A stretch of DNA of 64,000 nt from Oscillatoriales cyanobacterium (GTDB taxonomy: Bacteria; Cyanobacteriota; Cyanobacteriia; Cyanobacteriales; Laspinemataceae): positions 1-64,000 of the forward strand of contig JAABRM010000017.1 of assembly GCA_011390955.1 (NCBI GenBank), read 5' to 3'. Position numbers and translations under genes: made by a program. Positions 1 to 64,000 of this stretch are shown piece after piece (the first letter of the stretch is position 1; the number at the start of each line of letters is the position of its first letter). The notes below the pieces were generated by a model, which saw nothing but the letters and a program-made list of their open reading frames with translations, was not told where the DNA came from and made no database searches.

Positions 1-19
1 GTCAGATCAATCGTCGGCA

Positions 20-253
20 GTGGCGATATCTATAACAAAATTACAAGACCAGCTTAATGATTTACTCAAGCAACTATCGCCAGAACGATTACAAGTGCTA
101 GTAGATTTTGCCGCTTATCTGGCTGATACAGAAAGCGAAACTGCAACCCAGGAACTCTTGGCAATTCCTGGATTGCTAGAACGAATTAAGCAAAATCAAG
201 CAACTCCTAAAACCGATTACAAAAACTGGAGAAACATTCGCTCTGATGTATGA
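20..253 (+). CDS. Antitoxin-like small protein upstream of a RelE toxin
   Basis: A 77-residue acidic protein beginning at a GTG codon close to the window edge; an earlier start outside the window cannot be excluded. Its N-terminal half (TKLQDQLNDLLKQLSPERLQ...) looks like the short helical N-terminus of cyanobacterial DUF2281/VapB-like antitoxins, and the C-terminal tail is polar, as expected for a toxin-wrapping segment. Its last 8 bp overlap the start of the RelE-type toxin gene, the classic translational coupling of a type II toxin-antitoxin operon. Role inferred: it neutralises the toxin and represses its own promoter. The assignment rests mostly on position, as the sequence carries no strong DNA-binding signature. 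Confidence 0.7.
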   Translation: MAISITKLQDQLNDLLKQLSPERLQVLVDFAAYLADTESETATQELLAIPGLLERIKQNQATPKTDYKNWRNIRSDV

Positions 254-509
254 AGTTCTCCTCCATCCTGATGCTCAAAATGTTTATGCCAACGCTGACA
301 AAGCCCTAGCTAAGAAGATTGCTCGATGTTTGCAGCAGCTAGAGCAAACTCCTCGATCTCATCCTAATATTAAAGCTCTCAAAGGAACTTTTGCGGGGTA
401 CTATCGCTATCGAATTGGAGATTACAGAGTCATCTATTCGGTAGAAGATGAAGTGGTTAGGGTGTTTGTCATCGCGATCGCCCATCGTAGTGAAGCCTAC
501 GAACCGTGA
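246..509 (+). CDS. RelE/ParE-family toxin
   Basis: An 87-residue protein with the RelE/ParE fold pattern: N-terminal YEVLLHPDAQ strand, two helices (about residues 17-35), then LKGTFAGYYRYRIGDYRVIY (residues 45-64) and a C-terminal HRSEAY (80-85). The strand pattern of basic and aromatic residues (R54, R56, R61, H80, R81) is what mRNA interferases of this family use to bind or cut mRNA at the ribosome. Length is normal for the family. Translation probably couples to the antitoxin gene through the 8-bp overlap. A ParE-like gyrase-poison activity is the main alternative; sequence alone does not separate them. Confidence 0.88.
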   Translation: MYEVLLHPDAQNVYANADKALAKKIARCLQQLEQTPRSHPNIKALKGTFAGYYRYRIGDYRVIYSVEDEVVRVFVIAIAHRSEAYEP

Positions 510-562
510 AATGCGATTCTCTAAAAAAAAGAGACATTTTCGTAAGAAAAACGTAGAATAGT

Positions 563-728
563 TGTAGGGTGGGTTAGGCGGCCATAAATAATCGCAAAAA
601 ACCGTGATATTTAGAACCGCCGTAACCCACCATTATGCCCGGAATTGAGGCGCGATCGCTCTCTCAAAAATCGTCATCACTGCGATATATTTCAATTTTC
701 TTAATGTTATCTCTAGATTAAATAGAAC
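563..728. repeat. Repeat copy 1 flanking the VapBC pair
   Basis: About 165 bp that recurs at 1458-1633. It begins with an imperfect hairpin (GTAGGGTGGGTTAGGCGG ... CCGCCGTAACCCACC), then CATTATGCCCGGAATTGAGG, a variable stretch, and ends with a shared segment running from CATCACTGCGATATATTTC to ATTAAATAGAA. The two copies are in direct orientation and bracket exactly the two-gene VapBC module. Confidence 0.85.
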
Positions 729-750
729 CGCAATAAATTAAAGCTTTTAT

Positions 751-1137
751 TTATGGATATTTCAATAAATTCAGTTCAGAGATAAAGCGATAATCTCGTT
801 GGTTTTTACTCAGTAGGGGAATTTGATTTTCAATCGCTGTGGCAGCGATCGAAGCGTCTGCTATCAATAACCCATGACTCAGATAGTAGCTACGCATTAA
901 TTCTTCTGCTTTGGTAGATATCTCACGGTTCAGTTGAAAAATCGAAAACTGTCTAAGGAATTTGTCCAAAGCTTCTAACTCTTGTTTATTGCGACAGCCA
1001 ACAATTAACTCTAACTCAGTAATTATACTAATTGTTAGCAAAAATTTTTCTGATTCTTTAACCAGACGTTCTTTAGCAATTGAGTCGTTATTTGCCAAGT
1101 CAATCAAGAGATCGGTGTCGATCGAAATGGAGTTCAT
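751..1137 (-). CDS. vapC: PIN-domain toxin, VapC family
   Basis: A 128-residue PIN-domain ribonuclease. The acidic residues expected to bind Mg2+/Mn2+ are visible: D7 (in ISIDTDLLIDL), E41 (in TELELIVG), D94 (in LLIADASIAATA) and the C-terminal N112...D115 region (SKNQRDY). VapC toxins cleave tRNA or rRNA and stop translation. It is the second gene of a two-gene operon, 33 bp downstream of a VapB-like antitoxin, and the pair lies between two direct copies of a ~165-bp repeat, suggesting acquisition or recombination as a cassette. Length and motif spacing are normal, so the toxin is probably intact. Confidence 0.88.
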   Translation of the reverse strand: MNSISIDTDLLIDLANNDSIAKERLVKESEKFLLTISIITELELIVGCRNKQELEALDKFLRQFSIFQLNREISTKAEELMRSYYLSHGLLIADASIAATAIENQIPLLSKNQRDYRFISELNLLKYP

Positions 1138-1170
1138 TTTACTGATGCCAATGTTGTTGTCGGATATTTC

Positions 1171-1377
1171 TCACCCATTGACTATTTGGGTATCTTGCCG
1201 ATCGCTCCACATTCCAATAAAAGGTTGCTCCTCTAATTGCAGAGGATTAATCGGTGAGTTTTGCTCTGTTTCATAACGTTTTTTTAAGACTGCAACCAGA
1301 TCGGCAATAATCTTTTGAGATTCTTCCGGGAGTTCTTGAATTTCTAGGAGCAGTTTCTCAGCAGAGGAAAAAGACAT
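1171..1377 (-). CDS. vapB: VapB-like antitoxin
   Basis: A 68-residue protein. The N-terminus (SAEKLLLEIQELPEESQKII, residues 5-24) matches the DUF2281-type helical start common in cyanobacterial antitoxins, and the C-terminus contains FIGMWSDRQD, the toxin-binding tail pattern (W-D-R) of this group. It is the first gene of the operon with the PIN toxin. Function inferred from family and order: inhibits the PIN nuclease and autoregulates. Confidence 0.8.
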   Translation of the reverse strand: MSFSSAEKLLLEIQELPEESQKIIADLVAVLKKRYETEQNSPINPLQLEEQPFIGMWSDRQDTQIVNG

Positions 1378-1457
1378 TTTTCGGCGGTAAGGCAGAATAG
1401 TTAATCCTATAATACCACAAAATATTCAAAAAGTCCAAAATTCAATTGTAGCGCAAT

Positions 1458-1633
1458 TTGTAGGGTGGGTTAGGCGGTGACAATATGTAGTAAAAAACAG
1501 TGATATTTAGATCCGCCGTAACCCACCATTATGCCCGGAATTGAGGCGCAGGCGCAAGCCGAAGCGCCCCTACTCAAGAATAGTCATCACTGCGATATAT
1601 TTCAATTTTCTTAATGTTATCTCTAGATTAAAT
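1458..1633. repeat. Repeat copy 2 flanking the VapBC pair
   Basis: Direct copy of the 563-728 repeat. The hairpin and the last ~55 bp are nearly identical; between them this copy carries an extra stretch (CAGGCGCAAGCCGAAGCGCC) where copy 1 has GCGATCGC. It ends in the same CTCTAGATTAAATAGAA. Confidence 0.85.
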
Positions 1634-1760
1634 AGAAACGGAAAAATAGGCGATCGCTCTCTCGCTAAAAAAAACCTGGAGTCAGAAACCGGGTTTCTTT
1701 TTCCTCAAAGGGCGATTCTCGCAACGGATCCGATCAAAGCGGAATCGCTCACCGGATAAT

Positions 1761-2372
1761 TCATGCGATCGTTGCCAATAAAGCTGCATAAAATACTTGA
1801 AAGCTTTTTGAGCAATTATCTTGAGGATTCATATAAGGAGCAATATCTCTAGCAGCTTTAACTTTTTCTAACCCTCCTAAATGATAACCCGCTTTTTGTA
1901 GCACTCTTTCCAAAGCTTCCCATGTTCCTCCCTTAATGGCATCCGGGTCACGATATTGAGTTTTTTGTGTAATAGTTTTTGACACTTTAGGATATGCAGA
2001 AACTAGGGCATTCACATCCCCAAAAAACCATGCTTCTAATTCTTCAACCACAATGCGATTGATAATCTGAAATGATTGTTCTCCCTTCGCGGATGACTTC
2101 GTAATAAAGCCGCTCTCTATTGCCATCTTTTCTAAAGTTTCTTTCAACACTTTACAGTCTTGTCTATCTTCGTCCACGACGATCGCCAGCTTCCAATCAT
2201 CAGGAATCCATTGCTTATATCCTTTCAATCGACTAGGTAATTTAGACAGCATATCTTCTTTACCGCGAAAAGCATGAATTTTAAAAGTAATGGATTCTGG
2301 CAATATTTTCAACAACAAGATATCTAAAGTTTCTTGTAGTGAAAGTTCTTCAACGATAAATTCTATATGCAA
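1761..2372 (-). CDS. DUF4276-family protein, TOPRIM-like, partner of an AAA ATPase
   Basis: A 203-residue protein starting at TTG, supported by a GAGGAG Shine-Dalgarno 9 bp upstream. It shows a TOPRIM-like pattern: a first strand ending in acidic residues (IEFIVEE, E8/E9), then the acidic DxD block DEDRQD (D67, D69) after a hydrophobic strand (LAIVV), and a conserved VEELEAWFFGD segment typical of DUF4276. It lies 58 bp downstream of an AAA ATPase on the same strand, almost certainly one operon. The pairing recalls PARIS (AriA ATPase plus AriB DUF4435/TOPRIM), where the second protein is a nuclease effector released on infection. Family assignment is by pattern; the nuclease role is inference. 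Confidence 0.75.
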   Translation of the reverse strand: MHIEFIVEELSLQETLDILLLKILPESITFKIHAFRGKEDMLSKLPSRLKGYKQWIPDDWKLAIVVDEDRQDCKVLKETLEKMAIESGFITKSSAKGEQSFQIINRIVVEELEAWFFGDVNALVSAYPKVSKTITQKTQYRDPDAIKGGTWEALERVLQKAGYHLGGLEKVKAARDIAPYMNPQDNCSKSFQVFYAALLATIA

Positions 2373-2430
2373 AAGCGATCGCTCCTCAAATCATTTCATC
2401 TGAAATAGCATAATTTGGATTTAGGGACAC

Positions 2431-3636
2431 CTATCTAGGTGTACCATAATTTTTCAGGGGATTGCCGAATTCAAAAAAATCTTCCATCCATAAAGAACCT
2501 AACAATGCCCCGTTTTCCATAAACGCTTTAACTCCGCGCATATCAGCGGTGCGTTTACCCTGAGTATGGCCATTTTCATCGCGATAAAGTACCCACAATT
2601 CTTCTGGTTTGAGTCCATCAACAAAAAAAGGAGAATGAGTTGTCACCATCATTTGTGTATTTGCCGAAGCAGCGCGACATTCTTCCACCAGTTCTGGCAG
2701 TAAACGAGGATGCAGATGATTTTCTGGTTCTTCGATGCCAATCAGTTGCGGTGGATTTGGATCGTATAATACCGTGAGATAAGCTAACATTTTTAAAGTG
2801 CCATCGGAGGCAAACTTGGCTAAAATTGGCGTCGCAAAAGGAGCATCTTTAATTTGTAGCAGCAGTCGCCCATCTTGCATAATTGACGCTTCCACTTTTT
2901 CTAATCGAGGAATGCGATTTGATAGAGATTTGAGAATTTCTTCTAACCGTTGGGGATGTTGTTCTTTGAGATATTGAATTACATTGGGTAAATTATCCCC
3001 GGTCGGTGAAAGTCTTTCTTGCTCCCCCGCTTCGGCAACACTGCGAGTATTGTCTGCACTAAGGTAGGAAAGATACCAACCTGTAATAAAACGACGTAAG
3101 GCACTCACTCGCGGATGTTTGGCAAATTGTCCGAGAGTGCTGACTGCTAAAAATTCAGCGGATTCTAACTGTTCAAATATTCGTTCATCTTGTTCATCTG
3201 GACTATTTCCCGTAATCACTCTTCCCTCTCCTTCTTTGAAGTCTAAAAATTTAAACGGTTTTCCTCTTTGCTCTCGTCTCCATTGCAGCCATTCTTCTGC
3301 CACATAAGGCCCTCGCCGATTTTCAGCGATCGCCAAATGATAAGTAATTAGGGGAGATTTTGCCGTTTCTCGATATTTTAATTCAAAGACAATATTTCCT
3401 TCACTATCTCTGGTGCGTAATTCTCGGAATCTACCCCGGCGATCCCAGGCTTTTCTCAATCCATCAGTAAAGCATTCAGCTAAAAAAGCAAATACATCAA
3501 AAATGGTTGATTTTCCACTGCCATTCGCTCCTAAAAATACCGTTAGTGGAGTAATATTTTTAAATTCTATATCCCGTAAGGCTCGGTAATTTTGAACTCG
3601 CAGTGATTCTAGTCTAGGGATAGATTTTCTAGCCAT
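2431..3636 (-). CDS. AAA family ATPase (AAA_15/AAA_21, RecF/OLD-like)
   Basis: A 401-residue ABC-type ATPase with N-terminal [14 protein letters not shown] (residues 12-25), Walker [10 protein letters not shown] (36-44), a signature-like [12 protein letters not shown] segment around residue 280, Walker [14 protein letters not shown] near residue 300 and a switch histidine in TTHSPFFVD. No C-terminal TOPRIM domain is present, so it is not a full OLD nuclease; the partner DUF4276 protein encoded next may supply that part in trans. Probable role: sensor or scaffold ATPase of a two-gene defence module. It is the first gene of the operon. The strand opposite shows no competing gene. Confidence 0.85.
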
Positions 3637-3786
3637 ATTTGGATTCCTGGTTTTTACTTGTTTTAACTTGTCTTAAGTTTAAGATTGGGTTAGCATATCA
3701 TACCCGATCGCCCAAGTTTTTGTTTTTATCTTACCTCAGAAATCAGGCTGATTTGATTGTGGAGTCATTTTGCTCATGCGATCGCT

Positions 3787-3875
3787 CAAAAAACCTGGAG
3801 TCAGAAACCGGGTTTCTTTATACCATCTCAGTTTTAAGACAAAAATTGTCAGAGAAACCCGGTTTCTTTTTCCCA
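3787..3875. repeat. Two copies of the AGAAACCCGGTTTCT palindrome
   Basis: Two hairpins of the dispersed family AGAAACC(C/G)GGTTTCT, one at about 3804-3820 and one at about 3854-3870, separated by AGTTTTAAGACAAAAATTG. The same family occurs at about 1686, 19407, 19460, 20852-20950, 29944-30112 and 31208-31393. Its 3' position relative to the HepT gene could also give transcript termination. Confidence 0.7.
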
Positions 3876-3897
3876 TTTAATTTTTGTAGTTTGAAAC

Positions 3898-4236
3898 TTA
3901 TTTTGTTAAAATTTGTTCCAAATCTCTTACCAAAGGGGCGAGATCATTTTTCACTGTATCCCAAACAACATCCTCATCGACATTTAGATAGTCGTGAACC
4001 ACTTTACTTCGCATTCCGACAATCGCTTTCCACGGAATTTCAGGATAAGCATCTCTAAAATTTGGTGAAACTCTTCGTGCTGCTTCACCAATTACTTGTA
4101 ATAGATGAGTTAGCGCTAAACGTAATTGCTCATCATTATCAAAATCTTCTCGGCTTAATTCGGCAACAAAACCAATTGCTTTATTGGCAGTATCTATCAT
4201 GTGTCCAATATAAACGCGGTCATTTTTTTGCGACAT
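3898..4236 (-). CDS. hepT: HepT-like HEPN ribonuclease toxin (DUF86)
   Basis: A 112-residue all-helical HEPN protein. The catalytic RX4HXY motif is complete (R76, H81, Y83 in RSKVVHDY), preceded by AIVGMR as in the DUF86 family. HepT toxins are metal-independent ribonucleases, and their partner MntA silences them by AMPylating the motif tyrosine. The start codon lies 17 bp inside the end of the upstream mntA gene, so translation is coupled. Intact motif and normal length suggest an active toxin. Known as a type VII toxin-antitoxin system. Confidence 0.9.
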   Translation of the reverse strand: MSQKNDRVYIGHMIDTANKAIGFVAELSREDFDNDEQLRLALTHLLQVIGEAARRVSPNFRDAYPEIPWKAIVGMRSKVVHDYLNVDEDVVWDTVKNDLAPLVRDLEQILTK

Positions 4237-4531
4237 AACAAACCTCTGCTTCTGCTAAAATACGATCGCGAATCCGATGATTGAGAAATTTTGGTGTCAC
4301 CAAATCGATGCGTCGCTGGTTAAATAAATTGGATAGTTCTGCTTCAATTTGGTATAACTTAAAAAATCCCGGAGTTAAGCCAGTTTCAAACTCAACTAAA
4401 ATATCAATATCACTCTCTGGGGTGAAGTCATCCCGTAAAAACGAGCCAAATAAAGACAGCTTTTCGATATGCCAGCGCTGGCACAAATCGGCAATTTTAT
4501 CGAAAGGAATTTCCAGACTTTTGAGATTCAT
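4220..4531 (-). CDS. mntA: MntA-like minimal nucleotidyltransferase antitoxin
   Basis: A 103-residue MNT-fold protein with the GSX10DXD signature: G29-S30 in LFGSF, then D41 and D43 in ESDIDILVEF. The enzyme transfers AMP from ATP to the catalytic tyrosine of the HepT toxin encoded just downstream (17-bp overlap). A good Shine-Dalgarno (AGGAGA) lies 9 bp before the ATG. Order antitoxin-then-toxin and the overlap are standard for this family. Confidence 0.9.
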   Translation of the reverse strand: MNLKSLEIPFDKIADLCQRWHIEKLSLFGSFLRDDFTPESDIDILVEFETGLTPGFFKLYQIEAELSNLFNQRRIDLVTPKFLNHRIRDRILAEAEVCYVAKK

Positions 4532-4703
4532 TTCAATGTTCTCCTGATTCCCCAGTTAAAAGCAAAATTTAATTATTCGCCCAACTAAGAAAAATGCTTC
4601 GGATATCGATCTGCGACTCATTGACTATTTTGAAATCTAGTCAATCGTCTTGGTTTAACCTAATCATTTAACCTGTTAATGAAATTTAACATTCCGGATC
4701 AAT

Positions 4704-4762
4704 ACTCTAGATAAATACTCTAGATAAATATTCTAGATAAATATTCTAGATAAATATTCTAG
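4704..4762. repeat. 13-bp tandem repeat, about 4.5 units
   Basis: Unit ACTCTAGATAAAT or ATTCTAGATAAAT, repeated at 4704, 4717, 4730 and 4743 with a partial unit to 4762. It lies in the gap between mntA and the 3' end of groEL. Each unit contains TCTAGA. No gene or promoter role is evident. Confidence 0.9.
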
Positions 4763-4805
4763 CCCACATTACAGCGTTTTTCCGAGCGATCGATCCGCCC
4801 TGTAG

Positions 4806-4870
4806 GGGCGAAGCATTCCGGCCAATACTTCTAGTTAAACACAGGAATTTTTTACCGGAATGCTTCGCCC
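4806..4870. repeat. Inverted repeat with 16-bp perfect arms
   Basis: GGGCGAAGCATTCCGG at 4806-4821 pairs perfectly with 4855-4870 across a 33-base loop. The arms resemble the dispersed 'AGGGGCGA...' hairpins found at 17700 and 31339. Lies beyond the groEL terminator; may be a small mobile repeat rather than a terminator. Confidence 0.8.
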
Positions 4871-4892
4871 GAACCCAAGATTTAAGATAAAA

Positions 4893-4932
4893 AACAAAAA
4901 AATAGGGCAGGCATTTGCCTACCCTATTTTTA
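4893..4932 (-). terminator. Rho-independent terminator of groESL
   Basis: Read on the minus strand, a stem built from AATAGGG(T)AGGCA and its complement (arms about 4901-4913 and 4916-4928, one mismatch) is followed by a run of seven T. It lies about 45 bases after the groEL stop codon. Confidence 0.85.
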
Positions 4933-4974
4933 TCGGGGGTTAAACTTAATTAACGCCAATCAACCACTTAAGAA

Positions 4975-6636
<1,662 letters not shown>

Positions 6637-6707
6637 TTATTGGTGTTATGGTTTGAGGTCAGTCAATTGATATAGAGAATTGACTGGGTAGATAAAGATT
6701 TTTTAGA

Positions 6708-7019
6708 TTAGCCAACAACTGCCAAAATGTCTTTTTCGGCCAGCAGGACATATTCTTCGTTACCCAACTTAATGTCGGTGCCTGCATATTTAGAGTAGAG
6801 AACTTTGTCACCAATTTTGACTTCCATTTCTTGACGAGAACCGTCGTCGTTGCGCTTACCTGCACCGACCGCCACGATTTCACCAACTTGGGGCTTTTCT
6901 TTGGCGTTGTCCGGGAGGTAGATACCACCAGAAGTTTTTTCCTCAGAAGGGCTGACTTTCAAAAATACGCGATCGCCCAGGGGTTTAACAGTTGAAACAC
7001 TTAAAGATACAGCGGCCAT
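6708..7019 (-). CDS. groES: Co-chaperonin GroES (10 kDa)
   Basis: A 103-residue co-chaperonin forming the heptameric lid of GroEL. Visible are [17 protein letters not shown] at the N-terminus, the mobile loop [17 protein letters not shown] (about residues 26-42) and the roof/β-barrel [18 protein letters not shown]. The ATG is preceded by GAGGAG at a spacing of six. First gene of groES-groEL, with CIRCE and K-box elements upstream. Confidence 0.98.
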
Positions 7020-7133
7020 ACAAGCTCCTCGAAATGCAAAAAAAGAATATGAACTTTCAGCATCCAGTTGTTACAAGTCCAGGATTTGATCTTTGACCTA
7101 ATGCAAACAACTGTTAGCTAGTTTTTTTCGGAG

Positions 7134-7160
7134 TTAGCACTCTCAACTCCTGAGTGCTAA
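7134..7160. promoter_or_regulatory. CIRCE operator of groESL
   Basis: Perfect match to the consensus inverted repeat TTAGCACTC-N9-GAGTGCTAA (arms 7134-7142 and 7152-7160). It is the binding site of the HrcA repressor, which releases it on heat shock. It overlaps the candidate -10 box and lies about 115 bp upstream of the groES ATG, in the 5' leader. Confidence 0.97.
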
Positions 7161-7188
7161 TTTAGCCGACAATCCCGCAAAAACGCAA
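7159..7188 (-). promoter_or_regulatory. Candidate SigA-type promoter of groESL
   Basis: On the minus strand, TTGCGT (7183-7188) and TAAATT (7159-7164) are 18 bp apart. The -10 box overlaps the first arm of CIRCE, which would let HrcA block initiation directly. The -35 is a poor match; assigned by position. Confidence 0.45.
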
Positions 7189-7199
7189 CAGATATACTT

Positions 7200-7215
7200 G
7201 TACGGGTTCCCGAAC
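7200..7215 (-). promoter_or_regulatory. K-box upstream of groESL
   Basis: On the minus strand (the groESL direction) GTTCGGGAACCCGTAC fits the described cyanobacterial K-box GTTCGG-NNAN-CCNNAC at every fixed position. The K-box is a positive cis element for light- and heat-induced groESL1 transcription and lies just upstream of the promoter, as here. Confidence 0.8.
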
Positions 7216-7224
7216 TTATGGGAT

Positions 7225-7245
7225 GCGGGTTTTTCGAGAACCCGC
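7225..7245. other. Small hairpin upstream of the K-box
   Basis: Arms GCGGGTT (7225-7231) and AACCCGC (7239-7245) with a 7-base loop. No clear T-run follows on either strand, so it may be an additional regulatory palindrome rather than a terminator. Confidence 0.5.
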
Positions 7246-7460
7246 ACATTTTCCGATATTTGGTTAAAGGTTGGTAATATGTAATCCTTAAAAAGACGGA
7301 CTTTTATGTTCAGGATCGGCTGTCGGCGATCGCCGTCTCATCCCAAGGCTGATTGCTGTTGCTACGTCCAAAATAGTCTTAATCGTCTTATAGTGAAACC
7401 AATAGTGAAACCAAACCTTAGAGTCGCCAAATCTTTGCCTAGGAATTAAACATCATTGTT

Positions 7461-8006
7461 ATGACTGACTATCCCATTTCTGAAGCCAATTCTGATCCCA
7501 ACGCACCGAACCCGGAATTGTCTAGTTCCGCAGAGGCGATTCCGCAAACTACTCCGACAGCGGTATCTCCACAAAATCTTTCCTTGGGCAACACCGATCT
7601 GACTCCCTTAGTCAACAGCGTCAACACTTTAGGGATCGACCAAATCCAACGACATATATTTATCTGTGCGGATCAAACCAAACCGAAGTGCTGTTCTAAA
7701 GAAGAGGGTTTAGCCGCTTGGGACTACTTAAAAGCCCGACTCAAAGAACTAAACTTGGATGAACCCACCCGTGGGTTGCCGGAAACGGAAGCGACGGGAG
7801 AATTTTCTCCTTATATTTTTCGCACAAAAGCCAACTGCTTACGAGTATGTTGCAATGGCCCGATTTTAGTGGTTTATCCTGATGGAGTTTGGTATCATTC
7901 TGCCACCCCTCCGGTAATTGAACGGATTATTCAAGAACATCTGATTGACAATCAAATCGTCAAAGAGTATTGCTTTCTGACTCATCCCTTACCAGAACCG
8001 CAATAG
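7461..8006 (+). CDS. Thioredoxin-like [2Fe-2S] ferredoxin domain protein
   Basis: A 181-residue protein. After a low-complexity Pro/Ser/Thr-rich N-terminus (residues 1-60), residues 62-160 show the thioredoxin-like [2Fe-2S] ferredoxin pattern: [15 protein letters not shown] with Cys69 and Cys77/78, then [12 protein letters not shown] with Cys126 and Cys130/131, followed by [10 protein letters not shown]. The spacing and order match the (2Fe-2S) proteins related to the NuoE/HoxE C-terminal domain. It may carry electrons or sense redox state; the partner is unknown. Transcribed alone, divergent from groESL with 440 bp between start codons. Confidence 0.85.
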
Positions 8007-8353
8007 TCATCGGATCGAGGGATGCAGCGACCACTTCGGCGGAGATTCACCAGTCATATTGTGACCCAGAATCAGGCTGTCTCAAAAAAGCCCGGATCGT
8101 CATGGTGAATAAATCAGGAAATATTAATGGAATGCTCTAGGCAGCTTTGAAAAATTCCTCTATAATAAACACTTGAGCGATCGGCAATCACCGCGCAATA
8201 TCTGTTTACCAGGGTGTCCGGGTTCTCCACCAGTGAATCGGTCATTGGCTGAGGGGCTTCAATTAACTCTGACCTGCCGAAATATTCTATCGGTAAATTT
8301 ATGAGAGTTGATTAACTTTTCTATGTATTAAATTTTAATTTAGTGAGTAAAAA
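8007..8353. other. Non-coding gap upstream of the response regulator
   Basis: About 350 bp without a gene or strong hairpin. It contains short AT-rich stretches close to the downstream ATG (TTTCTATGTATTAAATTTTAATTTAG) but no clear promoter boxes or riboswitch signature that I can support. Confidence 0.5.
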
Positions 8354-9001
8354 ATGACTGAAATTACTGAGATAGAGCAAAAAAAACTGCTATTAATTGA
8401 TGACGACCCGAACCTAATTCTATTGGTTCAGGATTATCTGGAATTTCGGGGTTATGCGGTGATCACCGCAGAAAATGGTCGCGAAGCTCTAGATATTCTG
8501 AAAGAAGAAATTCCCGATATGATTATTTGCGATGTGATGATGCCAGAGATGGATGGCTATACTTTTGTCAAGAATGTGAGGGAAAATCCACGCACGGAGT
8601 GGATTCCGGTTCTGTTTCTCTCGGCAAAAGGCCAAAGCCAAGACCGGGTAAAAGGCTTAAACACTGGGGCAGATGTTTATATGGTGAAACCTTTTGAACC
8701 GGAGGAACTGGTGGCCCAAGTTGAGTCAACCCTGAAACAAGCTTCCCGGTTGTTAGAACGTCCCATGAAGCGCAGCAGTCAAGATCCTAAATTGCTGGTT
8801 CCCGATACCGTTGAACTGACCCCGACGGAAGTCAAGGTGGTTCAATTGGTGGCTAGAGGGCTGTCTAATCGGGAAATTGCTGAGGTGATGAATGTGAGTC
8901 AGCGCACCATTGAAAGTCATGTTTCTAATATGCTGGCAAAAACGAGTTTACACAATCGGACAGAATTAGCTCGCTGGGCGATCGAAACTAAGAAGATTTA
9001 G
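8354..9001 (+). CDS. Response regulator with LuxR-type DNA-binding domain
   Basis: A 215-residue two-component transcription factor. Receiver domain, residues 11-128: acidic pocket LLLIDDDPN (D16-D18), phosphoacceptor D60 in IICDVMMPEMDGY, S90 and K112 in YMVKPFEPEEL. A linker is followed by a LuxR/NarL helix-turn-helix, about 148-212: ELTPTEVKVVQLVARG and SNREIAEVMNVSQRTIESHV. The architecture is that of the Rre1/Ycf29 group of cyanobacteria and red plastids, but the exact orthologue cannot be named by eye. No histidine kinase gene is adjacent, which is common in cyanobacteria. Confidence 0.92.
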   Translation: MTEITEIEQKKLLLIDDDPNLILLVQDYLEFRGYAVITAENGREALDILKEEIPDMIICDVMMPEMDGYTFVKNVRENPRTEWIPVLFLSAKGQSQDRVKGLNTGADVYMVKPFEPEELVAQVESTLKQASRLLERPMKRSSQDPKLLVPDTVELTPTEVKVVQLVARGLSNREIAEVMNVSQRTIESHVSNMLAKTSLHNRTELARWAIETKKI

Positions 9002-10316
9002 GGGCTTGATTTTTTAGGCCGATCGCATCTCCATCGCATCTCCATCGCATCTACATCGCATTTACTCAGCCGGTTTTGGTCGCCACCTTGGGGGATGAGA
9101 TGGCGATCGCTCCTCCTTGGTTTGATTGGCCGATCCATCGCATCTATCTATCGCATCGATAATATCGCATCTATATAGAGAGTGTTGCCCCATTCCCTCA
9201 TATTTGCTTTGTCTGGGGATGCGGGGGCTGGCATCCGCTGACATTCCCGGAAAAAAATGCCAGAATCGTCGGTGAATCCATCCAGCATCTAAATTTAAAG
9301 CTAAAGTAAGTAACAGGGCATCAGATTAAGAACTGGGTAACTCACCATGTTACTCTGAGGTTAGTCTAATTTCCGATCGACCTCATGGCTCGATTTCATG
9401 GGAAAACCGTAGAGAAAATCATTTTTCTATGGCGATCGCTCGGAATTTTTTATTTTATCTATAATTATTACTGAATTTAACTATGAGAACAAAATATTTA
9501 TAATCTGACTTTTTCCCGGCTAATTGTTAACGTTAATCTTAACCACAAATATGGTAAAGTGAATTATCATTTATCATTATTTGGGGCATTTAACTAAATA
9601 ATTAAACATGAAAAGTCGCTCAATAAAAAGCGGCTAAACTAGGCTAAATTGCCTAAATTATCTTTAACTTCAGTCAATTAACCTCTGGCAAAATAAAGGG
9701 TACGATCCCCCCAACCCCCCTTCTTAAGGGGGGCTTTTCAGAATTTTGCCAGAAGTCTAATTAACCAAATTTTGTATTGTCATTGCTGAAAGCTAATCAG
9801 CGATATGTTGATAGCTGCTCCCATTCCGGCTTACAGACCGGAGCATAACCTTTAGCTGAAGGTGACTACGGAAAACCGGAGATAAATTGAGAATAGTTCC
9901 TAGGATAATCAGATTGTTACTGGCGAACTTTTCCCATGTATCCCTTTGATGTTTATACTAAGATTAGTGATTAATTAAAATAAAACCCAACCCGGAAAAA
10001 AAGTTTTAGCAAGTTGAAAAAACTCGCGATTCCGCGAAGCGGATCCCTTACGGGAATCGCTTTCATGCGGGCGGGCTGATGCCAAAAAAATTCTGGTGAT
10101 TTGACCAACTACTGTTGGGAAAAAATCGCTCGATTGCTGGCAAGTAAATGACTAAAATTACTCAAGATTATTGGGTAATTTTATAGATATTTTTGCTTGG
10201 GCTATTGAGCAAATATTTCAAATCAAATTAATCAGAAAAAATTTTTGGGCTTAAATTATGCTATAATTAATCGCTAAGTTTAAATTATTTGATAGTAATT
10301 TTAGGTCTAACTTTCT
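9002..10316. other. 1.3-kb non-coding region
   Basis: No convincing gene. It holds a short direct repeat of ATCGCATCT units (about 9024-9060 and again near 9135-9175), a hairpin CCCCCCAACCCCCCTT...AAGGGGGG near 9707-9736 of a family seen at 22315, 23534, 23713 and 24628, a compact hairpin TTCCGGcttacagaCCGGAG near 9825-9842, and a strongly AT-rich last 200 bp before the NYN gene. Could hide an untranslated RNA, but I recognise none. Confidence 0.5.
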
Positions 10317-10841
10317 ATGAATTGTGTCGCTTTAAACCGTCTATCAATTTTTGTAGACGGTAACAATATGTTCTATGCTCAACAAAAAAACGGGTGGTTT
10401 TTCGATCCGAGAAGGGTTTTAGAATTTTTTACCACCAACGAACCCAATACTAAATTGATGAATGCTTTTTGGTACACGGGACTAAAAGACCAACAAGACC
10501 AACGGGGATTTCGCGATGCCCTGATTAGCTTAGGTTATACGGTCCGCACGAAACTCTTAAAAGAATACTACGATGATACCTCCGGTCGATATTCCCAAAA
10601 AGCTAATTTAGATATTGAAATTGTCGTGGATATGTTTAATACGGTGGATCAGTACGACCGGGTGATTCTCTTTAGTGGTGATGGAGATTTTGAACGGGCT
10701 ATAGAACTTTTACGCTCGAAAAATACTCATATCACGGTAGTTTCTACGGAAGGAATGATTGCTAGAGAACTGAGAAATGCCACCGATCGCTATATTGACT
10801 TGAATGATATTCGCGACCATATTGAAAAAATTGACTATTAA
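10317..10841 (+). CDS. LabA-like NYN-domain protein (DUF88)
   Basis: A 174-residue NYN (PIN-like) ribonuclease-fold protein. Acidic metal-ligand candidates are D14 (FVDGNNMFY), D99 (NLDIEIVVDM), D105, and D122/D124 (FSGDGDFERAI), all intact. LabA of Synechococcus elongatus feeds back on KaiC-driven gene expression in the circadian output pathway; LabA-like proteins also act elsewhere in cyanobacteria. The FDPRRVLEFF and GFRDALISLGY segments are typical. It stands alone between two long non-coding regions. Function as an RNase is inferred from the fold, not shown for this protein. Confidence 0.88.
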   Translation: MNCVALNRLSIFVDGNNMFYAQQKNGWFFDPRRVLEFFTTNEPNTKLMNAFWYTGLKDQQDQRGFRDALISLGYTVRTKLLKEYYDDTSGRYSQKANLDIEIVVDMFNTVDQYDRVILFSGDGDFERAIELLRSKNTHITVVSTEGMIARELRNATDRYIDLNDIRDHIEKIDY

Positions 10842-11082
10842 ACGGGGGAGCGATCGATATTATTTCTTTAGTAAGTATTTAAGCGGATGCTGAAACCCGT
10901 CAGGAATTCTTGATATTTCTGGCGGCGAATCCCTGGAAACCAAATTTTTTGACAATTATTGACATTTTGGCGGGCTATGATGCCTTCGATCGGCAAATGA
11001 GTCCAGTAAAAAGGAGACAATTCACTCCAAAACGCGCCAAAATAAAAGAAGAGAACGGATTAATTCAGGCTGAGTGACAACT

Positions 11083-12687
<1,605 letters not shown>

Positions 12688-12779
12688 TTGCCCTGGAAAA
12701 AATCCATCCGGTTTCTAGTTAGAAAAATTAACCATTAATTCAGGATTATTCGGTGGGCATTCGCTCACCTTTTTTTGCC

Positions 12780-13239
12780 TATAGCACTTGTCAGAGTTAT
12801 GAATTACAAAAAAATCTGTCATTCCCGCGCAGGCGGGAATCCATAAAACCTCTGTACTTCATCGAGATAATCACCGCTATATCTGAAATGGCCGAGAATC
12901 AGTGGTCAATCTCCGGCAGAAGTCTTAAACTTAAACTAGAAATATTCCCTGGTGATTTTATAGCACTTGTCATAGTGATGAATTACAAAAAAACCTGTCA
13001 TTCCCGCGCAGGCGGGAATCCATAAAACCTCTGTACTTCATCGAGATAATCACCGCTATATCTGAAATGGCCGAGAATCAGTGGTCAATCTCCGGCAGAA
13101 GTCTTAAACTTAAACTAGAAATATTCCCTGGTGATTTTATAGCACTTGTCATAGTGATGAATTACAAAAAAACCTGTCATTCCCGCGCAGGCGGGAATCC
13201 ATAAAACCTCTGTACTTCATCGAGATAATCACCGCTATA
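12780..13239. repeat. Tandem 179-bp repeat carrying a nested palindrome
   Basis: Three copies start at 12780, 12959 and 13138. Each begins with a ~102-bp palindromic element (TATAGCACTTGTC ... GATAATCACCGCTATA, with inner hairpin CCCGCGCAGGCGGG and outer GAATTACA/TGTACTTC pair); copies 1 and 2 continue with 77 bp of other sequence (CTGAAATGGCCGAG...). The third stops after the palindrome. So a MITE-like unit plus flank was tandemly amplified. Confidence 0.9.
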
Positions 13240-13285
13240 TTAGTGATATTATATCAAGTCCGTTTGATCGGTTACAAAAACAATC

Positions 13286-13812
13286 CTCTCTCATTAAGAT
13301 GGATTCCCGCATTCGCGGGAATGACAGGGCTTTTTAGATAATCAGCATCCTCTCTCATTAAGATGGATTCCCGCATATAGCCCTTTGGGCATGGGCTTCG
13401 CAAGGACGCGGGAATGACAGGGCTTTTTAGATAATCAGCATCCTCTCTCATTAAGATGGATTCCCGCATATAGCCCTTTGGGCATGGGCTTCGCAAGGAC
13501 GCGGGAATGACAGGGCTTTTTAGATAATCAGCATCCTCTCTCATTAAGATGGATTCCCGCATATAGCCCTTTGGGCATGGGCTTCGCAAGGACGCGGGAA
13601 TGACAGGGCTTTTTAGATAATCAGCATCCTCTCTCATTAAGATGGATTCCCGCATATAGCCCTTTGGGCATGGGCTTCGCAAGGACGCGGGAATGACAGG
13701 GCTTTTTAGATAATCAGCATCCTCTCTCATTAAGATGGATTCCCGCATATAGCCCTTTGGGCATGGGCTTCGCCTAACGCGGGAATGACAGGGCTTTTTA
13801 GATCATCAGCTA
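13286..13812. repeat. Tandem 93-bp repeat, five units plus one short unit
   Basis: Units begin CCTCTCTCATTAAGATGGA at 13286 (63-bp short unit), then at 13349, 13442, 13535, 13628 and 13721. The short unit carries the plain hairpin ATTCCCGCATTCGCGGGAAT; the longer units have 30 extra bases (ATAGCCCTTTGGGCATGGGC...) in the loop, so the insertion happened once and was then amplified. The period is a multiple of three, which leaves an artificial open frame on the minus strand. Confidence 0.92.
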
Positions 13813-13943
13813 ATACACGGACTTGATTTTATTGCGGATTAAATCGGTAAGTCAATCGGTGAGTCAGTGAAATTAATCCGCCAAGAAAAAACAAGAACAG
13901 AAACATAACCGGAAAATAACCGGAATATAACAGGAAAAAAAAT

Positions 13944-16001
13944 ATGAATAATTTTTGTTTGCGGACGTTGCTGTTGAGTGCCGCCCTTCTAACTTCAGTT
14001 TCCGTCGGTTTTACCTGGGCCGTCAGCGAAGCTATGCCCAAAGTTATCGCTGCTGAGGGGCAAAAATCCGCTACCTCAGAGGTAAGTCAGGCACAAACCA
14101 ATGTGGCTCAGATCGTCCAACCGAGTGATTGGGCTTATCAAGCCCTAAAATCTTTGAGCGATCGCTATGGTTGTCCAGTGGATCATCCCGATAGCATTCC
14201 CTTAGACAATCAAACTCCTTTAACTCGAAATCAATATATTCTCGCCCTACAAACTTGCTTGCCCACTATCTTAAATCACCCGGCAATTACCCCGGAAGAT
14301 TTAACCACCTTAGAACAGTTACGCAAAGACTTTCCGGAAGCCTTTATCTCCGCTGAAGTTGCGCCACCGCCGCCTCCAGCACCCCAACCCAGCCTTACCC
14401 CTCGTCCGGTCGGTGGTGTCACCGCAGGTCAACCCCTACGACGGGACGGACCGCTATATGAGAGTGAGAGTAGTAGCAGCAATTATGGTGGGTTGGACAG
14501 TAGTTCCCGCAGTTTCCCAGGGGGACAGATTAACTCTCAACCGGAAACCTCGGAGGAATATAATCGTGAGGGATACAACCCGATTGATGAAAATCAATTT
14601 CTCCGAGCAATTAACAGTCCCTTGTCAACATTTGCCATTGATGTAGATGGAGCATCTTATACTAATGCTCGTCGGTTTATCAACAATAACCAATTGCCCC
14701 CGAAAGATGCGGTCAGAATTGAAGAATTCCTTAACTATTTTACTTACGATTATCCCGAACCTGAAGGCGATCGCCCGTTTTCTCTGACGACGGAAATTTC
14801 TCAAGCCCCTTGGAATCCTCAACATAAATTAGTTCAAATTGGACTCCAAGGAAAACGCCTTGAGGCGGAAAACTTACCCCCAAGTAATTTGGTATTTTTG
14901 CTGGATGTTTCCGGTTCGATGGATTCACCGGATAAATTACCTTTACTCAAATCAGCTTTACGGTTATTAGTCAACGAATTGAGGGAAACCGACCGAGTTT
15001 CTATTGTGGTTTATGCCGGTTCCGCTGGTTTAGTTTTGCCCCCAACTCCGGGAAGTCAAAAAGATAAAATATTAGATGCGATCGCCTCCCTAAATGCGGG
15101 CGGATCTACTGCCGGTGGGGAAGGAATTAAACTCGCTTATGAAGTCGCCCGACAAAACTTTATGCGATCGGGAAATAACCGAGTTATTCTCGCCACCGAC
15201 GGCGATTTTAACGTCGGAATTTCCAGTGATGCGGAATTAATTCGCCTAATTGAAGACTATCGCGATCGCGACGTATTCTTAAGCGTCCTCGGATTTGGCA
15301 CCGGCAACTTACAAGACGCCAAAATGGAACAACTGGCGAACCGGGGCAATGGCAACTATGCCTATATTGATAACATCTTAGAAGCCAAGAAAGTGCTAGT
15401 CAATGAAATTGGCGCCACCCTTTTAACCATTGCCAAAGATGTGAAAATCCAAGTAGAATTTAATCCGGCAAAAGTCCAAGCCTATCGTCTAATTGGTTAT
15501 GAAAATCGCCTCTTACAAGCGGAAGATTTCAACAATGACAAAAAAGATGCCGGGGAACTCGGTGCCGGACATTCTGTGACAGCCTTATATGAAATTATTC
15601 CCGTTGGCGTCAACAGTTCCTTTGAATTACCGGAAGTCGATCCATTAAGATATCAGCCAAACACCGAGCAGTTTTCCGGCAATAATCCCGACGAATTAAT
15701 GCTCATCAAGCTGCGCTATAAGCAACCAACCGGGGACACATCCCAACTAATTTCCCAGCCTTTACTTGACCGGGAAATATCCCTAGAAAACACCTCGAAT
15801 AACTTCAGATTTGCCGCAGCAGTGGCGGAATTTGGCATGATTTTAAGAGAATCTAAATATCAAGGTTCCGCCAACTTGAATCAAGTGGTAAACTTAGCCC
15901 GTCAATCCCAAGGGCAAGATGTATCTGGCTATCGAGCAGAGTTTATCCGTTTGGTAGAAGCCTGCAAAACGCTCTTAAATTCTCCAGAAAATGACCGATA
16001 A
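13944..16001 (+). CDS. Secreted VWA-domain protein, YfbK-like
   Basis: A 685-residue exported protein. Residues 1-40 form a signal peptide or lipid-free anchor (LLLSAALLTSVSVGF). Residues about 52-110 resemble an S-layer-homology (SLH) segment (IVQPSDWAYQALKSLSDRY...PLTRNQYILAL) seen in many cyanobacterial envelope proteins. After a Pro-rich and Ser/Gly-rich linker comes the YfbK N-terminal domain (YNPIDENQFLRAINSPLSTF), a von Willebrand A domain with an intact MIDAS (FLLDVSGSMD, about residue 318), and a C-terminal DUF3520-like domain. Function in this family is unproven; probably a metal-dependent adhesion or envelope protein. RBS AGGAAAAAAA precedes the ATG. Confidence 0.88.
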   Translation: MNNFCLRTLLLSAALLTSVSVGFTWAVSEAMPKVIAAEGQKSATSEVSQAQTNVAQIVQPSDWAYQALKSLSDRYGCPVDHPDSIPLDNQTPLTRNQYILALQTCLPTILNHPAITPEDLTTLEQLRKDFPEAFISAEVAPPPPPAPQPSLTPRPVGGVTAGQPLRRDGPLYESESSSSNYGGLDSSSRSFPGGQINSQPETSEEYNREGYNPIDENQFLRAINSPLSTFAIDVDGASYTNARRFINNNQLPPKDAVRIEEFLNYFTYDYPEPEGDRPFSLTTEISQAPWNPQHKLVQIGLQGKRLEAENLPPSNLVFLLDVSGSMDSPDKLPLLKSALRLLVNELRETDRVSIVVYAGSAGLVLPPTPGSQKDKILDAIASLNAGGSTAGGEGIKLAYEVARQNFMRSGNNRVILATDGDFNVGISSDAELIRLIEDYRDRDVFLSVLGFGTGNLQDAKMEQLANRGNGNYAYIDNILEAKKVLVNEIGATLLTIAKDVKIQVEFNPAKVQAYRLIGYENRLLQAEDFNNDKKDAGELGAGHSVTALYEIIPVGVNSSFELPEVDPLRYQPNTEQFSGNNPDELMLIKLRYKQPTGDTSQLISQPLLDREISLENTSNNFRFAAAVAEFGMILRESKYQGSANLNQVVNLARQSQGQDVSGYRAEFIRLVEACKTLLNSPENDR

Positions 16002-16240
16002 TTGTTGATTGTTGATTGTTGTTTGTTGATTGTTGATTGTTGATTGTTGTTTGGTGTTTGTTGTTTGTTGATTGTTGTTTGTTGTTTGGTGTTTGGTGTT
16101 TGGTGTTTTTTCTTTGGTATATAACAACAATTAACCAAAGAATCCCTACCCAACAACCAGCAACAATTAACCAACAACGAACAACCAACAACCAACAACC
16201 AACAACCAACAACCAACAACCAACAACAATTATCAATTAT
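16002..16240. repeat. Heptanucleotide repeats in inverted arrangement
   Basis: A T/G-rich half made of GTTGATT/GTTGTTT units (16004-16110) is followed by an A/C-rich half made of CAACCAA/ACAACCA units (16120-16225) with AATCCCTACCCAACAAC at 16141. The halves are complementary enough to fold into a long hairpin at the 3' ends of two convergent genes. Same family at 19160, 37710, 50577, 61526 and 63838. Confidence 0.85.
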
Positions 16241-16243
16241 CAA

Positions 16244-17545
16244 TTAATAAAATGCCGTACTCAAATCCACATCTTGAAGATTCGCCCCATCCAAATTCAC
16301 CCATTGTAAATTAGCCTTCGTCAAATCTGCCTTTCTCAAATCGGCTTTACTTAAATTAGCCCCTCGGAGATCCGCTCTAGTCAAATCCACCCCTCGGAGA
16401 TCCGCTTCACTTAAATTCACCTGATTTAAACTCGCACCTGTTAAATCGGCTTCCCGTAAATCTGCCAACCTTAAATTAGCGCCTCTCAGGTCAACTCTAG
16501 TCAAATCAACCCACCGCAAATCGGCTTGACTCAAATCAACCTGACTTAAATTTGCCCCAATTAAATCAGCCCAGCGGAGATCGGCATTTTTCAAATTTGC
16601 CTCTTCTAAACAAGCTTTTCTTAAATTCGCTTTCGTCAGATCCGCATCAAATAGCAAAATCTTCTTTAAATTGGCATTATTTAAATCCGCTCCCCGCAAA
16701 TCAGCCCCATTCAAATCTACCCCAGCTAAGTTCACTTCTAATAAAGAAACATTTGGGCCAATTTTATAAGCGCCGAACAAGGCTAAATCGATCCCATCAG
16801 ATACTTGTGTTTTGACGTCATAGACCGCCTTTTGCAGGTTAATTCCTTTCAGATTAGCCTCCCGCAAATCGGCGCCACTTAAGTTAGCTCGGAATAGATT
16901 CGCGGCTTCCAAATTGCAGGCAATTAATTTCGCGTGCCGCAAGTTAGCACCCCGCAAATCCGATCGCTTCAGGTTCACTTCACTTAAATCCACCCCACTT
17001 AAGTTAGCTTTTGGTAAGGAGATATTGGAGGTGATCCAATAAGCACCGGCTTTTTCCGGATCGAACCCTTCCGCAAAGCGCGTTCTCAGGTCGTAGATGG
17101 CTCGTTGTAAAATCGTGCCTCGCAGATCCGCCTCACTTAAGTCTGCGCCACTCAGATTGGCGCCGGTCAGATTGGCGCCACTCAGATTGGCACTAATTAA
17201 GGTCGCCGATCGCAAATTAGCCCCTCTGAGATCCGCATCACTTAGGTCTGCGCCTAAAAGCTTTGCGCCCCGCAAATTAGCATCACTTAAGTTCGAATCA
17301 CTTAAGTAAGCCATATTCAAATTACATTCAGTCAAAATCGCACCACTCAAGTTAGCCCCCACCAAGTTGACGCCAATCATATCGGCGTAACTGATGCAGG
17401 CTTCACTTAAGTCAGCACCACTGAGATCGGCATCCCTAAGATATGCACCTCGGAGATAGGCTCCTCTGAGGTCTTCTTTTTTTAGGTCTGCCACTTCAAA
17501 GTGGATCGGTTTTAATTCGTTGCCAATTGGGTCTTTATTGGTCAA
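16244..17545 (-). CDS. Pentapeptide-repeat protein
   Basis: A 433-residue protein built almost wholly from A(D/N)LXX pentapeptides (LRGADLSGADLSEA...), which fold into a right-handed quadrilateral β-helix. Two non-repeat inserts with similar sequence (IYDLRTRFAEGFDPEKAGAYW near residue 163 and VYDVKTQVSDGIDLALFGAYK near 243) split the helix into three blocks and look like an internal duplication. No signal peptide or membrane segment. The only plausible start is TTG at 17545, without a clear Shine-Dalgarno. Cyanobacteria carry many such proteins; the specific role is unknown. Convergent with the VWA gene. Confidence 0.92.
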   Translation of the reverse strand: MTNKDPIGNELKPIHFEVADLKKEDLRGAYLRGAYLRDADLSGADLSEACISYADMIGVNLVGANLSGAILTECNLNMAYLSDSNLSDANLRGAKLLGADLSDADLRGANLRSATLISANLSGANLTGANLSGADLSEADLRGTILQRAIYDLRTRFAEGFDPEKAGAYWITSNISLPKANLSGVDLSEVNLKRSDLRGANLRHAKLIACNLEAANLFRANLSGADLREANLKGINLQKAVYDVKTQVSDGIDLALFGAYKIGPNVSLLEVNLAGVDLNGADLRGADLNNANLKKILLFDADLTKANLRKACLEEANLKNADLRWADLIGANLSQVDLSQADLRWVDLTRVDLRGANLRLADLREADLTGASLNQVNLSEADLRGVDLTRADLRGANLSKADLRKADLTKANLQWVNLDGANLQDVDLSTAFY

Positions 17546-17639
17546 AATGCAACTAGAAACAATTTGTGACTATACTTTCTGATTCGCGGATCAATTCTAT
17601 CACTGGTTTATTTTAAATTCACAATGATCTGTATTGGTG

Positions 17640-17765
17640 ACATAATTAATTGCACTTTTCGTTCCCCGCCGATAGGCTTTGGATTACCGCACGGTTCGTG
17701 TAGGGGCGATTCGCGAATCGCCCCTACAATTTAATGGGGTCTGTGATGCATTTATTTTTGCTCGT
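17640..17765. repeat. Dispersed repeat with an AGGGGCGA hairpin in its centre
   Basis: ATTAATTGCACTTTTCG and CCCCGCCGATAGGCTTTGGA at the left and AATGGGGTCTGT...ATTTATTT at the right match the repeat at 52042-52145. In this copy the centre is the perfect hairpin TAGGGGCGATTCGCGAATCGCCCCTA (17701-17726); in the other it is a GGATTCCCGC/GCGGGAATGAC hairpin. Confidence 0.75.
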
Positions 17766-17770
17766 AAACT

Positions 17771-17872
17771 TATAGCAATTGTCATATTTATGAAGTACAA
17801 AAAAACCTGTCATTCCCGCGCAGGCGGGAATCCAGAAAACATCTGTACTTCATTCGGACAATAAACACTATA
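17771..17872. repeat. Nested-palindrome MITE-like element
   Basis: About 102 bp from TATAGCAATTGTCAT to GGACAATAAACACTATA, with inner GAAGTACA/TGTACTTC arms and central CCCGCGCAGGCGGG hairpin. Same family as the elements at 12780, 22172, 30271, 41205 and 48678. Confidence 0.85.
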
Positions 17873-18025
17873 TGTATTGGTGACATAATAGCAATTTTTT
17901 CCCTCTGACGCAGATTTCCGGCAAAAGTTAAGCCCTGCTGGTTGAAAGATTAGACAACAGTGCAAACGGGACTGCGCCGATCGCCGCAACCCCCCTGAAA
18001 AGCGCCAATGGGATTTTTATAATGA

Positions 18026-18065
18026 AAGCCAGAAATTAAACCATTATCGGTTTAATTTCTGGCTT
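18026..18065. terminator. Perfect 17-bp hairpin downstream of the glycosyltransferase gene
   Basis: AAGCCAGAAATTAAACC (18026-18042) pairs perfectly with 18049-18065 across a 6-base loop. It lies about 100 bp beyond the minus-strand stop codon at 18163. No T-run follows, so it may act as a processing or stability hairpin or be a repeat instead of a classical terminator. Confidence 0.5.
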
Positions 18066-18162
18066 CAAGATAGTTACTCAAATTATACAATGGCTTATAT
18101 TTTGCGGCTTTACCATCAGCAATGAGTCAAAAAATCGATTTTTTCGCAGTTGTTGCGGTTTT

Positions 18163-19089
18163 TCAGGTTGAGAATTTGCGGTAAAATTTTCCTAGGGCTT
18201 CGGTGAGTCTTGTCCCCAGATTTTTTTGGGCAATATTCTGGGTTTTTGCCAGAGGTTTGGGTTCATTCAGATATCGGTAATGTTCCCAAATTTCCCAGTA
18301 CGGACATCCCGGTTCAATTCTAATTCCTGCCCAATGGAGATACTGCAATGGTTGACCCAGTTTAGGGTCAATAAGTTGATTTTCTTGCCGTTGAAAATGG
18401 GGACTACCTGCCCAACTTCCGGGGGCACCTCCAGGACGCCGTACCAGATTAAACCGCCGTTTAACCCGCTTTAAAATCATGTAATTGATAATCGGTTGAT
18501 CGGATGTTTTTTGGGAAAAGTCAAAATATTCGGGATGGGCAGCACATTCTTGAAAGGTTGCGGTTAAATCCTCTGCTGTAATTAAGGATTTTTTGGCCGC
18601 CCACCAGCCGCAATTAAACATATCTTGTAAGTCAGTTTCGGTAAAGACCCGATTTTGAATCACTGCCGGGGTAAATACATTGACAATTCCGCCTAAATGT
18701 TGATAGTCACAGCAGAGAAAGTCATAGTCAGATAAATAATTTAAGTTATCAATGATTTTTTCAAATACGACAATATCGGTATCGAGGTATAAAAACTCGT
18801 CAAATGGCCCAAACCAACAAGCTTGTTTTCTGAATTGATTCGGTCTGGCAAAGAAATTTGTGCCGAAAATTTGTTGTAATTCTTTCGATAGGCGATCGAT
18901 AAAGGCTAAATCCGGGTAAATTTCCACCCCATAGTCTTGTTGCAAACCTGCTGCTACGGTTTGATAATTATCATCGTAAGGAATTAGCATAATTGGGGTT
19001 TGCTTATCATAAGTGCGGATACTATTCAATAAGGCGATCGCCTGATCCATTACTTTGTCATTTGCTGTAATATAAATGCCACGATTCAT
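18163..19089 (-). CDS. Sugar-transferase-like protein, GT-A fold with DXD motif
   Basis: A 308-residue protein resembling GT8-type nucleotide-sugar transferases: N-terminal IYITANDKVMDQAIALLNSI (a retaining-GT start), then FDEFLYLDTDIVVFEKI with the metal-binding D-T-D near residue 103, then GGIVNVFTPAV and FNCGWWAAKKSLI, and a later HWAG (near residue 265) like the C-terminal H-x-x-G of GT8 enzymes. It looks like the cyanobacterial Npun_R2821/Npun_R2823 family, whose substrate is unknown. Probable role: cell-surface polysaccharide or glycan synthesis. Single gene, flanked by non-coding repeats. Confidence 0.75.
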   Translation of the reverse strand: MNRGIYITANDKVMDQAIALLNSIRTYDKQTPIMLIPYDDNYQTVAAGLQQDYGVEIYPDLAFIDRLSKELQQIFGTNFFARPNQFRKQACWFGPFDEFLYLDTDIVVFEKIIDNLNYLSDYDFLCCDYQHLGGIVNVFTPAVIQNRVFTETDLQDMFNCGWWAAKKSLITAEDLTATFQECAAHPEYFDFSQKTSDQPIINYMILKRVKRRFNLVRRPGGAPGSWAGSPHFQRQENQLIDPKLGQPLQYLHWAGIRIEPGCPYWEIWEHYRYLNEPKPLAKTQNIAQKNLGTRLTEALGKFYRKFST

Positions 19090-19159
19090 TGATAAATCCT
19101 CATTATTTTTTATTTTTTGTCAAGATTTATTGGAAACAGTCAACCAGGAAATAAAGAAT

Positions 19160-19660
19160 CCCTGACCAACAACCAATAACCCCCCCAACCCCCATTCAAA
19201 GGGGGCAACAACGAATAACCAACAGGCATAATCCCTACCCACCAACAACTAACAACCCCTTTATATTACCCTAAAATATATATTTGTCGGGTGGGCAAAT
19301 TCGGCGATCGCGGTAATTTTATCGATCGATCGGGGCATTTGCCCACCCGACAATATCACGATAAAATATCGTCTAAAGCTTGGCTAGGGTTGGGCCGGCT
19401 GGGTGGGGGCAAAGAAACCGGGTTTCTGTGAGAGCATCCCACAGATAACTGTGATATGGGAAAAAAACCCGGTTTCTAGCTTGGCAGGGGATTGTAGGGG
19501 CGAAGCATATAGCCTACCCTATCCTACGGGAAGGCGTTCCGCCTACGGGAAGCCGCTTCACGTCTACGGTATGGCGAAAGCTTACCGGGCAAGGAGTCTT
19601 TCGGAAAAAACCACAAATTTATTACCCTCATACTTCGCCCCTACAGGTATTTTTGGTTGA
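19160..19660. repeat. Mixed repeat block (AACAACC units, 17-bp inverted repeat, AGAAACC hairpins)
   Basis: Contains AATCCCT-associated AACAACC/AACAATA units (19145-19255), an inverted repeat TTGTCGGGTGGGCAAAT at 19284-19300 with perfect partner 19337-19353, two AGAAACC palindromes (19407-19423 and 19462-19478), and a GC-rich CCTACGGGAAGGCGTTCCGC segment at about 19521. An 85-codon open frame here is built of these repeats and is not a gene. Confidence 0.75.
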
Positions 19661-19795
19661 TTCAATAGAAAATTGCTGTAGGATGATTCGGAGACGGCAA
19701 TGCGGTGTACTCAAACAATGCGGTGTCCTAAAACAATCCCTTGTCCTAAATATGAAAAGGTAGGGGCGATCGCATATTTTTATCGAGAATTAATC

Positions 19796-20552
19796 GGTGC
19801 GTTACGACCCGATTAAAGGTTAAATTTATTTGGCAAAAATAGTCGCGGTTCTAACACACCCTACGCATATTGTACCCAGATGATGAAGGTGCGTTACGAC
19901 CCGATTAAAGGTTAAATTTATTTGGCAAAAATAGTTGCGGGTCTAACACACCCTACATAAGTTATACTCAGATGATGAAGGTGCGTTACGACCCGATTAA
20001 AGGTTAAATTTATTTGGCAAAAATAGTTGCGGGTCTAACACACCCTACGCATATTGTACCCAGATGATGAAGGTGCGTTACGACCCGATTAAAGGTTAAA
20101 TTTATTTGGCAAAAATAGTCGCGGGTCTAACACACCCTACATAAGTTATGAATTTGATTCGAGCGGAGCGATCGCATATTTTTATTGGGGATTAATCGGT
20201 GCGTTACGACCCGATTAAAGGTTAAATTTATTTGGCAAAAATAGTCGCGGGTCTAACACACCCTACGCATATTGTACCCAGATGATGAAGGTGCGTTACG
20301 ACCCGATTAAAGGTTAAATTTATTTGGCAAAAATAGTCGCGGGTCTAACGCACCCTACGCATATTATTCCCAGATAATAAAGGTGCGTTACGACCCGATT
20401 AAAGGTTAAATTTATTTAGCATAAATAGTCGCGGGTCTAACGCACCCTACATAAGTTATACTCAGATGATGAAGGTGCGTTACGACCCGATTAAAGGTTA
20501 AATTTATGTAGCATAAATAGTCGCGGGTCTAACGCACCCTACGCATATTATA
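19796..20552. repeat. Eight-unit hairpin array, mostly 92-bp period
   Basis: Units begin GTGCGTTACGACCCG at 19797, 19889, 19981, 20073, 20199, 20291, 20383 and 20475. Each unit is a ~67-bp imperfect palindrome, GGTGCGTTACGACCCG ... CGGGTCTAACGCACC, with internal ATTAAAGGTTAAATTTATTTGG, followed by a 25-bp spacer. Between units 4 and 5 the spacing is 126 because a different spacer (GCGATCGCATATTTTTAT) intervenes; that same spacer precedes unit 1 and a truncated unit at 21418. So the array is probably a duplicated four-unit block. Confidence 0.93.
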
Positions 20553-20597
20553 ATACAGGTATTTGTGGTTTATTCAACATAAAATTTCTGGCTGAAG

Positions 20598-20849
20598 ATG
20601 AATCCAATTAAATTACATGATTTAGTGGCAATTACAGAAAATATTAAAACCCAGCGGTTTATGAATCCAGAAGAAATTATCTTACCCAGAGGGCAAGTGG
20701 GCACAGTTGTGGAAGAATATAATAATGGCACTGCTTTTGAAGTGGAATTTTCCGATGTGAATGGTCAAACTTATGCGTTAGTTTCTTTGACTGCCGAACA
20801 AGTTATGTTACTTTATCCAGATTCGTCTAATCTTATTTTGACTTATTAA
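20598..20849 (+). CDS. DUF4926 family protein
   Basis: An 83-residue protein with the short SH3-like β-barrel pattern of DUF4926: IKLHDLVAITENI, then LPRGQVGTVVEEYNNGTAFEVEFSD and a C-terminal strand ending LTAEQVMLLY. Such proteins commonly sit beside toxin genes and often next to a DUF6883-like partner, and may act as antitoxins; the partner here, if any, is missing, since only repeats and broken genes lie nearby. Not recognised beyond the family. Isolated inside a repeat field. Confidence 0.75.
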   Translation: MNPIKLHDLVAITENIKTQRFMNPEEIILPRGQVGTVVEEYNNGTAFEVEFSDVNGQTYALVSLTAEQVMLLYPDSSNLILTY

Positions 20850-20850
20850 G

Positions 20851-20952
20851 CAGAAACCCGGTTTCTTGGTTTGGGTGGGGGCAAAGAAACCGGGTTTCTG
20901 TTTGGCATCCCACAGATAATTTTGATATGTGGAAAAGAAACCCGGTTTCTAG
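20851..20952. repeat. Three AGAAACCCGGTTTCT palindromes
   Basis: Copies at about 20852-20865, 20884-20899 and 20936-20951, separated by the same linkers (GGTTTGGGTGGGGGCAAAG; CATCCCACAGATAAT) that link the two palindromes at 19400-19480. So the whole pair-plus-linker block is duplicated on both sides of the 92-bp array. Confidence 0.8.
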
Positions 20953-20979
20953 GTTTATGAAAAGGTAGGAGTAATCGGT

Positions 20980-21207
20980 TCATTCCATATATTCTTTCAT
21001 GTCTTCAAGGGGTTCATCAAAGTCATCAGGCAGTGGTAAAACAAACATTCCTTGCATAGTTCCGGCAACACGACGCTTTTTTGGCGGCGGTTCTTGAACC
21101 GATGTTTCCGCGTGTTTCTCTATCAAAAACTCAATATAATGAAGCACTTATGACTGAAGGGAATCAGGGAGTTTGGCTAATTTTTCTAACAGAACTGGCT
21201 GGATCAT
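20980..21207 (-). pseudogene. DUF2281/VapB-type antitoxin gene with an in-frame stop
   Basis: Reading from ATG at 21207: MIQPVLLEKLAKLPDSLQS, then a TAA stop at codon 20 (21148-21150), then VLHYIEFLIEKHAETSVQ and a tail ending DEPLEDMKEYME in the same frame. The two halves join into one normal DUF2281-like antitoxin; the stop sits where Glu (GAA) is usual, consistent with a single G-to-T change. No toxin gene follows downstream. A restart after the stop is unlikely, because the missing N-terminal helix is part of the fold. Confidence 0.75.
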
Positions 21208-21449
21208 AGTTTCTGCTCGCGATCGCAAACTATCACTTCTATTAAAACAGCGATCGGCCAATTTTGTCAACATTAGCCATGATTTTTTTATGGTGCCTAG
21301 CTTAATTATTCGATAATTGTAAACCTGTAGGGACACGGCATTGCCGTGTCCTCAAACAATGCCGTGTCCTAAATATGAAAAATTAAGAGCGATCGCATAT
21401 TTTTATCGAGGATTAATCGGTGCGTTACGACCCGATTAAAGGTTAAATT

Positions 21450-21698
21450 TATCTGAGTCAGAAATTGACAAGATTGTTATAGAACAAGCTGAGGATGACT
21501 CAGCATGGGACGACCCCATAGAAGTGAGAAAAAAATCCCCAAGTATCTTTGCCGGTGGAACTGGCAGCTAGGGCTGCTTTTTTTGCTAAGGTGCATCGAG
21601 AACCCGCGTTAGAAACTTGGATAACTCGCATTATTCGGGAGCGAATTGAACTGGAAGAAGCCGCTTTTTTAGAGATGAAACGATTGATGAGTCGTTGA
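21450..21698 (+). pseudogene. Broken CopG/antitoxin-like gene
   Basis: Frame 1 reads SESEIDKIVIEQAEDDSAW and on to KKSPSI; near 21547 the frame shifts, and frame 2 continues PVELAARAAFFAKVHREPAL, ETWITRIIRERIELEEAAF and ends at TGA 21698. The ETWITRIIRERIELEE part resembles the C-terminal helix of CopG-like antitoxins. The 5' end has been replaced by a truncated copy of the 92-bp repeat (21418-21450). Together with the neighbouring broken DUF2281 gene it marks decayed toxin-antitoxin loci. Confidence 0.6.
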
Positions 21699-21716
21699 CG
21701 ATAGATGTTTGTTTTC

Positions 21717-23363
21717 TTAAGTTTTATTAGAACGGCGCTTCTCGAATAATCTCTCCCATAGTTTAATAATTCCCCAAATAATTAAGGCAAAAATTAAGGT
21801 TGAACCGAGACTCATTGTGGTGGAAATTGCCGGGGTTAACCACGGGTCTTTGATGCCTAATTCCGATAAATAAGGACTGAGAGGATGTTTAGTTGCATCA
21901 TTTTCTTGGTTCGCGGCAACGGTGGGGACAACGACTATGGGAAATTGAGCAGAAATCGAGGCAACAATTGAACCGGCAGCGAGTCCAATGCCCCAAATCG
22001 CTACACTATTTTGAAAGGTGCGATCGCGCTCTGTTCGCTCTAATTCTACTGAAGTTCTAATGGTTTCAATGAGAATTTCTAAGCTGTTTAAACCGCTTCT
22101 AAAAAATTTACTTTCTTTTTCTAATTGTCGGAGATATTTCTGCTTGACTTGCTGGCTGAATTTTTGCAGGATATAGCAATTATCACCGTTCTGATGTACA
22201 AGTAAAAAATTGTCATTCCCGCGAAGGCGGGAATCCATACAACAACTTATGTACCTCATAAGTAAGAGAAACGCCATATCTGGATTGTTTGATTTGTTTA
22301 AATCTGCGATCGCTCCCCCCAACTCCCCTTGAACAGGGGGGCTTAAGGATAAGCGATCGCTGAGTTCCTGAGAACGCATCTGATAATTTTCTAAGTTAAT
22401 CCAAATCGTATCAGTAAAGTCCTCCAGATAAGCCAAATCGATCGCATAATCAGAGAAGATTTTTCTAGCTTGGGCTAAAATTGAATCCAGTTGTTTAAGG
22501 GTTTTTTTCTGGGGGGGCTGGCGGAGTTGTTTAATGGTATCTTCAATGGTGATATAATCAAATTTTAAACATTGTTTAAGCCAGCGAGTTTGACTGTAAG
22601 CCCAGAGGATTTTTGCCCGGTAGCCAAACAACCGCATCCATTCATAGTTTAACAGTTCTGAGACTTTTTTGGCTAACTCCGCGTTAGGATATAGGATAAT
22701 CATAACGTGGTGACTATTTTGCCCGGTTTCGGGAAAGGTGCGATCGCCCACTTTTGAGGTTTTTTTTGATTGGTTTGGCATCTCGTGATTTTCTTCCAGC
22801 AATATCTCGAAATGGCTTAATTCAAAAATAGTCGCACCGGCAAAAGTGCCTTGACCTTGCAAATCATTTTGCCAGTTACAATCGGGCAATAGACTATGAT
22901 AACATATTTTGGCAATATCTTCGGTATTTTGGGTTTTGGGGTCAGCGATTTGTCCGTAAATTACCCAACTTTTCCCCAGGGTGGGACGAGTTCCTTGGAG
23001 TCGGCGATCGATTTCCGATTTAATATCTTTAATGCACTTAGCCGGTTGGGCATTTTGTTGCTGGTTAATCGAACAATCTAACAATAAACCATAAGTATCT
23101 CCTTGGCGGACTGGATAGTAAAATCCTTGATATGGGTCAGTATTGCCGCCAAATGGATAAATTTGTTGTTCGCCAAAGAGTTCCACATATTCCGCTTCAA
23201 ATTTACAGTCTGCCGCTAAATCACCGTGCATTTCTTTGGTTTCTTTGGGCAGCTTGCTCAGAAACGTCAATCTATTGGCTTCAATTTCTGCGGGATTTTG
23301 TCCTAAGCCGTCCCGTAAGTCGTAGAGAAATAAATCGACCGTGGGATAGATGATATCGCTCAT
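21717..23363 (-). CDS. Membrane protein beside the caspase gene, possible CATRA-type conflict component
   Basis: A 548-residue protein of unknown function. The N-terminal half (TVDLFLYDLRDGLGQNPAEI) is soluble, the middle is helical, and two C-terminal membrane segments (about residues 447-470 and 511-533) bracket a loop of about 40 residues, ending in basic residues. The topology loosely recalls CorA transporters, but no GMN motif is present. It may be the caspase/TPR-associated component of CATRA conflict systems; I recall this from memory and could not check. Two dispersed repeats are translated inside it: LSPPVQGELGG (about 343-353) from a CCCCCC hairpin and MDSRLRGNDNF from a MITE-like element (22172-22278). 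The frame stays open through both. Confidence 0.7.
   Translation of the reverse strand: MSDIIYPTVDLFLYDLRDGLGQNPAEIEANRLTFLSKLPKETKEMHGDLAADCKFEAEYVELFGEQQIYPFGGNTDPYQGFYYPVRQGDTYGLLLDCSINQQQNAQPAKCIKDIKSEIDRRLQGTRPTLGKSWVIYGQIADPKTQNTEDIAKICYHSLLPDCNWQNDLQGQGTFAGATIFELSHFEILLEENHEMPNQSKKTSKVGDRTFPETGQNSHHVMIILYPNAELAKKVSELLNYEWMRLFGYRAKILWAYSQTRWLKQCLKFDYITIEDTIKQLRQPPQKKTLKQLDSILAQARKIFSDYAIDLAYLEDFTDTIWINLENYQMRSQELSDRLSLSPPVQGELGGAIADLNKSNNPDMAFLLLMRYISCCMDSRLRGNDNFLLVHQNGDNCYILQKFSQQVKQKYLRQLEKESKFFRSGLNSLEILIETIRTSVELERTERDRTFQNSVAIWGIGLAAGSIVASISAQFPIVVVPTVAANQENDATKHPLSPYLSELGIKDPWLTPAISTTMSLGSTLIFALIIWGIIKLWERLFEKRRSNKT
22172..22278. repeat. MITE-like element inside a coding sequence
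   Basis: TATAGCAATTATCACCG ... GAGAAACGCCATA with inner TGATGTACA/TGTACCTCA and central CCCGCGAAGGCGGG, about 107 bp. Encodes roughly residues 363-397 of the minus-strand 548-residue protein in frame. A second hairpin (CCCCCCAACTCCCC...GGGGGG, about 22314-22342) lies 36 bp further on, also inside the gene. Confidence 0.85.
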
Positions 23364-23405
23364 TGATAATTGATGATAGAATTTCTTTTATTAGCGAGGG
23401 TTAAA

Positions 23406-23767
23406 ATGGATTCCCGTCTGCACGGGAATGACAGCTTAATATTACTGTACCTCTTATAAGAATTGCTATATATGGATTCGGTGCCTGACGCGGGAATGAC
23501 AACTTTAAACCTATAATTAATTCGCTCCGGTCCCCCCCTTTCCAAGGGGGGTTAGGGGGGATTATTCATTAAAACATCGGCGTTTATATGGATTCCCGTA
23601 TGCACGGGAATGACAGCTTAATATTACTGTACCTCTTATAAGAATTGCTATATATGGATTCGGTGCCTGACGCGGGAATGACAACTTTAAACCTATAATT
23701 AATTCGCTCCGGTCCCCCCCTTTCCAAGGGGGGTTAGGGGGGATTATTCATTAAAACATCGGCGTTT
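23406..23767. repeat. Tandem duplication, 182-bp period
   Basis: 23406-23585 and 23588-23767 are nearly identical (one visible difference: CCCGTCTGCACGGG versus CCCGTATGCACGGG). Each unit holds three hairpins: GGATTCCCGT..CACGGGAATGAC, TGCCTGACGCGGGAATGAC and CCCCCCCTTTCCAAGGGGGG. The right edge of the second copy includes the last ~17 bp of the adjacent minus-strand gene, and the first copy carries a duplicate of that 3' end. Confidence 0.9.
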
Positions 23768-24206
23768 GCGGCATTTCCCAATAGTCTTGGAGAAACTTGA
23801 GTTTTTTGGCCTTTTTGTCTGGTCGATCGCTCGTGGCAACGATGCGCGTTAAATTGGGAATTTCCTGACTTTCTACTTGGGGTTTGCCACCAAAGTAGCC
23901 ACGGGAGATTTCGGTGACTTCTAATTCTTCCAGTAGTCGGTCTTCCGATGGCCAAAGTTGTTGGATTTGCTCCCAACTCAGCGGGGCTAATTTGCTGGTT
24001 GCTTTGTCGTATAATTCTTTCCAAGTCGAGTTGTTATCCAGAAGTTGATTAATTTCTGTGGCAATTTCTGACCAGGGGGTGAGGTCATCTTGTAACAGGT
24101 CGCCGACTTCTTCCAAGGCACAGATTTCATCAGCAGTTAGGTCAAGGGAAAGTTGATTCAGGCTGAGTAAAAGTGCCAGTAAAGTTTTGTGAGCGTTTAA
24201 GTCCAT
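23751..24206 (-). CDS. Small acidic protein divergent from the caspase gene
   Basis: A 151-residue protein; ATG at 24206 (MDLNAHKT) is preferred because the longer frame upstream is translated from dispersed ACACGGCA palindromes. It is helical and acidic (LTADEICALEEVGDLLQDDL, WSEIATEINQLL, then WEQIQQLWPSEDRLLEELEV), with a short C-terminal tail ending QTPMF inside a duplicated repeat. It probably shares an operon with the downstream 548-residue membrane protein and is divergent from the caspase gene (270 bp). It could be a CATRA-system-associated small protein; this is a memory-based guess. No known catalytic motif. Confidence 0.65.
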   Translation of the reverse strand: MDLNAHKTLLALLLSLNQLSLDLTADEICALEEVGDLLQDDLTPWSEIATEINQLLDNNSTWKELYDKATSKLAPLSWEQIQQLWPSEDRLLEELEVTEISRGYFGGKPQVESQEIPNLTRIVATSDRPDKKAKKLKFLQDYWEMPQTPMF

Positions 24207-24269
24207 GATTGGAGAAAAAAGATAGAATAGGGATACATATATATAGAATGGTATCTCAGATGATAGCGA

Positions 24270-24392
24270 AAAATTGCAGGACACGGCAATGCAAAGACAC
24301 GGCATTGAGGACACGGCAATCCTAGGACACGGCAATGCCGTGTCCCTACGGCGCCATCATCCCTGTAGGGACACGGCATTGCCGTGTCCCTC
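24270..24392. repeat. Cluster of GGACACGGCAATGCCGTGTCC palindrome pieces
   Basis: The family core is ACACGGCA(A/T)TGCCGTGT. Full palindromes lie at about 24324-24345 and 24365-24390, and three half-units (ACACGGCAATGCAAAG, ACACGGCATTGAGG, ACACGGCAATCCTAGG) precede them. Located in the 270-bp divergent gap before the caspase gene. Same family at 21331-21371 and inside the caspase gene. Confidence 0.85.
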
Positions 24393-24476
24393 CGATCGAT
24401 AATATAAATAACCAATCAATAACCAATCAATTAGCGAAAGATTACAGGATAAAAAACTTTACCGATACCTGAGACC

Positions 24477-27400
24477 ATGAAACGAGCTTTAGTAGTTGGG
24501 ATTAACTGTTATCGTAGTGAAGAGTTGGCAAATCTCAGAACTCCAGCCAACGATGCCAATGCCATCGCCCAACGACTGCGAGAAATTGGCTTTGATGATA
24601 TCAGAGGGTTGCCTTCGGTAGCCCATCCCCCCCTTTCTAAGGGGGGGCTAGGGGGGGATTGGGAAACCGGGCAGGTCGATCCAGAACCAGAAGAAAATTT
24701 GCTCCATAATGAGTTAGAAGCAGCGATCGACTGGTTATTTGCGATCGAGGATAATGGCAACATCCCGGAAACTGCCTTACTATTTTTTGCCGGACATGGG
24801 TTGCGATATGTGAAAGGTCGCCGCAGCGAGGGATTTTTAGCCACCAGTCGCGCCAACCCCACTGCTGCCAACACTGAGAAATGGGGTGTTTCCTTCGTTA
24901 AATTACGACAAATTTTAGAATGTAGTCCGGTCAAGCAGCAAATTGTGATTCTGGACTGCTGCCATTCCGGGGAAGTATTCAATTATAAGGAAGCGTATCA
25001 AGAAGTCGATCCGGGCAAGTCGGACATTGTAACCCGCTGTTTGATGTCCGCTTGTGGGGCTTCTCAAGCGGCTTTTGAACCGAGGGAAGGAGAACATAGC
25101 TACTTTACCGAGACATTGTTGCAAGGGTTGCAGCAACCAGGACTGGTGAGCACCATTACTTTATCGGCTTATGTGCGAGAAAATTTTAAGCACAAATTAC
25201 CGGCTGCTGTGCGAAATCAGCATCACCCAGATAATCAGCAAGATAGTCACCAAGACCCGGACTGTAGAAACCGAAACGGCGAGATTATTCTGATTGACCC
25301 GGAAGTAGAACCGATAAAATATCAAGAAATTGTCGAAGGGCCATGTCCTTATAAAGGGTTGGCGGCATTTCAAGAGGAGGATGCCCCCTATTTCTTTGGT
25401 CGCAGCAACCTGACGCAAGAGTTAGTTAATCTGATCCATGACAGCAGCTTTTTGGCAGTGTTGGGGATTTCCGGCAGTGGCAAATCTTCGGTAGTCCGGG
25501 CTGGGTTAATTCCCGAATTAAAACAAGGCAGCACTTTTTCCGAGACCAGGGAATGGAAAATTTATCAGCCATTTAAACCGGGAGACGACCCTCTGGCCAA
25601 TTTAGCGCGGGTTTTGGCCGATGAGAATCTGTCAATGGAACAAGTTAACGCCGAACTTGCCCAAGGTGCCCCAGGGTTGCAACGGCTGATTTCTCAGGTA
25701 AATGCTTCTGGGGATGTGTCGGGGGTGGTGTTGGTGGTGGATCAATTCGAGCAAATTTTTACCCAATGTCGAGATAAAGACAAGCAACGGCAGTTTCTCG
25801 ATTGTATCCTAGGCGCGATCGCGACTTTAAACCAAAACCCCGTAGGGACACGGCAATGCCGTGTCCTCCCCTCCGACCGGGCGATCGCACATAATGATTC
25901 ACCACCCGATAATGATTCACCACCCGATAATGACTCGCAACAAAACCATAATTTAGGACACGGCATTGCCGTGTCCCTACGGGTGCCGATCGCACATAAT
26001 GATTCACCACCCGATAATGATTCACCATCCGATAACGACTCGCAACAAAACCATAATTTAGGACACGGCAATGCCGTGTCCCTACGGATGCCGATCGCAC
26101 ATAATGATTCACCACCGGATAATGATTCACCACCGGATAATGATTCACCACCCGATAACGATTCGCAACAAAACCATAATTTAGGACACGGCAATGCCGT
26201 GTCCCTACGGGTGCCGATCGCACATAATGATTCACCACCGGATAATGATTCACCACCCGATAACGATTCGCAACAAAACCATAATTTAGGACACGGCAAT
26301 GCCGTGTCCCTACGGGTGCCGATCGCACATAATGATCCACCACCGGATAATGATTCACCACCGGATAATGATTCACCACCCGATAACGATTCGCAACAAA
26401 ACCATAATTTAGGACACGGCAATGCCTTGTCCCTCCGAGTAGTCATCACCATGCGGGCGGATTTTTTGGGCAAATGTGCCGAATATCCCCAACTGGCGAA
26501 ACGGATTGAAAGCAATAATAAAATTGTGGGGCAAATGGAGGAAACCGAATTACGAGAGGCGATCGGCAAACCCGCCCAAAAAGTCAACTGGAACATCCCC
26601 CCAGACCTGGAAACCCTCATGGTTGCAGACGTTCAGAAGTCCCCCGGCAGTTTGCCCCTATTGCAAGACATCCTCCAACAACTCTGGGAACGACGCAGCC
26701 AACGGTTGACCGTCCAAACCTATCAAGACATGGGCGGCGTCCAAAAAGCCCTACAAAATCGAGCCAATAAACTCTATCAGTCCCTTACCGACGAACAACA
26801 GACCATTGCCAAGAGCATCTTCCTCGAACTCACCCAACTGGTAGAAAGCACCACACCCACCGCCCGACAAGTCCGCAAATCCCAATTAACCGACCTACCC
26901 CCCTCCCCCAAACAGGTGGAAACCGTCCTCGACCAATTAGAAGCAGGGCGGTTAATCGTCACCCGGGAACTGCAAGCGAGAGGGAACAAAGCGGATAAAA
27001 TCACCGTAGTGGATGTCGCCCACGAATCCCTGATGAGTAACTGGGAGCAATTAAAACAGTGGGTCAACGAAAACCCCGAAGTCAAGCGCCAAAGAGACGA
27101 AATCCAAGCCAAAGCCCAAGACTGGGAAGACAAAGGCAAACGCCGCGAGGGATTGCTCAGGGGATTAGATTTAGTCGAGGTCGAGGTATTTGAGCGAAAT
27201 CATGGCGATACCTTTCCCCTGTCTGGATTGGCGCGAGAGTTTGTGCGAGAGAGTCGAGAAGAGAGCGATCGGCTGGAAAAAGAAGAGGAAGAACGACAAC
27301 AGCGCGAACTAAATTTAATTAAAGAAACCCTAGAGCAAGAAAAGAAAGCTACCGAACAAGAAATAAAAGCCCGGAAAGCCGCACAAAGCCGGACAGCCGT

Positions 27401-29942
27401 TGCTCTGGTTTCCACATTAGTCGTCGGTGTGGTAGCAATTTTTGCCACTGTTCAACGGGTAGAAGCCCAAAGACAAGCCACCATTGCCAGCTTAGGAGAA
27501 AAAGCCGCTAGGGTGAAGAATTTGTTAACCAGTGCTGACCCGGTAGATGGCTTAATCCTGGCAATCCAGGCAACGGGAGAGAGTCAAGACAAACTGGGAC
27601 AGGTTCTCACTCCCGTTCAAAGTAGCTTACTCGATAGCCTTCAAACCGCCCGAGAACAAAATCGCTTGCGCCGCCATTCGGGTTCGGTCAGAGCCGTCGC
27701 CATCAGCGCCGATGGTCAGGCGATTGTCACTGGCAGTTCAGACAACACCCTGCGCTTGTGGACCCGTCAGGGGGAACTAATCCGGGAACTGCACGGCCAT
27801 CAGGGTACGGTCTCAGCCGTGGCCATCAGCGCCGATGGGGAGACGATTGTCAGTGGCAGTTTGGACAACACCGTGCGTCTGTGGAACCGCCAGGGGGAAC
27901 AAATTGGGGTACTGCGCGGCCATCAGGATTGGGTCCATGCCGTGGCCATCAGCCTGGATGGGCAGACCATTGTCAGTGGTAGTAAGGATAACATCGTGCG
28001 CTTGTGGAACCGCCAGGGGGAACTAATTCGGGAACTGCGCGGCCATCAGGATGCGGTCTGGGCCGTGACCATCAGCCCGGATGGTGAGACGATTGTCAGT
28101 GGCAGTTTGGACAACACCGTGCGCTTGTGGAACCGCCAGGGGGAACTAATTCGGGAACTGCGCGGCCATCAGGGTGATGTGAATGCCGTATCCATCAGTG
28201 CCGATGGGGAGACGATTGTCAGTGGCAGTGGGGACAAGACCATGCGTTTGTGGAACCGCCAGGAGGAACAGATTGGGGTACTGCGCGGCCATCAGAGTGA
28301 TGTAAATGCCGTATCCATAAGTGCCGATGGGGAGACGATTGTCAGTGGCAGTGGGGACAAGACTATGCGTTTGTGGAACCGTCAGGGGGAACAGATTGGG
28401 GTACTGCGCGGCCATCAGGATTGGGTTAGTACCATCGCTATCAGTCCGGATGGGGAGACCATTATCAGTGGGAGTGAATCTTTCACTTCGGACAACACCC
28501 TGCCCTTGTGGAACCGCCAGGGGGAACAGATTGGGGTACTGCGCGGCCATCAGAGTGCGATCACAGCAGTCGCCATCAGCGTCGATGGACAGACGATTGT
28601 CAGCGGCAGTTCGGACAACACCGTGCGCTTGTGGAACCGCCAGGAGGAAGAGATTGGGGTGCTGCGTGGCCATCAGGGTGTGGTCAATGCTGTGGCCATC
28701 AGCGTCGATGGACAGACGATTGTCAGCGGCAGTTCGGACAACACCGTGCGCTTGTGGAATCGTCAGGAGGAACAGATTGGGGTGCTGCGTGGCCATCAGG
28801 GTGTGGTCAATGCTGTGGCCATCAGCGTCGATGGACAGACGATTGTCAGCGGCAGTTCGGACAACACCGTGCGCTTGTGGAACCGCCAGGGGGAACAAAT
28901 TGGGGTACTGCGCGGCCATCAGTATTCGGTCAATGCCGTGACCGTCAGCCCGGATGGTGAGATGATTGTCAGTGGCAGTGATGACAACACCGTGCGCTTG
29001 TGGAACCGCCAGGGGGAACAAATTGGGGTACTGCGCGGCCATCAGGATTGGGTAAATGCCGTGGCCATCAGCCCGGATGGGGAGAGCATTGTCAGTGGCA
29101 GTAGGGACAACACTGTGCGCTTATGGCCTATGGGTTGGAAAAATTGGCTGCAAATGGGCTGCAATCAGTTACAGTATCATCCGGTACTGGTAGCCCCAGA
29201 AACCGATGTTGCCCGCGAAGCAGGCGAAACCTGTCAAAAATATGTCTGGACTCCCACCGAGTCGGCACAGTTTCTCGTCCGGCAAGGCAAGGCTTTAGCC
29301 CGTGAGGGAGATATCGAGGAGGCAGTTAACAAGTTTAAACAAGCCAAAAGACTTGACCCAACTCTCGACCTAGAACCAGAGGCTGAAGCAACACGGATTG
29401 CTGTTCCTGCTTTAGTTGAAACGGGCAAAGACCTTGCTTACCAAGGTGAATATCACGAAGCGGTTGCCAAATTCCAGCAAGCCCTCACCCTTGACCCAAC
29501 CCTCGACCTAGAACCCGAGGCAGAAGCGAAACGCCTTGCCGTTCCGGTTTTGCTGGCGCGGGGAGAACAAGGGGTTAAAGACAAACAGTATAAAGAAGCG
29601 GTCGAGGCTTATACCGCCGCCCAGAATATCGATGCCACAGTGGAAATTTCTGCCCAAACTTGGAACGAAATCTGTGCGTTTGGCAGTTTGCGCGGTGAGG
29701 CGGCGGCGGTGCTTGAAGCCTGCGAAAAAGCGGTAACTTTGGAACCCGGATATGTAGGAAGTCGCGGAGTTGCCAAAGCCATTGCGGGAGATAAAGACGG
29801 GGCAATTAAAGATTTTCAAGCATTTATTGAAGTGAGTAATAATCAAGGGGCAAACAGACAAGTCCAAGGTTATATTGATGCCCTCCGCGCTGGGGAAAAT
29901 CCCTTCACCGACGCGGAGATTAAACGGTTGTTGGGTGAATAG
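24477..29942 (+). CDS. Caspase-NTPase (nSTAND)-WD40-TPR protein
   Basis: A 1821-residue multidomain protein. Residues 1-270: caspase/orthocaspase domain (peptidase C14) with catalytic His107 in LLFFAGHGLR and Cys162 in VILDCCHSGEV, both intact. About 288-900: STAND/AAA-type NTPase with PYKGLAAF, FFGRS, Walker A GISGSGKSS (K336), Walker B VVLVVDQFEQI and VVITMRADFLGKC. About 975-995: one membrane helix (VALVSTLVVGVVAIFATV). About 1064-1549: twelve 41-residue WD40 repeats. About 1600-1821: TPR-like repeats. Model: WD40/TPR sense a signal, the NTPase oligomerises, the caspase cleaves targets, giving regulated cell death or phage defence. Odd: an ~198-residue in-frame repeat insert (456-653) within the NTPase domain and a CCCCCC hairpin translated at about 51-63 (PPLSKGGLGG) in the caspase domain. 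Confidence 0.93.
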   Translation: MKRALVVGINCYRSEELANLRTPANDANAIAQRLREIGFDDIRGLPSVAHPPLSKGGLGGDWETGQVDPEPEENLLHNELEAAIDWLFAIEDNGNIPETALLFFAGHGLRYVKGRRSEGFLATSRANPTAANTEKWGVSFVKLRQILECSPVKQQIVILDCCHSGEVFNYKEAYQEVDPGKSDIVTRCLMSACGASQAAFEPREGEHSYFTETLLQGLQQPGLVSTITLSAYVRENFKHKLPAAVRNQHHPDNQQDSHQDPDCRNRNGEIILIDPEVEPIKYQEIVEGPCPYKGLAAFQEEDAPYFFGRSNLTQELVNLIHDSSFLAVLGISGSGKSSVVRAGLIPELKQGSTFSETREWKIYQPFKPGDDPLANLARVLADENLSMEQVNAELAQGAPGLQRLISQVNASGDVSGVVLVVDQFEQIFTQCRDKDKQRQFLDCILGAIATLNQNPVGTRQCRVLPSDRAIAHNDSPPDNDSPPDNDSQQNHNLGHGIAVSLRVPIAHNDSPPDNDSPSDNDSQQNHNLGHGNAVSLRMPIAHNDSPPDNDSPPDNDSPPDNDSQQNHNLGHGNAVSLRVPIAHNDSPPDNDSPPDNDSQQNHNLGHGNAVSLRVPIAHNDPPPDNDSPPDNDSPPDNDSQQNHNLGHGNALSLRVVITMRADFLGKCAEYPQLAKRIESNNKIVGQMEETELREAIGKPAQKVNWNIPPDLETLMVADVQKSPGSLPLLQDILQQLWERRSQRLTVQTYQDMGGVQKALQNRANKLYQSLTDEQQTIAKSIFLELTQLVESTTPTARQVRKSQLTDLPPSPKQVETVLDQLEAGRLIVTRELQARGNKADKITVVDVAHESLMSNWEQLKQWVNENPEVKRQRDEIQAKAQDWEDKGKRREGLLRGLDLVEVEVFERNHGDTFPLSGLAREFVRESREESDRLEKEEEERQQRELNLIKETLEQEKKATEQEIKARKAAQSRTAVALVSTLVVGVVAIFATVQRVEAQRQATIASLGEKAARVKNLLTSADPVDGLILAIQATGESQDKLGQVLTPVQSSLLDSLQTAREQNRLRRHSGSVRAVAISADGQAIVTGSSDNTLRLWTRQGELIRELHGHQGTVSAVAISADGETIVSGSLDNTVRLWNRQGEQIGVLRGHQDWVHAVAISLDGQTIVSGSKDNIVRLWNRQGELIRELRGHQDAVWAVTISPDGETIVSGSLDNTVRLWNRQGELIRELRGHQGDVNAVSISADGETIVSGSGDKTMRLWNRQEEQIGVLRGHQSDVNAVSISADGETIVSGSGDKTMRLWNRQGEQIGVLRGHQDWVSTIAISPDGETIISGSESFTSDNTLPLWNRQGEQIGVLRGHQSAITAVAISVDGQTIVSGSSDNTVRLWNRQEEEIGVLRGHQGVVNAVAISVDGQTIVSGSSDNTVRLWNRQEEQIGVLRGHQGVVNAVAISVDGQTIVSGSSDNTVRLWNRQGEQIGVLRGHQYSVNAVTVSPDGEMIVSGSDDNTVRLWNRQGEQIGVLRGHQDWVNAVAISPDGESIVSGSRDNTVRLWPMGWKNWLQMGCNQLQYHPVLVAPETDVAREAGETCQKYVWTPTESAQFLVRQGKALAREGDIEEAVNKFKQAKRLDPTLDLEPEAEATRIAVPALVETGKDLAYQGEYHEAVAKFQQALTLDPTLDLEPEAEAKRLAVPVLLARGEQGVKDKQYKEAVEAYTAAQNIDATVEISAQTWNEICAFGSLRGEAAAVLEACEKAVTLEPGYVGSRGVAKAIAGDKDGAIKDFQAFIEVSNNQGANRQVQGYIDALRAGENPFTDAEIKRLLGE
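25841..26437. repeat. In-frame amplified repeat block inside the NTPase domain
   Basis: Five units of roughly 102-120 bp, each GATTCACCACCCGATAAT (18 bp, 2-3 copies), ACAAAACCATAATTTAGG, the palindrome ACACGGCAATGCCGTGTC and CGATCGCACATAA. The palindrome is the dispersed family of 21331 and 24270. Translated as AHNDSPPDNDSPPDNDSQQ-NHNLGHGNAVSLRVP. Number of 18-bp subunits varies between units (2,2,3,2,3), typical of slippage or unequal exchange. Unit lengths are multiples of three, so the gene frame is kept. Confidence 0.93.
27670..29128. repeat. WD40-coding 123-bp repeats, twelve units
   Basis: Twelve 41-codon units (GHQGxVxAVAIS-xDGxTIVSGS-xDNTVRLWNRQ) in direct order. Units 8-10 (about 28546-28910) are nearly identical in DNA, for example ATCAGCGTCGATGGACAGAC is repeated exactly, which points to very recent duplication or gene conversion. 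Unit 7 carries a 12-base insertion (SESFTSD). Confidence 0.9.
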
Positions 29943-30123
29943 ACTCAGAAACCGGGTTTCTTTTCCGCTAATCACAGTTATCTTTGTTTTCCACAACAGA
30001 AACCCGGTTTCTTTTACTCCAACGAAAAACCCCCAAACCCCAGAAAGCGGGTTTATTTGAAAGCAAATCACAGTTATCTTTGGAATCCACAGAAGAAACC
30101 CGGTTTCTTTTACCTCAAACCAA
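29938..30123. repeat. Repeat block copy A flanking the PIN toxin module
   Basis: GGGTGAATAGACTCAGAAACC, several AGAAACCCGGTTTCT palindromes with linkers AATCACAGTTATCTTTG and CCCAAACCCCAGAAA, ending TTTACCTCAAACCAAT. The same sequence order recurs at 31197-31410. The left edge overlaps the 3' end of the caspase gene. Confidence 0.88.
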
Positions 30124-30186
30124 TTACTGTTACTAATAACATTACCCCAATTTCTCGGATTAAGGGTTTTTGTGTTACGATTAAGA

Positions 30187-30374
30187 TATAGCGTTTCTCA
30201 ATTATATCTACTACTGGGGCAACCACCGCCTACGGAAAAGCCCCTACGGACGGGTTTTTCATTAACCCTATATGGCGTTTCTCGTACTGGTGACGTACAA
30301 AACGTTTTGGATTCCCGCCTGCGCGGGAATGACAATTTTTTATTTTGTACCTCAGAAACGTGAGAATTGCCATA
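30187..30374. repeat. MITE-like element with a second partial end
   Basis: A full element runs from TATGGCGTTTCTCGTAC (30271) to GAGAATTGCCATA (30374) with inner GACGTACA/TTGTACCTC and central ATTCCCGCCTGCGCGGGAAT. Just upstream ATATAGCGTTTCTCAAT (30187) looks like another left end, and TACGGAAAAGCCCCTACGG lies between, so a truncated copy is adjacent. Confidence 0.75.
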
Positions 30375-30445
30375 TCATCCCCAACAAAGGAATGCGATCG
30401 CGCTTCCTCTGATTAAAATACTATGACATCAACCAATAACCGATT

Positions 30446-30706
30446 ATGGAAAATCAAGTCATTGACGCAAGCGGTCTCACTCCCAAACAGATGGCGATCC
30501 TTGAAGAAATTGTGGCGAGTTTCAAGTTGGTTGCCCAACAGAATGATTCATCACAAAATATAGTCAACCAACAAAATAACCAACAAAATACAGAAGCAGA
30601 ACCATTGAAAATCCTCCATCAAGAGTTTGATTGGCTGATTGCAGATTTGGGGGTTAAAGAACCAATAAAAAGAAGCGATATTTATGGCCTCACACAATCA
30701 GAATAA
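30446..30706 (+). CDS. Antitoxin-like small protein for the PIN toxin
   Basis: An 86-residue acidic protein, first gene of a pair with a PIN toxin (23-bp overlap). N-terminus LTPKQMAILEEIVASFKL is helical; the middle is Asn/Gln-rich (QNIVNQQNNQQNTE); the C-terminus FDWLIADLGVKEPIKRSDIY looks like a toxin-binding tail. It contains no familiar DNA-binding fold I can name. Function inferred from gene order. Confidence 0.65.
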   Translation: MENQVIDASGLTPKQMAILEEIVASFKLVAQQNDSSQNIVNQQNNQQNTEAEPLKILHQEFDWLIADLGVKEPIKRSDIYGLTQSE

Positions 30707-31142
30707 ACGGTATTTAGATACGAACATCCTAGTGTATTCAATTGACTTAAGTCAGGCAAATCGACAAAAACATCGAGCAGCTTTAGAAATTCTCAGACCG
30801 AGTAACCTAGAAATTATTTGTCTGTCTTCTCAGGTGATTGCTGAGTTTTTTGCTGTTGTCACCAGTTCTAAATCTGTGGCTAATCCTCTAACTCCTCAAG
30901 AAACCATCCTGCGAATTGAAAGATTGATGCAAATGCCTAATATAGAATTTCTTCCGATGTCAGATGATATCTTTAAGCAATGGTTTGAACTGCTCAAAAG
31001 AAACCCGGTTCATGGAGTAAAAGTATTTGACTTAATGCACCTCGCTATTATGTTATCTAATGGAGTCACCAGTATTTATACATTTAATGAAGATGATTTT
31101 AATTGGTTTCCTGAAATTGAAGTAATTGTCCCCAGTGATTAA
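30684..31142 (+). CDS. PIN-domain toxin, VapC-like
   Basis: A 152-residue PIN-domain ribonuclease: D12 in YLDTNILVYSID, E54 in SSQVIAEFF, D116 in KVFDLMHLAIML, and N135/D137/D138 in YTFNEDDFNWF, all four positions of the PIN acidic cluster. Translation overlaps the upstream antitoxin gene by 23 bp. The pair lies between two ~190-bp direct repeats (29938-30123 and 31197-31410), which suggests a mobile or recombining cassette. Expected to cleave a structured RNA such as tRNA. Confidence 0.88.
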   Translation: MASHNQNKRYLDTNILVYSIDLSQANRQKHRAALEILRPSNLEIICLSSQVIAEFFAVVTSSKSVANPLTPQETILRIERLMQMPNIEFLPMSDDIFKQWFELLKRNPVHGVKVFDLMHLAIMLSNGVTSIYTFNEDDFNWFPEIEVIVPSD

Positions 31143-31196
31143 ATGAGAAAGGCGGAATGCTGGCGATCGTTTTACCGATGCTAAGATTCTTGCTTT

Positions 31197-31410
31197 TGGG
31201 TGAATAGACTCAGAAACCGGATTTATGCATCCGCAAATCACAGTTATCTTTGGAATCCACAACAGAAACCCGGTTTCTTTTACTCCAACGAGAAACCCCC
31301 AAACCCCAGAAACCGGGTTTCTTTGAAAGCAAATCACAGTAGGGGCGATTCGCGAATCGCCCCTACATATTCACAACAGAAACCCGGTTTCTTTTACCTC
31401 AAACCAATCC
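31197..31410. repeat. Repeat block copy B flanking the PIN toxin module
   Basis: Direct copy of 29938-30123, starting TGGGTGAATAGACTCAGAAACC and ending TTTACCTCAAACCAAT. Here the hairpin TAGGGGCGATTCGCGAATCGCCCCTA sits at 31340-31365 in the middle of the unit, absent from copy A, so it was inserted after the duplication (or lost from A). Confidence 0.88.
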
Positions 31411-31422
31411 AACTCAAATAGA

Positions 31423-31737
31423 ATGAATCACCAAGAACTCTTTGACAAAATTAAACAAACTGTGCGTGACATCGAACCGGAAGCGGAAATTATTTTATTC
31501 GGTTCCCGTGCCCGTGGTGATGCGCGATCGGACTCCGATTGGGATTTATTAATTCTGCTGAATGGTGAAGTCACCCAGGAAAGATCCTTACAAGTCCGAT
31601 ATCAGTTATATGAACTTGAATGGGACTGTGGAGAAGTCCTCAGTTCTATGGTACGCAGTCGTGAAGATTGGCAAACTCCACTTTACCAGCACACATCATT
31701 TTATAACTCTATTCAACAAGAAGGAATAATACTTTGA
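31423..31737 (+). CDS. MNT-type nucleotidyltransferase domain protein
   Basis: A 104-residue minimal nucleotidyltransferase with GSX10DXD: G27-S28 in IILFGSRARG, D39 and D41 in DSDWDLLIL, and a later acidic site near W60-D63. MNT proteins pair with HEPN toxins, but no full HEPN gene follows: the next 200 bp hold only a 36-codon frame. It may act on a distant HEPN partner or be a surviving half of a broken module. It lies 13 bp after repeat copy B. Confidence 0.85.
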   Translation: MNHQELFDKIKQTVRDIEPEAEIILFGSRARGDARSDSDWDLLILLNGEVTQERSLQVRYQLYELEWDCGEVLSSMVRSREDWQTPLYQHTSFYNSIQQEGIIL

Positions 31738-31774
31738 CTGACTCGGTTAACCCACAGATTATCTACTGAATTAT

Positions 31775-31885
31775 ATGGAATTTGTCCGTTTTGATGAAAT
31801 TCAGGTACTTCCTTGGAGCCCACAGACTGAGGAATTTATTCAACATCTGATTTCGGTATTAAATAGCGATCGCGATAACAATTAG
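31775..31885 (+). CDS. Tiny open frame after the lone MNT gene
   Basis: ATG at 31775 to TAG at 31885, 36 residues (MEFVRFDEIQVLPWSPQT...). It has no recognised motif. It stands where the HEPN partner is normally encoded and could be a remnant or a non-coding artefact. Low support. Confidence 0.2.
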   Translation: MEFVRFDEIQVLPWSPQTEEFIQHLISVLNSDRDNN

Positions 31886-31995
31886 CAGCAAAAATTAGCA
31901 GCGATCGCACTCATTTGCAAAATTTATTAGACATCTCCAATAATTGCCCGTCACTCCACCCAGATCAAGGTTTTATAGCTGATTATTGGCGATGT

Positions 31996-32277
31996 CTATT
32001 CATCCCAGCTAAACTCACGACCTGGGGAGCGATCGCGAACATCCTCCCAAGGATCTTCATCGTCCCACTCATCCCAATCGATTGTAGATCGCCATTGGCC
32101 GATCGCCTCCCACAAATTCCCGGGCTTCGGCGGCGATTCTCCTCCGGAGACACTCCGCAATTCTCCGGCAAAGAAGCTGCGATCGCGCACCTCTATTGTC
32201 ACCCTTGCACCATCGGCAATATCGATATCTTCTAGCAGTTCTATGGTGCGTCCGCGTTTGATACCTTGAATTAGCAT
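31996..32277 (-). CDS. Antitoxin-like protein without its toxin
   Basis: A 93-residue protein; ATG at 32277 (MLIQGIKRGRTIELLEDIDI) is preferred over a longer frame. N-terminus is an AbrB-like β-strand pattern (GRTIELLEDIDIADGARVTIEV), the C-terminus an acidic toxin-binding tail (DWDEWDDEDPWEDVRDRSPG). In cyanobacteria such tails usually precede a PIN toxin whose start overlaps the stop; here the overlapping start codon (ATGAATAGACATCGC) runs into a TAA after six codons, so the toxin appears lost. Orphan antitoxin. Confidence 0.65.
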   Translation of the reverse strand: MLIQGIKRGRTIELLEDIDIADGARVTIEVRDRSFFAGELRSVSGGESPPKPGNLWEAIGQWRSTIDWDEWDDEDPWEDVRDRSPGREFSWDE

Positions 32278-32605
32278 AAAACCAAACAAATAAATATCTA
32301 GGGTTTGCTGAATAGAACTATAAAGCACTAACCATAAAATCTATTTTATCCCACCTCGCTGTAATTGGCTGCCGTAGCTGCGATCGCCGAGGAAGCTTCG
32401 GGAGCAAGGGAGAATCGATCGGTCAAATATCAATCTGACTGACCACTAGGGATTAGGTGGGCGGCATTGTGTTGCCCATACAAATTGCTATCGATGTTAG
32501 CCTATAAACATATCCGCGAGTCCCACTCAACTAGAATGAATCAACCAGAATTATTCGCCTCTCTCTGGTAAAATCGGAATCATTCCGTCAAATCATCATT
32601 CGGCT
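32278..32605. other. Non-coding gap between divergent genes
   Basis: About 330 bp. It contains GATTAGGTGGGCGGCATTG and an AT-rich stretch near 32570-32600 upstream of the GTG start at 32606, but no repeat or hairpin that I can support. Confidence 0.4.
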
Positions 32606-33955
32606 GTGAAAAATTTACTTTTACTGGGAACCTTAAGTTTTACTATTGCTTTTAGCTGCGGCTTAGTTGTCGAGAAAAATGTGACTAAAAGTGCGGCGAT
32701 CGGTGCGATCGCCACTATTAGCACCCTGAGTAGTGGGTTGGTTTTAAGCAAAATCTCAGAAAAAGAGCGTCAAAAGCTTCAGGGACAGACCGAAAAAGTA
32801 AAAAGCCTGGAAAGTCAAATATCAAGCCTGACAGAGAAAAAGACCAACCTGGTCAAAGTCATTAATAATAAAACTCGTTCTAAAACAAAAGTTGAACAAG
32901 AAGTCAACGCAAAACTAAAAGAGATCGACCAGCTAAAAGAAGAGATTAATTCTCTAAAACTCCAGCGAGACACTCTGCAAGATGTAATCCTCAATCTGGA
33001 AACTAAAGAGAAAAAAATCCCGGCGAAACGTTTGGTTAAACCTAAAGATAAACCAATTAAAAGTACCGGATTATACAATTACATTTTAGAGGGATTAGAG
33101 AAATCGCTAGTTTTTTATGACCCCAAAGAACACAAAACATTTGAAAATTATTTAGAATCACTCCAACCAGCGGCAGAAGAATTGTGGTCTGCTTATAGAT
33201 TCAATCAGGTTCAGGTCAATTATGGGGATCCGTCAATTCAAGCAGCTTATTTAATCCGTTATTATCCCCACTATGCTTATATGAATTACCAAATATTAGA
33301 AATGATTCATAATCAAAATTTATTTAAATGCTTCACAGATGAAACCCTAGAAGTCTGCTTGTTTGGCGCTGGTCCTTGTCCAGAAATGGTTGGGTTAAGT
33401 AAACTTTTATCAGAGAATTATCAATTTATCAAAAAATTAGTGGTAAATGTATATGATATTGCTGGCGCTCAATGGTCTTTAAGCAGAGAGATTACCGAGA
33501 AATTTATTGTACCCGAATACTGGTCTGGAGATTTAACAGTAAATAGTCATTACCTAGATTTATGTGAATTTAATTCGCTTAATTCAATTAAAAATAGCAT
33601 TAAAATAAGCAAACTATTTATTTTCCAAAATTGCCTTAATGAGATTTATAATGTATCTACAGTTCAATTCAATTTAAATTTTTTGCTAAATGAAATTCCT
33701 GTTGGAGGGGCGATGGTGATTATAGACTTATACAATTACCGTCAAAATGTCACCATCGTTGATGAATTAGAAAAACAAGTAAAAAATAGAGGTGATTTTG
33801 AAATATATTGCCCGCCCATTGATACCTTTAACATTAAAGCTTGCCCAAATCTGCCACAAATTATTAAAAAACATCTTTTGACGAGTAAAGGCAGGTTAGT
33901 CCCTCGGACTAAAGATATCCAGTGTCTTTTTATCAGTTTACACAAAATCATTTGA
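32606..33955 (+). CDS. Membrane-anchored coiled-coil protein with methyltransferase-like C-terminus
   Basis: A 449-residue protein with a GTG start. Residues 5-22 and about 29-49 are hydrophobic (LLLLGTLSFTIAFSCGLVV; SAAIGAIATISTLSSGLVL), giving a hairpin anchor. Residues 50-135 form a long charged coiled coil (heptads of K/E/L). Residues 155-449 resemble a Rossmann-fold methyltransferase: AAYLIRYYPHYAYMNYQIL (213-231) then motif I EVCLFGAGPCPE (249-260), a following acidic strand VNVYDIAGAQW, and FIFQNCLNEI. The layout, with Y-rich lead-in and GxGxxxE, faintly recalls Rsm22-like methyltransferases. Substrate unknown; no neighbour in the same operon. The combination is unusual. Confidence 0.6.
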   Translation: MKNLLLLGTLSFTIAFSCGLVVEKNVTKSAAIGAIATISTLSSGLVLSKISEKERQKLQGQTEKVKSLESQISSLTEKKTNLVKVINNKTRSKTKVEQEVNAKLKEIDQLKEEINSLKLQRDTLQDVILNLETKEKKIPAKRLVKPKDKPIKSTGLYNYILEGLEKSLVFYDPKEHKTFENYLESLQPAAEELWSAYRFNQVQVNYGDPSIQAAYLIRYYPHYAYMNYQILEMIHNQNLFKCFTDETLEVCLFGAGPCPEMVGLSKLLSENYQFIKKLVVNVYDIAGAQWSLSREITEKFIVPEYWSGDLTVNSHYLDLCEFNSLNSIKNSIKISKLFIFQNCLNEIYNVSTVQFNLNFLLNEIPVGGAMVIIDLYNYRQNVTIVDELEKQVKNRGDFEIYCPPIDTFNIKACPNLPQIIKKHLLTSKGRLVPRTKDIQCLFISLHKII

Positions 33956-34004
33956 GTATAAAATTAATCTAAATTTATTAGTTAAACAGAACTTAGGCAT
34001 AAAC

Positions 34005-34082
34005 GCTTTCCGTAGGGTGTGAAAGCGCAAAGCGTAACGCACCAAGACGCCATATATAGATTACTTGCGTAAGTCCTATTAA
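34005..34082. repeat. Small hairpin repeat, GTAGGGTG...GTAACGCACC
   Basis: CGTAGGGTGTGAAAGCGCAAAGCGTAACGCACCAA followed by ATATATAGATTACTTGCGTAAGTCCTA. Matches 62994-63066 at both parts with a different centre. Confidence 0.7.
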
Positions 34083-34143
34083 AATTAATTTTCAATATGT
34101 AGAATATTCTGCGATCGCATTATTCACTTAAAATTCTTCAATA

Positions 34144-35034
34144 TTATTCAATTAAACAAGGTGAGTTAGGATCGTGTTTTCGGTGATTTTCGCGGGCGCG
34201 ATCGAAACTGGTGGTTGCATAGCAATACTGACAGCCAAACAAGCAAGTATCATACATACCGATATCTCGGCTTTGAACACAACCACAAGCTTCTCGTTGA
34301 CCGGGATCTTTTTGATGATTCACGTCTATGTCAAACACCTCCTTAATATAATCATCATCGATACATTTACCATGCTGAATGCCATAGGAGTCTAAATCAC
34401 AAGATTCCGCACAGCTAAAAAGCCTTATCCCATATTTATAGGCAATTTTTGATATTTCTGGCAAAAACTTGTCCTTGACTTCCGGCATATCTTCAAAATT
34501 AATGATTTTTATATTTTGTTCTCCTTCAATTGTTTTCAGACGAGGATTATTTTTAGCGTACCGATCCATAAAACTCAAAACGCACCGAGTAGCGGCGAGG
34601 TATAATTTATCGGCGATCGCGCCGAATTGCTGAAGATGAAACTCGATATCGGTTGCCGAACTAAAAACAATCGGATCGTAGCGCCAAATAACTTTGCGGT
34701 AGCCGATCGCCTGGACTAATTCGTGAAATGTGGCGATCGCCCGTTCCCAGGGAATGTTATTCTGGTCTAGAAACCGGGGATTATTCATAATTGTAAACTG
34801 AAAATAATATTTATATCCCCGTTCGTCTAACTCTCGTAACGATGACAACAAAGGTTTCGGGTTGCGCGTCCAGAAAACGATAACTTCTACATTTTCTGGA
34901 GTTAAATCAATCCGGTAAACTTGCTGGCGATTAAAGGGATTAGGCACGAGGCAGTAACCCGCACGAATGCGATTCATAAACCATTGATGGTAAAACGCAG
35001 GAATATCAGTCCGTCGGCTGGCACTAATAATCAT
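34144..35034 (-). CDS. DUF1848 family protein, Fe-S/radical SAM-like C-terminus
   Basis: A 296-residue protein matching DUF1848: begins IISASRRTDIPAFYHQWF (residues 2-19), then VIVFWTRNPKPLL, a middle barrel-like region with VIWRYDPIVFS, and a C-terminal cysteine cluster CGCVQSRDIGMYDTC plus CQYCYAT. The Cys pattern looks like an Fe-S cluster site, and a radical-SAM-like role has been suggested by fold, but no function is established. Length is normal and all motifs are present. Single gene. Confidence 0.85.
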   Translation of the reverse strand: MIISASRRTDIPAFYHQWFMNRIRAGYCLVPNPFNRQQVYRIDLTPENVEVIVFWTRNPKPLLSSLRELDERGYKYYFQFTIMNNPRFLDQNNIPWERAIATFHELVQAIGYRKVIWRYDPIVFSSATDIEFHLQQFGAIADKLYLAATRCVLSFMDRYAKNNPRLKTIEGEQNIKIINFEDMPEVKDKFLPEISKIAYKYGIRLFSCAESCDLDSYGIQHGKCIDDDYIKEVFDIDVNHQKDPGQREACGCVQSRDIGMYDTCLFGCQYCYATTSFDRARENHRKHDPNSPCLIE

Positions 35035-35189
35035 ATTATCGAATCGATCTGTGTAATTATCGCACTACCATAATTATACCCTTTCTAATTAAAGATGCAA
35101 CAGTAAAGAGCAATGCTTGCGCCCAAATTAACCTCGTATAGCAATAATTTTTTAAATTGGTATTATATCCCCAGTGGATCGATTGCTGC

Positions 35190-35425
35190 ATTTTTTATTA
35201 AAAAAGGTATAAGTTGGGTTTCGTGGCTCAACCCAACCTACGAATATGCATTTTTTATTAAAAAAGGTATAAGTTGGGTTTCGTGGCTCAACCCAACCTA
35301 CGAATATACATTTTTTATTAAAAAATGTATTGGGTAACAGCCTCAACCCAACCTACGAATATGTTTTTTTTATTGAAAAAATTATAACTTGGGTTTCGTG
35401 GACGGTGGACCCAACCTACGAATAC
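35190..35425. repeat. 60-bp tandem repeat, four units
   Basis: Units of ATTTTTTATTAAAAAAGG-TATAAGTTGGGTTTCG-TGGCTCAACCCAACCTACG start at about 35190, 35250, 35310 and 35364; the last two are degenerate. Each has a hairpin AGTTGGGTT...AACCCAACCT. The family also occurs at 60449 (GTAGGTTGGGTTGAGGAACG). Confidence 0.9.
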
Positions 35426-35484
35426 TACTTTTCCATTTTGTTATAAAATAATGTAAACCCACTGGCAAAAACGCCATTGAATTT

Positions 35485-36309
35485 ATGCAAATTATCACCA
35501 TTATCGTTTCCGGTCTGCTTACCTTGGTTTCCCCAGTCGGGGCTGTTTTCGATCGCGTTGCGGAGAAAGCTGTCCTGGATCAAATTTACGCAGCGGAAGA
35601 ATTAGAAGTCCGAGTAGATAATACTCCCAGTTATCAGTTACTCCAAGGCAAAATAGACCGACTGCGGTTTGCCGGTCGTGGGTTATACCTAACTCCAGAC
35701 TTTCGGATTGACACCATAGAATTTGAAACGGATCCCTTGGACGTGGATCTGGAACGTTTGCGGGCAGAAAATCAAGGGTCTGTGCCCCAATTTCTGCGCC
35801 AACCTTTACAGGGGGCGATCCGGTTAGTGCTCAAGGAGGCAGACTTAAATCAAGCCCTGCGATCGCCTGCGGTATTAGAACAACTCCGTCAGGGTCAAGG
35901 GGAATTTAGCGAGGGCACGGAAGCAGAATCACTGTTACAACGCTATCAACTGGTGAATCCTGAGATTGATTTTTTAGGAGAAAATCGATTAAGCTTGCAA
36001 GCAGAAATTCAAGATCAAAGAGACAACGATCGCTTAACAGTGAGGCTAGAATCAGAGGTAAGGGTCGTCGAGGGATCTAAAATCAATTTGGTTAACCCGA
36101 AGCTGTGGTTGAATGATGAGGAAGCCCCAGCTAATATAAGTCGGGTGTTCGCTAAATTCGTGAATCAAAAGCTGGATTTAACCTCTTTTGACTCCCAAGG
36201 ACTCCAAGCGCGAGTGATTCAGTTAAATATGAACGGCGAACAAATAGAGATTGTCAGTTTTCTGCGGATCGATAATGCCAAAGTAGCAGCCACCCCTAGT
36301 CAACGATGA
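35485..36309 (+). CDS. DUF2993 (LmeA-like) lipid-binding protein
   Basis: A 274-residue protein with an N-terminal signal or anchor (MQIITIIVSGLLTLVSPVGAV) and the DUF2993 repeats YQLLQGKIDRLRFAGRGLYL (residues 52-71), IRLVLKEADLNQALRSP (112-128) and ISRVFAKFVNQKLDL. Members, such as mycobacterial LmeA, bind phospholipids in the envelope; function in cyanobacteria is unknown. Single gene, 225 bp upstream of the GerMN gene on the same strand. Confidence 0.85.
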   Translation: MQIITIIVSGLLTLVSPVGAVFDRVAEKAVLDQIYAAEELEVRVDNTPSYQLLQGKIDRLRFAGRGLYLTPDFRIDTIEFETDPLDVDLERLRAENQGSVPQFLRQPLQGAIRLVLKEADLNQALRSPAVLEQLRQGQGEFSEGTEAESLLQRYQLVNPEIDFLGENRLSLQAEIQDQRDNDRLTVRLESEVRVVEGSKINLVNPKLWLNDEEAPANISRVFAKFVNQKLDLTSFDSQGLQARVIQLNMNGEQIEIVSFLRIDNAKVAATPSQR

Positions 36310-36533
36310 AATTGTCAGGATGCCGATCGAAAAGCTTTGTATTATTTACCAGTTCTCTCAGCAGATTGCTATAATGTAACGTGAGATTTGAAACGTGAAA
36401 TTTAAAATTAGCGATCGCTGCCATAATTCTCACAGCTTGATATTTATACTGGGAATGCAAGCCGCTTTGACTGAATACTAATTTAAATTCCCACCCTAGA
36501 TTCTGTGCCATCCCAAAGGAGAAAAAACCAGAA

Positions 36534-37214
36534 ATGGAAGAGCAACAAAAAATTAATAAAACACCTGCCGACTTCAAATTCCTTGCCGGTATTTCTGCCC
36601 TCGTATTAATCGCTGGTGGCGCCACCGCTGGATGGCTCTGGACTTCTCAGAAATCCGAGTCTCCCGTCACCAAGCCAAACCCGGTGGAAACATCGCAACC
36701 ATCAGTGACACCGAACAATCCAGACAACACGGTGCCCCCAGCAGCGATCGCTCCCAACACCAATGCCAGCGCCCCCACCACCAGCAAATCGGTGGACATC
36801 TATCTATTGAAAGATAACGGTCTCAAATCTGAACTGGTGCCGGTGCCCATCAAGATGCAGGGGAAATCTGAACCCGCTGAGGTATTAACCGGGGCATTTC
36901 AGCAGTTATTTAGCAACCAGGAGAATCAGTCTGACGCTTTCAGCAATATTCCTCAAGGGACTCAACTGCGTAGCCTGACCGTTAAACCTGATGGGATTCA
37001 TGTTGATTTATCCCAAGACTTTAAATCTGGTGGTGGCAGTAACTCCATGATTGGGAGACTCCAGCAGGTGCTTTACACCGCTACCAGTTTAGATCCGAAT
37101 GCTTCCGTATGGATTTCCGTCGCCGGTGAACCCCTAACCGTTTTAGGGGGTGAAGGATTGGAAGTCCCTCAACCGCTGACTCGCCAGATATTTGAATCTG
37201 AATTTCAACCGTAA
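36534..37214 (+). CDS. GerMN-domain protein, membrane-anchored
   Basis: A 226-residue protein. One N-terminal membrane helix (FLAGISALVLIAGGATAGWLW, about residues 16-36), a Pro/Thr/Asn-rich linker (about 40-85), then a GerMN domain: VDIYLLKDNGLKSELVPV, a GAFQQLFSN core, LRSLTVKPDGIHVDLSQDF and VWISVAGEPL (about 87-225). GerMN domains bind in the spore or envelope, often carbohydrate- or peptidoglycan-linked; the cyanobacterial role is unknown. Shine-Dalgarno AAAGGAGAAAAAA before the ATG. Confidence 0.88.
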   Translation: MEEQQKINKTPADFKFLAGISALVLIAGGATAGWLWTSQKSESPVTKPNPVETSQPSVTPNNPDNTVPPAAIAPNTNASAPTTSKSVDIYLLKDNGLKSELVPVPIKMQGKSEPAEVLTGAFQQLFSNQENQSDAFSNIPQGTQLRSLTVKPDGIHVDLSQDFKSGGGSNSMIGRLQQVLYTATSLDPNASVWISVAGEPLTVLGGEGLEVPQPLTRQIFESEFQP

Positions 37215-37255
37215 ACAATTTTCGGTAATGGCGATCGAAAATAGCGATCGAATTA

Positions 37256-37278
37256 AGGGCGCTGGAAGCAAGCGCCCT
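37256..37278. terminator. Hairpin between convergent genes
   Basis: AGGGCGCT (37256-37263) pairs with AGCGCCCT (37271-37278) around a 7-base loop, between the GerMN and ArsR stop codons, and could serve both. The following T-run is weak. Confidence 0.6.
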
Positions 37279-37280
37279 GA

Positions 37281-37646
37281 TTATTTGCCTGATTTGCCAT
37301 CGAGGTTAATTTTGCGAAAATGGCGAGCCTGCTGCTCAATTCTGACGGCGAGGCGATCGCACACCAAGCTACATAATTCAAAAATTAGGGGATCCTCGAC
37401 TCGATAATAAGCCGAAGTTCCTTCGCTACGACGGGTCAAAATTCCGGCTTGTAGCATCACTTTCAAATGCTTGGACACATTTGCTTGACTGGTGTCAGTA
37501 GCCGCCACCAAATCTTGCACGCATTTTTCCTCATCGCGCAGCAAATTTAAAAGCTTCAAGCGCATTGGCTCGCTCAAAATGCTGAAATATTCAGCCACAT
37601 GTTGAACAACTTCTGGGGGAACAGGGGGCGCTCCTTTCATGCACAT
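37281..37646 (-). CDS. ArsR/SmtB-family transcriptional regulator
   Basis: A 121-residue winged-helix repressor: VAEYFSILSEPMRLKLLNLL (about residues 17-36), recognition helix TSQANVSKHLKVML (about 58-71) and wing RRSEGTSAYYRVED. The classical metal-binding ELCVCDL motif is replaced by EKCVQDL, with a single cysteine, so it probably senses something other than As/Zn in that site; Cys2 near the N-terminus is another possible ligand. The start may be the internal ATG (MKGAPPVPPEVV) two codons later. Target unknown; no co-directional operon. Confidence 0.9.
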   Translation of the reverse strand: MCMKGAPPVPPEVVQHVAEYFSILSEPMRLKLLNLLRDEEKCVQDLVAATDTSQANVSKHLKVMLQAGILTRRSEGTSAYYRVEDPLIFELCSLVCDRLAVRIEQQARHFRKINLDGKSGK

Positions 37647-37709
37647 TTATCTCAAAGTACCCATTGGGGCATTATAGCATCGATCGTTTTTATAACAATC
37701 AAGTAATCA

Positions 37710-37802
37710 ATAATGTTGTTGGTTGTTGGTTGTTGGTTGTTGGTTGTTGGTTGTTGGTTGTTTGTTGTTGGTTGTTTGTTGTTGGTTGGTGGTTGGTTGT
37801 TA
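37710..37802. repeat. Heptanucleotide (TTGGTTG)n array
   Basis: About 12 units of TTGGTTG/TTGTTGG with TTTGTTG variants, on the strand upstream of the ArsR gene. Following text (37805-37920) is unremarkable non-coding DNA. Confidence 0.9.
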
Positions 37803-37921
37803 ACAAGCACGTCGCGAATCAGGTTTCAGGTTTCAGCGTTTGACCCTCCGGGCTGACTGCTGACCAACAACAGCACCGAAAAATGACCTTCAGACTTTCG
37901 GACTTTTGGACTTTCCGACTA

Positions 37922-37962
37922 ATAAAAAATACACCCCGGCAGATGAAATAAATACCGAGGTG
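37922..37962 (-). terminator. Rho-independent terminator of accB
   Basis: On the minus strand CACCTCGG and CCGGGGTG (arms 37955-37962 and 37932-37939, one G-T pair) form a hairpin followed by TATTTTTTATT. It lies 24 bases after the accB stop codon. Confidence 0.8.
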
Positions 37963-37985
37963 ATTTCGCGCATAGTCAATTGAGA

Positions 37986-38555
37986 TTAATCCGGTTGAAT
38001 CCGCATTAAAACTTGCTCATATTCCACCGGCTGGGCATTATCAACCACAATTTCCATCACTTGACCAGACACTTCTGCCTCAATCTCATTCATCAGCTTC
38101 ATCGCTTCAATGATACAGACCGTTTGACCAATGCTGACGCGATCGCCAACCTTGACAAAAGGAGGTTCGTCTGGCCCTGGTGCGCGATAGAAAGTACCCA
38201 CCATCGGGGCAGTCACCACTACCCACTTATGATCTAGGGATGGGGGTGCAGCGGGGGTGCCTGAAGATGAGGCACCTGTTTTCTGGCTCGGTTCGCCAGC
38301 CGCAGGAGAAGGCATCCGAGAAATGGGTGTTGCTGGAACTGTCGCCCCAGATAAAGAAGATGTATCTTCTTCGGCGCCCATAACTTTATCTGCAATTTGT
38401 AACTTGGGAGCCACCGGGGGAAAAACTCTTTCCCCATCGGCGTTCCCTTTACGCACCGTGAGTTCCAAATCGCCGCTTTTTAAGATCATCTCGGAAATAT
38501 CAGTTTGATCTAAAGCGGCGAGTAGCTCTCGGAGTTGGTTTAAGTCCAATTCCAC
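37986..38555 (-). CDS. accB: Biotin carboxyl carrier protein of acetyl-CoA carboxylase
   Basis: Carries biotin for acetyl-CoA carboxylase, the first step of fatty-acid synthesis. Biotinyl lysine K153 lies in EAMKLMNEIEAE; the lipoyl/biotinyl domain starts at about residue 110 (VTAPMVGTFYRAPGPDEPPF). A Pro/Ala/Ser-rich linker separates it from an N-terminal NQLRELLAALDQTDISEMIL. GTG at 38555 is chosen because the family starts at this point and a GAGGGGG box sits 11 bases upstream; a longer frame reaching 38651 has no support. Upstream lies efp (215 bp), a common cyanobacterial neighbour. Confidence 0.95.
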   Translation of the reverse strand: MELDLNQLRELLAALDQTDISEMILKSGDLELTVRKGNADGERVFPPVAPKLQIADKVMGAEEDTSSLSGATVPATPISRMPSPAAGEPSQKTGASSSGTPAAPPSLDHKWVVVTAPMVGTFYRAPGPDEPPFVKVGDRVSIGQTVCIIEAMKLMNEIEAEVSGQVMEIVVDNAQPVEYEQVLMRIQPD

Positions 38556-38770
38556 AGTTGAGTTGACCCCCTCATATAAGCGATCGGCGATCGGGAAAAG
38601 TGCTGGCTTTCGGAAATCAAAAAGATTCGTGGCTTTCGCCCTGATGAGCAAACATCAGCGTCGATGCCTGAAACTCAACTGATTCCGATTGCCAGCCTCG
38701 CGGCCAGCCGATCGCCTTACTCTGAACATTTACTGAATCACAAGCACTGAATCGCCAGCCAAGCAGCTAA

Positions 38771-39328
38771 TTATTCACGACCCAAGTAGCTATCATTGCG
38801 CGTATCAATTTTGATCCGCTCGCCAATAGAAATAAACAAAGGAACCATAACTTGAGCCCCTGTGGAAACAATCGCGGGCTTGGTGCCACCTGTGGCGGTG
38901 TCACCTTTAACCCCTGGATCGGTTTGGGTCACTTCTAAAACTACAGAATTAGGTAGTTCCACTTCTAGGACTTGACCGTTCCAGGTAATCACATTGACTT
39001 CCATACTTTCTGTGAGATACTTAACCCGATCCCCAATCTCGTTTGGATTCAAACGAGCCTCTTCGTAAGTTTCCATATCCATAAAGACGAACTGTTCGCC
39101 CTCTTTATAGGTATGCTGCATGGTACGTTTTTCTAAGGTGGCTTGAGGGACAGTTTCCCCCGCACGGAAAGTCCGCTCAACAACGCTCCCACTCTGGACG
39201 TTTTTTAGCTTGGTTCGCACAAAAGCAGAACCTTTACCGGGCTTCACGTGGAGAAATTCTACCACCCGCCAAACCGCCCCATCTAATTCAATCGTGACGC
39301 CTGGTCGAAAGTCGTTACTGGAAATCAT
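38771..39328 (-). CDS. efp: Translation elongation factor P
   Basis: A 185-residue factor that relieves ribosome stalling at polyproline. Domain I has the tip loop PGKGSAFVR with K32, the residue modified in many bacteria; domains II-III follow ([26 protein letters not shown] at the C-terminus). Length is standard. First gene of the likely efp-accB transcription unit on this strand. Confidence 0.98.
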
Positions 39329-39489
39329 TAATTTTTCTAGGGGAGAACAATCGGCATTTTATTGTACCGCGAGCGTACACGATTACTCATTCAAACTACT
39401 TAATGTTTTTTGGTTATATTGGTTATAATTTTAAATTACTGATTGCTAATTAGCAAAAAACATCATTCAGCCCCCAAAAATCCCCCATA

Positions 39490-39606
39490 ATGGCGACTTT
39501 AGGGGGCGATCGCCAAGATTTTGCCCTAGAATCCACCGAATTATATGAATCGACCGGCGCGTTGTGGGAAGATTCCAAAGAAGCCTTTGTCGATCTCAGA
39601 AACTAA
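39490..39606 (+). CDS. Possible 38-residue small protein
   Basis: An acidic short frame (MATLGGDRQDFALESTELYESTG...) ending 3 bp before the cyclophilin ATG. It lies in the upstream region of that gene and may be a leader or a chance frame. No recognised family. Confidence 0.3.
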   Translation: MATLGGDRQDFALESTELYESTGALWEDSKEAFVDLRN

Positions 39607-39609
39607 TCC

Positions 39610-40761
39610 ATGCCTTTTTTGAGCAAAAAAATCACAAATTTATTAAAAAGTTGGCTAAAAACGAGCCTATTGATGCTGCTCCTGGTCAATTTATCCCTCG
39701 GTCTTAGCGCTGCCGCTTGGTGGGACTCTGGCAGTAGCCAAACCCCTCAGAAGCGTGAAAGCAGTTTGCCACCGGGAAACGCCATCACGGATCCCAAAGC
39801 TCTGTTACGCTACGCTTTACCCATTGACAATCAACCCATCCGCAAAATCCAAAGCTCGTTGGAAAGTATCTCCGACGAACTGCGGGCTAAACGCTGGAAA
39901 CCCATCGAGGGCTATATCTCAAAAGTAGAAATCATTCTGAAAACTCAGGAGGAGCGAATTCTCGGAGATATTCCCGAAGCCAAACAAGCTGAAGCCCAGA
40001 CTCTGATTGCTCAAATACAAACAGACCTGACCTCGTTACGCGCAGCGGTTGTCGCTGAAGATAAACCCAGCACTCAGCAAGCGCGAAATCACGTTTTAGA
40101 TTGGGTCGGTGAAATTGAGTCATTAATGGTGAAAGAATTTCCCTTTGAAGTTCCTTCAGAATATAGTCATCTACCCCAGTTAAAAGGTCGCGCTACGGTG
40201 CAGATGGAAACTGAGTTCGGTTCCCTAACGATGGTTGTAGATGGTTACAGTGCTCCAGTCACCGCTGGTAATTTCGTGGATCTGGTGCAACGCGGTTTCT
40301 ATGACGGTTTAGAATTTACTCGCGCTGAAGGTTCTTATGTCCTCCAAACCGGAGATCCACCGGGAAAAGAAGAAGGATTTATCGATCCAAAAACTGGCAA
40401 ATATCGCAATATTCCTTTGGAAATTTTACTCCGAGGCTACGATAAGCCAATTTATGGAATTACCTCGGAAGATGCCGGTCTATACCGGGAAAAGCCGATC
40501 CTTCCTTTCTCTGCTTATGGGGCCTTAGCAATGGCTAGACCGGAAGAAGAACCCGATGGTGGATCTTCACAGTTCTTCTTTTTCTTGTTTGAACCAGAAT
40601 TGACTCCCGCTGGTTTGAATTTACTCGATGGACGCTATAGCGTGTTTGGCTTTGTCACCAAAGGTAAAGAGGTTTTGGAGAAACTGAAACGGGGAGATAA
40701 AATTCTCTCGGCCAAAGTCATTGAAGGGGCAGAAAATTTACAGTCTCCTGAAAGTATCTAA
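39610..40761 (+). CDS. Cyclophilin-type peptidyl-prolyl isomerase (Cyp38/TLP40-like)
   Basis: A 383-residue lumenal immunophilin: signal peptide (residues about 1-36, LLMLLLVNLSLGLSAAAW), helical N-terminal region (LESISDELRAKRWKPIEGYI, about 78-150), then a cyclophilin domain about 190-378 (VQMETEFGSLTMVVDGYSAP, GNFVDLVQRGFYDGLEF, GGSSQFFFFLFEP). Plant Cyp38 and cyanobacterial homologues support photosystem II assembly in the thylakoid lumen. The catalytic Arg/Phe/His set is partly changed (FFFFLF in place of the FFIT run), so isomerase activity may be weak, as in Cyp38. A strong terminator follows at 40869. Confidence 0.9.
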   Translation: MPFLSKKITNLLKSWLKTSLLMLLLVNLSLGLSAAAWWDSGSSQTPQKRESSLPPGNAITDPKALLRYALPIDNQPIRKIQSSLESISDELRAKRWKPIEGYISKVEIILKTQEERILGDIPEAKQAEAQTLIAQIQTDLTSLRAAVVAEDKPSTQQARNHVLDWVGEIESLMVKEFPFEVPSEYSHLPQLKGRATVQMETEFGSLTMVVDGYSAPVTAGNFVDLVQRGFYDGLEFTRAEGSYVLQTGDPPGKEEGFIDPKTGKYRNIPLEILLRGYDKPIYGITSEDAGLYREKPILPFSAYGALAMARPEEEPDGGSSQFFFFLFEPELTPAGLNLLDGRYSVFGFVTKGKEVLEKLKRGDKILSAKVIEGAENLQSPESI

Positions 40762-40868
40762 GCAGGATATGTCAGACATTGCCTCAGACATTGCCTCAGA
40801 CATTATTGACGATTTCGCCCTGGAAAACTTCTGATTTTCCCTAAATGGAAATTCCGGCGATTAGTCAC

Positions 40869-40903
40869 AAAAAAACCCGTTTTTTTAACAAACGGGTTTT
40901 TTT
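40869..40903 (+). terminator. Rho-independent terminator
   Basis: AAAACCCGTTT (to about 40883) and AAACGGGTTTT form a stem followed by seven T. About 110 bp after the cyclophilin stop codon. Confidence 0.85.
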
Positions 40904-40914
40904 GTGGAAATCCT

Positions 40915-41090
40915 GAAGCCTGATGATACCAAATACGGTTGTCAAAACCCGTTGATAAAGCCATCTGTCATTCAGCCTTATGATACCAAATACGGTTGTC
41001 AAAACCCGTTGATAAAGCCATCTGTCATTAAGCCTGATGATACCAAATACGGTTGTCAAAACCCGTTGATAAAGCCATCTGTCATTCCCG
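40915..41090. repeat. 57-58-bp tandem repeat, three units
   Basis: Units GATACCAAATACGGTTGTC-AAAACCCGTTGATAAAGCC-ATCTGTCATT start at 40924, 40982 and 41039. The last unit runs into CCCGCGAAGGCGGG. A reverse copy (GGTTTTGACAACCGG) lies at 49520-49545. The downstream ~110 bp (41095-41200) include another TTTGGTAT copy and no gene. Confidence 0.9.
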
Positions 41091-41204
41091 CGAAGGCGGG
41101 AATCCACAAGCGTTTTAGGTGATGAACGCGCATAGCTCAGGCGAGGGAATCGTAGGGTTGATAAAGCGAATACCCCGTACAGGAGAACCGGATTTGGTAT
41201 GAGA

Positions 41205-41306
41205 TATAGCGGTTCTTATTGGATGAAGTACAGAGGTTTTCTGGATTCTAGCGGGCGCGGGAATGACAAATTTTTTTGGTACTTCATAACTCCGAGAAGT
41301 GCTATA
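41205..41306. repeat. MITE-like element, reverse orientation
   Basis: TATAGCGGTTCTTATT ... CTCCGAGAAGTGCTATA with inner GAAGTACAGAGG / GGTACTTCA and GGGCGCGGGAATGACA. A degenerate copy of the nested-palindrome family. Confidence 0.8.
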
Positions 41307-41409
41307 ATGAACCAAAGGAGCGATCGCTGTAAATGATGCTTCTTCTTTCAATTGTTCCAATGGCTTCAAGGGTTTAATTTAATTTAATTGCTACCAAGAG
41401 AGAAATACT

Positions 41410-41709
41410 ATGCCTATTTTAGAATTTTTCGTAGCGATCGGGATAGGAGTATTGTCATTTTTATTCCTATCTAATAACATCAGTCAAACAAAGATTATGC
41501 AAAGACTTGATGAGGCATTTTATCAGCTTTTAGAATCAGAAAATGGTCACATTACGCTGATTCAATTGGCCACGACTGCTAGAGTGGACGCGGAAGTAAC
41601 TCGCGCCTACTTAGAGCATCAAGCCAAAGCGTTTGATGCTACTTTAGAAGTAGATGCTGATGGCGATTATTTTTATCGGTTTCCTAAGCTGCATCAAGGA
41701 AATAAATAA
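41410..41709 (+). CDS. Small membrane protein with winged-helix-like C-terminus
   Basis: A 99-residue protein with a single N-terminal membrane helix (FFVAIGIGVLSFLFLSN, about residues 6-22), then a helical segment and a winged-helix-like pattern (ITLIQLATTARVDAEVTRAYLEHQ, about 48-72; DADGDYFYRF, β-hairpin). Conserved-looking but not recognised by name. Could be a membrane-bound regulator. Good ATG after GAGAGAAATACT. Confidence 0.75.
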   Translation: MPILEFFVAIGIGVLSFLFLSNNISQTKIMQRLDEAFYQLLESENGHITLIQLATTARVDAEVTRAYLEHQAKAFDATLEVDADGDYFYRFPKLHQGNK

Positions 41710-41857
41710 TTGATATGAATCAATTATTTATGATGAAAATTTATTGGTTAATTTTTGGTAATTTTATTTTTATTTATGCTAAAATAAATCAAACATTTTT
41801 ATGTTAATTACATCAAAAACATAAAATTTTAATTAAATAAATTCGGCGGAATTGCTA

Positions 41858-42892
41858 ATGGTTAACAATAATTCAGAGTCCCTGAAAGTTTCGGAGATTG
41901 GGGAACAGGGACTTTTGCAACGATTACACCAGTTTTGTCCCCCAGAGATTATTGGGGATGATGGAGCGGCGATCGCGTGGAAATCCGCTCGCGGCGAAAA
42001 CCTGGTCGTGACTACCGATGTATTAGTGGATCGAGTCCATTTTAGCGATCGCACCACTTCGGCCCAAGATGTCGGTTGGCGAGCCGCTGCTGCCAACTTA
42101 TCGGACTTGGCAGCAATGGGCGCCGCACCCATTGGCATTACCGTGGGCTTGGGACTGCCAGGGCAAACCCCTGTCCGCTGGGTGGAAGAACTTTATCAGG
42201 GAATGGTCAGTTGCCTGAATCGTTATCACACGCCGATTCTGGGCGGGGATGTGGTGCGGTCATCGGTGATTACCATTGCGATTACAGCGTTGGGTCAAGC
42301 GGATTCAAAACAGGTGATGCGGCGGTCAACGGCTCAACCGGGAGATGCGATCGTTGTCACCGGACCACATGGAGGGTCGCGGGCTGGTTTAGAACTGCTG
42401 CTCAACCCAGAGTTAAAAGGTCAACTCACCCCGGAAAACTATCAAATTTTGGTGCGATCGCATCAACGCCCCATCCCCAGACTGGACATTTTGCCAATTT
42501 TGCTATCCTTAACTCAGAGCGATGGAGAGTCGATCCGCGTCAGCGGCATGGACAGCAGCGATGGTCTGGCGGATGCAGTCTACCAAATTGCCAGCACCAG
42601 TGGCACGGGAGCCAGGATCGAGGCGGCCAAAATACCCATACTCCCGGCCTTATTAGACTGGGTGCCACCGGCAAAAGCTCTGGAATGGGCCTTATACGGA
42701 GGTGAAGACTTTGAACTCGTCCTCTGTTTACCCCCTGCCACTGCCCGGGCATTGGTGGAAAAATTGGGTCCGATGAGTGCCATTATCGGCACCATCACAA
42801 AAGAAACCGGCGTCTGTTTAGTCCACAGCGCCGGTGTTAATCATATAGAATCTTTAACTGGCCAAAAAGGATTTGAGCATTTCAAATTCTAG
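41858..42892 (+). CDS. thiL: Thiamine-monophosphate kinase
   Basis: A 344-residue enzyme phosphorylating thiamine monophosphate to thiamine diphosphate, the last step of thiamine biosynthesis. Visible are IGDDGAAIAWKSARGE, the ATP/metal-binding TTDVLVDRVHF with WRAAAANLSDLAAMGAAP, GGDVVRSSV and the later MDSSDGLADAVYQI and YGGEDFELVLCLPP. ATG at 41858 is preferred to TTG at 41852. A terminator straddles the stop codon. Convergent with gap2. Confidence 0.96.
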   Translation: MVNNNSESLKVSEIGEQGLLQRLHQFCPPEIIGDDGAAIAWKSARGENLVVTTDVLVDRVHFSDRTTSAQDVGWRAAAANLSDLAAMGAAPIGITVGLGLPGQTPVRWVEELYQGMVSCLNRYHTPILGGDVVRSSVITIAITALGQADSKQVMRRSTAQPGDAIVVTGPHGGSRAGLELLLNPELKGQLTPENYQILVRSHQRPIPRLDILPILLSLTQSDGESIRVSGMDSSDGLADAVYQIASTSGTGARIEAAKIPILPALLDWVPPAKALEWALYGGEDFELVLCLPPATARALVEKLGPMSAIIGTITKETGVCLVHSAGVNHIESLTGQKGFEHFKF

Positions 42893-42938
42893 AGAGATGA
42901 CTGGTAAGCAATTCTCTAGAAAGCTCAAATCTTTTTTA
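42871..42938 (+). terminator. Terminator of thiL
   Basis: A two-part stem: ATTTGAGC (42871-42878) with GCTCAAAT (42923-42930) and TTCTAGAGA (42887-42895) with TCTCTAGAA (42913-42921), followed by CTTTTTT. It overlaps the last codons of thiL and lies in the gap before the convergent gap2 stop. Confidence 0.8.
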
Positions 42939-42946
42939 AGCAATTT

Positions 42947-43963
42947 TTAAGCGACCCACTTTTGGGCCACCAGTTCAGCCAGGTCAACCACCCGCTGACT
43001 ATAACCCCATTCGTTGTCGTACCAGCCGACCACTTTCACCATATCTCCACCCATGACCAAAGTGAGGCTGGAGTCTACGATAGAAGACTCATCAGTTCCT
43101 TTGTAGTCACTGGAAACTAAAGGTTCATCGGTATAGCCGAGAATTCCTTTTAAAGAACCGTGGGCGGCATCATGGAGGGCTTGATTGACTTCTTCCACAA
43201 AGGTTTTCTTCTCAACTTGAGCTACGAAGTCTACCACAGACACATTGGGAGTGGGAACCCGCAAGGCAATCCCATTGAGTTTTCCTGCCACCGCTGGGTA
43301 AACCAAAGCCACGGCTTGAGCCGCCCCAGTGCTGGTGGGAACAATGTTCATCGCGGCAGCCCGGGCCCGACGCACATCCCGGTGGCTGGCATCTAAGAGA
43401 CGCTGGTCGCCGGTATAGCTGTGAGTGGTGGTCATGGTGCCTTTGATGATGCCGAAATTCTCGTGGAGCACTTTGACGATTGGCGCCAAGCAGTTGGTAG
43501 TACAACTGGCGTTGCTCAGAACGGCGTACTCTTCGTGGGTGTACTCGTGATGGTTGACCCCCATCACATAAGTGCCGACGCCACTCCCTTTTCCAGGGGC
43601 AGTAATCAGGACTTTCTTGGCTCCCGCTTCAATATGCTTGGAGGCGCCTTCTTTGGTGACAAACACCCCAGTAGATTCGATAATTAAGTCAATATCCCAG
43701 TCTTTCCAGGGCAAGTTTAAGGGGTTGCGATCGGAGACGCATTTGATCGTCTTGCCGTTGACCGTAATGGAGTTCTCATCCGCACTGATATCAGCGTTCA
43801 ACTTACCCAACATGGTGTCGTATTTGAGCAGATGGGAGTTGGTTTTTGGGTCTGAAGTGTCATTGATTCCAACCACTTCGAGTTGACTGTCAGTGCGGGT
43901 GAGCCAGCAGCGCAGAAAATTACGTCCAATCCGTCCAAAACCGTTAATCGCGACTCTAACCAC
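42947..43963 (-). CDS. gap2: Glyceraldehyde-3-phosphate dehydrogenase, Calvin-cycle type
   Basis: A 338-residue enzyme that converts 1,3-bisphosphoglycerate to glyceraldehyde 3-phosphate. N-terminal Rossmann motif [12 protein letters not shown], catalytic Cys154 in [28 protein letters not shown] and [12 protein letters not shown]. The GINDTSD after the first βαβ and overall match to cyanobacterial Gap2 (NADPH/NADH-using, photosynthetic) suggest this form rather than glycolytic Gap1. Single gene with its own promoter region in the long gap to the right. Confidence 0.95.
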
Positions 43964-45169
43964 TAGATACCTCCTAAATTTTTATACTTCCCTATCCACA
44001 ACTAGCCAGAAGCTACTGTTGTGTTTGATTAATTGTGAGCGATATGATCTGGCTTGCCTCTGAAATTCAGGGCTGATGTCCCCTCTCCCTGGATTGAATC
44101 TGCCGATCGCTTTTGTGTTTTGCGCCACGTTTCTCTACTTCCTGCTGAAATTTAACAGGTGGTAGGGAGTCCTTTTGACGAGATCCACACAAGTCACCTC
44201 AAACAATCAGAGATTAAATAATCAGACAGTTAAATCCGCACCTGATTCAGGATTTTATCCTGAATGGGTTAATTCCCATAGTTATATGCACAATTCTCCC
44301 GTCTAAGTCGGGTGAGCTTGTTTAGCATCAGCCTCGGATAATTCCAGAAAAGTCAAGATTCAGTGATGACCCAGATCATACCGCAAAGGCTGACCAACTC
44401 AACCAACCACGTCGATCGCATGCATATTCATTTGGTAGTTTTGACTCTCGTATTTTTCACTTTTTCCTTCGGAGACTGCCCCACTAGGGCGATCGCCTTG
44501 GGCGATGATATTGAACCACGATGATATTGAACCACCGGGGATCGATCGCCGGAACGCCGGAATGTTTCTCTCTCGATGGAGCATAATTCAGAAACATTCA
44601 CTCTCAGTTGCAGTCTGTCGGAGATAGCCGATCGGACTTTGATCCGTCAAACCGTAGGGAAACTAATGAAAAAACTTAAAATTTATAGGTTTTGTATATA
44701 TGTTAGGTCAAGCAAGAATGCTCGGATCTGTTCTCTGGTGACAGTGAATTGGTGAGCCTATCGGTATCTTATAGACTCTTATGCCTATTTATCCCGCGTT
44801 TTCATGGCTTGTTGCACAACAAATTCCCCGACTTTGACCCCAAGGAAAGTGGTTTGTTGCCAAGCGATCGGAGTGGCTTAGAATAATCAGCTAGTTGGCT
44901 AAGGGATTGGGCTTTTTGCGATCGGAAAAACTCCCATTCAGGACAGGGTTGGATAAAAGCTGTTTTTAAAGTTACTGTAGAACCAGAAATTTAAAAATGT
45001 TCGGGAAATGGCAGCACAGTCTTCGTATAAACGCTTAAGATATTGCTCAAGCTGATGGAGGCTGCATCTCCCTACTGTGATTACTGAACTGTGATGACTG
45101 AGTTGAAGCGAGAAAAACAATTATTGGTATGATATCGCGTGTTATTGGTGTGGCGTGCAAGGAGCTAAA
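43964..45169. other. 1.2-kb non-coding region between gap2 and murC
   Basis: No gene-like frame. Features seen are a hairpin CTGATTCAGGATTTTATCCTGAA near 44242, GCGATCGC-type HIP1 sites, two tandem GATGATATTGAACCAC units (44504-44537), and an AT-rich segment near 44668-44705. It contains the divergent promoters for gap2 and murC, which I cannot place. Confidence 0.45.
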
Positions 45170-46702
45170 ATGTCAAATTCAATTGATTTGAACGGTAGAC
45201 CTTTTCATTTTCTCGGCATCGGCGGAATTGGAATGTCAGCCCTCGCTTATATTCTAGCTAAACGGAATTTGCCCGTTTACGGTTCGGATATTCGTCCGAG
45301 CCATATTACTGAAAGACTCCAGGAAATTGGCGCTCATATATTTTGGAGTCAAGATGCTAGTAATTTAGAATTTTTCGTTTCTAGACCCCAGGGATTAGGA
45401 GACAACGGATCTCCAGTCGCGGTAAATGCTGACGGCAGAAACGGACATTGCCAGACCAGATCAAGGGAAACAAAACCCACGAATAGTGCCTTGCCCCAGG
45501 TGATTTGTTCCACAGCGATCGCTTCAGATAATCCTGAGTATCAAGCTGCGGTAAATTTAGGCTGCCCGATTTTTCACCGCTCGGATTTGTTGGCTGCCCT
45601 GATTCAGGAATCTCAAAGTATTGCTGTGGCGGGAACTCATGGGAAAACCACCACCAGTAGCGCTTTAAGCCATGTCCTGTTTAAGGCAGGTCTCGATCCC
45701 ACCATCGTCGTGGGTGGGGAGGTCAATACTTGGGGCGGCAATGCTTATGCCGGAACCGGGCGATTTTTAGTCGCGGAAGCGGATGAGTCTGATGGATCTT
45801 TGGTGAAGTTTGCGGCCAAAATTGGCGTGATTACGAATATTGAACTGGATCACCCCGACCATTATCACAGCCTCGAAGAAGTGATCCAGATTTTTCAGGT
45901 GTTTCGCGATCGCTGCACCGATGTGGTGGGATGTATTGACTGTCCCACCGTCCGAGAACAAATTAAACCCAAGATTTCTTACGGTCTGAATCGAGAGTTT
46001 AACCCAGACTACACCGGATCTTCGGTAGTTTATGGTGCCGATGGGACTACCGCAGAGGTTTGGGAACGCGGTAAAATATTAGGTGAACTGTTTGTGCCTT
46101 TACTGGGGGAACATAATTTGAGTAATGCCCTGGCCGTAGTAGCGGTCAGTCGTCAGCTAGGCTTGGATTTTTCCGTAATTTCTGAAGCGATCGCTTCTTT
46201 TCAGGGTGCCCGTCGTCGCTTTGAACATCGCGGTGAATACAACAGTATTCTGTTTGTTGATGATTATGCCCACCACCCCAGTGAAATTCGCGTCACCCTC
46301 AAGGCAGCGCAATTGCAAGTCAGCAGTCCATCATCTCGGCAAAAGCGGGTTGTGGCGATATTTCAACCCCACCGCTACAGCCGAACTGAGACATTTCTGC
46401 CGGAATTTGCCGCATCTTTACAAGCCGCAGATGTGGTCGTGGTCAGCGATATTTATGCCGCTGGGGAAAAAAATGTCCACAACATCAGCGGTGCTAATGT
46501 CGCTGATATCATTAAAACAGTTCATCACAACGTACATTATCAGCCTTCTTTGCAGTCGGTGTCTCAGTTGCTGCAAAAAATACTTGTTCCAGGGGATTTA
46601 GCATTATTTCTGGGTGCTGGCAATTTAAATCAGATCATTCCTGATTTGATGGCGTATTATCAGGAAATGGAGCTTTGTTCCCCTGCTGGTTCTCGCTCCT
46701 AA
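45170..46702 (+). CDS. murC: UDP-N-acetylmuramate--L-alanine ligase
   Basis: A 510-residue Mur ligase adding the first amino acid of the peptidoglycan stem. ATG 45170 follows AAGGAG with good spacing and is preferred over a GTG 15 bp upstream. N-terminal FHFLGIGGIGMSALAYIL, ATP-binding AVAGTHGKTTTSS and central domain NIELDHPDHYHSLEE, plus YAHHPSEIRVTLKA. Odd: residues 71-107 (SRPQGLGDNGSPVAVNADGR...KPTNSA) interrupt the usual direct link between SNLEFF and LPQVICSTAI. The frame stays open and the rest is normal, so the enzyme is probably active. murB follows after 122 bp. Confidence 0.95.
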   Translation: MSNSIDLNGRPFHFLGIGGIGMSALAYILAKRNLPVYGSDIRPSHITERLQEIGAHIFWSQDASNLEFFVSRPQGLGDNGSPVAVNADGRNGHCQTRSRETKPTNSALPQVICSTAIASDNPEYQAAVNLGCPIFHRSDLLAALIQESQSIAVAGTHGKTTTSSALSHVLFKAGLDPTIVVGGEVNTWGGNAYAGTGRFLVAEADESDGSLVKFAAKIGVITNIELDHPDHYHSLEEVIQIFQVFRDRCTDVVGCIDCPTVREQIKPKISYGLNREFNPDYTGSSVVYGADGTTAEVWERGKILGELFVPLLGEHNLSNALAVVAVSRQLGLDFSVISEAIASFQGARRRFEHRGEYNSILFVDDYAHHPSEIRVTLKAAQLQVSSPSSRQKRVVAIFQPHRYSRTETFLPEFAASLQAADVVVVSDIYAAGEKNVHNISGANVADIIKTVHHNVHYQPSLQSVSQLLQKILVPGDLALFLGAGNLNQIIPDLMAYYQEMELCSPAGSRS

Positions 46703-46824
46703 TCGTCGCCTGAATCCGATCGCAAAAGCTGCCTAAAACAGACTGTTAGAGATGCGATCGCTCGTGTCTCCACTAAAAATAAAGTAGCTGTGACTTCAGC
46801 TGTTCATTGAAATACTTGGATATT

Positions 46825-47802
46825 ATGACTGTTTCTTATCAGACGAGGCGGGTGGTAAATCCCACGATCGGTGTTCCCACCAACACACAACCAGAATTGA
46901 TGTACTTGCCTGGAACTAAATGTCCCCTGAAATCGCAAGTGAAACTAGCCGCTTTAACCTCCTTTCGGGTCGGTGGGCCAGCCCAATGGTATGTTTCACC
47001 GAAAAACCTCGAAGAACTTAAACAAAGTTTCGCTTGGGCTACGGAACAACAATTGCCGATTACTTTGCTCGGTGCTGGATCGAATTTACTGGTAAGCGAT
47101 CGGGGTTTACCGGGTTTGGTGATTGGCACTAAAGGTCTGCGTCATACTCATTTTGATCTAGAAACAGGTCAAGTCCGAGTGGCCGCAGGTCAGTCGATCG
47201 CCCGTCTAGCTTGGAAAGCGGCTGAGTTGGGGTGGGAAGGTCTGGAGTGGGCTGTGGGAATTCCTGGCACCGTAGGCGGTGCGGTGGTGATGAATGCTGG
47301 CGCTCATGGAAGTTGTGCGGCGGATGTTCTGGTGGATACTCAGGTGCTATCCCCAGACGGAACCGTTGAATTGTTGTCACTCAAAGATTTGGGTTATCGC
47401 TATCGGACTTCGGTGTTGCAAAGAGGCGATCGCATGGTGACAGAGGCGACCTTCCAACTCAAACCTGGAGCCGATCCCGCGAAAGTAACCGCTACTACAG
47501 CAGAACAGTTAGAACAGCGACGTTTAAGTCAGCCCTACCATTTGCCCAGTTGTGGCAGTGTGTTTCGTAACCCTGGAGGTCAACATGGGGCTGGATGGTT
47601 AATTGAGCAAATGGGTTTGAAAGGTTATCAAATTGGTTCTGCTCAGGTTGCCGAACGTCATGCTAATTTTATTCTCAACTGTGGCGGTGCTAAGGCGATG
47701 GATATCTATCGGTTGATTCTTTACGTCCAAGAACAAGTGGAACACCATTGGTCTGTAAAGTTAGAACCGGAAGTCAGAATCTTGGGTCAGTTTACGGCTT
47801 GA
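46825..47802 (+). CDS. murB: UDP-N-acetylenolpyruvoylglucosamine reductase
   Basis: A 325-residue flavoenzyme making UDP-MurNAc in the cytosol, the step before MurC. FAD-binding [44 protein letters not shown] and catalytic-region [20 protein letters not shown] are visible. ATG at 46825 is preferred over a TTG at 46807. Together with murC it forms the common cyanobacterial murC-murB pair. Confidence 0.96.
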
Positions 47803-47855
47803 TTCTCAAGCTTGTAGCGGCGATCGACAATTCAGTCAGCATTAGCCTCCAGAAT

Positions 47856-47890
47856 ACGGGTGAGTCGTTAAACGACTCACCCGTTTTTTG
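47856..47890 (+). terminator. Strong terminator of murC-murB
   Basis: ACGGGTGAGTCGTT/AACGACTCACCCGT, a perfect 14-bp stem without a loop gap, followed by TTTTTT. About 55 bp after murB. Confidence 0.92.
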
Positions 47891-48086
47891 GCGATCGCCC
47901 TCCGTAGTTTTCCGTGGTCTGTGGCTACGTCCACCAGATCCGAATCTCTCAGGTTTACAGGGGTTTTCACCCTGGCGACTCTGTTCGGCGATCGCTGGTT
48001 TTATATGCATGAAAAGAGGCTTGTGATCTTTAGTAAGTTAAAATGACTGGATGTTAACCTTAAACTCCGAAGAGAAAAAACTCATT

Positions 48087-48437
48087 ATGTCAAAAGGACA
48101 AGGACAAGGATTTGGTTTCGGTCTGGGGAAAATGAAAGAACTGACCGAAGCGTTCAAAAAAGCCCAACAGGTACAAGAAGGAGCAAAAAAACTTCAGGAA
48201 GATTTGGATGAGCTAGAAGTCACCGGAGAAGCAGGCGGCGGCTTGGTGAAAGTCATCGTCAGTGGCAACCAGGAACCTCGCCGAGTGGAAATCTCCCCAG
48301 ATGTGATGGGAGAAGGTGCTGATGTCGTCTCGGAACTGGTGACTCAAGCCGCGAAAGATGCTTATATCAAGTCTACGACGACCATGCGTGAGAAAATGGA
48401 AGAACTGACAGGTGGGCTGAATCTTCCAGGGTTGTAA
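48087..48437 (+). CDS. YbaB/EbfC-family nucleoid-associated protein
   Basis: A 116-residue small DNA-binding protein. Helical N-terminus ([22 protein letters not shown], dimer), then the β-sheet [20 protein letters not shown] pattern and C-terminal helix ([16 protein letters not shown]). ATG 48087 is preferred over a longer frame. Cyanobacterial homologues sit near murB, as here. Likely role: nucleoid organisation and gene regulation. Confidence 0.93.
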
Positions 48438-48845
48438 TCCCAATAGGAGTGAGTTCGGGGTAAGACGGTTTTGGGGACAGCGGGCAATCATCGACAATCA
48501 AAAAATTTCGCTCGCTCGATCTTTTGATTATCAATGATGTTTGAAACTTTCCCTATTATTGATTTATTTTTACCGAACTCACTCGGTTGAACCATTTTTG
48601 ATGACTTCAGATGTTATGCCCAATTATCAGTCATCAAAAATGATTAAAAATGATTAATTTTCCCATTGATTTGGGAATATAGCAATTGTCATAGTTATGA
48701 AGTACAAAAAAAACCTGTCATTCCCGCGCAGGCGGGAATCCAGAAAACCTCTGTACTTCCCGAACGACAATAGCAGCTATAATTAATCAAATATATTTTT
48801 TTCGCTATAATTCAGTAAAATAAACCAGGTTAATTGCTGGAAATT
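48438..48845. other. Non-coding gap with a MITE-like element
   Basis: Contains the full 104-bp nested palindrome TATAGCAATTGTCATAG ... GACAATAGCAGCTATA (48678-48781). A TCATCAAAAATGAT... palindromic stretch lies near 48629-48650. No gene. Confidence 0.7.
48678..48781. repeat. Nested-palindrome MITE-like element
   Basis: Same family as 12780 and 17771: outer TATAGCAATTGTC with GACAATAGCAGCTATA, inner GAAGTACA with TGTACTTC and central CCCGCGCAGGCGGG. Confidence 0.88.
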
Positions 48846-49319
48846 ATGCCCTATAAGTTACTATTTGTTTGTCTAGGAAATATTTGCCGATCGCCCGCTG
48901 CTGAAAATATTATGAATCATCAGATTCAAGAGAGAAATTTGGGCGATCGCATTGTCTGTGATTCCGCCGGTACTTCCAGTTATCATATTGGTTCTCCTCC
49001 CGACAACAGAATGGTATCAACGGCCAAAAAACGCGGGATGGAATTCACAGGTCAAGCCAGACAATTTACCGCCTCAGATTTTGAAAATTTTGACTTAATT
49101 TTGGCAATGGATCGCGATAATTATTGGGATATTTTATCTTTAGATCCCCATAGTCAATATCGGGATAAAGTCAAGATGATGTGTGATTTTTGCCGTAACC
49201 ATAATGTGAAAGAAGTCCCGGATCCTTACTATGGTGGCCCCGAAGGATTTAATCACGTCATTGATTTATTAATGGATGCTTGTGACGGATTGCTGGAATC
49301 CTTAGATTTAAATGATTAA
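48846..49319 (+). CDS. Low-molecular-weight protein-tyrosine phosphatase
   Basis: A 157-residue phosphatase. The P-loop CX5R is C9-R15 in LFVCLGNICRSP, with the general-acid loop VPDPYYGG near residue 122. Dephosphorylates tyrosines on protein substrates, often paired with exopolysaccharide kinases; no partner is adjacent here. ATG 48846 is chosen over TTG at 48834. Confidence 0.93.
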   Translation: MPYKLLFVCLGNICRSPAAENIMNHQIQERNLGDRIVCDSAGTSSYHIGSPPDNRMVSTAKKRGMEFTGQARQFTASDFENFDLILAMDRDNYWDILSLDPHSQYRDKVKMMCDFCRNHNVKEVPDPYYGGPEGFNHVIDLLMDACDGLLESLDLND

Positions 49320-49409
49320 GGATTTCGGTAAATTTTTCTGGGTTCGGAGCGGGCGATATTTTCTGAGAGTTTACCATAGAGGCGATCGCAGAGCGAAAAA
49401 TTAGATAAC

Positions 49410-49546
49410 ACCAAATCCGGTTATTCTGTACGGGCGATTCGCTTTCTCGCCCCTACGATAATCCCCTAAAACACTTGTGGATTCACGCTTTCGCGGGAAT
49501 GACAGATAACCTGATAAACGGGTTTTGACAACCGGATTTGGTATAA
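49410..49546. repeat. Repeat remnants before the SnoaL-like gene
   Basis: ACACCAAATCCGGTT and the reverse-oriented GGTTTTGACAACCGGATTTGG copy of the 40915 repeat, with a TTCGCTTTCTCGCC and a GATTCACGCTTTCGCGGGAATGACAG hairpin between them. Confidence 0.65.
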
Positions 49547-49570
49547 ATATCACTTTCAAGGGTGGCCATA

Positions 49571-49966
49571 ATGAGCGAAAAATCACAAAATACTCTCACC
49601 ATTGCTCGCGAAGCATTTAACCATTTTACCCAGGGGTTAGCCACGGGAGAATGGGAACCATTTTTAGCCATGCTAACCGATGATTTTTGTTTTTGGTTTC
49701 CTGTAGGCCAATTCCACGGATTAAATCAAGGAAAAGAACGAGCCAGAGAGTTTTTTCAATATGCTTCTGAGGCTTACAGTGAGGGATTGACCATCACCTT
49801 AGATCGCGTGACTAGCAATGAAAATACGGTGGTTTTTGAGTTTCGGGATGAAGGGTCAATGTGGGGACAGCCTTATAAAAATCGCGTGGCTGTTTCTTTT
49901 GATGTTCGCGAAGATAAAATTTGTTTTTATCGGGAATATTTTGGCAGTGATGGCAAATCCAATTAA
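49571..49966 (+). CDS. SnoaL/NTF2-like protein
   Basis: A 131-residue NTF2-like cone-shaped domain: an initial helix (IAREAFNHFTQGLATGEW), then FLAMLTDDFCFWFPVG and FHGLNQGKERAREFFQYASE, and a curved sheet ending VAVSFDVREDKICFYREYFGS. The ATG is preferred over GTG 9 bp upstream. The fold is used for small-molecule binding or as an enzyme; substrate unknown. Single gene. Confidence 0.85.
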   Translation: MSEKSQNTLTIAREAFNHFTQGLATGEWEPFLAMLTDDFCFWFPVGQFHGLNQGKERAREFFQYASEAYSEGLTITLDRVTSNENTVVFEFRDEGSMWGQPYKNRVAVSFDVREDKICFYREYFGSDGKSN

Positions 49967-50123
49967 ATCCATTTAAATCCATGATGATGCCTGCGGTGCT
50001 GATTCGGTCTGATTCGGTATCCCGTGAATCCGTAAGATTATTTTTTCCCTGGGTTGCCATTTCTGGCGAGAATCTGGGAAGATCGGAGGCAGTAAGATGA
50101 CCACTTCCTAGCGTTAAATACAA

Positions 50124-50576
50124 TTGCCCGTGAATACATCTCCTAAATTTTCTAGTGTTTCGGTGACTGATGCTACAGCGGCTGATGCCATTGATGTCAT
50201 TGACTCCGATCGCCCTTCCTCCGCGATCGCCCAGTCAAATCTGCCGGATCCGCCAACGGATCGGGAAGGAAGCGAAGCCTCTACCCCAACCATTGACCCT
50301 GGTGCGGTGGCGGTTTTGGGTTCAACCTTTGTGACGATATTTTTTGCCGAGGTTGGGGATAAAACTCAACTGGCGGTTTTGTTAATGACTGCTGAATCTG
50401 AAAACCCTTGGGTTGTGTTTGCCGGTGCAGCTTGTGCCTTGATTGCGACGAGTTTGTTAGGGGTGATGCTAGGAAGGTGGCTCTCCACTCGTGTGTCCCC
50501 AAAAACTTTAGAACGTTCTGCGGCAGTGGTGTTGCTGTTTATTTCCGCCACCTTGCTTTGGGATGTTTTGCATTAG
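50124..50576 (+). CDS. GDT1/TMEM165-family half transporter, first half
   Basis: A 150-residue membrane protein. The Ser/Pro-rich N-terminus (1-60) precedes three membrane segments, with the family motif EVGDKTQ (about residues 76-82, in FFAEVGDKTQLAVLL). GDT1/UPF0016 members export Mn2+ (and Ca2+/H+) and normally have two copies of this motif in one chain; here there is one per gene and the partner is encoded at 50876. Split half-transporters of this kind have been described in Synechocystis as hemi manganese exchangers. Likely role: protection against Mn excess at the thylakoid or plasma membrane. Confidence 0.88.
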   Translation: MPVNTSPKFSSVSVTDATAADAIDVIDSDRPSSAIAQSNLPDPPTDREGSEASTPTIDPGAVAVLGSTFVTIFFAEVGDKTQLAVLLMTAESENPWVVFAGAACALIATSLLGVMLGRWLSTRVSPKTLERSAAVVLLFISATLLWDVLH

Positions 50577-50875
50577 TTATTTGTTGGTTGTTGGTTGTTG
50601 TTTGTTGATTGTTATTTGTTGATTGTTATTTGTTGTTGGTTGTTTGTAACTAACAACGAACAACGAAAGAATCCCTACCCAACAACGAACAACTAACAAC
50701 GAACAACGAACAACGAACAACGAACAACGAACAACGAAAGAATCCCTACCCAACAACGAACAACCAACAACCAACAACCAACAACGAACAACAACCAACC
50801 AACAACCAACAACGAACAACCAACAACCAACAACCAACAACAACCAACAAACAACAAACAACAAACAACTAAACT
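50577..50875. repeat. Heptanucleotide array between the two GDT1 halves
   Basis: A GTTGGTT/GTTGATT half (50580-50650) followed by an AACAACGA/AACAACCA half to about 50872, with AATCCCTACCCAACAAC at 50669 and at about 50740. Inverted arrangement as at 16002. A 95-codon frame here on the minus strand is low complexity and is not a gene. Confidence 0.93.
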
Positions 50876-51163
50876 ATGGATTGGCAACTTTTGGGACTGA
50901 GTTTTATTACGGTATTTTTGGCGGAGTTAGGCGACAAAAGTCAATTAGCCGCGATCGCCCTCGGAGGCAGTTCTAAACATCCGAATGCGGTGTTTTTGGG
51001 CACCGCTGGGGCTTTGGTATTTGCGACTTTAATCGGTGTTTTACTTGGAGAAGGAACCGCTTTGCTGTTGCCGACTCGTGTAGTAAAGGCGATCGCCGCC
51101 ATTGGTTTTGCGATCATGGCTATCAAGTTACTCTGGCCAGAAAAAGAGGAATCAGAAAGTTAA
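50876..51163 (+). CDS. GDT1/TMEM165-family half transporter, second half
   Basis: A 95-residue membrane protein with three predicted helices and the family motif AELGDKSQ (residues about 16-23). It pairs with the upstream 150-residue half, which lies on the same strand 300 bp before and is separated by a heptanucleotide array. Together they would give the usual two-motif transporter as a heterodimer. The N-terminus is short and has no extra domain. Confidence 0.88.
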   Translation: MDWQLLGLSFITVFLAELGDKSQLAAIALGGSSKHPNAVFLGTAGALVFATLIGVLLGEGTALLLPTRVVKAIAAIGFAIMAIKLLWPEKEESES

Positions 51164-51193
51164 TTTTCCGCACCAAAATCAAAACCAAAATCA

Positions 51194-51226
51194 AAACCCA
51201 GGCTTGATGAAAAGCCTGGGTTTTTG
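51194..51226 (+). terminator. Rho-independent terminator of the GDT1 pair
   Basis: AAACCCAGGCTT/AAGCCTGGGTTT stem with loop GATGA-like and five T after. Follows the second half-gene by 30 bp. Confidence 0.85.
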
Positions 51227-51269
51227 TTCAATATTGTTTAATATTTCACAGATTTGCTGAATCATTTAC

Positions 51270-51785
51270 CTATTCAGAAATCAAATTTTCATGGTGGTGA
51301 ATAAACCAGCCCAGGAGAATGGTTCCAGCGGCTAATTTCAGCATTTCTAACACCCAATAACCGACGTGCATTTGATTCATTACTAAGGGGGATGGGGCGG
51401 CGGTGTCAAACAGATTAAGCTGCATTCCCAAAGCACTCATTTGAGGAGTTAAGCCATAGGTATCAAATAAGGCAATGGCCATGAGTATCATGGAGCAAAT
51501 AATGGCGATTAAATTTTTATTTTCTCCCTCTTTTTGCCATGCTAAAGTGGTGAGAAGTCCAGTTAAAACTAGGGCGGCACAAACTAATTCAATCCGATTA
51601 AAAACTGAAAATATTGTATAACCCGCTGAGGCAAAATCCGATTGCATCATCATCCCGGAGGCATACATACTGGGCATAATTACCGCATCTAACAGGAGCA
51701 AAGCACTGAGCCAAAAGCCTAAAGTTAAGATGGCGACGGTTTGCCATAAGGGTTGTTTATTTTCAAATGTAGGAATCGTTGACAT
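51270..51785 (-). CDS. Four-helix membrane protein, DUF4149-like
   Basis: A 171-residue protein; ATG at 51785 (MSTIPTFENKQPLWQ) is chosen because the upstream codons are basic and without support. It has four membrane segments (about residues 14-36, 62-80, 90-110, 142-163) and no catalytic motif. Resembles DUF4149-type small membrane proteins; function unknown. Convergent with the GDT1 pair. Confidence 0.75.
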   Translation of the reverse strand: MSTIPTFENKQPLWQTVAILTLGFWLSALLLLDAVIMPSMYASGMMMQSDFASAGYTIFSVFNRIELVCAALVLTGLLTTLAWQKEGENKNLIAIICSMILMAIALFDTYGLTPQMSALGMQLNLFDTAAPSPLVMNQMHVGYWVLEMLKLAAGTILLGWFIHHHENLISE

Positions 51786-52210
51786 AATAATTACCTTTGA
51801 TTTCTTTGATTTCTTATCTATGTTTCTACTATAGCGAACTTTTCCCAAAAAAGATATGAAGTAATTTTGCAAAAGGATACAAATTGCATCAAATTAGCGG
51901 GTATTTACGGTTATTATTGTGAATAAATATTAAGCAAAGGGACTCATGGGCTGGTTGATGAGTATTTATGCTGATTTTTTCCGCAGCGATCGAGGCATCA
52001 GGTGGTTGTGATTAATCAGTAATTGGTAATAAGTAGTCGGCATAATTAATTGCACTTTTTGTTACCCCGCCGATAGGCTTTGGATTCCCGCATTCGCGGG
52101 AATGACAGATTTCTATCTAATGGGGTCTGTTTTGAATTTATTTATGCCCATCTACTTATATCCCAGAGAGCCGATCTAGATTTATTTGTAATGTATTAAC
52201 AGGAAAATCC
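51786..52210. other. Non-coding gap with a dispersed repeat
   Basis: Includes 52042-52145, ATTAATTGCACTTTTTG...GCCGATAGGCTTTGGA and AATGGGGTCTGT...ATTTATTTA, the counterpart of 17640-17765 but with a GGATTCCCGC/GCGGGAATGAC hairpin in the middle. No gene. Confidence 0.65.
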
Positions 52211-52885
52211 GTGAAAGCAGTCATTTTATTGTCGGGAGGATTGGATTCCTCGACGGTGTTGTATCAAGCGAAGGCCGATGGTTGTGAATGTTATGCGATT
52301 TCGTTTGATTACCAACAACGGCATCGCCGTGAGTTGGAGTCGGCAGCAGCGATCGCCAGGGCCGCAGGAGTGGTGGCCCATCAGGTGATTACCTTTGATT
52401 TGCGGCAGTGGGGGGGGTCAGCGTTAACCGATGATGGGATTGATTTACCCCAAGGGCGATCGCTGTCGGAAATGGCAAGTCAAATTCCGGTGACTTATGT
52501 CCCGGCCCGAAATACGATATTTCTCAGCTTTGCTTTGGCTTATGCGGAGGCGATCGCTGCGGAACGAGTCTATATTGGGGTCAATGCTTTGGACTATTCG
52601 GGATATCCCGATTGTCGCCCAGATTACATTCAAGCGATGCAGGAAGTGTTTCGTCTGGGGACAAAACAAGGACGAGAAGGAGAGGCGATCGCGATTATCA
52701 GCCCCTTACTGGAGTTGCACAAAACCGAAATTATTCAATTAGGCAATAAATTAGGCGTCCCCTGGCAACATACTTGGTCTTGTTATGCCGGAGGCGAAAA
52801 AGCTTGTGGGGTCTGTGACTCCTGCCAATTGCGGTTAGCGGCTTTTGCTGAATTGGGCTTATCGGATCCGTTGTCTTATCGGTAA
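52211..52885 (+). CDS. queC: 7-cyano-7-deazaguanine synthase
   Basis: A 224-residue enzyme making preQ0, precursor of queuosine in tRNA. ATP-binding SGGLDSSTV near the N-terminus and zinc site CYAGGEKACGVCDSC near residue 192, both complete. The GTG start follows AACAGGAAAATCC, the Shine-Dalgarno AGGA. Single gene, followed by repeats. Confidence 0.96.
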   Translation: MKAVILLSGGLDSSTVLYQAKADGCECYAISFDYQQRHRRELESAAAIARAAGVVAHQVITFDLRQWGGSALTDDGIDLPQGRSLSEMASQIPVTYVPARNTIFLSFALAYAEAIAAERVYIGVNALDYSGYPDCRPDYIQAMQEVFRLGTKQGREGEAIAIISPLLELHKTEIIQLGNKLGVPWQHTWSCYAGGEKACGVCDSCQLRLAAFAELGLSDPLSYR

Positions 52886-53112
52886 TGGACAATTGATAAT
52901 TGATAATTGATAATTGATAATTGATAATTATCTCTCGTTCCCAGGGTCTCCCTGGGAACGCTCTTCTTCTAGAGGCTCTGCCTCCCGTGAGGAGCATATA
53001 GGGACACGAGGCAGAGCCTCGTTTCCCCGTCCCCAGGCCGAGCCTGGGAACGAGAGTAAACCCCTACACCCTACACCCTACACCCTACACCCTACACCCT
53101 ACACCCTACACC
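52886..53112. repeat. Repeat field: (TTGATAA)n, a nested CGTTCCCAGG element, (ACACCCT)n
   Basis: Five TTGATAA heptamers (52890-52927), then an element of inverted termini CTCGTTCCCAGG (52933) ... CCTGGGAACGAG (to 53056) with inner GAGGCTCTGCCTC/GAGGCAGAGCCTC arms, then seven ACACCCT heptamers (53061-53111). The three unrelated heptamers share the same location. Confidence 0.85.
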
Positions 53113-53126
53113 CACCCATAAATTAA

Positions 53127-56100
53127 TTAATCGGATAAACGCAGGGGGAGAATAATCACAAATTCGGTTCCTTTACCCGGTTCAGAATGACAGAAAAGGT
53201 TTCCCTGATGTTTTTCCACTACTATTTGATAACTGACCGATAGTCCGAGTCCGGTGCCACTGCCCACAGGTTTGGTGGTAAAAAATGGATCGAAAATCCG
53301 GTTTTGGATGTTTTCGGGAATTCCTAAGCCATTATCCGCAATGCTAATTCTGACGGATTCATGGATTTGTTCGGTTTCGATGATAATCTGAGGAAGATTA
53401 TTATCGGATGATATATTTTGCGGTGGTGTTTCTTTGGCTTGAAGATATTTTTGTTTCAGGGCATCAATTGCATTGGCGAGAATATTCATAAAGACTTGAT
53501 TGATTTGGGCTGAGTAACATTCAACGAGAGGTAATTCGCCAAAGTTTTTAATTAGCTGAATATCTTTGAGTTGGTTTTGCAGAATTAATAAGGTGCTTTC
53601 TAGTCCTTCGTGGATATCCACCCGTTTTTTGCCCGCTTCGTCGAGGCGAGAAAAGTTCCGTAAAGATAGGACGATTTTTCTAATGCGATCGGCGCCACTT
53701 TTCATGGATTCTAAAAGTTTCGGGATATCTTCGACTAAGAAATCTAACTCAACGGCGGCGATTCCTTCTTCAATAATCGGGTTGCTTTCGGGATATTCTT
53801 GTCGGTAAAGATTCAATAAGTGCAATAGGTCATTAATGTAATGGGTCAGGGGATCGAGATTGCTATAGATAAAGCTGACGGGGTTATTAATTTCATGGGC
53901 AATTCCGGCTACAAGCTGTCCCAGACTGGCCATTTTTTCATTTTGTACCAGTTGAATTTGGGTGCGTTGGAGTTGATCTAAGGCGTTTTGCAGTTCTTGG
54001 GTTTGGTCTTTTAAGCGAGATCGGGAATAGCGTAGGGCTTCTTCGGTGGTTTTACGAAAGATAATTTCATCTTGGAGTTGCTTGTTAGTATCTTGCAATG
54101 AGGCGATCGCCTCTTGTAGTTCTGCGGTTCGTGCTTCTACCCGGATTTCCAATTCTTCATTGGCTTGCTTCAGGGCGGCTTCGGCTTGTACGCGATAGGT
54201 GATATCGTGAACTACGGCATAAATTAATTCCCGTTCCAGATCCGGTGTGGCGTTCCAAAATAGCCACCGATAAGAACCGTCGGCACAGCGATAACGATTT
54301 TCAAAGGTAATGATTTCTTGTTGAGAAACCAGTTTTTCTGTCGCGGTTTGGGTGCTGGGTCGGTCTTCGGGATGGACAAATTCCAGAAATGATTTGCCTA
54401 ACATTTGTTCGGTGGAAATGGCTAGGGTTCTTTCCCAGGCTGGGTTCAGTTGGGTAAATTGCCCCTGAAAATCGATGACGCAGAGTAAGTCTTGGGAGAG
54501 ACTAAAGAAGCGATCGCGTTCTTGTTCCGCTTTTGCCCGATAAGACCGTTCAATAGCCAAAGCCAATAAATCCGCTAATGAGGCGGCAAAGTTTTCTTCT
54601 TCAATCGCCCAATGCCGAGGCGCACCGATATGTTCGTGGCATAAAACCCCCACCATTTGCCCTCCTACTCTAATCGGGGCTTCCAGCATGGAGGTGATAC
54701 CGAGGGGAATTAAATATTGGTCGCGAAATTCCGCCGTTCTCATGTCGGTGCGACCATCGTAAGCGGCGATAATTCGTTCTGTGGATAAAACCCGAAAATA
54801 CGTCGGATAGTCGGAAACTGACAGATCCATGCCACAGGTATGACGGTTGGGGGTCTGTTCGTAAAGGTCGAAGCATTTTATCTGAGTGCGTTGGTCGTTG
54901 TAAATCCAGACGCTGACTCGTTCGAGTTCCAAGGTTTTGGCACTGGCTTCTAAGATTTCTTTGACCGATAACAGCAGATCGTCGGAGCGATCGCTGCTAT
55001 GAGTTTTGCTAGTGGTGAAATCCTGGGACAGGCTGGTTAGCTTTTGCTGAAAATTGCGGTTGACTAGGGCAAAAATATCTTGAGTTGGCGCATAAGCTTT
55101 TCTGAACTCTAGAGAATTTTGTTGTCGATTTCGCTGTGAGAGTTTTAGTAAGGTGCTGCTTTGAGAACGCAGCCGTTTTTCCCGGAGGGAAATACTGTTG
55201 TAAAGTTGGGCATTTTCCCAGCAAATCGCCGCTTGGGAAGAGAGAAGTTTTAAGATGGTCAGGTTTTGGGTGCTAAACGCGGAACTGGTGAGATGATTTT
55301 CCAAGTACAGTAAACCCATCATTTTATTCTGATGCAGAATTGATGTACAAATTATTGATTTTGGTTGCTTGGTCTGGATATAGGGGTCACGGCTAAAGCG
55401 TTCGTCCAAGGTGGCATCATCTAAGACCAAATCTTCGCCGGTTTTCTCCACATAATTAATCACTGACATGGGGACATATTCACGGGTTTCTGCCGGGGAT
55501 CGTTCGCGACAGCGGTGCGGAGCCAGATCGCCAATGATGGTTTGGGTTTCATTTAAGACCGCCCTGGTGGCGATCTCCCAGGTGCCTTCTAATTCCCAAA
55601 GCAGGCAGCCCGTAGTTGCCCCGGCATTTTCCACCAGCATTTTCATTATTTGATCGAGTAAATTTTCCAGTATCATTTCACTGCTTAGAGCTTGCAAGGC
55701 TTTGATGACCGTTTTGAAATCCAAGGACGGGGATTCAGTGGGGGTGATGGGGTGGGAGATCCGATCTATTTTCCTGGACAGATCCTGCCCGATCGCTTGA
55801 TTGATGCTAGAGGAAAATAGTTGTGGATATTTGGTTTCTAGTTGTTTAACGATCGCGATCGCCCCCCAATTTAAATAACCATCATAAGCATCCCGCAGAT
55901 AAATTTCGGCAATTTTCTGGTTGCCCCGTTCTTGATAGAATTCTCCAGCCCTTTGGTTGGCGATCGCCGCTTCATGGATATAGCCTTGCTGCGTTGCTCC
56001 GGTAATGGCGCGATCGTAAGCGGCGATCGCCTGATTTGCATCCCCAAGTAATCGCGCCGTTTCTGCTGCCACCAAGTCAACTTTATGCTGAAAATTCATC

Positions 56101-59100
56101 GGCGCAGACATAGCCCACTTCTTGAGTTTTTGTTGATATTTTGTGACTCTTTTTAATAGTCTTCGCTGTTCTTTTTTTGGCACATTACGCGCCTGCATTA
56201 ATCCCAATAAAGACGCATAAAATAAGAATTGAATTTGCTTTAGATTGTCGGCATTAAGTTCAGATTTATTTGATAAATTTATTTGATTGATTGCCGCTTC
56301 TGGTTCATGGAATACATAAGCGGCAATTATTTTAGCCAAGGCGATAGATATGGGGTCGATTAATGCATTTTGGGGGACATTTGTTGAGGCGGCTTCGAGG
56401 TTCTGGAAAATTTGCTCTAGGGAGCGATCTCCTGGTTCTGAATCGCTACTTAAACTGGATAATACTTGGTTCCAGAGATTTAAATGGGCGATCGCTAAAG
56501 TTTGATGCAAGGGTTCTAATACTTTCAGGTATTGCTGAGATTCCTGCCACACAAATAGCAAATTTTCTCCCAAAAAAAACTGGTGCAAACAATGAGCGAT
56601 CGCGGCATATCCCGCATATTCAAAATCCCCGGTTTCTAAGCCGCATTGAACCGTTTGTTTTAAAGGTTGAATGCTTTCTCCCAAATAGCTTTTGGCCAAA
56701 TTTATCTGACCATAAAAGGTTTCATAGACTCTGGGTTTTAATTCTGGAGTTTCCAATTTATCTAATAAATTTAAAGACAGTTGACCCAACTCATACCCAA
56801 GGGCGATCGCCTCTCCCCGACGGCCAAGAGTTGCCCCATAAATGGCATAACCATAAGCGGCAAACGGCGAATTGCCATAAGTCCGGGAAAGTTGCACCAT
56901 TTTTAACACTACTAAAGTGAATAATCTCGGATTACTCTGAGCCGTTGGGGTCGCTAAATTGACCAAAATTCGCATAGCGGCCAATTGATAAGGATCGGTC
57001 ATCAACGGTAATTTAGACAGCAATTTAATGGGTTGGTTGCCTAGGGCTAACTTGGTGATTAACCATTGGGATAACTCCTGCCTAGCACTAGGATTTGTTG
57101 GCAAATAAATTTTTAGTTCTGCTAAGGCCATTAAGCCAGTTTTCACTGCCTGGTTGATGTCATTTATGGCAATATAAAACTGAATTTTTATTTCATATAC
57201 TTTGACTCGTTCTAAGGTGGTTTTTGCCCGTTGGAGAATTACCTCAGCCCAGGGTTCAATTTGGCCAAATTCCATATTCAAATAGGCGGCTTGTAAGGCT
57301 TCGATATGCAGCAATAGGGTGAGGTCATAATGAGTTTGCCAACTTTCTTCTGCGAGCAGTTTTAACCCTACGGTTAAATAGCGTAAAGCCGCTTCATAAG
57401 CGGTGGCTGCTTTGGCTTTTTGTCCGGCGATTAAATTTAAACCGGCTAATTCATATTTTTGGGCTAAATCCGTAATTAGGTTAGACCCTAAATTCATTTG
57501 ATTGACAATTTCAAAAATTTGCTCATACCGTTGGTCTGGTCGGGTATGTTGTAAAAGCATTTGACCAATTTTTAAGTGTAGTTTGGGTGCTTCGGTGGGG
57601 GAAATTAACGCATAAACCGCTTGTCGTACTCGGTCATGGAAAAATTGATACACAAGTTTGGGCAAGTCAATGATTTGACAGGCGGACTCGGGAAACTCTG
57701 GGGTGACTAAATCATGGGGAATTTCAGTGATTTTCCCCGGATTTAACTGGGCGATCGCATAAGGATCGTGTCCTTGGGGGACAATCAAATCACCTTGGAT
57801 TGCTGGTTGCATTTGTTCCAGGGTATTTACCAAAGAAGTTTGGGCAGCGATCGCCAGAAACTCTAAATTAAATCGGTTGCCTAGGCAAGCTGCTAATTTT
57901 AAAATCTCCAAAGTGCTTGATGGCAAATTGGTCAATTTTTTTTCAATTAATTCCTCGACGTTTTCGGTAATCTCTAGGGCTTGAATTTGTTCGAGATCCC
58001 ATTGCCAACGTTTAGTTTCTCGATTATAGATTAGTAGCTTTTGTTGATAAAGGGATCGCAAAAGTTGCTTTAGGAAAAACGGATTGCCGCTAGTTTTATG
58101 AAATAACAGTTCCGCCAAGGGTTGAGTCCATTCTGGAGGGCATTGCAGGGTATCACCGATCAGTTCGTCGATCGCATCGATCGTTAAGGGACGGAGTTTT
58201 ATCTCGATTAGGCTGAGGGGGTGAGGGCACGACTGAATTTGATCTAAAGTCAATTGCCAAGACTCAGTGGCGGATAGATCGCGATCGCGATAAGCCCCGA
58301 CGATCAGCAGACGACAGGCTGTATCTGGGTTAGGGACGGAGAATGGGTGAGTTTGGGCGATCGCTTCTGAATCCCCAGCTAAACTGTTACTGACTAAGGG
58401 GCGATCGCCCAAACTCAACCACTCCAGTAACTTAAGTGAGGCAGAATCCGCCCACTGAAGATCGTCTAAAAATATCACCAGGGGGTATTTCTGACTAAAC
58501 ACCGAGATCAACTGTAAAAACAGCAAATTAAACTGATTTTCTGATTCCGTCACCCCTAGCTTTTTTACGGACGGCTGTTTACCGATAATCAATTCCAACT
58601 CAGGAATTACCTCAACCATCACCTGAGCATTTTGACCCAATTTCGCCAGAATTTTTTCCTGCCACTCTTTAACTTTGACTTCGCTTTCAGTTAAGACTTG
58701 GCAAATTAATTCCCGCAACGCATTTAGCCACGCTGAATAAGGAATATTTCGCTGATATTGGTCAAATTTTCCGCCAATAAAATAACCCCGGTTCGCCACA
58801 ATCGGTTGATGAATTTCTCGGACTAACGCCGATTTCCCAATGCCCGAATATCCAGAGATTAAAATAAGTTGTGCCGAGGCAGATTTTTGTTCTATTGCCT
58901 GAATTACCGAATTATCCGCCGACTTCACTTGGTTCAAAATCGCGATTAAAGTTGCCAGTTCTTTTTCCCGTCCGTAGAGTTTTTGGGGAATCTGAAATTG
59001 CTCGGCAATATCCTGTTGTCCGAGCAGAAAATTTGCTACGCTGCCGGTAAAAATTAACTGATCTAAACAAGTTTCTAAATCAGCTTTAAGTCCCTGAATA

Positions 59101-59897
59101 GTTTGATATCTGTCTTCAGCATTTTTGGCCAATAACTTGAGGACAATGTTAGACAATGACTGGGGAACTGCCTGATTTTGTAATCTTAAATTTCCTAGAG
59201 GTTGGGGAGTTTTGGCAATATGGCAATAAATCCATTCTAAAGGTTCACTCGCTTGAAAGGGTAGATTGCCCGTTAACATTTGATAGAATGTCACCCCTAA
59301 AGAATATAAATCTGTACGATAATCAATGCCCCGATTCATTCTGCCGGTTTGTTCCGGGGAGATATACGGGAGATTTTCCGACTCCCAGCGGAAATTCCTC
59401 AAATTGTTGACATGACCGGGAATTCGATCTGCCCTGCTTGCCTGGGTAAAATCAATCAGTTTAATGATTTTGGTAATCGGGTTAATTAAAATATTTCCGG
59501 GATGAATATTTTGATGAATAATCTGGGCTTTTTGTAAGTTTTCTAAACTTTCCGCCAGCTTAATGGCTAGAGTCAAAAAATCTAGACAAGACAAGGGATG
59601 ATCTACCAAAAAAGTGGCCAAAGATTCGCCATCAAAGTCTTCTAAGATTAACGCAGGCATTCCTTGGTTGGTTTGGCAAATTTCATAGATATTGATTAAT
59701 CCAGGGGCGGACAAATTTTTGCCGATCGCATATTCATGGTTAATCCGCGAAATATTCAACCAAGCATTTGGTGAGTCCACCCTTGGAATTTTAACGATAA
59801 CTGGCTGGCGATCGCGTTGTCTTTCCCCTCGATAGACTAATGTGCGATCGCTCTGATGGAGCAGTTCATTCGTTTTATATCCAGGGATAAAAATCAT
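53127..59897 (-). CDS. Giant hybrid Ser/Thr-kinase-like / ATPase / sensor histidine kinase
   Basis: A 2256-residue protein, probably cytoplasmic. Order: Ser/Thr-kinase-like domain (about 1-270), AAA ATPase (about 300-570; Walker [13 protein letters not shown], Walker [10 protein letters not shown]), a long TPR-like region, GAF (about 1390-1545), GAF (1625-1780), PAS (1796-1915) with coiled coil, HisKA with phosphoacceptor His in [11 protein letters not shown] (near 2000) and HATPase with [11 protein letters not shown] and [13 protein letters not shown]. Odd: in the kinase-like domain the HRD triad is HQN (128-130) and DFG is DFT (149-151), so it may be a pseudokinase; lysine K36 is present. 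No response regulator gene is adjacent. This chimera is typical of filamentous cyanobacteria (Hstk type). Confidence 0.92.
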
Positions 59898-60957
59898 AGG
59901 AATTCCTAAACGTTAGATTCTAATTTTTTTGGCGTTAATCAAGAATTGACTCGCCTTTTATGTGAAACATCCAGCCTTGCCATAATCTTCTGAGTCCGTG
60001 TAGCCCAGAAAATCCCTAAAAATGGCTAATTTAACATATATAGCGTTTTTATTTTACTTATGAAATAAGTAATATCCGAACCCCCACCCAAAGTCTCCCC
60101 CTTCGTCGGGGATAGTCCAGAAGCGTTCATTACCTTTGTGTCTATTTCCAATGAAAACAGTAGATCGTGTCAATTGTAGCAAAGTTTTGCCCCCTTTTTT
60201 ACTCTGGCGGATAAACCGATAATTTTATCTCCTTTTTATGATGGCCAAACCATAATTATTTTTTGGGCATTAAGCCCTTTTCCGGTTCGCCAATTATCGC
60301 TCCTTTTGGGTAAACTCAATCAAACCCGAAAATCTAATTATACGTTGGCTTTTAGGGAACGATTTCAGCAGGATAAAAGTCAATATAGCCCGGTTACAAG
60401 TCTTTTTACAAATATAGTTTTTTCAAATAAAAATGATACATTATTCTGTAGGTTGGGTTGAGGAACGAAACCCAACATTAGAATCCTTACAGGAAATAAA
60501 CCGGGTTTTTTCACATATAGCGATCTCCAATAGCTGGAGAAATCTTACTTGAGATAACTATATGAGTTGACCCATCCTTTTAGTAAAGCTTTATAGCTGA
60601 GTGACAGCCATGCAAATATCGGAAAACAGAAACTCGTTGGATGACAAAGATCCGGTTTGTCTTGCGGCCATTCCCGATCCGAAAATCACGGAAAATATCG
60701 TCAATTTATAGGAAATAACTGGGCAATCGTTTAACCCCTGTGTTATAATAATATTTAAGACAACCGAGAAGTTGGGCTCAACTAAATTTTTGAGAATCAC
60801 CCATTGATTTTTAGGGGCTTGAGGTCAAAACAGCTTGAGTTCAAAATCAGGAAGACATTATTCAGCGATCGCCCCAAAATATTCGGGTGGCAATCCCCAG
60901 GTATCCCCTAAAACAATCTTCCCTAAAAATAGTGATTAAATACCGAGGTAAAAAATT
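59898..60957. other. 1.06-kb non-coding region
   Basis: No gene-like frame. At 60449-60475 a GTAGGTTGGGTTG...AACCCAAC hairpin of the 35190 family. AT-rich near 59928-60060 and 60700-60800. It must hold promoters for the giant kinase and the 60958 gene, which I cannot define. Confidence 0.45.
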
Positions 60958-61524
60958 ATGTCGCATCATATTTTAAGCAAACTCGAATTACAGCAAATTA
61001 TTGAGAAAATCAATCAACGACAGCAAGGAGATGCGTTTTCCTCTGTGATGGTGGAAAAAGTCTTAGGGGTGGGAAAACCCTGGAAGCAGTTAAACAAGTC
61101 AGAACTTTGTCACATTTTAGAAGCTTGGGAGCAACTGTTAGCCAAATGCCCCCAAACTTCTGACTGGAAAACTATCAAAGTCAGCGATCGGCTGTTATCG
61201 GTGATGGCAAATCACCAACGCTGGGTAGACTATTTTGGCTTTGCCTCATTCACCCCTGCGGCAGAATTTATTAGGCAAATTTTGCCTGATTGCCAATGGG
61301 CAATGATTCGCAAAAGTGGCAAACGCTTAAATGCCAGTATCGAGTGCAAAGTCTGGGGCTTATCAGAAGCAAAATACCAAGAACTTGTTGACCAAGAAAA
61401 AACCAAAAATATTCCATCCATGATTATGGTTTATGACGCGGTAAACGGAGGTGAATACCAAACTTATATTAGAACCAATAATCCTGATGTGGCGGAAAAG
61501 TTTAAGGATTTAATCCTGAAATAG
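60958..61524 (+). CDS. Uncharacterised soluble protein, about 188 residues
   Basis: A 188-residue protein, helical N-terminus (LSKLELQQIIEKINQRQQGD), VMVEKVLGVGKPW and ELCHILEAWEQLLAK, then a mixed second half with IRKSGKRLNASIECKVWGLS and YQTYIRTNNPDVAEKF. Not recognised as any family by eye. No signal peptide or membrane helix. Well-formed ATG with upstream GAGGTAAAAAATT. Followed by heptanucleotide repeats. No function can be supported. Confidence 0.7.
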   Translation: MSHHILSKLELQQIIEKINQRQQGDAFSSVMVEKVLGVGKPWKQLNKSELCHILEAWEQLLAKCPQTSDWKTIKVSDRLLSVMANHQRWVDYFGFASFTPAAEFIRQILPDCQWAMIRKSGKRLNASIECKVWGLSEAKYQELVDQEKTKNIPSMIMVYDAVNGGEYQTYIRTNNPDVAEKFKDLILK

Positions 61525-61525
61525 T

Positions 61526-61702
61526 TATTGATTGTTGTTGGTTGATTGTTGTTGGTTGGGGTGTAATTGATAATTGATAATTGATAATTGATAATTGATA
61601 ATTGATAATTAACAATTGATAGCTTAACATAATTATCAATTATCAATTGTTAATTGTTAATTGTTTCCCCTACACCCTACACCCTACACCCTACACCCTA
61701 TT
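61526..61702. repeat. Repeat field with three heptamer types
   Basis: GTTGTTG-type units (61526-61558), TTGATAA heptamers in one strand (61568-61612) then the complement TTATCAA-type units (61630-61665, a hairpin), then ACACCCT units (61670-61702). Same three heptamers as at 52886 and 63838. Confidence 0.88.
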
Positions 61703-61785
61703 GGTTGTTTTGCTAAAACAATAACTAATCAGCAATGGTTAGGAGGGTAATTTTGCTAGAAGCAAAATTACCCTAAGCATTATTT

Positions 61786-62190
61786 TTACTTAACTTGTCG
61801 AGCATTTGGGGATGCTGCCGCCCCATAATTAATTCGACAACCAATATTAAAGATACTGGAACCACACTCCAGGGGAACCACCTGGTCTTTGAGCATGGCA
61901 CTACAACTTACATATTGATCGTTATTGGTATCTTTAATCATACATTCAATCGGTTGAGCATCCGCACGGGCTGACCACTTTTTCATGCCCCAAACTGCCA
62001 CAAAATGTTGCCAAAAGAAAGTGATGAAAAATCCTGCCAATAATACAGAAAGAACAATGCCAACTTTAAACTGCCAACTTTTCAGCATTTCTGTTAACTT
62101 TTCCATCAGATTAGCCGATAAGGAAGTGACTGGATTGGTATTTTCTGGATTAATTACTTCTGGAGTTTTATTTTCCTGATTTTCAGACAT
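61786..62190 (-). CDS. Small membrane protein
   Basis: A 134-residue protein; ATG at 62190 (MSENQENKTPEV) is preferred over a longer frame. One membrane helix (VGIVLSVLLAGFFITFFW, about residues 45-62) is followed by a soluble extra-membrane part with four cysteines (IECMIKDTNNDQYVSCSAML and VPLECGSSIFNIGCRI). The cysteines suggest an oxidised, perhaps lumenal or periplasmic domain. Family unknown. Confidence 0.65.
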   Translation of the reverse strand: MSENQENKTPEVINPENTNPVTSLSANLMEKLTEMLKSWQFKVGIVLSVLLAGFFITFFWQHFVAVWGMKKWSARADAQPIECMIKDTNNDQYVSCSAMLKDQVVPLECGSSIFNIGCRINYGAAASPNARQVK

Positions 62191-62520
62191 TAAGTAGACT
62201 CCTTGCCGATAAATTTCGATGACTGGTTTTCCAGGAATAGCCTGAATTTTAGCCAATTACTTAGTCAGTTTAGCAAAATAGTCCCGCTCTTGGCTGATAA
62301 TTTCACAAGTTATTAATATGTGATTCAGTATTTTTGCGTTAGATTTGTTCTGGGAAGTCTCTGACAAAAAAACCCGGTTCGTTCAGTAAACCGGGGGTTT
62401 GGGGATTTCGCTTATGCCAAAAGGCTATAAATCCTATAAATCAATTTTTAATCAGGTTTGTGAGGGTTAATCAAGCGATCGCGTAAAAAAGACTGAGTTA
62501 ATCAAAAAATGGATTAGAGG
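62191..62520. other. Non-coding gap with a hairpin
   Basis: At about 62371-62400 AAAAAACCCGGTTCGTTC and AAACCGGGGGTTTG form a hairpin related to the CCCGGTTTCT palindromes; it could terminate the upstream minus-strand gene (62829). Otherwise nothing seen. Confidence 0.45.
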
Positions 62521-62829
62521 CTAAACCGTGCAAGCAATTTTGCTATGCAGTTCGTTAATAAAGTGTTGAAATTCTCTTTGTTTTCTGACATCCGCTTCTT
62601 CTAGCCAAGTTTTCACGGAGGAAACTGTATTTTGGATCCGCTCTTTTTCAACTCGAAATTCATCGAGAACTTGGCTTAAAGTTTCATCGGATAAATGTTC
62701 TATCATCACGTTGATATATTCAGCCACCAGTTCTTCCGCTTCATTGTCTTTAACGGGGCCTTCCGCACCCACCGCATCATGGAATCGGCGGGCCAGACGA
62801 TTAAATGCTTCGTATGCTTGATGAGACAT
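62521..62829 (-). CDS. Small all-helical protein of unknown function
   Basis: A 102-residue helical protein (AYEAFNRLARRFHDAVG; ELVAEYINVMIEHLSDETL; then EKERIQNTVSSVKTWLEEA). No membrane segment, no cysteine cluster beyond Cys100. Starts after TTAAAGGAGAATCACAA, a good Shine-Dalgarno. Not recognised. It could be a small regulator or a pilin-like helix bundle; I do not name it. Confidence 0.65.
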   Translation of the reverse strand: MSHQAYEAFNRLARRFHDAVGAEGPVKDNEAEELVAEYINVMIEHLSDETLSQVLDEFRVEKERIQNTVSSVKTWLEEADVRKQREFQHFINELHSKIACTV

Positions 62830-62993
62830 TTGTGATTCTCCTTTAATATATATGCTTTGGCTATACTGTTACTATAGCTACAATTTTTTTATTTGTCAAG
62901 AGATGATGACATTAGTTCATAATCAATCCCCAGGGGATGAAATCGCAGTAAAATAAACGTTGTTGGTGATTGGTGATTTGTGATTTGCAGAAA

Positions 62994-63066
62994 TCCGTAG
63001 GGTGTTGTTCCGAGCAGTAACGCACCAATGCGCGATATATAGAGTCGTTGCGTAAGTCATAATTAA
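62994..63066. repeat. Small hairpin repeat, GTAGGGTG...GTAACGCACC
   Basis: CGTAGGGTGTTGTTCCGAGCAGTAACGCACC, then ATATATAGAGTCGTTGCGTAAGTC. Counterpart of 34005-34082. Confidence 0.75.
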
Positions 63067-63116
63067 TCTGAAAAACGCTGTAAAATAATCTTTAGCTAGA
63101 GTGAATAAAAATTGCT

Positions 63117-63470
63117 ATGGAAATCCAAGACTACTTTAACTTTTTAGCTGCTGATGATATTCGTATCAAAGGCAGTCGCATTGGCATCGAAAGCGTCCTT
63201 TATGAATATATTTACCGAGCCAAAACACCCGAAGAAATTGCCCAACAATTTGAAACCATTACCTTAGAAGATGTTTATGCTACCATCCTTTATTATCTGC
63301 ACAACAAAGAAGCGGTCACTGCTTACTTAGCTGACTGGTTAGAGTTCTGCCGTCAACAACGAGAAAAACAAAAAAATAATCCTTCTCCTGCACGGCAAAA
63401 ATTTCGCAAATTGAAAGCAGAATCAGCGGTTCGGGCTGAGTCAGATGAATCCGCGATCGCTGTCTGGTAA
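63117..63470 (+). CDS. DUF433 (antitoxin-like) protein
   Basis: A 117-residue protein with the DUF433 core DIRIKGSRIGIESVLYEYI and AQQFETITLEDVYATILYYL (residues 14-62), the winged-helix pattern of VapB-type antitoxins that pair with PIN toxins. No PIN gene follows, so it is an orphan or acts as a DNA-binding regulator. The C-terminal 40 residues are basic and disordered. Confidence 0.85.
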   Translation: MEIQDYFNFLAADDIRIKGSRIGIESVLYEYIYRAKTPEEIAQQFETITLEDVYATILYYLHNKEAVTAYLADWLEFCRQQREKQKNNPSPARQKFRKLKAESAVRAESDESAIAVW

Positions 63471-63562
63471 AGACAATTCAATATTTACTTGATAAGCATA
63501 TCGCCAACCAAGGAAAGACGCCTATAATACCGTTTTTAATTAAAAATGCCAAGGAGGAAACG

Positions 63563-63829
63563 ATGCCAAGTCCAATTATGTATGAAGCGGAAGAAACTTT
63601 TGTGGTTCTAGACCCGAGCCTGTTGGAAGAAGAATTTATGACTGGGGAGGAACTTTTGATTAAGTTAAAACAAATTTTATCCCAGACTCCTGTGGATGAA
63701 TTAACCCCAGATATCAGAAAATATAGCTCCCTTGATGAGCAAGCGAAATATTTGCTTACGACTGGTTGTGAGTTGGAACTCGCACCAGGAAAAACTCTGC
63801 AATGGTATGTAGTGCGATTGGAAAAATAG
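63563..63829 (+). CDS. CRR7-like protein (chlororespiratory reduction 7, DUF3571)
   Basis: An 88-residue protein resembling CRR7: EETFVVLDPSLLEEEFMTGEEL near the N-terminus, LKQILSQTPVDELTPDIRKY, and the C-terminal LAPGKTLQWYVVRLEK. In plants CRR7 is needed to assemble the chloroplast NDH complex; the cyanobacterial role is not well defined. Shine-Dalgarno AAGGAGG precedes ATG. The match is by pattern only. Confidence 0.72.
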   Translation: MPSPIMYEAEETFVVLDPSLLEEEFMTGEELLIKLKQILSQTPVDELTPDIRKYSSLDEQAKYLLTTGCELELAPGKTLQWYVVRLEK

Positions 63830-63837
63830 CTTAAATT

Positions 63838-64000
63838 TTGTTGTTGGTTGTTGTTGGTTGGTGGTTGTTGGTGGTTGTTTGTTGTTTGTTGTTTGTTGTT
63901 TGTTGGTTGGGGTGTAATTGATAATTGATAATTGATAATTGATAATTTTATTTAATTGTCAATTATCAATTATCAATTATCAATTATCAATTGTTAATTG
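63838..64000. repeat. Heptanucleotide repeats and a hairpin at the window end
   Basis: GTTGGTT/GTTGTTT units (63839-63908), GGTGTAATTGATAATTGA, TTGATAA heptamers (63917-63945) and TTATCAA heptamers (63961-63990), so the two halves pair into a long hairpin. Confidence 0.9.

What the first reader, a model, noticed from the sequence alone, without database searches (positions are those of the whole stretch)
21717..23363. Neighbouring membrane protein has absorbed two mobile-type repeats in frame
A ~107-bp MITE-like element (22172-22278) and a CCCCCC hairpin (about 22314-22342) lie inside this reading frame and are translated (MDSRLRGNDNF, LSPPVQGELGG). Adjacent genes of the same locus carry other repeat families in frame. 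This may be selection for tolerated protein length variation, or a hot spot for repeat insertion.
Basis: seen in the sequence. Interest (0 to 1): 0.6.

Follow-up and report, generated by a model that had tools for sequence, protein, structure and literature searches.

The report
Mobile repeats absorbed into protein loops
In a filamentous cyanobacterium, a small jumping-type DNA element and a second dispersed DNA hairpin sit in frame inside an intact membrane-protein gene, in what is predicted to be a floppy loop; the neighbouring caspase-type gene carries other repeats, and some of its relatives in other genera carry repeats at the same spot.

Summary
Confirmed. ORF 21717-23363(-) is a real gene: a membrane protein that in many cyanobacteria lies divergently beside a caspase-nSTAND1-WD40 gene. 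Its residues 341-350 and about 363-398 are two dispersed repeats. One is a 107-bp TA-flanked MITE (22172-22278; 48 full-length copies inspected; full-length matches in 3 of 59 genomes, all of this genus). The other is a C6 hairpin (22314-22341; 217 pattern matches in this genome, 0 for the reversed control). None of 82 aligned homologues has the segment (linkers 11-66 residues, 79 here). A predicted structure puts it, at low to middling confidence, between two long helices. In-gene copies are rare: 0 of 16 MITE cores in 400 kb lie in gene ORFs, and of 48 full-length copies only this one lies in a credible gene. The 'hot spot' idea gets support next door: the neighbour's NTPase loop holds a 227-residue array, and 8 of 58 loops held have 45 residues or more, each with a tandem array or C6-type hairpin, in five genera of one family (a sample partly chosen for inserts). 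Best reading: survival of rare in-frame insertions in tolerant loops, a known kind of event (Rickettsia palindromic elements, intragenic REPs). Selection for length variation is unproven.

The parts
21717..23363 (-). host gene: protein with N-terminal alpha/beta part (1-225), long helices (228-281, 289-339, 397-473) and a C-terminal helix (509-547); family widespread in filamentous cyanobacteria
22172..22278 (+). MITE copy, ends TATAGCAATT... and ...AAACGCCATA, TA flanks; read antisense as residues about 363-398; adds 105 bp under a TA-duplication model
22211..22237 (+). palindromic core of the MITE, TGTC-ATTCCCGC-GAAG-GCGGGAAT-CCA; fits the published description of CGTC-1 REPs (dRS3-like)
   Evidence: sequence; PMC3733652 passages
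22314..22341 (+). C6 hairpin repeat, read antisense as residues 341-350 (SPPVQGELGG)
23751..24206 (-). small neighbour (151 aa), same strand, part of the module
   Evidence: match in 28 of 97 host-protein loci
24477..29942 (+). divergent caspase - nSTAND1 - WD40 gene of the same module
24624..24656 (.). C6-type hairpin in frame near the N-terminus of the caspase gene (HPPLSKGGLGG, residues 50-60); met the loose pattern only
25833..26426 (+). in-frame repeat array with GACACGGCAATGCCGTGTC palindromes between Walker B and the VITMRADF strand of the NTPase (whole loop 227 aa; 25-44 aa in 50 of 58 loops); boundaries approximate
30271..30374 (-). closest relative of the in-gene MITE copy (81.5% over 108 columns, same AAACGCCATA end); its longest spanning frame has 12 aa on each side

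Best explanation
A TA-flanked MITE of this genus, and separately a C6 hairpin repeat, inserted into the gene of a conserved caspase/NTPase-associated membrane protein. Both kept the frame and contained no stop. Both fell in the turn between two long helices, so the protein can still fold and the gene was kept. The neighbouring NTPase shows the same filter: its large insertions sit in one loop. So this is neutral survivorship of in-frame insertions at structurally tolerant sites, not a dedicated mechanism. Shown: repeat identity, frame, absence in the homologues seen, loop position in predicted models. Inferred: neutrality, order of events, retained function, movement by transposition.
For: 0 of 82 homologues have the segment and their linkers vary in length. 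The model puts it between helices 289-339 and 397-473, with pLDDT under 50 at 342-349 and 379-392 (also at 203-205 and 468-485 elsewhere). The protein keeps 56 of 60 strongly conserved residues (93%); the other 33 sequences keep 73-100%. MITE cores avoid genes: 0 of 16 in 400 kb where gene ORFs cover 72-73%. Of 48 copies 13 have a 3n insertion length, and 25 of 288 copy x frame x strand combinations are both 3n and open: in-frame survivors should be rare. A site at 48678 looks empty in two congeners. Full-length matches occur in 3 of 59 genomes, all of this genus (at most 15 candidates scored per genome), so the insertion probably happened in this lineage. In the NTPase model nearly all of residues 184-381, the array, are under pLDDT 50.
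Against: The in-gene MITE is about 18-22% diverged from its nearest full-length matches yet still open, which could mean selection for an open frame. The two module genes are two of only 6 repeat-bearing ORFs among 230 of 200 aa or more in 500 kb, a clustering that plain neutrality does not predict. The inferred pre-insertion protein is two residues shorter here than its homologues, and the element's end encodes D-M-A-F-L where homologues have D-[IL]-A-F-L, so insertion may not have been a clean TA duplication. The bare 10-mer GTCATTCCCG, unlike the full core, does occur in a gene ORF once in 27 in the 400 kb.
Confidence: 0.7

Rival explanations
1. Adaptive length variation: the repeats are kept because they change the hinge and the NTPase loop of a self-recognition or cell-death module, giving useful diversity.
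For: Both the host gene and its divergent neighbour carry inserts; the NTPase loop holds arrays or hairpins in 8 of 58 unique loops held; nSTAND1 and caspases are described in conflict systems (PMC8195603 passages).
Against: No within-species variation could be measured; I recognised no repeat in the other homologues' linkers (by eye); the inserts are modelled with low confidence.
Confidence: 0.15
2. DNA-level hot spot: repeats nest in or recombine with repeats already present, so the locus collects them regardless of the protein.
For: Two tandem 182-bp repeat units lie just upstream of the gene (23400-23763); the element's end resembles the host family's codons at the junction; the window has 13 cores in 64 kb against 16 in 400 kb of sampled sequence.
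Against: The same loop position is used in other genera with unrelated repeats, which follows protein geometry more than DNA context.
Confidence: 0.1
3. The gene is decaying and the open frame is luck.
For: The two congeners have only weak matches to the host protein (E 1e-5 and 5.6e-6) and none to the NTPase query, so the module is dispensable.
Against: Intact 548-aa frame, 56 of 60 conserved residues kept, intact divergent neighbour.
Confidence: 0.05

Closest known systems
Rickettsia palindromic elements (RPE) in protein-coding genes
   Same: short palindromic repeats read in frame inside otherwise conserved proteins; the core here fits the CGTC class to which PMC3733652 assigns RPE-4 and RPE-6
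   Different: nearly half of the RPEs of R. conorii lie in ORFs (PMC10969869); here 1 of 48 full-length copies lies in a credible gene
Intragenic GTAG/CGTC REPs (PMC3733652)
   Same: in-frame REP dimers or groups encoding 20 to 30 residues; different REPs at about the same site in recB of two Xanthomonas species
   Different: the results list CGTC repeats in five phyla without Cyanobacteria, although the abstract names Cyanobacteria for both super-families; here the CGTC-like core sits inside a TIR-bounded MITE
QMITE insertions in Coxiella ORFs (PMC5896051)
   Same: MITEs in frame inside annotated ORFs (passages)
   Different: element sequences not compared
Nezha and Anabaena MITEb/MITEe (cyanobacterial MITEs)
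   Same: short TIR elements of cyanobacteria; MITEb and MITEe are cited as carrying ORFs
   Different: sequences not compared; known here only through the review

Membership tests
MITE | short, many similar copies, no transposase gene | tested here: met
   48 unique copies of 93-107 bp
MITE | terminal inverted repeats | tested here: met
   TATAGC... and ...GCTATA ends in the aligned copies; the 48 were selected by these ends
MITE | target-site duplication (TA) | tested here: inconclusive
   TATA at both ends; one site (48678) looks empty in two congeners with a single TA, but the flanks align loosely
MITE | autonomous parent transposon with the same ends | tested here: inconclusive
   by eye no transposase among ORFs beside end-only matches in 11 loci of 4 other genomes; no transposase model was searched
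CGTC-1 REP / dRS3-like core | CGTC (or TGTC) end, 8-bp stem starting with AT, 4-bp loop, CCA tail | tested here: met
   TGTC-ATTCCCGC-GAAG-GCGGGAAT-CCA at 22211-22237 against the description in PMC3733652
Rickettsia palindromic element | frequent in-frame insertion in unrelated genes | tested here: not met
   1 of 48 full-length copies in a credible gene; 0 of 16 cores in 400 kb
CorA-type channel (host protein) | alpha/beta domain, long stalk helix, two C-terminal membrane helices | tested here: inconclusive
   CorA chains head the Foldseek list, best E 1.6e-3, none under 0.001, TM-score at most 0.34 in the rows shown; VIA Z 9.9 over 133 residues among unrelated helical bundles up to 11.6
CorA-type channel (host protein) | GMN motif (recalled) | tested here: not met
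   not in the translated sequence, read directly
EACC1-associated caspase (neighbour gene) | NCBIfam NF047832 above its cut-off | tested here: not met
   90.3 bits against 140

The most novel reading that the evidence does not exclude
One surface loop of a caspase-linked STAND NTPase, between Walker B and the next core strand, and the hinge of its partner membrane protein are recurrent landing sites where a family of filamentous cyanobacteria repeatedly recruits unrelated dispersed palindromes and grows them into arrays, so genomic repeats serve as raw material that diversifies a cell-death or immune module.
Probability: 0.2. Interest if true: 0.65.

Novelty: new member of a known kind. Interest (0 to 1): 0.42.

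Why it matters
It is a clear cyanobacterial case of dispersed repeats becoming protein, with the accepting loop identified both by homologues and by a predicted structure. If the repeated use of the NTPase loop is adaptive, it would tie genome repeats to diversification of caspase/STAND modules; 48 of 97 host-protein loci held here carry the divergent caspase gene within 2.5 kb, so the idea can be tested widely.

Tried and rejected
Pseudogene reading: disfavoured by conserved-residue retention. Spurious ORF: rejected on homology. Rfam and tRNA scans of the window found nothing. A first TIR pattern with wrong spacing gave 0 matches. No transposase was recognised beside end-only matches. Pfam gave nothing above cut-off for the host protein (best DUF3975, 15.1 against 25) and nothing for the small neighbour; NCBIfam and PADLOC gave nothing for either; for the big neighbour PADLOC gave a caspase model (47.9 bits) and a WD40-region match. 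'CorA' does not occur in the main text of PMC7159879, and in PMC8195603 it matched only the word 'coral' and references. Other MITE copies in open frames: L053 (75/53 aa) and L069 (100/112 aa, degenerate end) look like repeat-filled intergenic frames by eye; L063 (38/41) is similar; none was tested by homology. In the window 3 further bare 10-mers lie in ORF 13272-13748(-), itself a 93-bp tandem-repeat region. Other repeats in gene ORFs of the 400 kb: C6 hairpin 2 of 7, GACACGGCA palindrome 1 of 2, CCGGGTTTCT palindrome 4 of 96. Other repeat-bearing ORFs in the census: C18:16717 and C40:184391 look low-complexity, C91:67039 has its repeat near the N-terminus (possible wrong start), C18:4206 (1131 aa) has one palindrome in frame; the two Pfam calls meant to identify them failed and were not repeated. 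A first loop-finding script was too strict and was replaced. Literature: 9 searches; judged by titles and abstract starts, none listed showed recurrent repeat insertion in a STAND NTPase loop.

Full report
What was checked. The window is G000:C91:1-64000 of a 7.12-Mb genome in 113 contigs. No tool named the host organism itself. The ORF 21717-23363(-) encodes 548 residues.

The MITE. Copies align over about 102 bp with ends TATAGCRRTT... and ...AACCGCTATA and a palindromic core GTCATTCCCGC...GCGGGAATCC. From the stretches fetched I extracted 48 unique full-length copies of 93-107 bp. The genome total is unknown, because the searches scored only 40 of 458 and 40 of 487 candidates. The in-gene copy (107 bp) is nearest to the copy at 30271-30374 (81.5% over 108 columns) and shares its AAACGCCATA end, so the end that reads MAFL in the protein is element sequence. 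In a search of 59 genomes, own included, 10 had a match: full-length ones in 3, all of this genus, and core-only or end-only ones in 7; at most 15 candidates were scored per genome, a limit reached in G000-G003, G005, G008, G011, G053 and G055 or nearly so. At 48678-48781 two congeners lack the element and have a single TA where the window has TATAGC...GCTATA; the flanks align loosely, so this is suggestive only.

The core. TGTC-ATTCCCGC-GAAG-GCGGGAAT-CCA fits the description of CGTC-1 REPs in PMC3733652 (end CGTC or TGTC, 8-bp stem beginning AT, 4-bp loop, CCA tail; equated there with Neisseria dRS3 and, in R. conorii, RPE-6; passages). The results of that paper list five phyla for CGTC repeats without Cyanobacteria, while its abstract names Cyanobacteria for both super-families (passages), so I claim no new phylum.

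The hairpin. The C6 pattern has 217 matches in the own genome at up to 3 mismatches and 0 for the reversed control. A related pattern at up to 2 mismatches occurs in 45 of 59 genomes, own included, with 0 in the reversed controls.

Homologues. Of 59 genomes, own included, 36 encode a match. In an alignment with 33 homologues none has the segment; three have other long linkers of 55-64 residues, against 70 for the window and 15-33 for the remaining 30. Among 82 hits, some being the same place fetched from two collections, the linker is 11 (a truncated frame) to 66 residues against 79; 2 of 82 exceed 45, and by eye neither shows the repeats. Without the two inserts the window's linker would be close to that of its nearest homologues, though two residues short at the MITE junction (by hand). 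The host protein keeps 56 of 60 positions that are at least 85% conserved in the other 33 sequences; those keep 45-58 of 58-63.

Structure. The model (mean pLDDT 79.3, pTM 0.72) has an alpha/beta part, helices 228-281, 289-339 and 397-473, and a C-terminal helix 509-547. The linker between the second and third long helix is modelled at low to middling confidence (under 50 at 342-349 and 379-392, short helices in between); 203-205 and 468-485 are also under 50. CorA chains head the Foldseek list with marginal scores, and the VIA list mixes CorA/MRS2 with unrelated helical bundles. CorA likeness is a lead only.

How unusual is an in-gene copy? In 400 kb taken without regard to repeats, MITE cores in gene ORFs were 0 of 16 while such ORFs cover 72-73%; simple binomial arithmetic gives about 1e-9, though tandem copies are not independent. 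The bare 10-mer GTCATTCCCG was in a gene ORF in 1 of 27 cases there. In the window the figures are 1 of 13 cores and 4 of 21 10-mers. Of the 48 copies, 2 lie in an open frame with 40 or more residues on both sides, and only the window's is a credible gene; among the congener copies held, 0 of 7 and 0 of 6. In 500 kb, 6 of 230 ORFs of 200 aa or more contain DNA that also matches intergenic pieces at least three times. Two of the six are the host gene and its divergent neighbour; several of the others may be artefacts. The pair was singled out after the fact, so I attach no probability to it.

The module. Of 97 loci held for the host protein, 53 have a caspase match and 28 a match to the 151-aa neighbour; in 48 the caspase lies within 2.5 kb on the opposite strand; some places are counted twice. 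In congener G002 the slot between sequences matching window 21452 and 32553 holds about 6.4 kb of other sequence. In G001 the match to 32565 is followed after 33 bp by a copy of a repeat that also lies left of the window's module; the left flank proper was not seen in the stretch fetched. So the module is missing from that position in both congeners.

The neighbour's loop. In the caspase-nSTAND1-WD40 gene the stretch between Walker B and the VITMRADF strand has 227 residues. Across the loci held I found 58 unique loops by DNA: 50 of 25-44 residues and 8 of 45 or more. The sample is not random: several stretches were fetched because a split match pointed to an insert, so 8 of 58 is no rate. The eight are the window (array with GACACGGCAATGCCGTGTC palindromes), three paralogues in G005 (arrays of another sequence; 233, 189, 152), two near-identical paralogues in G004 (64; a C6-type hairpin plus a second palindrome whose dispersal I did not test), G010 (51; a perfect C6 hairpin) and G003 (47; a decayed C6 sharing the G010 spacer). 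The lenient C6 pattern (up to 5 errors) hits exactly these 4 of 58 loops and 1 of 11,600 shuffled loops. All eight come from one family and five genera. G003 and G010 may descend from one insertion, the G004 pair from one and the G005 trio from one, so I count about four independent events. The finder would miss loops over 330 residues or with unusual motifs. In an alignment of 18 caspase-gene sequences (one aberrant row dropped; several fragments, the rest cut at about 1000 residues) this was the only NTPase position with insertions over 20 residues; insertions of 8-17 occur at several other sites, and larger ones of 16-87 at the start of the WD40 part, where the cut ends make the alignment unreliable. 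The NTPase model (mean pLDDT 65.7, pTM 0.58) has a mostly confident core, while nearly all of residues 184-381 are under pLDDT 50. A second C6-type hairpin reads HPPLSKGGLGG near the N-terminus of the same gene; that region has 54 residues against 38-47 in the other rows.

Reading. The simplest account is a filter: repeats land widely, most in-gene landings are lost, and survivors are in frame, free of stops and in loops. By the copies at hand 25 of 288 landings would be both 3n and open. This resembles Rickettsia palindromic elements (review PMC10969869, one section and passages read; the original papers were not read, one look-up failed) and intragenic REPs (PMC3733652, one section and passages read), which report different REPs at about the same site in recB of two Xanthomonas species. 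Less ordinary is the repeated use of one NTPase loop by unrelated repeats. Whether that is tolerance or use cannot be decided from these data.

Noticed in passing
24477-29942 (+), array about 25833-26426; L344, L343, L342 (G005), L340 (G004), L158 (G010), L341 (G003): NTPase loop of the caspase-nSTAND1 gene holds long arrays or hairpin repeats in five genera at one position (8 of 58 unique loops held are 45 residues or more).
   Followed up: partly
about 21453-32552: The module is missing from this position in both congeners; G002 has about 6.4 kb of other sequence there.
   Followed up: partly
L371 4508-10664: By eye, the G002 slot encodes a two-component pair and a CusB/CusA-like efflux set; not tested with profiles.
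   Followed up: no
23400-23763: Two tandem 182-bp units, 98% identical, just upstream of the host gene; each holds an ATTCCCG-type palindrome and a C6 hairpin.
   Followed up: no
19671-20648: A repeat array with 92-bp spacing (8 register copies).
   Followed up: no
L214, linker of its host-protein homologue: Internal duplication in the linker (IATDRESNPDALQ / IATDRESSPDALL), another way the same hinge has grown.
   Followed up: no
L138 4206-7601: A 1131-aa ORF elsewhere in the genome reads a GGGACACGGCAATGCCGTGTCCC palindrome in frame.
   Followed up: no
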